Source of the DNA: Bdellovibrionales bacterium | GTDB lineage: Bacteria; Bdellovibrionota; Bdellovibrionia; Bdellovibrionales; UBA1609 | Assembly: GCA_013216195.1 (NCBI GenBank) | Contig: JABSOQ010000031.1 | Location: 1-32,333 of the forward strand | DNA length: 32,333 bases | Direction of reading: 5' to 3' | In this document: positions 1 to 32,333 of the stretch, piece after piece | How the letters are laid out: every line of letters starts with the position of its first letter | Numbering within the stretch: the first letter of the stretch is position 1 | Program-made: the position numbers and the translations under genes | The notes under the pieces: generated by a model | Database searches by the model: none | What the model was told of the DNA's origin: nothing | The model's input: only the letters and a program-made list of their open reading frames with translations

Positions 1-409
1 ACGCAGTTTCGCCAGGTTTAGCTTGATCAAGTGGCACTTGTGCAGGTGAAAACGAGTCAGGTACATGTGTGATTTCAGAGCTTGTTAAGCTGAAGCTTCC
101 TCGTCGCACATAGCTTTTGCACCTACCAAGAAGGCCCTCAGCAAGAAGGAGTTCGTGATTGTCTCTGCAAAAACTTAAGATCTCATCAGCAAAGCTTTTG
201 CCGTTGAGCTTCATATTCTGAAGATAAAAGTTAAGAGAGCCAACTGTGAGAAACCCTGCGTTCTTTATGGAGGCAGGGGAGCGTGAGGGGTTGTGATCAC
301 TAATGATAACGACCGAACTGCTTGGCGAGTTTTTCTTCAACCAATAGGCAATGGACAGGCCACTTAAGCCTCCTCCGACCACAATGTTTTGGTAGTGTTT
401 TTTCGTCAT
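1..409 (-). CDS. FAD-dependent oxidoreductase (DAO family), N-terminal part, cut by window edge
   Basis: The first 136 residues are visible and the frame stays open to base 1, so the gene is cut by the window edge and not broken. Close to the N-terminus is a dinucleotide-binding signature, IVVGGGLSGLSIAYWL (about residues 9-24), followed by a VVII strand. This is the Rossmann fold that binds the ADP part of FAD in D-amino acid oxidase-like enzymes (DadA, glycine/sarcosine oxidase relatives). A NAGFLT stretch near residues 50-55 fits the flavin-contact region of that family. The substrate cannot be told from this fragment; amine or amino-acid oxidation is the family default. The ATG overlaps the stop of the upstream GNAT gene as ATGA (406-409), so the two are probably translationally coupled. 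Confidence 0.75.
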   Translation of the reverse strand, partial: MTKKHYQNIVVGGGLSGLSIAYWLKKNSPSSSVVIISDHNPSRSPASIKNAGFLTVGSLNFYLQNMKLNGKSFADEILSFCRDNHELLLAEGLLGRCKSYVRRGSFSLTSSEITHVPDSFSPAQVPLDQAKPGETA

Positions 410-981
410 AACTTCAAAAACATTTCCGAGGCAGTGCAAAGGCAAGGATCATTCTGGCATTCATTACAATCGTAAGCATACTCCGACCAAAAGCCCTCGG
501 TTTCAGCAACTTTTTCGAACCCCAATCTACTTACGTATTGTGCCGAGGCGCCACCTGGAGATTGATTCCATGAGTGCGTTACCACGCCTTTTGCGCCCAT
601 AGAGCGCATGCCTGCGATCGCAAAGTTTGCCATGTCTTTACCAAGACCTTTTTTACGGTGGGCGGGGTGTACCATGCTTAATTTAAAGTAACCGACGTCT
701 TCTGGAGAGAACGGCCATAGCTCGGGTTGCGATTTTTTGAATGCAGACAGGTGAGACCACTGCCCTGGAGGGTAGGAGATTCTGGCTGCGCACAGACCAC
801 CGCCTTTAACAACGCAGAATGAAATGGGGTTGACGAGCTGAGCAATTTTTTCCCAATCATCCTCCACCCCAATTTGTAATAGGTAGTCACGGCCAAAAAC
901 CTCGTCACTGAGTAGGTTTAGGGGCGCTAAAAAGCTTTGATCGAGCGGGTAAAACTGGTACCCATTTTGATTCGTATGCAT
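406..981 (-). CDS. GNAT family N-acetyltransferase with C-terminal cysteine cluster
   Basis: The central part carries the acetyl-CoA-binding motif A of GNAT enzymes: a KLSMVHP strand, then RKKGLGK (R/Q-x-x-G-x-G) and a following helix, then THSWNQSPGG and a late YVSRLGFEKV motif. The target of acetylation is unknown. The last 20 residues hold four cysteines in a C-x2-C-x4-C-x-C pattern (C172, C175, C180, C182 counted from the chosen start), which could bind a metal. The frame is open up to an ATG at 1059, but that codon has no ribosome binding site. GGAGG at about 993-997 points to starts at GTG 984 or ATG 981, giving about 191 residues. The gene overlaps the downstream FAD oxidoreductase by 4 nt, suggesting a shared pathway or coupled expression. 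Confidence 0.75.
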   Translation of the reverse strand: MHTNQNGYQFYPLDQSFLAPLNLLSDEVFGRDYLLQIGVEDDWEKIAQLVNPISFCVVKGGGLCAARISYPPGQWSHLSAFKKSQPELWPFSPEDVGYFKLSMVHPAHRKKGLGKDMANFAIAGMRSMGAKGVVTHSWNQSPGGASAQYVSRLGFEKVAETEGFWSEYAYDCNECQNDPCLCTASEMFLKL

Positions 982-1067
982 CACATTCATGACCTCCAAT
1001 TGTAACCCGCAAAGGGTTGTATTCAATGGATTTCCGTGGTTTCTAAAGCCAGATCTCATATTGATCT

Positions 1068-1091
1068 ATATCGGCCTAATTGAGCCGATAT
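1068..1091. promoter_or_regulatory. Perfect inverted repeat upstream of hppD, candidate operator
   Basis: The arms ATATCGGC (1068-1075) and GCCGATAT (1084-1091) are perfect reverse complements separated by 8 nt. A second short pair, AGATC (1051-1055) and GATCT (1063-1067), abuts it. The site lies in the gap between the divergent GNAT gene and hppD. A weak candidate hppD promoter (TTGTGG 1112-1117, 17 nt, AATATT 1135-1140) would place the repeat about 55-80 nt upstream of transcription start. That position suits an activator, or a repressor acting on the divergent gene. The binding protein is unknown. Confidence 0.45.
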
Positions 1092-1171
1092 CTCACCAGA
1101 AGCTTTTAGGGTTGTGGCCTCCGCCTCTGGTAGCAATATTTTGAATAAAGACCACGAAATAGGAGAGAGCG

Positions 1172-2221
1172 ATGAGCAGTGCAGATGCGAATTGGGAAAA
1201 CACGGCCGGTTTAGATGGTATAGAATTTATCGAATATTCGGCTCCAGACCCTTCACAGTTGATTAGCCTTTTTGATCAGTTTGGCTTTAAAAAAGTAGGT
1301 GTGCACAAGTCGAAAAAAGTAACCCTTTTTCGTCAGGGAGACGTAAACTTCATCATTAATGAAGAGCCCGACACATTCGCCGCTGAATTTGCAAAAAAGC
1401 ATGGCCCTAGCATTTGTGCTGTTGGTCTTCGAGTTAAGAGCACCGACCACGCTATGAAACATACTCTCTCAAAAGGTGCGAGAGATCTCGGTATTGAGAA
1501 AGACCAAAAAAGTCATAGCTTCCCCGGTATCTACGGCATCGGAGACTCTGCTGTTTATTTTATCGATCGCTACCAAGACATGGCCAACTACAAAGAAGAT
1601 TTTGATTTTACTGATGACACTGATCAAGCGGGCTTGAAGGTTCAAACTGTGGATCATCTCACAAACAATGTTCCGCAAGGTGAGATGCAAAAGTGGTGTG
1701 ATTTCTATACTGACCTTTTCAACTTTCGTGAAGCCAAGTTTTTTGACATAAAAGGCGAAAAGACTGGTCTTGTTTCAAAGGTGATGAAGTCTCCTTGCGG
1801 TAAGATTATCATTCCAATCAACGAGCCGACTGATCAAAAATCTCAAATTCAAGAGTACTTAGATGAGTATGATGGGTCAGGCATTCAACACTTGGCTCTG
1901 TTGACCTCAGATATTGAGTTTTCAGTTAGTCAGTTCCGCGAGCGTGGTGTTAAATTTTTGGAAGTGCCAGATACCTATTATGAAATGGTGCCAGACAGGC
2001 TGCCGGGTGTTGAGGAGGATGTGTCGAATCTTCAAAAGCTCAAGATCTTGGTAGACGGAGACGAAGAGGGCTACCTTTTGCAGATCTTTTCTCAAAACAT
2101 CATCGGACCAATCTTTTTTGAAGTGATTCAACGAAAAGGTCACGATGGGTTTGGTGAAGGTAACTTCCAGGCTTTGTTTGATGCGATTGAGCGCGATCAA
2201 AAGCGCAGAGGATACTTATAA
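1172..2221 (+). CDS. hppD: 4-hydroxyphenylpyruvate dioxygenase
   Basis: This cytoplasmic, non-heme Fe(II) enzyme converts 4-hydroxyphenylpyruvate and O2 to homogentisate and CO2, the second step of tyrosine breakdown. The 349 residues match the usual bacterial length and consist of two vicinal-oxygen-chelate domains. The iron ligands expected for the family are present in the C-terminal domain: H162 (TVDHL), H240 (GIQHLAL) and E317 (FFEVIQRKG). The C-terminus has the typical GFGEGNF-xALF-xAIE region that closes the active site. The start is supported by AGGAGAG just upstream of the ATG. hmgA begins 17 nt after the stop, so the two almost certainly share a transcript. No other product fits as well. 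Confidence 0.97.
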   Translation: MSSADANWENTAGLDGIEFIEYSAPDPSQLISLFDQFGFKKVGVHKSKKVTLFRQGDVNFIINEEPDTFAAEFAKKHGPSICAVGLRVKSTDHAMKHTLSKGARDLGIEKDQKSHSFPGIYGIGDSAVYFIDRYQDMANYKEDFDFTDDTDQAGLKVQTVDHLTNNVPQGEMQKWCDFYTDLFNFREAKFFDIKGEKTGLVSKVMKSPCGKIIIPINEPTDQKSQIQEYLDEYDGSGIQHLALLTSDIEFSVSQFRERGVKFLEVPDTYYEMVPDRLPGVEEDVSNLQKLKILVDGDEEGYLLQIFSQNIIGPIFFEVIQRKGHDGFGEGNFQALFDAIERDQKRRGYL

Positions 2222-2238
2222 GTCTGACAGGAGGCTAG

Positions 2239-3345
2239 ATGCACCACTATACGCAGGGTAAGCCGACTAGGCAGGGTCACAAAGGCATTCCGGAAGGATG
2301 CTTTGAAGAAGAGCAAGGTCTAAAGGGCTTTTTTGGACCGGTGTCTCACCTAATAAAATCAAAGCCCAGTACCAGATGGACCGATATTGATGGTCCATTG
2401 AGGCCTCACATGTATGACTTGGTAAAGCTTGATAGGGCGGCAGGTTCTCAAAGACTGTTGCATAACAATGCTGTGGCCTTGCACATGAGCTTTATTGACG
2501 TTCTAGAGCCTCAGTCAGCTACTTCGATTAGAAATGCAGATGGAGACTTGCTATACTTCTGCCATAAGGGCAATGGAGAGGTGTTTACTGAGTATGGGCG
2601 TTTGCAATACTCCCCAGGTCAGTATGTTGTGGTGCCGAGATCTTTACACCATACTTTCTTTCCCGCAGAGAAGAGTGAGTTCTTTGTTGTTGAAAACCTA
2701 CAGAGTCATTTTGAAGAGCCAGAGAGAGGGCTTGTCGGGCGTCACGCCATCTACGACCCAAATGCTTTACAGAAGCCTGAACTTGAAGCTCAGCATGCGC
2801 GTTTGAAGGAGCTTGGCATTGAAATCAAAGAAATTGCAGTCAAGAGGCTAGGCGAAACCACTCGCTTTAGCTACGACTCTTGTGTCTACTCAGATGTCGT
2901 GGGTTGGAAGGGTGATCTATACCCTTTCACTTTACATATGGATCACATGATGCCTCTAATGAGTCACCGGGCGCATTTGCCTCCGAGTGCTCACACTACA
3001 TTTGTGGCCCGTGATTTCGTAGTTTGCACTTTTTTGCCCAGACCGCTTGAAAAAGATGATGATGCGCTAAAGGTACCTTTCTATCACCAAAACATTGATT
3101 ACGACGAGGTGCTGTTTTACCACGACGGTGATTTTTTCAGCCGGGACAATCTACATGCTGGCATGATGAGCTTTCACCCACAGGGTTTTCCGCATGGTCC
3201 CCACCCAAAAGCTGTAAAGTCAGTAGGTGGTAAAACAGAGACCAGTGAGTACGCAGTCATGGTTGACTCACGCTGGCCTCTGCATGTTGACGCCGGAGTG
3301 GAGCAAACAGAACTCAAACAGTATTGGAAGTCTTGGCAGGGCTAG
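2239..3345 (+). CDS. hmgA: Homogentisate 1,2-dioxygenase
   Basis: The enzyme opens the ring of homogentisate to give maleylacetoacetate, directly using the product of the preceding hppD. The iron ligands can be placed by motif: H283 (PFYHQN), E290 (DYDEVLFY) and H319 (FPHGPHP). At 368 residues it is shorter than the roughly 430-445 residue human/Pseudomonas type and belongs to the compact bacterial form. The N-terminal half is a cupin-like beta domain (VSF/PGQYVVVPRSLHHTF region, about residues 105-150). GGAGG precedes the ATG at good spacing. Maleylacetoacetate isomerase and fumarylacetoacetase are not in the window, so the pathway must be completed elsewhere. The next gene, 55 nt downstream, is ribD. 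Confidence 0.95.
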   Translation: MHHYTQGKPTRQGHKGIPEGCFEEEQGLKGFFGPVSHLIKSKPSTRWTDIDGPLRPHMYDLVKLDRAAGSQRLLHNNAVALHMSFIDVLEPQSATSIRNADGDLLYFCHKGNGEVFTEYGRLQYSPGQYVVVPRSLHHTFFPAEKSEFFVVENLQSHFEEPERGLVGRHAIYDPNALQKPELEAQHARLKELGIEIKEIAVKRLGETTRFSYDSCVYSDVVGWKGDLYPFTLHMDHMMPLMSHRAHLPPSAHTTFVARDFVVCTFLPRPLEKDDDALKVPFYHQNIDYDEVLFYHDGDFFSRDNLHAGMMSFHPQGFPHGPHPKAVKSVGGKTETSEYAVMVDSRWPLHVDAGVEQTELKQYWKSWQG

Positions 3346-3400
3346 TGACTGTGTCGGAGCCCCGCTTTCAGTTGTCGACCAAGGTGTGTAGTGTGAGAAG

Positions 3401-4516
3401 ATGCAGATTCTAACCGATAAAGAAGCGATGGCTTGGGCCATCCTCGAGGCCAAAAAGGGCCGGGGTTGGGTTGCGCCTAACCCGGTTGTGGGCTGCTGTA
3501 TTCTAGACTCGAGCAATAGATTTTTATCCGTGGGTGCCCATTTAAAGTTTGGTGAGCAGCATGCTGAAACCAATGCTTTGAGCAAAATTCATGATAAGAG
3601 GCTTCTTAAGGGAGCTAAGGTATTTGTGACTCTTGAACCATGTGCTCATGTGGGCAATCAACCTTCTTGCGCCCACACTTTAAGTCAGTACGATTTGGGA
3701 AAAGTGGTGTATTTGGTAAAAGACCCCAACCCTAAAGCTCAAGGTGGTGCGGAGGTACTTAAGCAGGCCGGTATTGTCGTTGAGCACATGAGAGAGCTTG
3801 AAGATGAGGGCCGAGTATTGGCTGAGGTCTTTTTGTGTAATCAAATCGAGTCGCGTTGTTTGTTTCATCTCAAGGTGGCGTCGAGTCTTGATGGACTTGT
3901 TGCAAATGCCTCGGGTGAAAGCCAGTGGATCACTAACGAAGAGTCTCGGGCTCATGTGCAGGTCATGCGCGGTGAGCATGATGCTGTGCTGGTAGGTCGC
4001 GCTACCTTCGAGCAAGACTCTCCAAGGCTTAACTCTCGTGATGTTAGGTTCTCTGGTCGCTCGAATTGGGCGATCGTGCTAGACCCGAAAGCCAAGTTAA
4101 GAGACCAGTTGGTCGATTCGTCATTGACCTCAGTCAGGCCTGAGTCAAAGGTAGTTTGGGTCACATCATCGAGCTGTCAGGCAAAGGCACCCGGATCAAT
4201 AAACCATGTTCAGGTGCCAGAGATGCCTGGTGGTGAGCTGAGTCTTTTAGAGCTTGGCAAAAAACTGTTTCAACTTGGGATTTGCTCAGTAATGGTTGAG
4301 GGAGGGGCAAAAACCTTTGCTGCTTTTTTTAGCCAAAGCATGTGTGATCGCCTTTCTGTTTTTCAATCTGCCAGTTTGATTGGTTCGAAGAACTCGCCGT
4401 CTTGGTCGTCTGCTTTTGAAACGCGAGATCTTAAGGCCAGACCTACCTTGCGCCATCTTGAAACGACTATGTTTAGAGATGATATTTTTGTCTCTGGAAT
4501 CATCCGTAATTTCTGA
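3401..4516 (+). CDS. ribD: Bifunctional riboflavin biosynthesis deaminase/reductase
   Basis: RibD carries out the second and third steps from the GTP-derived pyrimidine towards riboflavin: zinc-dependent deamination by the N-terminal domain and NADPH-dependent ribosyl reduction by the C-terminal domain. The deaminase motifs are H54-A-E56 and the C81/C90 pair in PCAHVGNQPSC, so the zinc ligands and catalytic Glu are intact. The usual GRTPPC stretch reads GNQPSC here. The reductase domain (about 150-371) starts with a K-x-ASSLDG motif and contains VEGGAKTFAAF near the end. The ribosome binding site is weak (GTGAGAAG). It follows hmgA by 55 nt on the same strand and may be read from the hppD transcript, an unusual partner. 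No other rib gene is nearby. Confidence 0.93.
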   Translation: MQILTDKEAMAWAILEAKKGRGWVAPNPVVGCCILDSSNRFLSVGAHLKFGEQHAETNALSKIHDKRLLKGAKVFVTLEPCAHVGNQPSCAHTLSQYDLGKVVYLVKDPNPKAQGGAEVLKQAGIVVEHMRELEDEGRVLAEVFLCNQIESRCLFHLKVASSLDGLVANASGESQWITNEESRAHVQVMRGEHDAVLVGRATFEQDSPRLNSRDVRFSGRSNWAIVLDPKAKLRDQLVDSSLTSVRPESKVVWVTSSSCQAKAPGSINHVQVPEMPGGELSLLELGKKLFQLGICSVMVEGGAKTFAAFFSQSMCDRLSVFQSASLIGSKNSPSWSSAFETRDLKARPTLRHLETTMFRDDIFVSGIIRNF

Positions 4517-4598
4517 AATGTTGTTAAATCTTTTAGCTGGGTTCCGATAAAGACTATGTAAACCTGTGTGTTTTCTACTATCAACAGAGAGATGGTGT

Positions 4599-5504
4599 AT
4601 GGGAGCTAAAGTCTTAGCTGATGACAGAATCGCAGAACTTTGCGAGACAATTGATGAGAGATGGCGCGAGAAGATCATGATCTATGACAAGCAGCCTGAT
4701 CGCAGCAAGCCTTATTGCATTGGTGCAAACATTTGTCTAACTGAAGAGAACGATCCTCAAGATGTTTTAGATAGTGCAGTCAATCAGCAGATAGACAACA
4801 TGGTTCAAAAGGGTTCACCTGATTTACAAAATGAAGTGAAAACTTCAGCGATGATGGTTGTAGAGCCAATGAACTTCATCAACTTTCCGGTTTCGGCCAT
4901 TTTGGCCCCAAACAATGCCTGTAAAGATCAAGAGGCAGAACTCGCCGGCTTCAGATACGAATTCTCAAAAGCTACTGAGAAAGTGGATTGCCTGACGAAG
5001 TTTAGAGAGTTTTTGAGCCAGCACACGAAATCCGCTAACCATATGTCAGAGCTGGTGAGCGCTGCTGATGAGCTGTTTACAAATGCAGTGTTCAATGCTC
5101 CTTTTGTTAGTCTTGAAACAAATGAAAACCCTGGAAAAGACAGGGCTGATAATACGATTGAAATGGGCTCGAACTTTAAAGGAGTTCTATTCGCAGGTGT
5201 TCATAATGATCGCCTTGTGGTCGGCTGCAAGGACCCTTTTGGGACCCTGCAGTTGAAGCCTCTACTGACCAAGATTCAAAACTGCTACAGAGACGGTGTG
5301 GCAGAGTCAATGAATCTTGGACCCGGTGGAGCCGGTATTGGGAGTTTTCTCGTATTTAACACTGGTAGCAGTTACTACGTTGCCATTGTCAAAGGCGAGG
5401 CTACAGTGGTGAGTATTTCTGTTCCAATTAACATAAGTGCCAGAAAACGCAGTCAATTGCCAAAGAACCTACACTTCTTTGAGATTGAGCAGGGGGAAGC
5501 ATGA
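4599..5504 (+). CDS. RsbW-like GHKL ATPase, probable anti-sigma/partner-switch kinase
   Basis: The C-terminal half (about 140-301) shows the boxes of the GHKL ATPase fold used by RsbW/SpoIIAB serine kinases: an N box with E158-L-x-x-N162 (ADELFTNAVFN), a G1-like KDPFG (211-215) and a G2 loop GPGGAGIGSF (241-250). The first ~130 residues match nothing I recognise. RsbW-type proteins bind a sigma factor or another partner and phosphorylate a STAS antagonist; a STAS protein is encoded immediately downstream, with a 4-nt ATGA overlap (5501-5504), so a direct pair is likely. The GTG at 4566 extends the frame by 11 residues but lacks a binding site; AGAGAG before the ATG at 4599 supports that start. 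No sigma factor gene is present in the window, so the partner is unknown. Confidence 0.7.
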   Translation: MGAKVLADDRIAELCETIDERWREKIMIYDKQPDRSKPYCIGANICLTEENDPQDVLDSAVNQQIDNMVQKGSPDLQNEVKTSAMMVVEPMNFINFPVSAILAPNNACKDQEAELAGFRYEFSKATEKVDCLTKFREFLSQHTKSANHMSELVSAADELFTNAVFNAPFVSLETNENPGKDRADNTIEMGSNFKGVLFAGVHNDRLVVGCKDPFGTLQLKPLLTKIQNCYRDGVAESMNLGPGGAGIGSFLVFNTGSSYYVAIVKGEATVVSISVPINISARKRSQLPKNLHFFEIEQGEA

Positions 5505-5977
5505 GCGAGTTTAAAGTTTCAAAAAATCAAGAGGGCGAAGCGGTTACATTTGTCTTCGAGGGTAGTATCGATGAAGATGCTGTGTTCAGTGGACTTGAAG
5601 CTGCCGGCGCTCAAAGTGTGAGCCTTGATCTCGACAACGTGAAGTCAATCAACTCTTGCGGTATTCGCGAGTGGATCAAGTGGGTTAAGACAATTCCAGG
5701 AGAATCAAAAATCACTTACAAGAAGTGCCCTAAAGTCATCGTTGATCAGATCAATATGGTTGCGGGATTCTTGCCTGATAATGCAAAGGTAGAGAGCTTT
5801 TATGTTCCTTACTTTAGTGAAGATTCAGGTAATGAAAAAATGGTACTTTTCGAAGAGGGAAAAGATTTTAACGGCGGCGAAGTCACGGCTCCTGATGAGT
5901 TTACAGACGAGGAGACTGGTGATGAGATGGAAATGGATGTCATCGAGTCAAAATATTTTAAATTTTTGAACAAGTAA
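5501..5977 (+). CDS. STAS-domain protein with acidic C-terminal extension
   Basis: Residues 1-100 form a STAS (anti-anti-sigma) domain. A beta strand SLDLDNVKSI leads into N51-S52-C53-G54-I-R-E-W, which stands where classical antagonists have D-S-[ST]-G and the phosphorylated serine. One serine (S52) remains, while the second position is Cys. Residues about 105-158 are a short acidic extension with the pattern PYFSEDSGNEKMVLF, then FTDEETGDEM, then SKYFKFL. In proteins of this type I would expect two C-x2-C pairs of a zinc ribbon there; here those positions are S, S, T and T/G, so the ribbon appears to have lost its metal. It overlaps the upstream ATPase gene by 4 nt and lies 16 nt before the kinase gene. 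It is probably the antagonist switched by the ATPase. Confidence 0.7.
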   Translation: MSEFKVSKNQEGEAVTFVFEGSIDEDAVFSGLEAAGAQSVSLDLDNVKSINSCGIREWIKWVKTIPGESKITYKKCPKVIVDQINMVAGFLPDNAKVESFYVPYFSEDSGNEKMVLFEEGKDFNGGEVTAPDEFTDEETGDEMEMDVIESKYFKFLNK

Positions 5978-5993
5978 GACAACTAAGGATGAC

Positions 5994-7961
5994 ATGGACT
6001 ATAGCTTCTTTGACTCCTTGATCGATGGTGTCTTTGTAATCGATCAAGAGAAAAACATTGTCTATTGCAACGATGCTGCTGCGACTCTTGCTCACTCTTC
6101 GGTAAGAAGGTTGACCAAATCGCAATCCGTTAAAGTCTATGATGTCATCAACGTATCGCAGGCCGACTACTTTGTTACCAAAGAGGGCACAAACGGGCAA
6201 GATTCACCCGCTCCAGTTCAAGAGATGGATATGATGGTGTTGAAAGATGACTCTTCATTGAAGGTTCAACTTTCGATTCAGCCATTTCAAGACCCTAAGG
6301 GCAACCCGAGATGGACGGTCATGATCCACGATGTGACCTTAGAAGAAAGACTCCATACCAAATACCAAGGTGAACTTGAGCAAAAGGAAGACATGATTGC
6401 CGAGCTCAAAGATGCCAGAGAGCAGCTTGAGCAATATTCAAAAAATTTGGAGCAGATGGTTGAGGAGAGAACCAAGCAGGTCAAAAAGGCCAACAAGATG
6501 TTGCAAGCGATTATGAATAGCTTGGGGCAAGGTTTCTTGGTTTTCGACTCAACTGGTATGTGTGGCGATATCTACACTGAGGCTTGTAAGGAAGTCTTAG
6601 AGTCTACGCCTAAGGATCAAAATATTGCAGATGTCTTAGGTCTCAAAGAGGGTGAGAAAGAGCAGTTTCAGCAATGGCAGACAGCTACCTTCTCACAGGC
6701 TTTGCCCTTCGATTCAATGAAAGAGCTTGCACCAAAAGAGTACCATCACTCAGAAGCTGATCGATTTATCACTTTAGATTACTTTCCAATTTTTACTGAA
6801 GATGATCAGCTAGAAAACGTAGTTTTGGTTGCGACAGACAAGACTGTTGAACACCAGGCTGCGATTGCACTCGAGAAAGAGCAAGAGTTTGTGAAAATGG
6901 TTACGAAACTGATTCGCAATAAGAATCAATTCTCAGAGTTTCTTGGTGCGACCAAAGAGAACATCTTTGCCATTCAGGGCATTCTTCAAAAAAGTAGTGG
7001 TGACCTTGACCCAGACTTTTTGTTTCGCGCCCTTCATACCCTTGAGGGAGAAGCTGCTGCATTTCATGCTTGGAAGATTAGGCAGCGCTCGCGAGAGTTT
7101 CAAACCTTGCTCGAGCCTATTCGTCGCGATGAACGCCCTCCGTCTTCAGAAGAGCTCAGCGAGATGCTCGAATCTTGCGGGACTTTAAGGTCTTCGTATT
7201 ACGAGTTTATAAAAGACAACCAGGACATCTTTGATCTGGTTTCACTGGGTGACGAGAGAAAGATTGAGCTTTCGGCCAAAGACTTGTTGTCGTTTGCGAA
7301 TTCACTCACAGCAGCTGGCGTTCACCATGAGATTGTCGAAGATTTTAAAGCCGAGTTTATCTTTCAAGACGTTCCGTCTCTTTTGCATCACTACAATGAT
7401 GCCGTTCAGCAGGTCGCTGAGCGCCAAGAGAAGAAGGTCAAGCCGATCATGTTTGAAAACTCAGGTGTAAGAGTTCTACCTGAGCCTTATCAGAAGGTAG
7501 TTGCCAGCCTAGTGCATGTCTTCAGAAACTCAGTTGATCACGGAATCGAAAGCCCCAGTGAGAGAGCCGCCGCAGGTAAAGATGAGTTTGGGCACATCAC
7601 GGTGTCTTCAAGTTTTGTTGAACAAGGCGGTCAGAGGCGGGTGCATGTTGTGATTCGCGATGATGGCAAAGGCATCGACATTGACAAGCTCAGAGATAAG
7701 ATAACCGGCGACAAAGGTCCTGAATTTGCGGCTGGTTTAACAGATAATCAAATAATGCTCTCGATCTTCGAGGCAGGCTTTTCTAGTCGAGATCAGGTAG
7801 GCGAGTTTTCAGGCCGAGGTGTAGGTATGGACGCCGTTAAAGCTGCTGTTGAAGATCTTGGCGGTGTGGTTCGGGTTGACTCAACTTTGGGCAAAGAAAC
7901 AATTATTACGATTGATCTTCCAGACTTATCACGAGAAACTGCTAGTATCGTAGCTGCGTAA
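5994..7961 (+). CDS. PAS/HPt/CheA-like sensor histidine kinase
   Basis: This cytoplasmic protein has no membrane segment. The order is PAS domain (about 1-118), coiled coil (about 120-170, rich in E/K/Q), second PAS-like domain (about 172-290), HPt-like helical domain with candidate phosphorylation site H348 (ALHTLEGEAAAF), linker/dimerisation region, and a CheA-type ATPase domain. The ATPase boxes are clear: N512 (HVFRNSVDHGIE), DDGKG 556-560 and GRGVGMD 607-613. The HPt motif is normally H-x-L-K-G, and the lysine is Glu here. There is no CheW-like domain at the end, so it probably does not dock to chemoreceptors. AAGGA precedes the ATG. A CheY-like receiver follows after 20 nt and is the likely phosphate acceptor. 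Confidence 0.85.
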   Translation: MDYSFFDSLIDGVFVIDQEKNIVYCNDAAATLAHSSVRRLTKSQSVKVYDVINVSQADYFVTKEGTNGQDSPAPVQEMDMMVLKDDSSLKVQLSIQPFQDPKGNPRWTVMIHDVTLEERLHTKYQGELEQKEDMIAELKDAREQLEQYSKNLEQMVEERTKQVKKANKMLQAIMNSLGQGFLVFDSTGMCGDIYTEACKEVLESTPKDQNIADVLGLKEGEKEQFQQWQTATFSQALPFDSMKELAPKEYHHSEADRFITLDYFPIFTEDDQLENVVLVATDKTVEHQAAIALEKEQEFVKMVTKLIRNKNQFSEFLGATKENIFAIQGILQKSSGDLDPDFLFRALHTLEGEAAAFHAWKIRQRSREFQTLLEPIRRDERPPSSEELSEMLESCGTLRSSYYEFIKDNQDIFDLVSLGDERKIELSAKDLLSFANSLTAAGVHHEIVEDFKAEFIFQDVPSLLHHYNDAVQQVAERQEKKVKPIMFENSGVRVLPEPYQKVVASLVHVFRNSVDHGIESPSERAAAGKDEFGHITVSSSFVEQGGQRRVHVVIRDDGKGIDIDKLRDKITGDKGPEFAAGLTDNQIMLSIFEAGFSSRDQVGEFSGRGVGMDAVKAAVEDLGGVVRVDSTLGKETIITIDLPDLSRETASIVAA

Positions 7962-7981
7962 TTCTGCTAGTAGGGGATTTC

Positions 7982-8386
7982 ATGTTTGCAAAAGAAACTC
8001 ATATTCTCGTCGTTGATGATTCATTGAACATTCGTCGCCTCGTCGTAGATAACCTAAACCGGTTGGGTTTTAAAAAAATCACTACAGCTGAAGATGCGAA
8101 TGAGGCTATGAAAAAGCTAAATGCCAGCTATGAAACAGAGACGCCGATCACTTTGGTTCTGTCAGACTTAAACATGCCAGGCCCTAGTGGTCTAGATTTT
8201 CTTAAGCAGGTGCGTTCTATAGCGAATTTCAAAGGTCTTCCTTTTCTCTTGGTCACCACTGAAAGCGAAAAAGGGGCTGTTATTGAGGCAGCGATGTCTG
8301 GCGTGAGTGCTTACATTGTGAAGCCATTCAACCTCGAAACCCTGACCAAAAGGCTGGGTGAAGCTTACAAAAAGCACTTTGGCTAA
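7982..8386 (+). CDS. CheY-like single-domain response regulator
   Basis: At 134 residues this is a lone receiver domain without an output domain. The phosphorylation pocket is complete: D12 and D13 (VVDDS), phospho-acceptor D62 (LSDLNMPG), T92/T93 (LVTTES) and K114 (IVKPF). It follows the PAS/HPt/CheA-like kinase by 20 nt, and GGGGA precedes its ATG. It is therefore likely to take phosphate from that kinase and pass the signal on by binding, either to the STAS/ATPase pair upstream, to the receiver-J-domain protein downstream or to a motility target elsewhere. The Y of a CheY-type motor binder is not decisive here, so a chemotaxis role is not supported by context. Confidence 0.9.
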   Translation: MFAKETHILVVDDSLNIRRLVVDNLNRLGFKKITTAEDANEAMKKLNASYETETPITLVLSDLNMPGPSGLDFLKQVRSIANFKGLPFLLVTTESEKGAVIEAAMSGVSAYIVKPFNLETLTKRLGEAYKKHFG

Positions 8387-8405
8387 GCTAAGAAAGCCCC
8401 ATGGG

Positions 8406-8429
8406 CTCAAGATGCCTTGCTGGCTTGAG
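8406..8429. repeat. Short imperfect hairpin between the two receiver genes
   Basis: Arms CTCAAG (8406-8411) and CTTGAG (8424-8429) pair around an inner GCC/GGC stem. No run of T follows on either strand, so a Rho-independent terminator is not supported. It lies in the 139-nt gap separating the CheY-like gene from the receiver-J-domain gene and may slow or attenuate transcription. Confidence 0.2.
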
Positions 8430-8525
8430 GTCCAGGTTTCGCTTAGAATCAATATGCAGCCTTTTGAGAGAAAAACTCTACCAATATGTATCAACTGTTG
8501 CGGGCTCTAACCCGATAAGATCTTT

Positions 8526-10457
8526 GTGAAAAAGAGTGAAATCCAAATCTTAGTTGTAGACGATGATATTACGGTTCTTAAGGTGCTAGAAGGCGCTATT
8601 AAGAAGTTTGGCTTTAAACCATTGGTGGCCAAAAATATCGATCTTGCACTCCAGCAGGTGAGAATGGTGCAAGTACATGCTGCAATTATTGATTGTATGT
8701 TACCTGCTAAAAACGGAGTCGATCTTGCGATCGAGTTTCGAGACACTCGTTTTGGTAAACAGCCAATCATTCTTAGTAGTGGTATTTTTAAAGATAAAAA
8801 CTTTATTGATGAAGCTAAGACAAATGCGCAGGCTGTAGACTTTCTAGTTAAGCCTATAGACCTCGAAAAGTTAGAGGAGCTACTAAACGAGCATTTGGCT
8901 AACCTTATTTCAGAAGAAACGGTACCCCTTCACAAGTTGATTTCAAAGGGTTATGAGTCTGCGCGTGAGCGAAGAAAGGCCATTGAGAGTCTAGAAGAAG
9001 TGAGTGGTTATGATTTGCCATTTATCTTGAGTGTTCTTATGGATGCAAAGGTTGGTGGCCACCTCAATATCATCAATCAAGCCGGTGAGATTCATGGTAT
9101 CTCGCTTTGCAAAGGGTTGGTTACTAACGTTGATAGCCCAGATTCGGCTGCTACGCTAGCTATGTCACTGATGCAGCAAGGTGTGATTACTCAAGAAGAT
9201 ATAAAAGAGCTAGGAGAGAAGGTGCTAAAAGGCGATTTGCTCAAGACTTTGTTGAATGAAGCTCTTATTAGCCCGCACTCGGTAAATGACATCAGAAAGC
9301 AACAGGCAATTGCGGAAATCAAAAATTTGATTTCACCTGAGCGGCTTCAATTTAACTTCGCTCCTGAGAGACTCAAAGAAGATATTCCAGGTGTCAGTCT
9401 TGATGAGTTGATGCCACTTTTTAATAAGGTCACTGAAGACATTCTAGATGTCAATTACATCAAAGACTTTTACAAAGATTGGGGAGAGTTCCCTATATTG
9501 AAAGGTCCTCAGTACACTTCTGAACTATCTTTGCAGGCTTTTTCGATATTAAATGCGACACCTAACATTCACCAGTCTGCCGAACAGAACTTTACGATCA
9601 ACGAGCTTATTGAGACGAGAGCATTCGACCCGGCTCAAATCTACAAAGCGATTCACTTGTTGACTCTTAAGAGAGTGATAATTTTTGATACCGAGAAAAA
9701 GGGCCTTGCTGGTAAAAGTCTCGCTGAAAAAGTTGTGCACGTTTACGAAAAAGTAAAACACATGAAGCCAGAGGAAGTATTCATATACTTTGGGGCAACC
9801 GAAGCGGTGAGTGTTGCCGAGGTTCAGAAGATTTACAAAGAGTTCGCAAAAACCAATCATCCAGATAAAATGGTGGGCGTATCTGCAGAAGTTAAAGAGA
9901 CAGCGACACGCCTATTCTCTAAGGTGAGTGAAGCTCACGATATTTTGGGTAATCAAGAGGCTCGAGAAAAGCATTATAACGAAATTAAGCAAAAAGCAGC
10001 TCGTGTGCAGATAGAGGCTGAAGAACTAACTCAAAAAGCCAAGATGTTCTTAAAGAAGAATTCCTTTGGCCGAGCTTTTGAGCTGCTAACGAAGGCCTAT
10101 GATCTCTATCAGGGCACAGAAGTTGAGTTGCACTTCTTGTGGGCGAGGTTGAAAATAGCCGAACAGCACACGCCCGAGAATCTTGAGCAAACAGACAAGA
10201 TCTTGAAGGGCTATGATTCAGAAGAAAAGCGTACGGCTCTTTATCAGTTCGTATTGGGCTTATATAAGAGGGATAGACAAGTTAGGATGGGTGCCATGGC
10301 GTGTTTTGTTTCAGCTATGACTTACGACCCAGATTTTCTAGACGCGAGACGTGAGACTCTGTTGCTTCAGAATCATAAAGCTCCTATCTCTGGTAAAGAT
10401 CTCCTGAGTGCTGACCTTGGTGAAATCATGGGAAGCCTCTTCAAAAAGAGAAAGTAA
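8526..10457 (+). CDS. Response regulator receiver - DUF4388 - J domain - TPR-like protein
   Basis: The 643 residues combine parts rarely seen together. Residues 1-125 are a receiver with D12-D14, phospho-acceptor D56 (IIDCMLP), S84/S85 and K109 (FLVKP). About 155-265 resembles DUF4388 (PatA N-terminal type): GYDLPFILSVL, then GGHLNI and ITQEDI. About 415-485 is a J domain whose HPD tripeptide is intact (H445-P446-D447), flanked by VQKIYKEFAK and FSKVSEAHDIL helices. About 490-640 is helical and TPR-like. A J domain stimulates the ATPase of Hsp70, so phosphorylation might control recruitment of DnaK to a target; this is inference. The start is GTG at 8526 with only a weak AAGA upstream. It lies 139 nt after the kinase/receiver operon, and its 3' end faces an RsmE-like gene 33 nt away. 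Confidence 0.85.
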   Translation: MKKSEIQILVVDDDITVLKVLEGAIKKFGFKPLVAKNIDLALQQVRMVQVHAAIIDCMLPAKNGVDLAIEFRDTRFGKQPIILSSGIFKDKNFIDEAKTNAQAVDFLVKPIDLEKLEELLNEHLANLISEETVPLHKLISKGYESARERRKAIESLEEVSGYDLPFILSVLMDAKVGGHLNIINQAGEIHGISLCKGLVTNVDSPDSAATLAMSLMQQGVITQEDIKELGEKVLKGDLLKTLLNEALISPHSVNDIRKQQAIAEIKNLISPERLQFNFAPERLKEDIPGVSLDELMPLFNKVTEDILDVNYIKDFYKDWGEFPILKGPQYTSELSLQAFSILNATPNIHQSAEQNFTINELIETRAFDPAQIYKAIHLLTLKRVIIFDTEKKGLAGKSLAEKVVHVYEKVKHMKPEEVFIYFGATEAVSVAEVQKIYKEFAKTNHPDKMVGVSAEVKETATRLFSKVSEAHDILGNQEAREKHYNEIKQKAARVQIEAEELTQKAKMFLKKNSFGRAFELLTKAYDLYQGTEVELHFLWARLKIAEQHTPENLEQTDKILKGYDSEEKRTALYQFVLGLYKRDRQVRMGAMACFVSAMTYDPDFLDARRETLLLQNHKAPISGKDLLSADLGEIMGSLFKKRK

Positions 10458-10458
10458 G

Positions 10459-10470
10459 TTCACGCGTGAA
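10459..10470. repeat. Perfect 12-bp palindrome between convergent genes
   Basis: TTCACGCGTGAA is self-complementary over its full length and starts 2 nt after the stop of the receiver-J-domain gene. It fills about a third of the 33-nt gap to the convergent RsmE-like gene. With no loop and no T-run it is a poor terminator; it may be a protein site or chance. Confidence 0.25.
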
Positions 10471-10490
10471 TGTAAGAGACTGCAAATGGC

Positions 10491-11006
10491 CTACTTGGTA
10501 GAGCTAAGTGCCTTTATTTGACCAAAAATAAAGGGAATCGCGGACTCTAGCCGAAGGTGCATATCACCAAAAGAGTTCATTGGGACTTGATGCTTTTCAA
10601 AGAGCTTTAGCTCTTTGTCAGTAAACCCACGCTCAGGGCCAAAAACTAAAAGTTCCAGTGGTGGCTGCATTGCACCAGCTGGCTGAAAAGGCTTTGCATC
10701 TGGCTCTGCAATCAGAATGTTGTCAGCTGAAAAGCGTGAAAGAACTAAGTCTTCTAAAAAAGGTTTGAGATGAGTATGAAAACTGACCCTAAGGTTGCTT
10801 TCAGTCTGTCTAATCTGTGAGAGGCCAAGCGAATAGCTCTCTTTGACCTCGGCTTCTGTGTAGAGAGAACTCTTTTCATAACTCTTGTCAGACAAAAAGG
10901 GGCGATAAAAAAGGAGCTCTTCTACCTGGCACTGACCCATGAAATGAATAATTCGCTTCATCATTTTCGGTCTGCAATAGGCCAGTGCGACGCTCGGTAC
11001 AATCAT
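10491..11006 (-). CDS. RsmE-like 16S rRNA (uracil-1498-N3) methyltransferase, SPOUT domain only
   Basis: The C-terminal motifs match the SPOUT methyltransferase RsmE, which methylates U1498 of 16S rRNA: GPERGFTDKEL, then FGDMHLRLESA, which form the knotted S-adenosylmethionine pocket. The middle CRPKMMKRI and EKSSLY segments match the subfamily with a PRPK and EKSY signature. Full-length relatives have about 70 residues before that point forming a PUA-like RNA-binding domain. Here only about 13 residues precede CRPKMM if the ATG at 11006 is used. The frame is open to 11099, inside the end of phhA, but those residues (rich in K, S and T) do not look like a PUA domain. No good ribosome binding site supports either start. 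It is either a natural short form or an N-terminally truncated remnant. It lies 16 nt after phhA on the same strand. Confidence 0.7.
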   Translation of the reverse strand: MIVPSVALAYCRPKMMKRIIHFMGQCQVEELLFYRPFLSDKSYEKSSLYTEAEVKESYSLGLSQIRQTESNLRVSFHTHLKPFLEDLVLSRFSADNILIAEPDAKPFQPAGAMQPPLELLVFGPERGFTDKELKLFEKHQVPMNSFGDMHLRLESAIPFIFGQIKALSSTK

Positions 11007-11022
11007 CAGGTCAAGCCGGTGG

Positions 11023-12759
11023 TCAGTTGCTTTCGCTTTTGACCAGATCGAGCCCGTCTTCGAGGCAGGTCTTAATTGTAGGATCTTGTATATCATCAAA
11101 AGATGCCGATATCTGATCGATTTGATCGGGTTTCATTTTTTCACGAAGAGCCAATTCGTAAAGCTCAAGGCCTGCGAGCCAGTTTTTGTCGCCGTCCTGG
11201 CTCCATTCGTTAACTACATTTTCAAAGTCGGCTTCTAAAAGGCCCTCTTGAATCGCAAGCGATCTGATTTTCTCGAAAACATCATATAGTTTCTTTTCTT
11301 TGGCCGAAATGTTTCGCTGTGGAACTCGCGATGCCACGAAATCCTCTTCAACCTCAAATACCAATCTGTCGGCTGGTCCTGCAAAAACACTTGCTACAGC
11401 TCCAGCGCAAGAAAGATCAAAAACACCCCATTCAGGCTGAAAGAGAGTTTCAGCACCTTTTGTGAGGGTACAGTCTTCGAGGCTTATGATGTCGAGTCGA
11501 TCTTGGCTGTAAAGAAGGTCTTTGACTCTGCCCTGAGCTCGAATGCCAGAAATGTAGGTTAGATCCACTTTAGAGCCCATTTTTATACCGGCACGTTCAA
11601 GTTCGCTACTGCTAAATTGGTCCAGCGATTTGTCATAGCCTTTGATTGGGCCAATCGGTGTTGAGTACCCATGGCTATGGTAATCTTTGCCGTGACCTTC
11701 GAGCTGCTGGCGTTGCCTTGAAATTTGGCAGCCGCCATCCATATGAAAGAAACACACTTCACCAGCTTGATCGAGATCGACACGGTCTACGATACCAGAA
11801 ACTTGCAAGCCAGTATCGAGCTCCACCGTGTTCACTGTTGCCGCAGCTCGAGCTCTTTCGATGCCCTCAGCTCCTCCGATTCGGTAAGCCAGTTTTTTTG
11901 AAAGGTCATCTAGAACCTTGTGTAGATGTTCAAAGCTTGGTGTGACGAACAGTTGAGGCTGCTTCTCAGTGATGTCGTAAGATGTGTCAATACAATCGAC
12001 CGAGAGAGGAATCTTCTTAACAGCCTTTTCAAGACAGGTTTTTGCTTCTCCGACAGAAGAGAGAAGCCCAGCTCCGTAAATCTTTGGTGAGTCGACATTG
12101 CCTATCAAGCCGTACTCTGCTGTCCACCAATTCATGCGCGAAAGCCAGCCGGCCTCTGAGACGTGCTCGATAGCTGCGTTGACCTCGTCTAGCTTTTGCT
12201 CAGCTTGCCTAATCTCAGCAGCTGTGCTCGATGGATTCTCTTTAATGTCGCTGAGTACTCTGATGGCCTCGTACTGATCGAGATCTTGCCTGGTGATCAG
12301 CGCGTGCCTTGCGACTTCAGCGTACTGTTTAAGGTAAGCTGCATAATCAGGGTCAATCAAAATGGGTGCATGGCCAGCAGCTTCGTGAACGATGTCTGGC
12401 GCTGGTGTATAGAGAATGTGATCGAGAGATCTCATGTCAGAAGCAATGGGCAGAACGCCAAGAGATTGAAACTCCATAAAGGCTGCTGGCGGAATAAAGC
12501 CGCTCACCGGAACGGCACCCCATCCAAATTTCTTAAGCATGTCGTTCATCTCAGATATAACGGGTATTTTATCTAGCGTGATTCCTGTCTTTTGTAGGCC
12601 CTCTGAGTAAAGGGGGTGTGCATATGTGCTGAGAAAGGCTTTCAGTTGCCGCATGATATAGCGCCATACAGCCTGATCCTCTGGTGTGTATTTCTCGTAG
12701 TTTTGCTCAACGACATACTTTTTGAGGTGGTCGGGTAGAGACGCTATGGTGTTCATCAT
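11023..12759 (-). CDS. phhA: Phenylalanine 4-monooxygenase, long bacterial form
   Basis: This Fe(II), pterin-dependent aromatic amino acid hydroxylase converts phenylalanine to tyrosine. The catalytic domain (about 20-345) carries the metal triad H125 and H130 in PDIVHEAAGH, and E215 in WWTAEYG. At 578 residues it is about twice the length of the Pseudomonas-type enzyme (about 260-300). The extra C-terminal ~230 residues (from about 345) have no motif I recognise, though long forms with such tails are known in several bacterial groups. Its start codon overlaps the stop of hldD as ATGA (12756-12759). Its product tyrosine would feed, after transamination, into the hppD-hmgA genes about 9 kb away, so the Phe/Tyr pathway is split between two operons here. 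Confidence 0.92.
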   Translation of the reverse strand: MMNTIASLPDHLKKYVVEQNYEKYTPEDQAVWRYIMRQLKAFLSTYAHPLYSEGLQKTGITLDKIPVISEMNDMLKKFGWGAVPVSGFIPPAAFMEFQSLGVLPIASDMRSLDHILYTPAPDIVHEAAGHAPILIDPDYAAYLKQYAEVARHALITRQDLDQYEAIRVLSDIKENPSSTAAEIRQAEQKLDEVNAAIEHVSEAGWLSRMNWWTAEYGLIGNVDSPKIYGAGLLSSVGEAKTCLEKAVKKIPLSVDCIDTSYDITEKQPQLFVTPSFEHLHKVLDDLSKKLAYRIGGAEGIERARAAATVNTVELDTGLQVSGIVDRVDLDQAGEVCFFHMDGGCQISRQRQQLEGHGKDYHSHGYSTPIGPIKGYDKSLDQFSSSELERAGIKMGSKVDLTYISGIRAQGRVKDLLYSQDRLDIISLEDCTLTKGAETLFQPEWGVFDLSCAGAVASVFAGPADRLVFEVEEDFVASRVPQRNISAKEKKLYDVFEKIRSLAIQEGLLEADFENVVNEWSQDGDKNWLAGLELYELALREKMKPDQIDQISASFDDIQDPTIKTCLEDGLDLVKSESN

Positions 12760-13742
12760 TTTGAGTCTTCTCCTAGGTAAAGGTCAGACTCAAGAAGGTA
12801 GTTCTTCACGTAATCTTCAATAGACTTTTCAAGTGGCCACTGAGGCTCACTCAAGCCCTCATCAAACCACTTTGTCATTTTGGCTTCAGTGAAGTTTTGG
12901 TACTGATCTTTCAACTTGTCAGGGATCTCGATCCATTCAATGTTAGGCTCTTTGTCGACACTCTTAAACAAAGCATAGGCTAAGTCTTTCCAGGTGCGAG
13001 CTGTACCGTAGCCCATATTGTAAATACCGCTCTTTGCACTATCTGGGTTTTGCAAAAGCTCAAGGATCCAACGAGTGATATCTTTAACGTAGACGAAATC
13101 TCTTTTTTGTTCTCCGTCTTTGTAATCAGGGTGGTTAGATTTGAATAGCTTAACAGATCCTTTTTCTTGAATCTGTTGAAGGGCTTTGTAAGGAACGCTC
13201 AGCATGTCGGCCTTGTAGTACTCATTAGGGCCAAAAACATTAAAGAATCTCAAGCCAAACCAGTTCTCTGGTGTTTTATCCTCAGCCATGGCCCAAACAT
13301 CAAAATTCTTTTTAGACCTACCGTAAGCGTGCATCGGGACGAACTTATCAGTTGGGTCGGTATCATCAAAGCCGAGATCGCCGTCGCCGTAGACAGATGC
13401 ACTGCTAGCGTAAATGAAAGTTCCACCGTGCTGCCTGCAATAGTCAAAAAGCTTCTGAGTGTACTCGACGTTGTTCTCTTTCAAAAACTCTTCATCGGTG
13501 ACTGTCGTTGAAGAGCTCGCACCCATATGCACAATGCCTGTAATCTTGGGAGTTTCGGTTGCAAGCCATTCAAGTAACTCTTTTTTGCCAAAGAATTTTT
13601 CATATTGATATGAAGCAAGTGCTCGAGGTCGATCTTCTGTAGAAATGGTGTCACATGCTGCGATGTTTGTGATGCCAGCTTGGTTAAGCTGCCAAACAAC
13701 TGCGCTTCCAATAAAACCAGTGGCTCCGGTTACGATATACAC
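12756..13742 (-). CDS. hldD: ADP-L-glycero-D-manno-heptose 6-epimerase
   Basis: This short-chain dehydrogenase-like epimerase makes the heptose donor for LPS inner core. The NAD(P)-binding GATGFIGS (residues 6-13) opens the Rossmann fold, and the catalytic pair is Y140 and K144 (HAYGRSKK). Family-specific stretches follow: FFNVFGPNEYYK, MLSVPYKAL, LFKSNHPDYKDGEQKRDFVYV. The length of 328 is normal. The start is GTG at 13742, with GGGAGG five to seven bases upstream. It heads a run of genes with phhA (4-nt overlap) and the RsmE-like gene. Its presence supports a Gram-negative outer membrane with heptose-containing LPS. Confidence 0.93.
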   Translation of the reverse strand: MYIVTGATGFIGSAVVWQLNQAGITNIAACDTISTEDRPRALASYQYEKFFGKKELLEWLATETPKITGIVHMGASSSTTVTDEEFLKENNVEYTQKLFDYCRQHGGTFIYASSASVYGDGDLGFDDTDPTDKFVPMHAYGRSKKNFDVWAMAEDKTPENWFGLRFFNVFGPNEYYKADMLSVPYKALQQIQEKGSVKLFKSNHPDYKDGEQKRDFVYVKDITRWILELLQNPDSAKSGIYNMGYGTARTWKDLAYALFKSVDKEPNIEWIEIPDKLKDQYQNFTEAKMTKWFDEGLSEPQWPLEKSIEDYVKNYLLESDLYLGEDSK

Positions 13743-13926
13743 TCAAGCACCTCCCAGAAATTGACTCATTTCTAGCACAAAAGCCTAAAAGAAAGCCCAT
13801 TAAGCATGATGCGTCATTGATGGAAGTCGTCGAAAATTTTGGCTTTTTTGGATATCTCGGCTGTCAAAACCAGGTAATTTTTATTTGAACCTTGTTCGAG
13901 TCCGCTTAGGGCTTGCGGCGAAACAA

Positions 13927-15786
13927 TTAAATGTCTTCTCGGTAGTCTTCAACAAGCGTTAGAAATGCCCTGCCAAGCGGGTCTTTTCTAAGTGAGCGAT
14001 TCAGTTTCTGGGTCTCTTCGCTGTCGGTGACGTCTGGGCGGGTGACCTGACTCTGAATAAATTCATCCATTGTCTCCATGATGTTGCCATCGGGGAGGCC
14101 TTGTCGTCTTCGAACAAGAATTTCGTTTACCATGTTGATAAGGGCGTTGCCCGTAACCCTGTCAGTTCTATTGATCACTGAAGATCGCTCTGAAACTTGC
14201 TTGGTCAGTTTTTTCCAGGAAATTCCCTCAATCAACCTAAGGCATTCTACATATTGCCTTTGCAGCTTGAGAATTCGTTTGCCTACGTTTGCATTGACCT
14301 TTAAGTCATTGCGCGAGGCAAAGTCAGTTTTGTACGAATCGCAGAACTCCTGTGCAGAAATTAGATCTGGGTCTGACTTCTTTTTTGTCATTAAGAGTAG
14401 TTCAGGAAAGTCTCTTAAGAAGTGTCTCATGTTAAAGATAGCTGGCCTATTGACACCATCTGCGACTTTTTGTTGTTTTCGTCGGGTTTTTCTTTTCTCA
14501 AGGCTTTGAAATTCGGAGAAGAGCTTTTCAACTTCAGACCTATGGTCATTCAACAGCTGCTCTCTTTGCGCTTTCTTGAGACCCATTTGATACAAGAAAT
14601 GGCACTGAAGGTAATAGTCGAAATGCTCTTCAAACCGTTCGAGTATTGGGTGATTTTTAAACTCCCCAAGCGGACGCCGCCTACCTGTAACTAAGTACTC
14701 CACCATTTGTGCGAACACTTGGATCGTAAGTTTGGCCTTTGCTTTTTGTTCGTTGAGGTTTGTTGAGAAACGATCGTCATCATCATAGCGGTATTGATCG
14801 TGTCGAACCCCAAACTGTCGCACGCTGCCGTAGTCGATAATTCCTGCCGTAGACAGCACATTGTCGCCATCCCAGTCTAGCCAGGCAAAGATATACTCTC
14901 TCTCAAGCTGAGCCGCGAATTGTGCAAAGCTCTCGCAAACCTCTTCTAGCAATAAGCGGTATCGATTGCGGGTTTTCGTTGAAAAATTCCACTCTTTGTT
15001 GCGGTATTGCCGATCAATTAAAAAGTCTGTCGCACGCTTCAGTTCGCTGAGGTTCTCTTGCTTTAGGTGCATAAATAAATGAGCTGGTCGAAACAGGTTT
15101 TCGCCGGCTCTGACGCCGATTGCACACTCTTCGCCAATATCGATGATGGCTAGCATTCTCTCAGTGGTAAAGCCGTTCAAGTGCATGATTTCGGCCATAA
15201 TTGCAGAGCCATAAAGCTCATCGATCTCAGCGAGACCACAGCCGTAGCCATGGTCTGTGTTTCCAGACTCTAGCGGCACATCTGATTTAACAGAGCCAGG
15301 AGCTAAAGCTGTGACTCCTGTGCCTCGCGAACTGACATCCCAGGTTTTTCCTTTGTGATTGACGACCCCGTTCCATATACAGCGTCCATCTCCTGATGTT
15401 CGTCCTGTTTTGTCATCGTGTTGAAGCTGCAAATAGCGAGTCGCCATGTAAGGTCGTTCCTTCATCACACTCGGGGTATAGCGAATGTCGTTTTCTTGGT
15501 CGTATTCGTTCACGATTCTTAAGCAGAAGGTCTCTAGCAATTTCTTTTCAAGTTTAGCAGTGATCTTCTCCGAGGCTTTCTTAGGTAAAAGGCCCATCTC
15601 TTTGGCTAAAGCAAAGTTGAACCAAGCAACTCGACCGCCTTGGAGTTTTCTCACAGGATAAAGTAGGTAACTGTTTGATGCGGCCTCTTGCCACGGGTGC
15701 CAACCATCAAGCTGATCAAAAGCAGACAGATTGCTCTTTTTTGAAGCGGGTTTAATTTGAGTTTTAATGCTTCTCTTAGCTGACAT
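13927..15786 (-). CDS. Divergent SelO/YdiU-like (UPF0061) protein
   Basis: SelO proteins have a pseudokinase fold and transfer AMP to Ser/Thr/Tyr of target proteins. The order of motifs fits: SGDGRCIWNG (about 131-140) for the family LGDGRA; WDVSSRGTG (about 149-157) for the LKGAG loop; then AIMAEIMHLNGFTTERMLAI (about 195-214), where SelO has its SEAMxxLGIPTTRAL helix; DGDNVLSTAGIIDYG (306-320) for the NTDN-xxxx-IDYG metal site. The lysine of the LKGAG loop, which contacts ATP, is Arg in this alignment. The N-terminal GHQFG region is not recognisable. The 619-residue length exceeds the usual 480-550. The frame extends to a TTG at 15804, but ATG 15786 looks better; both lack a strong binding site. 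It stands alone between long gaps. It could be an inactive or altered branch of the family. Confidence 0.6.
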   Translation of the reverse strand: MSAKRSIKTQIKPASKKSNLSAFDQLDGWHPWQEAASNSYLLYPVRKLQGGRVAWFNFALAKEMGLLPKKASEKITAKLEKKLLETFCLRIVNEYDQENDIRYTPSVMKERPYMATRYLQLQHDDKTGRTSGDGRCIWNGVVNHKGKTWDVSSRGTGVTALAPGSVKSDVPLESGNTDHGYGCGLAEIDELYGSAIMAEIMHLNGFTTERMLAIIDIGEECAIGVRAGENLFRPAHLFMHLKQENLSELKRATDFLIDRQYRNKEWNFSTKTRNRYRLLLEEVCESFAQFAAQLEREYIFAWLDWDGDNVLSTAGIIDYGSVRQFGVRHDQYRYDDDDRFSTNLNEQKAKAKLTIQVFAQMVEYLVTGRRRPLGEFKNHPILERFEEHFDYYLQCHFLYQMGLKKAQREQLLNDHRSEVEKLFSEFQSLEKRKTRRKQQKVADGVNRPAIFNMRHFLRDFPELLLMTKKKSDPDLISAQEFCDSYKTDFASRNDLKVNANVGKRILKLQRQYVECLRLIEGISWKKLTKQVSERSSVINRTDRVTGNALINMVNEILVRRRQGLPDGNIMETMDEFIQSQVTRPDVTDSEETQKLNRSLRKDPLGRAFLTLVEDYREDI

Positions 15787-16139
15787 CCTGATCTCAATTC
15801 TCAACTGAACTCGCAGCTGCTCCTTATGTATCTTATCGGTTCAAAAAACTAGAGCCTTAAATTGAGATCACGCAAAGGTCAGTCATTTCAAAGATTTGTG
15901 AACTCTACTGAGGCCTACAGCAGATTTGCAGCTGGGGCCTAAACCTCTGGCCAGCATATAGCTAGGCTTTGGCACAGAAAGCATATGATCTGTCTGGCAA
16001 AAGGTCAGGTCTAACAAGTCTCAGCTCAGGTGTAGAATTCTCAAGGTGCTATGAATTTCCAACAACCAACTAGTTGCATGAGCGGTTCGGCCGGCTAGGC
16101 GTGGTATATCTCCATTCATTCAAAAAAGGAGAGAAGGTT
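15787..16139. other. 353-nt gap between divergent genes with a hairpin
   Basis: No gene or RNA gene is visible. The gap must hold the promoters of the SelO-like gene (minus) and the secreted-protein gene (plus), but I find no convincing -35/-10 pair. A nested hairpin lies at 15911-15940: outer arms AGGCC/GGCCT and inner arms CAGC/GCTG. Another open frame reaches into the gap from 16074 and is an upstream extension of the secreted-protein gene, judged non-coding because the signal peptide and binding site start at 16140. Confidence 0.5.
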
Positions 16140-16919
16140 ATGAAAAGGTTTTTATTGGTTTTGGTGGGCCTATTTGCAACGACAGCAATGGCAGAAGACA
16201 CACCCTTTATGCATCTTTTGGGTTATTCAGCCAATGGTTCACATATGGCTTTTCAAGAAGTTGTGATCCAAGATGGTTCAGGTAATCTCACTTCGCAGAT
16301 TTACATCCTTGATACGGTAAACGATAAGTATGTTCCTTTAGGTTGGAGCCGTAGCCCCGAGCTTTCAGATTATCTTGACGTAAACGGTGAACTCGGCGAG
16401 GAGCAAGCTCTTCAGTCCCTCTCAAGTTTTACAAAATCAGCTAGAGCGAAAGCCAGCTCTGTTTTAAGTCAATATGGTATCGATCCAACTAAAGGTGAAC
16501 AATTGCTAGTGACCTTTGGTCCACGCATTGGTGGCTTGGTTTACAATGATAAGCAAGTCTATCTGTACAAGAGCGGTGAGGTGATCGATGTGACTGCAGA
16601 GCGTTTCGAAGGCTGCAAAGGTTTAGAGGGGCTTATTCCTGATCTCGGCCCTAACAAGCTTTTGGGTTATTCAATTGTTGCGACATCGGCTGACAAAGAG
16701 TTTTATGCACCAGTTGTAGTTCATGACGATAAGCTAAAAAGAGGCGGTCAAGGCTGGGTGCCGACTTCAAGAGGCTGCCCACAAGACTATTCTGTTGCAG
16801 GTGCGGTTGCCTATGGTGATCAAGTGACTTTGATCGTGCAGGTTCAAACTTTTGGTTTCGAGGGAGCTGATGTGAGCTTGATTACAGTTCCATTTAGTTT
16901 CTCTGAAGTGGTCGACTAG
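16140..16919 (+). CDS. Secreted DUF2259-like protein
   Basis: The start is ATG 16140, preceded by AAAGGAGAG; an upstream in-frame extension from 16074 would bury the signal peptide. The first 18 residues (MKRFLLVLVGLFATTAMA) are a classic Sec signal peptide with cleavage after AMA, so the 241-residue mature part is periplasmic or secreted. It begins HLLGYSANGSHMAFQEVVIQ, then DGSG and a D-T-V-N-D strand, matching the DUF2259 'predicted secreted protein' pattern in which a beta-propeller-like YS-x-GS-x-AF repeat is followed by QDG. A second copy-like stretch starts near LLGYSIVATSADKEFY. The function of the family is unknown. The gene stands alone and ends at a strong terminator. Confidence 0.65.
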   Translation: MKRFLLVLVGLFATTAMAEDTPFMHLLGYSANGSHMAFQEVVIQDGSGNLTSQIYILDTVNDKYVPLGWSRSPELSDYLDVNGELGEEQALQSLSSFTKSARAKASSVLSQYGIDPTKGEQLLVTFGPRIGGLVYNDKQVYLYKSGEVIDVTAERFEGCKGLEGLIPDLGPNKLLGYSIVATSADKEFYAPVVVHDDKLKRGGQGWVPTSRGCPQDYSVAGAVAYGDQVTLIVQVQTFGFEGADVSLITVPFSFSEVVD

Positions 16920-16941
16920 CTTTGAGATACTGAGCACAACA

Positions 16942-16974
16942 AAAAAAGCCCCGGTTGATCACTGGGGCTTTTTT
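16942..16974. terminator. Bidirectional Rho-independent terminator
   Basis: Stem GCCCCGGT (16948-16955) pairs with ACTGGGGC (16961-16968) around loop TGATC, with one G-U pair. It is flanked by a run of A on the left and TTTTTT on the right, so it works on both strands. It separates the convergent secreted-protein and peroxiredoxin genes. Confidence 0.9.
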
Positions 16975-16997
16975 ATTAGAGCTAACAAATTATGCGA

Positions 16998-17519
16998 TCA
17001 CGGCTTGAGGTGATCATCTCCTGGCTTCCAGCCAGCTGCGCAGAGCTCTCCCGATTTTAGACCATTCAGCACTCTTAAAATTTCACCAGTATCACGGCCA
17101 ACATTTAGATTGTGAATACCCGTGTACTGTATTGTTCCTTCAGGGTCGATGATAAAAGTGCCGCGAGTTGCGATACCAGCGTCTTCAATAAGCACTCCAT
17201 AATCACGAGAAACTCTTTTGGTAACGTCTCCGATGAGTGGGTACTTTAACTCACCTAAGTCATCTTTTATCCATCGCATGTGTGCGTGAACGGAATCGAT
17301 GCTGGCTCCAATTACCTCGGCCCCAACTTCTTTAAAACTATCGAGAGTGTCTCGGAACTGAGTGATCTCAGTAGGGCAAACAAAAGTGAAGTCGAGAGGG
17401 TAGAAGAAAAGAACGACCCATTTGCCTTTGTAATCGCTCAAGCTAATATCTTTAATGTCGCCGCCTTCAACAACAGCAGGGGCTGTAAAAGCCGGTGCGG
17501 GCTGGCCAATCATAGGCAT
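16998..17519 (-). CDS. 2-Cys peroxiredoxin (AhpC/Prx1 type)
   Basis: The enzyme reduces hydrogen peroxide and organic peroxides. Peroxidatic C48 sits in the family motif YPLDFTFVCPTE, with T45 and R119 (ATRGTF) completing the active site. A resolving cysteine, C160, follows near the C-terminus in SGELCAAGW, replacing the usual VCP context. The 173-residue length is typical of the AhpC/Prx1 group. The frame is open to 17549, but AAGGAG (about 17529-17534) with 9-nt spacing selects ATG 17519. No ahpF-type reductase is adjacent, so the electron donor is probably thioredoxin. It is transcribed away from exonuclease III, and the gap between them holds inverted repeats that may regulate both genes. 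Confidence 0.93.
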   Translation of the reverse strand: MPMIGQPAPAFTAPAVVEGGDIKDISLSDYKGKWVVLFFYPLDFTFVCPTEITQFRDTLDSFKEVGAEVIGASIDSVHAHMRWIKDDLGELKYPLIGDVTKRVSRDYGVLIEDAGIATRGTFIIDPEGTIQYTGIHNLNVGRDTGEILRVLNGLKSGELCAAGWKPGDDHLKP

Positions 17520-17566
17520 AGTGTAGATCTCCTTTTGAGAAGTTGCCAATTTCGAGCCTAAACCGT

Positions 17567-17582
17567 GCCACAGTTCTGTGGC
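17567..17582. promoter_or_regulatory. Inverted repeat upstream of the peroxiredoxin gene
   Basis: GCCACAG (17567-17573) and CTGTGGC (17576-17582) are perfect arms separated by TT, about 48 nt upstream of the peroxiredoxin ATG and about 98 nt upstream of the exonuclease III ATG. It does not match the OxyR or PerR consensus as I know them. It could be an operator, or a hairpin in the leader. Confidence 0.4.
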
Positions 17583-17644
17583 GTCAGCAAGAAACTCTGT
17601 AGACGGATTTAAATGGCTTTCACCACTAATGATGCGCCCTGATA

Positions 17645-17677
17645 TTGGAGAAAATTGGGCGGCGTGATAATACGCCC
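17645..17677 (+). promoter_or_regulatory. Putative exonuclease III promoter with -10 inside an inverted repeat
   Basis: A GATAAT hexamer (17666-17671) lies 15 nt after TTGGAG (17645-17650), and only 8 nt before the ATG at 17680. Transcription would thus begin at or next to the start codon. The hexamer is exactly bracketed by the perfect arms GGCGT (17661-17665) and ACGCC (17672-17676). No Shine-Dalgarno sequence precedes the ATG. Confidence 0.4.
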
Positions 17678-17679
17678 AT

Positions 17680-18453
17680 ATGAAAATTATCTCGTGGAAT
17701 GTGAATGGTATTCGAGCATGTGCAGAAAAAGGTTTTCTGAAGTTTTATAACGAAGAAAAACCAGACTTTTTTTGTATTCAAGAGACGAAAGCTCATCCTG
17801 ATCAAATTGAATCTGAGTTGAGAGAGATCAACGGTGTTGCCGGTTACTTTTCGACAGCAAGACGGAAGGGCTACTCGGGCACAGCAATCTTTTCACCTGG
17901 CTTGCAGCCCGAACAGGTAAGCTACGGTATTGGTATTCGCAAGTTCGATTTTGAAGGTCGCTTTGTAGTAGCTGAGACTGAGCAGTTCAAGCTCTACAAT
18001 GTGTACTTTCCTAATGGGGGCTCCGGGCAAGAACGCCATGATTTTAAGCAAGAGTTTTTGGCGAGATTTCAGGAGCATTTACGCGCAGATTTGAAGGCGG
18101 GGCACGAGGTTGTTGTGTTGGGCGATTACAACGTTGCATACCTTGAACACGATGTGCACGACCCGCAGAAGCTCAGCAAGATTAGCGGCTTTTTACCTGA
18201 AGAACGAGATTGGTTTCAGGGCTTCTTAAAAGACGGCTTTGTCGACACCTTTAGACACATGCATCCGGATGAAGAGCAAAAGTTTTCGTGGTGGTCTTAC
18301 CGCGAGCGTGCTCGGTCAGTGAATCGGGGCTGGAGAATTGATCATATTTGTGTCAGTGAGGGCCTGAAAGATCGCATAGTTAGAGCTGAAGTTTTAGATC
18401 AGGTGATGGGCTCAGATCATTGCCCTGTGATGCTTGAGCTGAAGGAGGCTTAA
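17680..18453 (+). CDS. xth: Exodeoxyribonuclease III
   Basis: The enzyme is an AP endonuclease and 3'-5' exonuclease in base-excision repair. The active site is complete: N7 (SWNVNGIRA), E35 (IQETK), D149 and N151 (GDYNV), and D246-H247 (GSDHCPV). The 257-residue length is normal for the XthA/ExoA group. Its ATG has no ribosome binding site and lies 8 nt behind a putative -10 box, so a leaderless mRNA is possible. fxsA starts at the base after its stop. It is transcribed away from the peroxiredoxin gene, so oxidative damage repair and peroxide removal may be expressed together. Confidence 0.95.
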   Translation: MKIISWNVNGIRACAEKGFLKFYNEEKPDFFCIQETKAHPDQIESELREINGVAGYFSTARRKGYSGTAIFSPGLQPEQVSYGIGIRKFDFEGRFVVAETEQFKLYNVYFPNGGSGQERHDFKQEFLARFQEHLRADLKAGHEVVVLGDYNVAYLEHDVHDPQKLSKISGFLPEERDWFQGFLKDGFVDTFRHMHPDEEQKFSWWSYRERARSVNRGWRIDHICVSEGLKDRIVRAEVLDQVMGSDHCPVMLELKEA

Positions 18454-18978
18454 GTGTTTTTTATTCTGTTTTTGCTTTTTGTCGGTATGCCTATGATCGA
18501 GCTTTATCTTTTGCTGAAACTGGGGGCCCAAATCGGTGCTCTAAATACTTTTGGCATTGTGCTTGTTACAGGTTTTGTTGGAGCCTTCTTAGCCAAATCT
18601 CAGGGCCGAGCTATCTTCGCACAGATCCAAGGTGAGTTAAACAAAGGTGGGGTTCCTGCTGATAGCCTACTGCATGGCCTATTGGTATTTGTTGGCGGTC
18701 TCTTGCTGATCACCCCTGGCTTTGTAACTGATGCCTTTGGTTTTTTTCTAGTCGTGCCTTTCACAAGGTTTGTGTTGGTAAAGGCGGTAAAGGCTCATCT
18801 CAAGCATGCTGTGGCAACAGGCAAATACAAGTTCTACAGTGGTCAATCACAGGGCTTTCCTGGTGGAGCAGGCTTCAAGGTCTACACCTACTCGAACCAC
18901 TCGCAGAGATCGAGCGAGACCTTTCAGGGCGGGCCTAGAGCTATTCGTGACGTGAACCCCGAAGTCATAGATGACTGA
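18454..18978 (+). CDS. fxsA: FxsA family inner-membrane protein
   Basis: FxsA is a small cytoplasmic-membrane protein known for relieving phage exclusion by the F plasmid when overproduced in E. coli; its native role is unclear. The family pattern is clear: MPMIELYLLLKLG near the start, GFVGAFLAKSQG with a short Gly-rich loop, then a long hydrophobic stretch LLVFVGGLLLITPGFVTDAFG. There are about three membrane segments in the first 115 residues, followed by a soluble, Gly/Ser-rich tail of about 55 residues. The start is GTG at 18454, adjacent to the xth stop and preceded by AAGGAGG inside the end of xth, so translation is probably coupled. Confidence 0.9.
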   Translation: MFFILFLLFVGMPMIELYLLLKLGAQIGALNTFGIVLVTGFVGAFLAKSQGRAIFAQIQGELNKGGVPADSLLHGLLVFVGGLLLITPGFVTDAFGFFLVVPFTRFVLVKAVKAHLKHAVATGKYKFYSGQSQGFPGGAGFKVYTYSNHSQRSSETFQGGPRAIRDVNPEVIDD

Positions 18979-18987
18979 AGGCATGAG

Positions 18988-19941
18988 CTAGGGTGTGCTG
19001 ATTAAAAAGCCGAGATAAGAAACATAGCCAAAGAGTAAAAACAGACCCATTGGTCTTCCGATAGTGCCTCTGCCGAGATAAAAAATAGGAAATACAATAA
19101 ACAAACCTGCAACCATCCATACACAATCAGAAGTGATGATCTTTTCAGAGGCAGGCATGGGTTGCACAAGAGATGTCGTACCAATTACCCCTAACGTGTT
19201 CATAAGGTTGGAGCCAATGACATTTGAGACTGCGATGTCATTGCGACCACGATAAGCTGCCACAGCAGAGGTAGCCAATTCAGGTAGCCCGGTTCCTACT
19301 GAAATAATTGTCACACCGATGATTCGTTCTGATAGACCAAAAATAGTGCCTAGCTGAATGCCGCCTTCGAGAGCAAGTTGAGCTCCGGCAAGAAGAGCTG
19401 CAAAGCCAACAAGAAGGTAGCCGAAATCCCAATAGACGTTCTTTAATTTAGATTCTTCATCGATTTCGTCATCGTCGGCTTCATCGGCCCCTTCGGATTT
19501 CACAAATGACATATAAAGAAAGCCGGCCAACGCAATAACCAGTGCCGCCCCTTCAATTCGGTCAATGCCTCCATCGTAAGCAAATGTGATCATCGCAATC
19601 GAAGCCATCAGCAAAAACGGAATCTCGACAATTATGGCTCTTTTTTGCACTCTATTCGGCTTGATAAGTGAAGCCACTCCAAGAATTGCCAATAGATTAA
19701 AAATGTTTGAGCCCACCACATTACCTAAAGCAATGTCATTTGCGCCCTTTAGCGCTGCAGTGATGCTGGTAAACAGCTCAGGCGCAGAGGTTCCCGCCGC
19801 GATTACTGTTAGCCCGATCAATGCGGGTGAAATGTTCCATCTCAGAGCTAGACTGACCGCGGCTTTTACCAGGGCTTCTCCGCCGATAAGTAGGATGGCG
19901 AAGCCACCAATTAACATTCCAAATGCAGACACAAGTTCCAT
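18988..19941 (-). CDS. CaCA family calcium/sodium antiporter (YrbG-like)
   Basis: This inner-membrane exchanger of the Ca2+:cation antiporter family has the two inverted alpha repeats that form the ion path. The first is AAGTSAPELFTSI to GNVVGSNIFN (about 48-82), and the second is SVGTGLPELATSA to SNVIGSNLMN (about 212-248). The 317-residue length and about ten hydrophobic segments match the YrbG type. A charged loop rich in Asp and Glu (about 148-165) connects the halves and may sense cation on the cytoplasmic side. The preceding ATG context is poor (GAAG). It converges on fxsA with only 9 nt between the stops and no visible terminator, so read-through is likely. Confidence 0.93.
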   Translation of the reverse strand: MELVSAFGMLIGGFAILLIGGEALVKAAVSLALRWNISPALIGLTVIAAGTSAPELFTSITAALKGANDIALGNVVGSNIFNLLAILGVASLIKPNRVQKRAIIVEIPFLLMASIAMITFAYDGGIDRIEGAALVIALAGFLYMSFVKSEGADEADDDEIDEESKLKNVYWDFGYLLVGFAALLAGAQLALEGGIQLGTIFGLSERIIGVTIISVGTGLPELATSAVAAYRGRNDIAVSNVIGSNLMNTLGVIGTTSLVQPMPASEKIITSDCVWMVAGLFIVFPIFYLGRGTIGRPMGLFLLFGYVSYLGFLISTP

Positions 19942-19975
19942 AGCTTCATTTTTGTACAGCTTATGAGAGTCACTG

Positions 19976-19999
19976 ACAATAGAATGCTCAATCTATTGT
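19976..19999. promoter_or_regulatory. Perfect 8-8-8 inverted repeat upstream of the Ca2+ antiporter
   Basis: ACAATAGA (19976-19983) and TCTATTGT (19992-19999) are perfect arms with an 8-nt spacer. On the minus strand the inner arm runs into TTGTCA, which with 17-nt spacing is followed by TACAAA just before the antiporter ATG. The repeat would thus cover the -35 region and could be a repressor site. The SH3 gene begins 95 nt away on the plus strand. Confidence 0.45.
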
Positions 20000-20093
20000 T
20001 TAGACACGTCATTGATCAAAGTTTGGGCTAGAACATGGCGAAGCTCAGATCAAGGGCTTTACTCAAAGCAAATCCAGAGCAATAGTAAGATTC

Positions 20094-20561
20094 ATGATTC
20101 GGTTTGTATTTGTGTTGCTCTTTTTATCAGCGACGATGTGCCCATCTTTTGCACTAGGGCTTTGCGTAAAGGGCAACAAAGCAAACTTAAGAGAGGGCCC
20201 GGGCAGTCGTTTTGCCATTTCGTGGACAGTTCAACAGCACATGCCGCTTGAAGAAGTGAAGCGGCAAGGTTCTTGGATTCAAGTAAAAGATGTTGATGGT
20301 GCTAAGCACTGGGTTTATAGAACCCTCGTAACTTCTTCGGGTCAGTGTCTAGTGGTAAAGACAAGGATTGCAAACCTCAGGCAGGGGCCCGGCACGAAAT
20401 ACCCACTGGCAAAGCTAAAGAACGCGGGTAGGTATTTTGCGTTTAAGAAGCTGGATTCAGAAAATGGCTGGTACAAGATCGACACAGGGGGCTTGGGTGT
20501 CGCTTGGGTCAGTGAGAAGTTGGTTTGGCGCGCCTTTAGGGTTCAAAAGATCGGCTTCTAG
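20094..20561 (+). CDS. Secreted protein with two bacterial SH3 domains
   Basis: A signal peptide (about residues 1-21, MIRFVFVLLFLSATMCPSFAL) leads to two SH3b domains. Each begins with the signature NLREGPG or NLRQGPG (about 30 and 98) and contains a glycine-tryptophan strand (SWIQVKD and GWYKIDT) and a final WVYRTLV or WVSEKLV. Such domains bind peptidoglycan stem peptides or metals in cell-wall proteins, so a periplasmic wall role is likely. The two copies resemble each other, suggesting duplication. No catalytic domain is present. The ATG has a weak AGTAAGA before it. The gene stands alone. The region after it (20562-20844) holds a hairpin (20642-20664) and no gene. Confidence 0.85.
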   Translation: MIRFVFVLLFLSATMCPSFALGLCVKGNKANLREGPGSRFAISWTVQQHMPLEEVKRQGSWIQVKDVDGAKHWVYRTLVTSSGQCLVVKTRIANLRQGPGTKYPLAKLKNAGRYFAFKKLDSENGWYKIDTGGLGVAWVSEKLVWRAFRVQKIGF

Positions 20562-20844
20562 CGCAACGCATCTTAGTTTTTGGCAATTGGACTGTCTCAG
20601 ATTGATACGTAGTAAGTTTTTCTATTTCAGACTCTGAAATCGGCGGGTAGAATTTCTGCCTGCCCAAAAGGCCAGCACAAATGTTTTGGGAAAAATATTG
20701 TCTTGTCAGGGGTTTACAAAATTTAAGTTGATTTAAGAAATTGTACTTGCATTTGATCATCAACTAATGTGTAAATAGTTCAGTTCCAGATTGGCACTAG
20801 TAAAAATATTTCAGCTAGAGTGCCATCGCGAGGGGGAGGAAAAA

Positions 20845-21219
20845 ATGATTGCAGCAGTTCCATCTGATCTTGTTGAGAAGTGCAGAGAAAAGCTACTAGA
20901 GACTAAGTCCGAACTTTTGAACCGTGTAAGAGAATCACGACAAGACTTAAATAATGACGACAGCAAGGGTGGAGACGAAGGTGACCAAACACTTCGTGCT
21001 TTGGCTGAGACTGAGTTTCTCTCAATGCACGAGCGCTTGAGAAAACAACTCGTCGAAATCGAAATGGCTTTGTCGCGTATCGAGAATGGCGTTTACGGTA
21101 TCTGTGAAGAGACTGAAGAGCCTATTGAATCAGAGAGACTTCTTGCTATTCCTTGGACTCGTTTGAGCATTGAAGGCGCAGAAATAAGAGAGAGCGTCGA
21201 CAAGCGTTACGCACGCTAA
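20845..21219 (+). CDS. DksA/TraR-like RNA polymerase-binding protein lacking zinc ligands
   Basis: The start is ATG 20845, with GGGGGAGG seven bases upstream; an extension from 20791 is unlikely. At 124 residues it has the long coiled coil with an acidic tip (GGDEGDQTLRALAETEF) that in DksA enters the RNA polymerase secondary channel. The C-terminal zinc finger is altered: where the family has four cysteines, this protein has C87, T90, S108 and G111 (GVYGICEET and WTRLSIEGAE), so zinc binding is very unlikely. It resembles the zinc-independent DksA2-type paralogues. The next gene starts 1 nt after its stop. It could adjust ribosomal or stress gene expression in response to ppGpp, but this is inference. 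Confidence 0.85.
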   Translation: MIAAVPSDLVEKCREKLLETKSELLNRVRESRQDLNNDDSKGGDEGDQTLRALAETEFLSMHERLRKQLVEIEMALSRIENGVYGICEETEEPIESERLLAIPWTRLSIEGAEIRESVDKRYAR

Positions 21220-21220
21220 A

Positions 21221-21736
21221 GTGTCAAAATTTGATTCTAAGTTTTTTGATAAGCCCTTTCGCTTTGAGTGCCAGGGCTCTGGTAAGTGCTGTGTCTCTCG
21301 AGGCGAATACGGCCATGTCTATCTCACCTTACAAGACCGTAAAGATATGGCAAAAGCCATGGGTATTCCGACGGCGAGCTTTACCAAAACACATTGTACA
21401 AACGACGATGGTGTTTACCGCTTAAAAGACAATGCTGATGGGCCAGAATGCCGTTTCTTAAATTCGAAAAAACAGTGTGATGTTTACGAGGGGCGACCGA
21501 CCCAGTGTCGCACCTGGCCCTTCTGGCCAGAGAATATGAATGCAAAGACATGGACCAAAGAAATCGCTACTTTTTGCCCGGGCGTTGGTAAAGGCCGAGT
21601 GGTGCCAAAAGAAAGCGTCAAAACTCAGATTTTAGAGCAACACGAGTCAGAGCTAGAGATCTTTGACCCTGAAAAGTTCTTTGTTGCAGATGCGATCACT
21701 GAAGACCAAGTTAAAGAGCTTCTTAAGTCAAAATAA
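21221..21736 (+). CDS. YkgJ family cysteine-cluster protein
   Basis: The 171 residues contain eight cysteines in the CxxxxxCC pattern of the family, which is thought to chelate zinc or iron: C17, C23-C24, C59, C77, C86, C96 and C119. The motifs FECQGSGKCC, YEGRPTQCRTWPFWP and FCPGVG are typical. The function is unknown. The start is GTG 21221, one base after the DksA-like stop, without an own binding site, so translation is coupled. The pairing of a DksA-like protein without zinc ligands and a metal-cluster protein is notable. The stop is 5 nt from the convergent ureohydrolase gene. Confidence 0.9.
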   Translation: MSKFDSKFFDKPFRFECQGSGKCCVSRGEYGHVYLTLQDRKDMAKAMGIPTASFTKTHCTNDDGVYRLKDNADGPECRFLNSKKQCDVYEGRPTQCRTWPFWPENMNAKTWTKEIATFCPGVGKGRVVPKESVKTQILEQHESELEIFDPEKFFVADAITEDQVKELLKSK

Positions 21737-21741
21737 GAGCT

Positions 21742-22785
21742 TTATAGCTTCGCATCTGATTCAGCGAGCCAACCACAAAGTTGAAAAAGCAGTCTGCAGC
21801 CAACGTTTGCATCCCACTCGTTACCGTCACTTGAAGGGGCGACTTCATTTAAGTCGAAGCCGATAAGAGTTTTGCCAGATTTTCCTAGAGATGCGAGTAA
21901 GTAGACGGCCTGATCGTAGCTAAGGCCTCCAGGTACCGGTGTTCCTGTCGAGGGGCAAAACTCAGGGGAGAGACCATCTATATCAAAAGAAACATAAACC
22001 CGCTCAGGCAGGCTCGCGATAATTTCGCTACAGCAATCACTCCAAGTTTTGCCTGCAAACAGCTCGGCCTTGAGTTTTCGATCCCAAAAAGTCTTAATCT
22101 TAGGGTGGCGCTCGGAGTAATTGTATTCCTGTTGAGAGAAGTCTCGAATACCAACTTGAACCAGAGAGTTGGGTGATTGGGGCAACGACATCACGTTATG
22201 CATTATTGAGGCATGAGAGTGATCAAAGCCTTGGTAGCTGACTCGCAGATCGTGGTGAGCATCGATGTGCAAAATCCCAAAATCACCTTGAAGTCTCTCT
22301 GAGAGGAGTTTGAGGTATCCCTCAGGTGTTGAGTGATCACCACCAACTAAGCCAAGCAGTTTTCCTGATTCGACTGTTTTTTTCGAGAATTCGTAGACCT
22401 GACCAACCATGCTTTTGCAGGCAGAATTCACTTCACTCTGCAGCTGGCGGTTTTCAGGGCTGAGTTGGCCACTTTCTTCAAGCTGCGACATGACCATTTC
22501 TGAAAGTGGTCTTACGCGATTGTTGAGCTGTTCTAAGGGCATCAGCGCATCATCCCAGTAGTAGCCCTTTTTCCAGCTGTTTTCGAGATCGAAGTCAAAC
22601 AAGTCAATTTGAGGGCTGGCCTGAAGAATCGCCTGTGGACCTTTCGAGGTGCCTTTTCCATAAGATGTGGTCGTGTCCCAGGGCACAGGAGCTATCACAA
22701 CTTTTGACTCTGCTTTTTTAGCTGGAATACCAAACAAACCGTTTTTGTAGCTACCCGTCAGACCTTCATCAAAACTTTCCATCAT
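21742..22785 (-). CDS. speB: Ureohydrolase, probable agmatinase
   Basis: The arginase/agmatinase fold with its binuclear manganese site is intact: H151 (LVGGDHST), D175, H177 and D179 (HIDAHHDL), and D268 and D270 (SFDIDGLSP). The DHSHASI stretch and the SFDIDGLSPEFCPSTGTP signature are shared by agmatinases and arginases. Agmatine is preferred as substrate by context, because a biosynthetic arginine decarboxylase gene lies about 6 kb further on; agmatine to putrescine and urea would then be complete. Guanidinobutyrase or arginase cannot be excluded. The 347 residues exceed the usual ~305-310, with an insertion near 75-130. The start is ATG 22785, selected by GGGAG at 7 nt; a TTG at 22809 is an alternative. 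Confidence 0.8.
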   Translation of the reverse strand: MMESFDEGLTGSYKNGLFGIPAKKAESKVVIAPVPWDTTTSYGKGTSKGPQAILQASPQIDLFDFDLENSWKKGYYWDDALMPLEQLNNRVRPLSEMVMSQLEESGQLSPENRQLQSEVNSACKSMVGQVYEFSKKTVESGKLLGLVGGDHSTPEGYLKLLSERLQGDFGILHIDAHHDLRVSYQGFDHSHASIMHNVMSLPQSPNSLVQVGIRDFSQQEYNYSERHPKIKTFWDRKLKAELFAGKTWSDCCSEIIASLPERVYVSFDIDGLSPEFCPSTGTPVPGGLSYDQAVYLLASLGKSGKTLIGFDLNEVAPSSDGNEWDANVGCRLLFQLCGWLAESDAKL

Positions 22786-22941
22786 TTTTACGCTCCCGGT
22801 ACTATTCAAATAGGTTAACTAGCTTCTGTCGTCAAACACTGGTCAGAATAGATTGGTGAGTGAGCTCATAGCACCTAGACTCGTTGGGCTTTAGACTCAA
22901 AAAACGAAGAGATTCGTTGTAGTCTTTGAAAAGGGGGTCTC

Positions 22942-24600
22942 ATGAGAACTTTTTTCAGCACGTTGATATTTATGTTTCTTGTTTGCTGTAGCTCATTGGC
23001 ATTCGGTTACGAGGCCCGATTGCATCAAGCGCCATTTAAGGCAGTTGGGTCGAGCAATCCACCTAAAGGTGGAACTTTCAGAGTGGCCATCATTGGCCCT
23101 GTGGGCACTCTACATCCTGTGAAAGCCCGCACTGCGGTTGCCGAGTTTATTCGTAGTCTTGTACTCGACAGTCTAATGATATGGGACCCATCGACAAACC
23201 GATACTGGCCAGGCTTGGTGAAAAGTGTAGAGACTTTGCAGCCAAATAAAAAGTATCGTCTTGTGCTTAGAGAAGGTTTGAAGTTTCACAACGGCAAACC
23301 ACTCACAGCAACCGATGTCGAATTCAGTTTTAATGCGGCATTGAACCCAGAGTTTGATGCCGGTCATAGAGCGCCTTATTTTGACAAGATTAGATCAGTA
23401 AAAGCAGATGGTACAAACTCAGTTATTGTTCGCTTTGATAAGCCTTATTTCCTCAATTTTGATATCTTACTCGGCAGGTTGAATCCAATCGCACCTAAGA
23501 GCTCCTATGAAAACCCTATGCGAAAAGTAGACAGGGTTATGATTGGCTCAGGGCCTTACCGCTTGGGGAAGGTGGAGAAATCACAGATTACGCTTTTAAA
23601 GAATAAGTCATGGTGGGGCAACCAGCTGAAGTACCTAAGCGGCATTTACAATTTTGATAAGATCGAGGTCAAAATTGTCGACACTGAGAAAGCGGCTATG
23701 AGACTGATTCGCACTGGGGGGGTCGACTATTTTCATCCGGTCAGCCATGGTTTTTTCTTTCGCAAAAGCTTTAGAGAAAAAGTTGGTAAACGAGCTAAGT
23801 TCATTGCTGCTGAAAATCAAATGGCGAAACCCTATAGCTTTCTTGCCTTTAATTTAAGAGATGAAAAATTCAAAGATGCAAGAGTAAGACTGGCATTGGC
23901 AAAGCTGATGAATCGTGAGCTCATCAACGAAAAATTTCGAGCTGGGGCTTCACAGTTGGCTTCTGGGCCGTGGGCGCGCAACAGTGTTTATGCCAACCCC
24001 ACAGTGGAGCCAATTAAGTTTGATCCAGAGGGTGCGGTTGATCTGTTAACGCAAGCAGGTTGGCTTGATAAAGACGGCGATGGCATTAGAGAAAAGCAGA
24101 TCAATGGAAAGAAAGTGAAACTGGCCTTTAATGTTTTTTTACCCAATCAGAGTGTTAAGAAATATTTTTTACTCTATCGAGACGATCTCAATCGCGCGGG
24201 CGTTGCGATGGCTGTTCGAGATATAGATATGAAATCTCTTCTTAAGGCAATCTCGGCTAAGAAGTTCGATGCTGTTAGCTTGGGGTGGGGCCGCGGCCAG
24301 GTCGACATTGACCCTAAACAGATTTGGCACTCAGACTCGCAAAAAGGTGGTGGGTCGAATTTTATTGGCTACAGCAACCCTGAGGTTGATCGGCTAATTG
24401 AAAAGGGTCGCTATACGATCGATAAGAGCAAGAGAGTTGAAATATATAGAAAAGCCTACAAGCTGATTGCGGGGGATGTTCCATATCTATTTTTATTTAA
24501 TGATTACAAAGAGTTCTACTTAGTAAGTTCACGTCTTGGTGGCCCATCAAAAACGTTTGCTTATGATATTGGATGGGAGTACTTCTGGGTTAAGAAATGA
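22942..24600 (+). CDS. ABC transporter substrate-binding protein, peptide/nickel type
   Basis: This is a family 5 extracellular solute-binding protein (OppA/DppA-like). A Sec signal peptide (about 1-22, ending LAFG before YEARL) exports it to the periplasm. The motif PKGGTFRVAI (about 40-49) opens lobe 1, followed by YRLVLREGLKFHNGKPLTATDVEFSF (about 107-132), and later a DKDGDGIREK loop and NPEVDRLIEKGR. The 552 residues match the family. GGGGG precedes the ATG. A 7-G run lies within the gene (23716-23722). The substrate is probably an oligopeptide, but other ligands occur in the family. It overlaps the first permease gene by 4 nt (ATGA). Confidence 0.9.
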   Translation: MRTFFSTLIFMFLVCCSSLAFGYEARLHQAPFKAVGSSNPPKGGTFRVAIIGPVGTLHPVKARTAVAEFIRSLVLDSLMIWDPSTNRYWPGLVKSVETLQPNKKYRLVLREGLKFHNGKPLTATDVEFSFNAALNPEFDAGHRAPYFDKIRSVKADGTNSVIVRFDKPYFLNFDILLGRLNPIAPKSSYENPMRKVDRVMIGSGPYRLGKVEKSQITLLKNKSWWGNQLKYLSGIYNFDKIEVKIVDTEKAAMRLIRTGGVDYFHPVSHGFFFRKSFREKVGKRAKFIAAENQMAKPYSFLAFNLRDEKFKDARVRLALAKLMNRELINEKFRAGASQLASGPWARNSVYANPTVEPIKFDPEGAVDLLTQAGWLDKDGDGIREKQINGKKVKLAFNVFLPNQSVKKYFLLYRDDLNRAGVAMAVRDIDMKSLLKAISAKKFDAVSLGWGRGQVDIDPKQIWHSDSQKGGGSNFIGYSNPEVDRLIEKGRYTIDKSKRVEIYRKAYKLIAGDVPYLFLFNDYKEFYLVSSRLGGPSKTFAYDIGWEYFWVKK

Positions 24601-25517
24601 CCCGCTACTTTCTGTTTCGCACAGCTCTATTGATTCCTACCTTACTTGGCATAAGCTTTGTCACTTTTGTTTTGATACACGCAGCTCCCGGCGGGCCTTT
24701 TGAGATAGCTTTGGCGAGGTTGCAAAGGGGAGCTGGTATTGAATCTCAAGTCAATGTGTCGCCTGCAGTGATCAGTCGGCTTCGAAATTTCTACCAGCTT
24801 GATAAACCGATAACAGAGAGATATTGGCAATGGCTTTCGAAGGTTGCTACGCTTCGGCTCGGTCAAAGTGAATTGTATCAAGCGCCAGTCTTAGAGGTTG
24901 TTTGGGCTCGGTTTTTGAGATCGTCAAAATATGCTATATGGGCACTGCCTCTGTGCTATTTGTTGGCTTTCATTTGGAGCTGCTTACATTTGTTACGTCT
25001 TAAAGATGCGGGCCAAATCATGTCGTCAACTCTACTTGCTGTGCTGTATTGTTTGCCCCCCTTGGTTTTGGCTTTAGCTTTGAAGTATACGCTTGGCTCC
25101 ACAAGCTTTGTGGTGGTGGTCATAGGTTATGTACTTTCACATCTCGCGATGATGGTACTGTTGTTTCGAGGAGCCTTACTGGCTGAGCAGGGGTCAGAAT
25201 ACGCAAGGGTAGCAAAATCAAAGGGGCTCTCTTCAGCGCAAGTGTTGCTTAAGCACACTTTACGCAACGCTCTGATTCCGATCATCACTAGCTTAAGTTA
25301 CTCAGTCGTCGCCTTTTTCTCGGGGGCCTTGTTTCTTGAGGTCATTTTTCAAATCGATGGCCTAGGCATGTTGTCCTACAAGGCTGCTCTGGCGAGAGAT
25401 TACAACCTCATGATGGGCATTGTGCTTTTGGTGTCGTCACTGTTTGTCATAGCAAGGTGGGTCAGTGATATCCTCTATGGTTTTGCTGACCCTAGAATAC
25501 GGGTATCAAATGAGTAG
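24597..25517 (+). CDS. ABC transporter permease, DppB/OppB/YejB type
   Basis: This inner-membrane protein of 306 residues has about six membrane segments. The N-terminus RYFLFRTALLIPTLLGISFVTFVLI is the typical first helix of the B-type permeases. The EAA loop that docks the ATPase lies in RVAKSKGLSSAQVLLKHTLRNALIPI (about 203-228). The gene starts inside the stop of the binding-protein gene (ATGA, 24597-24600) and overlaps the next permease by 8 nt. Together with it and the binding protein it would form a peptide importer, though the ATPase genes are missing here. Confidence 0.92.
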   Translation: MTRYFLFRTALLIPTLLGISFVTFVLIHAAPGGPFEIALARLQRGAGIESQVNVSPAVISRLRNFYQLDKPITERYWQWLSKVATLRLGQSELYQAPVLEVVWARFLRSSKYAIWALPLCYLLAFIWSCLHLLRLKDAGQIMSSTLLAVLYCLPPLVLALALKYTLGSTSFVVVVIGYVLSHLAMMVLLFRGALLAEQGSEYARVAKSKGLSSAQVLLKHTLRNALIPIITSLSYSVVAFFSGALFLEVIFQIDGLGMLSYKAALARDYNLMMGIVLLVSSLFVIARWVSDILYGFADPRIRVSNE

Positions 25518-26322
25518 GTCGAACCGGTCAAAATTCAATTTGTATTCGGGCTTGGTTGGAGTTTCGCTATTTTTTGTTCTGGCATTGTCGGCTGACCTGT
25601 TCTCTTCGGTTTATGGCTGGGGCGTTTTTCAGTCAGATTTGAGTCTTACAAGTTTTCCCGCTCCACCTAGCTTAGCTCATTGGTTAGGTACCGACGACAG
25701 GGGCCGCGACGTTCTGGTGCGCTTGCTGTTTGGTTTACGTTATAGCCTTGGCTTTGCAATTGTGGTTTGGGGGCTCAGCTACAGTATCGGTATTTTTTTG
25801 GGTGCAATTATGGGCTATTTGGGTGGTGCTATCGATCTCTTGGGGCAGCGCTTGATTGAGATCGTGGAAACGGTACCGTTTCTTTATTTGGCGTTACTAC
25901 TTCTCTCTGGCCTTGGCAGATCTTTTTGGGTCTTGGTTTTGGTAAATGTATTGAGTGGTTGGATGATGATTTCTGTTTATATGAGAGGGCAGGTGTTAAA
26001 AGAAAAAGCTGGCTTGATTGCTGAGTCTGCAAAAGCGCTTGGAGCCTCACCGGCTAGAATTCTGTTCCGTCACATACTCCCTTTGTCTGCATTGCCCGTG
26101 TTTGTTTTTTCTCCACTAGCTCTGGCGTCTTATCTTATCACATTGGTTCAGCTCGATTTTTTGGGCCTAGGTCTCCAGCCACCAACACCAAGTTGGGGAG
26201 AGTTATTAGGGCAAGCTCACACTCATTTTCCTGAGGCTTGGTGGCTTTTGGTTTTTCCTCTTCTTGGTCTTGTAGGGCTGTTGCTGAGCTTTCAGGCAAT
26301 TTCATCTGGTATAAAAAGCTAG
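25510..26322 (+). CDS. ABC transporter permease, DppC/OppC/YejE type
   Basis: This is the C-type inner-membrane partner of the preceding permease. The H-W-L-G-T-D-D-R-G-R-D-V-L-V-R stretch (about 57-71) is diagnostic of the OppC/DppC family, and the EAA loop is ESAKALGASPARILFRHILP (about 175-194). The start ATG 25510 overlaps the preceding stop by 8 nt; an upstream frame from 25465 only extends into permease B. The 270 residues are normal. No OppD/OppF-like ATPase follows: the next gene, on the other strand, begins at 26378. The ATPase must be supplied from elsewhere or has been lost. Confidence 0.92.
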   Translation: MSRSNRSKFNLYSGLVGVSLFFVLALSADLFSSVYGWGVFQSDLSLTSFPAPPSLAHWLGTDDRGRDVLVRLLFGLRYSLGFAIVVWGLSYSIGIFLGAIMGYLGGAIDLLGQRLIEIVETVPFLYLALLLLSGLGRSFWVLVLVNVLSGWMMISVYMRGQVLKEKAGLIAESAKALGASPARILFRHILPLSALPVFVFSPLALASYLITLVQLDFLGLGLQPPTPSWGELLGQAHTHFPEAWWLLVFPLLGLVGLLLSFQAISSGIKS

Positions 26323-26377
26323 AATGCCACTCGATTAAACAAGGGCAATCATATGATACCAGTGAGGCTGCTGGCCT

Positions 26378-27040
26378 CTAGCATGCGGGATCAATAATTT
26401 TTTCGTAAAGTAGCCAAATGCCACCGATACAGATGTCTTTCTTTCGAACTCTTTCAGGGCTTTTACCAATGAAGTTCGTGATGACTTTACCATGAGGGTG
26501 CTGCCCACAATCTAGAGCAGTGACTCGGCCAGTATCGCACGAACGAATTATCCTTGCAGAGTCAACTTGAACTCGAATTCTGGCACGAGCTGGCCTCAAA
26601 ACCTTAGGGCCAGTGCCGTCGCGTAACCTTTTGGTCTGAGCCACCACCTCTACCCAGCCTGAACCAATGTTGTTGGGCACATCCACATTATTAAGAGTCA
26701 AAGACTCTATTTCAAGAGAGTCATACCGACTCTTCTCCGGAATACTATCTGAGTAAAGAACTAACCCGTTTTGACTCTTGATCGTGATGGGTACCGGGTT
26801 GTCTTTCACCTTCATACCAAGAAAAGTCGACTTGCATACGCCTTCGACCAAAAGCTGTTGTTTGATCTCTGTACGCAAGGTCATCATCGACATTCGATCT
26901 TCCATGAAGTTCATTGCACGCATCTGGTTGCGAGTCATTGACATCATGGCCATAGTTATTACCCCAAGAATTGCAGAGGCCACCATAACTTCAGCAAGTG
27001 AGAAGCCTTGTTCGTTGCTAGAAAAGCTAACTGCCTTCAT
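26378..27040 (-). CDS. Prepilin-like protein (type IV pilin/pseudopilin)
   Basis: The start is ATG 27040, with GGAGG spaced 6 nt; a long upstream extension from 27205 runs through the antiporter gene and is Arg/Lys-rich and unlikely. The N-terminus MKAVSFSSNEQG-FSLAEVMVASAILGVITMAMM is a prepilin leader: cleavage by prepilin peptidase after G12, F13 becoming methylated residue 1, and Glu17 as the conserved position 5. The long mature helix is followed by a globular region with Cys at about 158-200. The 220 residues are larger than a major pilin, as in minor pilins or pseudopilins. It overlaps the end of the cation antiporter gene by 14 nt. No other pilus gene is adjacent. Confidence 0.8.
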   Translation of the reverse strand: MKAVSFSSNEQGFSLAEVMVASAILGVITMAMMSMTRNQMRAMNFMEDRMSMMTLRTEIKQQLLVEGVCKSTFLGMKVKDNPVPITIKSQNGLVLYSDSIPEKSRYDSLEIESLTLNNVDVPNNIGSGWVEVVAQTKRLRDGTGPKVLRPARARIRVQVDSARIIRSCDTGRVTALDCGQHPHGKVITNFIGKSPERVRKKDICIGGIWLLYEKIIDPAC

Positions 27041-28424
27041 TATTTTCCTCCGAGTCACCATTTGAATTGTCAGCGGCAAGAAGCTTCTCGTCACCAGGTG
27101 GCTTTGACTCAGCAGTTTGAGGTTCTTCGGTCTTGTCAGTCTGCTCTGAGACCGCTTTTGGCTCCGCAGTGTTCTCTGCCTGGGCGATCTTCTTGTCAGC
27201 TTCATCGGGGTAGGCCATAAAAAGTTGGCTGATTTTTTGTCGAAGTTTATCTGACTCGCAGAGGCTTACAAACAGAGCCGTCAGAGTGATAGTCATTGGA
27301 ATGAGCGCAAAGGCTACGTTTTGCAGCCACTCACCACCTTCAATACCTTTTTGTAGAGGTATGGTTGCAAGTACCGCACAGGCAAGCCCTCTAGGGCCCA
27401 TAGCTACGGAGACCATTGCATCGAGCCTTGGGTAGTCTGCAGGTTTAAACAGCAGTCGAATAGCAAGGAAGCGTGTCACGATGATAAGTAGTGATAGCAC
27501 TATCGCTACAAGAACGGTGCTAAGGCTTGAGAACTGAATCAAGATACCTAAATACAGAAAGAAAAAGGTTCTAAGCAGAAAAGTGATTTCAGAAAGCAAA
27601 GAGAGATCTTCAAAGGATATCGGGATAGCACTAATCTGAGAGCGAATGAATTTTGGCAACAAATCAAGGTTTGCGAGAGCAAAGCCAAGAGAGAGAACGC
27701 CTATGGCTCCGTTGTAACCCATGAATTCAATGCTACCGTAGATCAGTAAAGCCCAAGCCTCTCCGGCGAATGTCATGTCTACCAGAAATGAAAAGCGCTT
27801 TTTAGCTAAGGCCCAAAATAGAGCAGCTGAGATTCCAATTGCGAGCGATATAAGTGGGTTAGAGCCAATGCCAAGTGCTAGCTCTAGTGGGTCGTATACG
27901 CCAACAGCGGCCGATTCGACCAAACCTAAAAACAAAATAATTGCTAGAACGTCAGTAAAAGCTGATTCGAGTGAAAGTAAAGTCTTCGTCTTCTTCTTGA
28001 TCGAAAGAGGTTTCACCATCGGGATCACGATGGCCGACGAAGTTGACCCGATGCAAATACCCAGCAGGGCGGCGATTGTCCATGACTCTTGAAAACCAAT
28101 TCCCCAAGCTACGACCGCTCCTGCGCTCGCAATTAGCAAGAAGCCTACGAGGCTTAGCTTTAAGGCGGGGAGACTTGATGTGAGAAGGTCGCGAGCACTT
28201 AAGTTCAAGCCACCTTCGTACAAAATCACAATCAGAGCAGTGGTCGAGAGCACACTGCCAGCCATGCCGAGATCAGAAGCTTGAATGAGACCGAGTGTCG
28301 GGCCGATGATGTAGCCCAGAACCACAAGTATCAATAAGTCGGGAATTTTGGTTTTGATAAAAAACCAGTTGAGAGCATGACCCAAGAAAAACAGTAAGCT
28401 TAAACCAATGATGACAAGTGACAT
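27027..28424 (-). CDS. Cation/proton antiporter (CPA family, NhaP-like)
   Basis: This integral inner-membrane protein of 465 residues has about twelve hydrophobic helices. Signatures are GICIGSTSSAIVIPMV and LLSLESAFTDVLAI, which correspond to the ion-binding region of CPA1/CPA2 exchangers, where an Asp or Glu on helix 5 is essential; the usual ND pair of NhaP reads TD here. It exports Na+ or K+ in exchange for H+. A C-terminal hydrophilic tail of about 65 residues is rich in Glu, Asp and Lys and may be regulatory. The ATG has no ribosome binding site; a perfect TATAAT lies 17 nt upstream, so the leader is very short. It overlaps the prepilin gene by 14 nt. Confidence 0.88.
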   Translation of the reverse strand: MSLVIIGLSLLFFLGHALNWFFIKTKIPDLLILVVLGYIIGPTLGLIQASDLGMAGSVLSTTALIVILYEGGLNLSARDLLTSSLPALKLSLVGFLLIASAGAVVAWGIGFQESWTIAALLGICIGSTSSAIVIPMVKPLSIKKKTKTLLSLESAFTDVLAIILFLGLVESAAVGVYDPLELALGIGSNPLISLAIGISAALFWALAKKRFSFLVDMTFAGEAWALLIYGSIEFMGYNGAIGVLSLGFALANLDLLPKFIRSQISAIPISFEDLSLLSEITFLLRTFFFLYLGILIQFSSLSTVLVAIVLSLLIIVTRFLAIRLLFKPADYPRLDAMVSVAMGPRGLACAVLATIPLQKGIEGGEWLQNVAFALIPMTITLTALFVSLCESDKLRQKISQLFMAYPDEADKKIAQAENTAEPKAVSEQTDKTEEPQTAESKPPGDEKLLAADNSNGDSEENNEGS

Positions 28425-28440
28425 GTATAAAGACTAACGC

Positions 28441-28474
28441 ATTATATAGACCGGCCCAACACAATTTAAAATTG
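28441..28474 (-). promoter_or_regulatory. Promoter of cation antiporter with upstream inverted repeat
   Basis: A perfect TATAAT lies at 28446-28441 (minus strand), about 17 nt before the ATG, with no good -35 at 17-nt spacing. A perfect inverted repeat, CAATTT (28462-28467) and AAATTG (28469-28474), occupies the -35 region and could be an operator or activator site. Confidence 0.4.
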
Positions 28475-28481
28475 CAGAACC

Positions 28482-28497
28482 AGGGGCCTGAGCCCTT
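28482..28497. repeat. Small hairpin after speA
   Basis: GGGC (28484-28487) and GCCC (28492-28495) pair around CTGA, extended by one wobble and one A-T pair. It is 41 nt beyond the stop of speA on the minus strand. There is no strong T-run, so termination there is only possible. Confidence 0.25.
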
Positions 28498-28537
28498 AGT
28501 CTTGCTTTTGCTGGGCAGTGATTATGTCTACTTTGAT

Positions 28538-30451
28538 CTAGCTCTGCTCTTCTTCAGTAAGGTAGGTGTATCGAGACAATCCCTTTTCATAACGGCCGAT
28601 TAGATGTCTGGCATCTTTTGGAGAGAGTTCGCCCATTTGAATTCGCTTTTCAGTGACAGACCTTACTTTCTGCAGCATCTCTCCTCTGTTGAAGTCTACG
28701 TAGGCCAAAACATCTTGAATGTCGTCACCTTCGATAACGTTATCTACATTAAAGCCATGCTCACCATTCGTAGTGAGGTGAACGGCATCAGTATCACCGA
28801 AGAGATTGTGCATATCACCAAGAATTTCTTGATAGGCACCAGTGAGAAATACAGCCATGTAGTAGGGCTCTAATGGCTCTTGAGAATGCACGGGTAAAAA
28901 CGAGTGCGTACCACCTTCGACAGAATCAACGAAAGCATCAATATTGCCATCACTGTCACAGGTGAGGTCGGCAATAACAGCTCGTCGAGTGGGCTTCTCT
29001 TCAAGTCGGTGAATTGGCATCACTGGAAAAACCTGATTCAGAGCCCAGCTATCAGGCAGACTTTGAAAAACAGAGAAGTTGCAAAAGAAAGTATCGCAGA
29101 GTTCGCTCTCAAGCGACATGTAAATGTCTTCGTAGTCGGGTTCATCTTTAGTCAAATCTGCAATCTTGGTCACTGAAGCCCAGTAAAGGTCTTCGGCTTT
29201 GGCTCTCTGCTCAAGGCTCAACACTCCATAAGCGAAGAGTTGTCGGGTGTCTTTCTTCTTTTCGAGCAGATCGTTGTAGGACTCATTCAGGTTGTCTTTG
29301 CTGATTGAGTTAAAGATCTCAAACATCTCTCTCACAATAGGCGAGTCTTTCGAGATGTTAGGCATATTAATCTCAGGTTGTCTCAGCTCATTTCTGCCAA
29401 GTACATCGAAGATGAGAACTGAAGAGTGCGCTACCAAAGATCGGCCAGACTCGGTGATAATATTTGGGTGCGGCACATTCTTTTCATCGCAAATCTGTTG
29501 AATCGACCATACGACATCGTTTGCATACTCTTGCTCGTCGTAATTTCGAGAGCTGTCAGACTTACCAGAACCGTCATAGTCAACACCAAGGCCACCGCCA
29601 ACATCCATGTACTTTAGACGAGTGCCCATATGATAAAGCTCAGTGAAGAAACGGGCTCCTTCTTTAATTGCCGACTTGATAGACAAGATTGATGGAATTT
29701 GAGAGCCGATATGAAAGTGCAAAAGCTCGAGGCAGTCTAGCATTCCTTCTTTTTTCAACACTTCAACAAAATAAACAATTTCAGATGGGGAGAGGCCAAA
29801 TTTCGATTTGCTACCAGAGGTTTCAGCCCACTTGCCGCCAGCTTGCGCATTTAGCTTCGCTCTCAGCCCGATTTTCGGTTTGATGCCAAGCTTTTTAGAG
29901 GCGTCAATAATCATAGAGAGTTCAGTCCAGCGGTCTACAACGATAATGGTATTTCGCCCCATTTTGCGAGACGAGAGTGCCATTTCAATGTATTCGCGGT
30001 CTTTAAAGCCATTGCAAATAATCAAGCCATCTTCTGTGTCCATTAAAGCCAGCGTGATAAGAAGCTCAGGCTTACTGCCGCACTCAAGGCCGAAGCCGTA
30101 CTTGGCCCCGTGGGCAACAATCTCTTCAACCAGATGCTTTTGCTGGTTAACCTTAATTGGGTAAACACCAGTGAAATGACCTTTGTACTCATTGCTTTTG
30201 ATTGCCTTTTCAAAGCACGAGTTAATCAGCTCTATTCGGGATTTAACGATTTCGGGAAAGCGCAACAGAATTGGTAGCCGAATGCCTCTCTCTTCAAGAT
30301 TATCAGTAACCTCTTTGAGGTCGACACTAGGGCCAGATTTTCCAAAGGGTGTGAGTGTAACATGCCCTTTGTTGTTCACGTTAAAGTAGTCGTTGCCCCA
30401 GAAATCTAGGCCATACAACTCAGCACTTTTTTGTGGACTCCATTCACTCAC
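28538..30451 (-). CDS. speA: Biosynthetic arginine decarboxylase
   Basis: This PLP enzyme converts arginine to agmatine, the first step of the agmatine route to putrescine. The PLP lysine lies in VYPIKVNQ (K100), followed by LECGSKPELL, ICNGFKDREYI and, in the middle, LHFHIGSQ and DVGGGLGVDY, all characteristic of the SpeA type. The C-terminal half includes AYQEILGDMHNLFGD. The length of 637 residues is normal. The frame is open to a GTG at 30475, but AAGGAG with 9-nt spacing selects GTG 30451, and the resulting N-terminus (VSEWSPQKSAELYGLDFWGNDYF) matches related proteins. leuS ends 25 nt upstream, so the two may share a transcript. A probable agmatinase lies about 6 kb away. Confidence 0.95.
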   Translation of the reverse strand: MSEWSPQKSAELYGLDFWGNDYFNVNNKGHVTLTPFGKSGPSVDLKEVTDNLEERGIRLPILLRFPEIVKSRIELINSCFEKAIKSNEYKGHFTGVYPIKVNQQKHLVEEIVAHGAKYGFGLECGSKPELLITLALMDTEDGLIICNGFKDREYIEMALSSRKMGRNTIIVVDRWTELSMIIDASKKLGIKPKIGLRAKLNAQAGGKWAETSGSKSKFGLSPSEIVYFVEVLKKEGMLDCLELLHFHIGSQIPSILSIKSAIKEGARFFTELYHMGTRLKYMDVGGGLGVDYDGSGKSDSSRNYDEQEYANDVVWSIQQICDEKNVPHPNIITESGRSLVAHSSVLIFDVLGRNELRQPEINMPNISKDSPIVREMFEIFNSISKDNLNESYNDLLEKKKDTRQLFAYGVLSLEQRAKAEDLYWASVTKIADLTKDEPDYEDIYMSLESELCDTFFCNFSVFQSLPDSWALNQVFPVMPIHRLEEKPTRRAVIADLTCDSDGNIDAFVDSVEGGTHSFLPVHSQEPLEPYYMAVFLTGAYQEILGDMHNLFGDTDAVHLTTNGEHGFNVDNVIEGDDIQDVLAYVDFNRGEMLQKVRSVTEKRIQMGELSPKDARHLIGRYEKGLSRYTYLTEEEQS

Positions 30452-30476
30452 TGCACTCGGCTCCTTATCAGTCACT

Positions 30477-32333
30477 CTACTTCGCTATCAGGTTCAAAAT
30501 CTTTCCAGCTTTGTAGATCACTTTCACTATATTTTTATCAGCAAGTGCGTTTTGTACCGCTGGTATCGCTTTTGCCATTTCTACCGCTTCAGTCTCTTCG
30601 GCATCTACGGCGATCTCGATCTTGCCGCGCATTTTGCCACTGACCTGTACGCCCATGGTGACAACGTTGTCGACCACCTTGGCCGGGTCATACTCAGGCC
30701 ATTTTGCTAAAGACACAAAACCCTCTTCACCCATGCGGCTCCATATCTCTTCAGCGATGTGAGGCCCAAACGGAGCCATAAGTTGCAGGAGGCCCTTTAC
30801 GATTGGTCTTGGTTTCACTTTCAATTTGTAAAGTTCGTTTACCAAGATCATCATTTGAGAAATGGCGGTGTTAAAGCTCAATGAATCAATGTCTTCACCA
30901 ACCTTTTTAACAGTCTTGTGATACACCTTTTGCAATTCTTCAGGGCAATCCTCAAGTTTGGTGTCTTCAACAATGAGTTCGTTTTCGTCATTGATAGCTA
31001 AACGCCAAACTCGCTCAAGAAACCTGCGAATACCTTGAAGGCCCTTTGGGTCCCATGGTTTAGCTTTTTCAAATGGGCCCATGAAACATATGTACATGCG
31101 AGCCGCATCAGCACCATGCTCTTCGATCACTTCGTCAGGGTTGATGACGTTGCCACGAGACTTCGACATCCTTTGGCCATCAGGCCCGAGCACATCACCT
31201 TGGTGAGCTAGCTTTTGAAAAGGCTCGTCACTGGAGACCAGGCCGACATCAAAAAGCACTTTTTGCCAGAACCTCGAGTAAAGCAGATGGCTGACGGTGT
31301 GTTCAGGGCCACCAATGTAAAGGTCAACAGGCATCCAGTACTGTTGCTTTTCAAAACTAAAGGCCTCTTCTGAATTGTTAGGGTCAGTGTAGCGCAAGAA
31401 GTACCAGGCGGAGCCGGCTGTGCCAGGCATAGTGTCAGTATTTCGAATGCCTTCTTTGCCATCAGCTGACTTGTAATTCACGAACTCCGGCACACGAGCA
31501 AGAGGTGGTTCACCCTCTTCGGTTGGTTCATAGTCAGCCACTTCGGGCAGCATAACGGGTAGCTCTGAGTCATCAACACACTCGGTTTTGTCACCAAAGT
31601 GCACCACGGGAAAGGGTTCGCCCCAGTACCTTTGGCGGCTAAACAGCCAATCTCGCAGCTTGTACTGAATTTGTCGCTCGCCTAAAGACTTTTCTTCGAG
31701 CCAGTCGACCATTTTAGTGATGGCTGATTTTTTGTCGAGCCCGTTCAAAAATTCAGAGTTAATGAGCTCGCCATCACCGGCGTAAGGAAGCTCGTCTTCA
31801 CTCTGAATCACTCTTTTGATTTCAATGCCAAATTCAGTTGCGAATTCAAAATCACGCTCATCATGGCCTGGTACTGCCATGATGGCGCCGGTGCCGTAAT
31901 CCATGAGCACGTAATCAGCTATCCAGATAGGCACTTTCTGATCGTTGACAGGGTTAATGGCGTAGCCGCCAGTGAAGGCTCCTGTTTTTTCTTGATTGGC
32001 CTTGCGGTCAATTTCACTTTTTGCAGCAGCTTGCTTTTTGTAGGTCTCGACAGCCTCTTTGCATTCGCTCGTTGTGATTTGAGTAACTAGCGGGTGTTCG
32101 GGGGCGAGTACCATAAAGGTGGCTCCAAAAAGAGTATCTGGTCGAGTGGTAAAGACTTCGAGAGACTCTTCAGTACCTGGCACTTTGAAGAAGACTTTTG
32201 CCCCTTCAGACTTGCCGATCCAGTTACGCTGGCCTTCTTTTGTACGGTCGGGCCAGTCGACTTTGTCGAGGTCATTGATCAACCTTTCGGCGTAATCGGT
32301 GATCTTGAGCATCCACTGCTTCATCGGTCTGCG
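30477..32333 (-). CDS. leuS: Leucyl-tRNA synthetase, C-terminal part, cut by window edge
   Basis: The frame is open to the last base, so the N-terminal catalytic part lies outside the window; 618 residues are visible. It begins RRPMKQWMLKITDYAERLI, a stretch before the editing (CP1) domain. The editing domain carries TRPDTLFGATFMVLAPEHPL, and later GYGTGAIMAVPGHDERD-like sequence (here YGTGAIMAVPGHDERDFEFA). The class I KMSKS signature is present as QRMSKSRGN, followed by the anticodon-binding and C-terminal domains, ending NALADKNIVKVIYKAGKI. The enzyme charges tRNA-Leu and clears misactivated amino acids. speA follows closely on the same strand. Confidence 0.97.
   Translation of the reverse strand, partial: RRPMKQWMLKITDYAERLINDLDKVDWPDRTKEGQRNWIGKSEGAKVFFKVPGTEESLEVFTTRPDTLFGATFMVLAPEHPLVTQITTSECKEAVETYKKQAAAKSEIDRKANQEKTGAFTGGYAINPVNDQKVPIWIADYVLMDYGTGAIMAVPGHDERDFEFATEFGIEIKRVIQSEDELPYAGDGELINSEFLNGLDKKSAITKMVDWLEEKSLGERQIQYKLRDWLFSRQRYWGEPFPVVHFGDKTECVDDSELPVMLPEVADYEPTEEGEPPLARVPEFVNYKSADGKEGIRNTDTMPGTAGSAWYFLRYTDPNNSEEAFSFEKQQYWMPVDLYIGGPEHTVSHLLYSRFWQKVLFDVGLVSSDEPFQKLAHQGDVLGPDGQRMSKSRGNVINPDEVIEEHGADAARMYICFMGPFEKAKPWDPKGLQGIRRFLERVWRLAINDENELIVEDTKLEDCPEELQKVYHKTVKKVGEDIDSLSFNTAISQMMILVNELYKLKVKPRPIVKGLLQLMAPFGPHIAEEIWSRMGEEGFVSLAKWPEYDPAKVVDNVVTMGVQVSGKMRGKIEIAVDAEETEAVEMAKAIPAVQNALADKNIVKVIYKAGKILNLIAK

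What the first reader, a model, noticed from the sequence alone, without database searches (positions are those of the whole stretch)
4599..10457. Partner-switch and phosphorelay components in one signalling block
An RsbW-like GHKL ATPase, a STAS protein, a soluble PAS/HPt/CheA-like kinase, a CheY-like receiver and a receiver-DUF4388-J-domain protein are encoded consecutively; the first four lie within 20 nt of each other. This could be a single pathway in which the kinase output sets the STAS/ATPase switch. There is no sigma factor, PP2C phosphatase or receptor in the block, so the logic differs from classical Rsb systems. The link between modules is inference from adjacency.
Basis: partly seen in the sequence, partly recalled or inferred. 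Interest (0 to 1): 0.7.

Follow-up and report, generated by a model that had tools for sequence, protein, structure and literature searches.

The report
Envelope-sensing partner-switch and phosphorelay operon
In Bdellovibrio-type bacteria, five neighbouring genes encode a serine-phosphorylation switch and a histidine-aspartate relay that stay clustered across the group, usually beside a membrane phosphatase receptor that this genome carries elsewhere; this suggests an undescribed envelope-signalling pathway that does not use a nearby sigma factor.

Summary
The five genes are real and at the stated coordinates. A (4599-5504) folds as a SpoIIAB/RsbW serine kinase. B (5501-5977) folds as a SpoIIAA/RsbV-type STAS protein with an invariant phospho-site serine. 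C is a soluble PAS-HPt-HATPase kinase, D a CheY-like receiver, E a receiver-(DUF4388)-J protein. The A-B-C-D-E order recurs in 17 loci of the same family. Stronger evidence comes from other families (Bdellovibrio and others): the same genes cluster there in different orders, orientations and surroundings. Two kinds of fusion also occur: A-B in three loci and phosphatase-A in one.

In relatives a membrane HAMP-SpoIIE PP2C receptor sits directly upstream of A (or of B), usually beside a divergent FecR-domain envelope protein. The window lineage lost it from the operon but keeps PP2C-receptor homologues elsewhere in the genome.

Most likely this is an envelope-signal partner switch joined to a phosphorelay, with no sigma factor nearby. 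The switch parts are well supported. The coupling between switch and relay is inferred, and the output, perhaps surface motility through E, is speculative. I rate it a new variant of a known kind.

The parts
4599..5504 (+). A: SpoIIAB/RsbW-type GHKL serine kinase (residues ~114-280) with a variable N-terminal ~110 aa alpha/beta region of unproven identity
   Evidence: AF2 model pLDDT 90.6; VIA-align top matches SpoIIAB Z 12.6-12.0, RsbW 11.0, SiaB 11.0, histidine kinases about 6; E158, N162, D212, G215, G244, G246, G248 invariant in 37 relatives
5501..5977 (+). B: STAS (anti-sigma-antagonist-type) switch protein, phospho-acceptor candidate Ser52, with a C-terminal extension
   Evidence: AF2 model pLDDT 92.4; Foldseek top matches SpoIIAA, Haliangium antagonist, RsbV; profile search of the PDB finds STAS proteins; N51, S52, G54 invariant in 42 relatives
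5994..7961 (+). C: soluble PAS-HPt-HATPase kinase (HPt His348; N-box His508/Asn512), no CheW-like domain, no predicted membrane segment
   Evidence: Pfam PAS, Hpt, HATPase_c; H348, G352, N512, D556, G558, G609 conserved in 55 relatives; no hydrophobic segment
7982..8386 (+). D: CheY-like single-domain receiver, phospho-acceptor Asp62
   Evidence: Response_reg 9.4e-21; D12/D13, D62, T92, K114 conserved in 48 relatives
8526..10457 (+). E: receiver (Asp56) - DUF4388/PATAN-like - J domain (HPD) - C-terminal helical region
   Evidence: Response_reg 7.5e-14, DnaJ 2.7e-7 over cut-off, DUF4388 15.0 bits, below the 25 cut-off; DUF4388 reaches the cut-off in relatives L283 and L239; D13, D56, S85, K109 conserved

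Best explanation
The block is the cytoplasmic part of one envelope-signalling pathway made of a partner switch plus a histidine-aspartate relay. Steps: (1) a membrane receptor (two transmembrane segments, HAMP, SpoIIE-type PP2C), usually encoded next to A or B together with a FecR-domain envelope protein, senses an envelope signal and removes phosphate from Ser52 of B. (2) A, a SpoIIAB/RsbW-type kinase, re-phosphorylates B; the phosphorylation state of B decides whether B binds A or another partner. (3) C autophosphorylates its HPt His348 and passes phosphate to D (Asp62) and probably E (Asp56). (4) The two halves are coupled by direct protein contact, since neither the PP2C nor A carries a recognisable receiver domain. 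(5) The output is not a neighbouring sigma factor; E is the best candidate effector. In the window lineage the PP2C receptor gene has left the operon and is supplied in trans. Shown by sequence or structure: parts, catalytic residues, clustering, fusions, absence of the PP2C from this operon. Inferred: steps 1-2 by family knowledge, step 3 by domain content and adjacency, steps 4-5 by clustering and elimination.
For: A and B have the SpoIIAB and SpoIIAA folds with catalytic residues and phospho-serine kept. A and B are fused in L248, L266 and L267; PP2C and A are fused in L263. PP2C directly precedes A or B in many relatives. Around 32 B genes with at least 6.5 kb on each side, within 7 kb: PP2C 23, A 21, C 27, D 22, E 21, FecR protein 20. 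The cluster persists in Bdellovibrio-type genomes in another order and another neighbourhood. All phosphotransfer residues of C, D and E are conserved. No sigma-factor motif within the loci except one ~5 kb away at a paralogous locus (crude motif scan). Two full-length PP2C receptor homologues, with no or few substitutions at conserved residues, lie elsewhere in the window genome.
Against: A is missing from the locus in Bdellovibrio-type genomes and in two same-family genomes (G006, G014), so the kinase is replaceable. E next to B in the two families falls in separate clades, so its membership may have arisen twice. Within the same family the flanking metabolic genes are conserved too, so order there is partly regional synteny. 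No interaction or phosphotransfer data exist.
Confidence: 0.55

Rival explanations
1. Two separate signalling modules (PP2C-A-B partner switch; C-D/E relay) are co-located because they serve the same physiological response, with no direct molecular coupling.
For: In Bdellovibrio-type genomes the two sets are on opposite strands: PP2C-B-E one way, FecR-C the other way. No receiver domain links PP2C or A to the relay.
Against: In the window's family B, C and D are within 20 nt. In L263 C overlaps the PP2C-A fusion gene by 4 nt and B follows about 40 nt downstream. E, a receiver protein, follows B closely on the same strand in Bdellovibrio-type loci, mixing the modules.
Confidence: 0.28
2. A conventional Rsb-type switch: A is an anti-sigma factor for a sigma factor encoded elsewhere, and B is its antagonist.
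For: A aligns best with SpoIIAB and RsbW anti-sigma kinases.
Against: No sigma factor clusters with the set in the loci examined, by a crude motif scan. A is lost while B and the PP2C stay in several genomes. SiaB, a non-sigma kinase, scores only slightly lower.
Confidence: 0.12
3. In the window lineage the switch really runs without a PP2C, the relay having taken over control of B.
For: No PP2C gene in the operon; A-E order kept.
Against: Full-length PP2C receptor homologues exist at C255 and C46 of the same genome. Same-family genomes without an operon PP2C tend to have a solo PP2C (13 of 16 against 2 of 10, Fisher p 0.004, not corrected for phylogeny).
Confidence: 0.05

Closest known systems
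SpoIIAB-SpoIIAA-SpoIIE and RsbW-RsbV-RsbU (Bacillus)
   Same: Kinase, STAS and PP2C domains; conserved serine; adjacency of the three genes in relatives.
   Different: No sigma factor gene nearby; receptor PP2C is a HAMP membrane protein; a HPt kinase and two receivers in the same cluster.
SiaABCD (Pseudomonas aeruginosa)
   Same: Phosphatase SiaA, SpoIIAB-like kinase SiaB, phospho-switched partner, non-sigma output (PMC8457831; SiaB fold Z 11.0). One relative (L281) carries a PAS-GGDEF-ATPase fusion.
   Different: SiaC is DUF1987, B is STAS; no diguanylate cyclase in the window block; Sia has no relay genes of this kind (own knowledge).
HptB-PA3346 (HsbR)-PA3347 (HsbA), SypE-SypA, RsfS-RsfR-RsfB
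   Same: Histidine-aspartate signalling controls phosphorylation of a STAS protein (PMC8256260; PMC10950880).
   Different: There the receiver is fused to the PP2C (RsfR) or to a dual kinase/phosphatase (PA3346; SypE, partly own knowledge). Here receivers are separate proteins and the PP2C is a HAMP membrane receptor.
PATAN-domain CheY-like regulators (PixE, PixG, LsiR, cyanobacteria)
   Same: Receiver plus PATAN/DUF4388-like region; thought to act on type IV pili (PMC7690835).
   Different: E has an added J domain and C-terminal helical region; DUF4388 match in the window copy is below the cut-off; no evidence of pilus targeting.

Membership tests
Rsb/SpoIIA partner-switching systems | STAS protein with phosphorylatable Ser/Thr at the conserved site | tested here: met
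   STAS fold; S52 invariant in 42 relatives
Rsb/SpoIIA partner-switching systems | SpoIIAB/RsbW-type GHKL serine kinase | tested here: met
   Z 12.6 to SpoIIAB; N-box and G-box residues invariant
Rsb/SpoIIA partner-switching systems | PP2C (SpoIIE/RsbU) phosphatase partner | tested here: met
   Met in relatives, directly upstream of A or B; in the window genome homologues only elsewhere
Rsb/SpoIIA partner-switching systems | Sigma factor as the switch target | tested here: inconclusive
   None in the clusters by motif scan; a distant target cannot be excluded
Rsb/SpoIIA partner-switching systems | Phosphorylation-dependent exchange of binding partners | not testable with these tools
   Needs biochemistry
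Receiver-fused phosphatase/kinase switches (HsbR, RsfR, SypE) | Receiver domain fused to the PP2C or to the serine kinase | tested here: not met
   PP2C receptors are HAMP-SpoIIE only; no receiver match in 37 A proteins; the N-terminal region of A remains unassigned
SiaABCD | DUF1987 SiaC partner and GGDEF output in the operon | tested here: not met
   B is STAS; no GGDEF in the block; GGDEF-ATPase fusion only in L281
CheA chemosensory kinase | HPt and HATPase domains | tested here: met
   Pfam Hpt and HATPase_c
CheA chemosensory kinase | CheW-like P5 domain and chemoreceptor partners | tested here: not met
   C ends just after the HATPase domain, no CheW match; no receptor of that type in the block
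PATAN/DUF4388 response regulators | Receiver plus DUF4388 | tested here: inconclusive
   15.0 bits against cut-off 25 in the window; 30.2 in paralogue L283 and 25.0 in L239

The most novel reading that the evidence does not exclude
A partner switch whose STAS protein acts on a histidine kinase/receiver relay instead of a sigma factor, linking a PP2C envelope receptor to a receiver-PATAN-J effector, conserved through the predatory Bdellovibrionota and able to work after losing its dedicated serine kinase.
Probability: 0.3. Interest if true: 0.75.

Novelty: new variant of a known kind. Interest (0 to 1): 0.5.

Why it matters
It would add a conserved envelope-signalling pathway to predatory bacteria and join two signalling chemistries (serine and histidine-aspartate) through separate proteins, not a fused receiver-phosphatase. 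The B. bacteriovorus kdesi locus (L239) makes it testable in a named Bdellovibrio strain. The repeated loss of kinase A while phosphatase and STAS protein stay asks who phosphorylates B; the cyclic-nucleotide-binding ATPase kept in such genomes is a concrete candidate.

Tried and rejected
Pfam and NCBIfam on A and B alone gave nothing, so they were identified by relatives and predicted structure. A profile of A against PDB sequences found nothing. The idea that A's N-terminal region is half a receiver domain: the best profile match among the session's families was receiver D in a sensible register, but E 0.019 and probability 2.5% are too weak; the fold comparison did not cover that region. 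That the C255 phosphatase is the operon copy moved: the tree places it in a separate paralogue clade; C46 groups with the operon clade but on a long branch. Orthology of E between the two families could not be resolved. Promoter and terminator scans gave about the chance number. Literature searches found no description of this set in Bdellovibrio (open-access library only).

Full report
Observation. The window is a 32 kb contig of a 4.1 Mb assembly; its nearest named relatives are Bdellovibrionales metagenome-assembled genomes. The five genes are present, co-directional and tightly spaced as described: A/B overlap by 4 nt, then gaps of 16, 20 and 139 nt. Pfam supports C (PAS, Hpt, HATPase_c), D (receiver) and E (receiver, DnaJ; DUF4388 only at 15 bits against a cut-off of 25). 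A and B had no library match of their own.

Identity of A and B. B was modelled with high confidence, and the best solved structures are SpoIIAA, a Haliangium antagonist and RsbV. A profile of B finds anti-sigma antagonists in the PDB, though weakly. Asn51-Ser52-x-Gly54 is invariant in 42 relatives, so the site that is phosphorylated in SpoIIAA/RsbV is kept. A was modelled with high confidence. Residues 114-280 match SpoIIAB at Z 12.6 and RsbW and SiaB at 11.0, well above histidine kinases at about 6. Glu158, Asn162, Asp212, Gly215, Gly244, Gly246 and Gly248 are invariant in 37 relatives. The N-terminal 110 residues are variable and unassigned.

Gene neighbourhood. In the same family the order A-B-C-D-E is kept in 17 loci, counting the window, where contigs are long enough. 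However, homogentisate dioxygenase and ribD upstream, and the aromatic amino acid hydroxylase region downstream, are kept too, so this alone is partly regional synteny. The stronger evidence is outside the family. In Bdellovibrio-type genomes, including B. bacteriovorus kdesi (L239), the order is PP2C-B-E on one strand with FecR protein-C on the other and usually D next to C, without those metabolic genes. In L263 the order is C, PP2C-A fusion, B, D. Across 32 B loci with at least 6.5 kb on both sides, PP2C is within 7 kb in 23, A in 21, C in 27, D in 22, E in 21, FecR protein in 20. These loci are related and were found through B, so the counts are descriptive, not independent trials.

The missing phosphatase. 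Directly upstream of A, or of B where A is absent, many relatives have a ~610-residue protein with two transmembrane segments, HAMP and SpoIIE PP2C, usually divergent from a FecR-domain envelope protein. The window genome has SpoIIE domains at C255, C46, C232 and C254. C255 and C46 are full-length HAMP-SpoIIE proteins; C255 keeps every highly conserved acidic, Gly, Asn and His position, C46 keeps all but three. In the tree C255 belongs to a separate solo-PP2C clade, while C46 joins the clade of operon copies on a long branch. Same-family genomes without an operon PP2C have a solo one in 13 of 16 cases, against 2 of 10 of those with an operon copy (my tally; Fisher p 0.004, uncorrected for phylogeny and with a 300-bit threshold chosen after seeing the data).

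Fusions. A-B fusions occur in L248, L266 and L267, a PP2C-A fusion in L263, and a PAS-GGDEF-ATPase fusion in L281 beside PP2C and B. These tie kinase, STAS and phosphatase together and hint that in one lineage the output is cyclic-di-GMP.

The relay. C keeps HPt His348 and all ATP-site motifs in 55 relatives; D keeps Asp62, Thr92 and Lys114; E keeps Asp56, Ser85 and Lys109. C has no CheW-like domain and no membrane segment, so it is not a chemoreceptor-array kinase. E's J-domain HPD motif is present in the window copy but absent from Bdellovibrio-type E proteins, so chaperone recruitment is not a constant feature.

A puzzle. Bdellovibrio-type genomes and two same-family genomes (G006, G014) keep B but have no A in the locus. 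Each A-lacking genome searched has one further A-like ATPase (two in G092), in most a ~480-610-residue frame; in the two examined with Pfam it is fused to a cyclic-nucleotide-binding domain. Whether it phosphorylates B is untested.

Mechanism and doubt. The partner-switch core is well supported. That the relay and switch form one pathway is supported by persistent clustering through rearrangement, but the direction and point of contact are unknown. In known systems that join the two chemistries, the receiver is fused to the phosphatase or kinase (RsfR; PA3346); here it is not. A link to type IV pili or gliding through E rests only on analogy with PATAN regulators.

Novelty. The component kinds are known. 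I found no description of this combination in the open-access library. I rate it a new variant of a known kind.

Noticed in passing
L300:4149-5579 (-), L302:5238-7046 (+): Stand-alone proteins with an N-terminal cyclic-nucleotide-binding domain and a C-terminal A-like ATPase; an A-like ATPase is present in every genome searched that lacks A at the locus.
   Followed up: partly
L281:8471-10591 (+): PAS-GGDEF-ATPase fusion next to PP2C and STAS genes in a Bacteriovoracaceae genome, suggesting a cyclic-di-GMP output in that lineage.
   Followed up: partly
L141:8610-10778 (+), L208:1853-5242 (-): Large FecR-domain envelope proteins, one N-terminal membrane segment, usually divergent from the PP2C receptor gene, including solo PP2C loci.
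   Followed up: partly
L147 (G000:C232): Two tandem STAS paralogues near a very large (about 1700-residue) SpoIIE-domain frame in the window genome.
   Followed up: no
L145:8694-9254 (+) against window 5501-5977: A STAS paralogue outside the operon carries a CxxC...CxxC pair in the C-terminal extension like a zinc ribbon; the operon STAS proteins of this family lack the cysteines.
   Followed up: no
window 3401-5504: A starts 82 nt after ribD and the hppd-hgd-ribD-A order is kept in many genomes of the family, so the signalling genes may be read through from a tyrosine-degradation/riboflavin operon.
   Followed up: no
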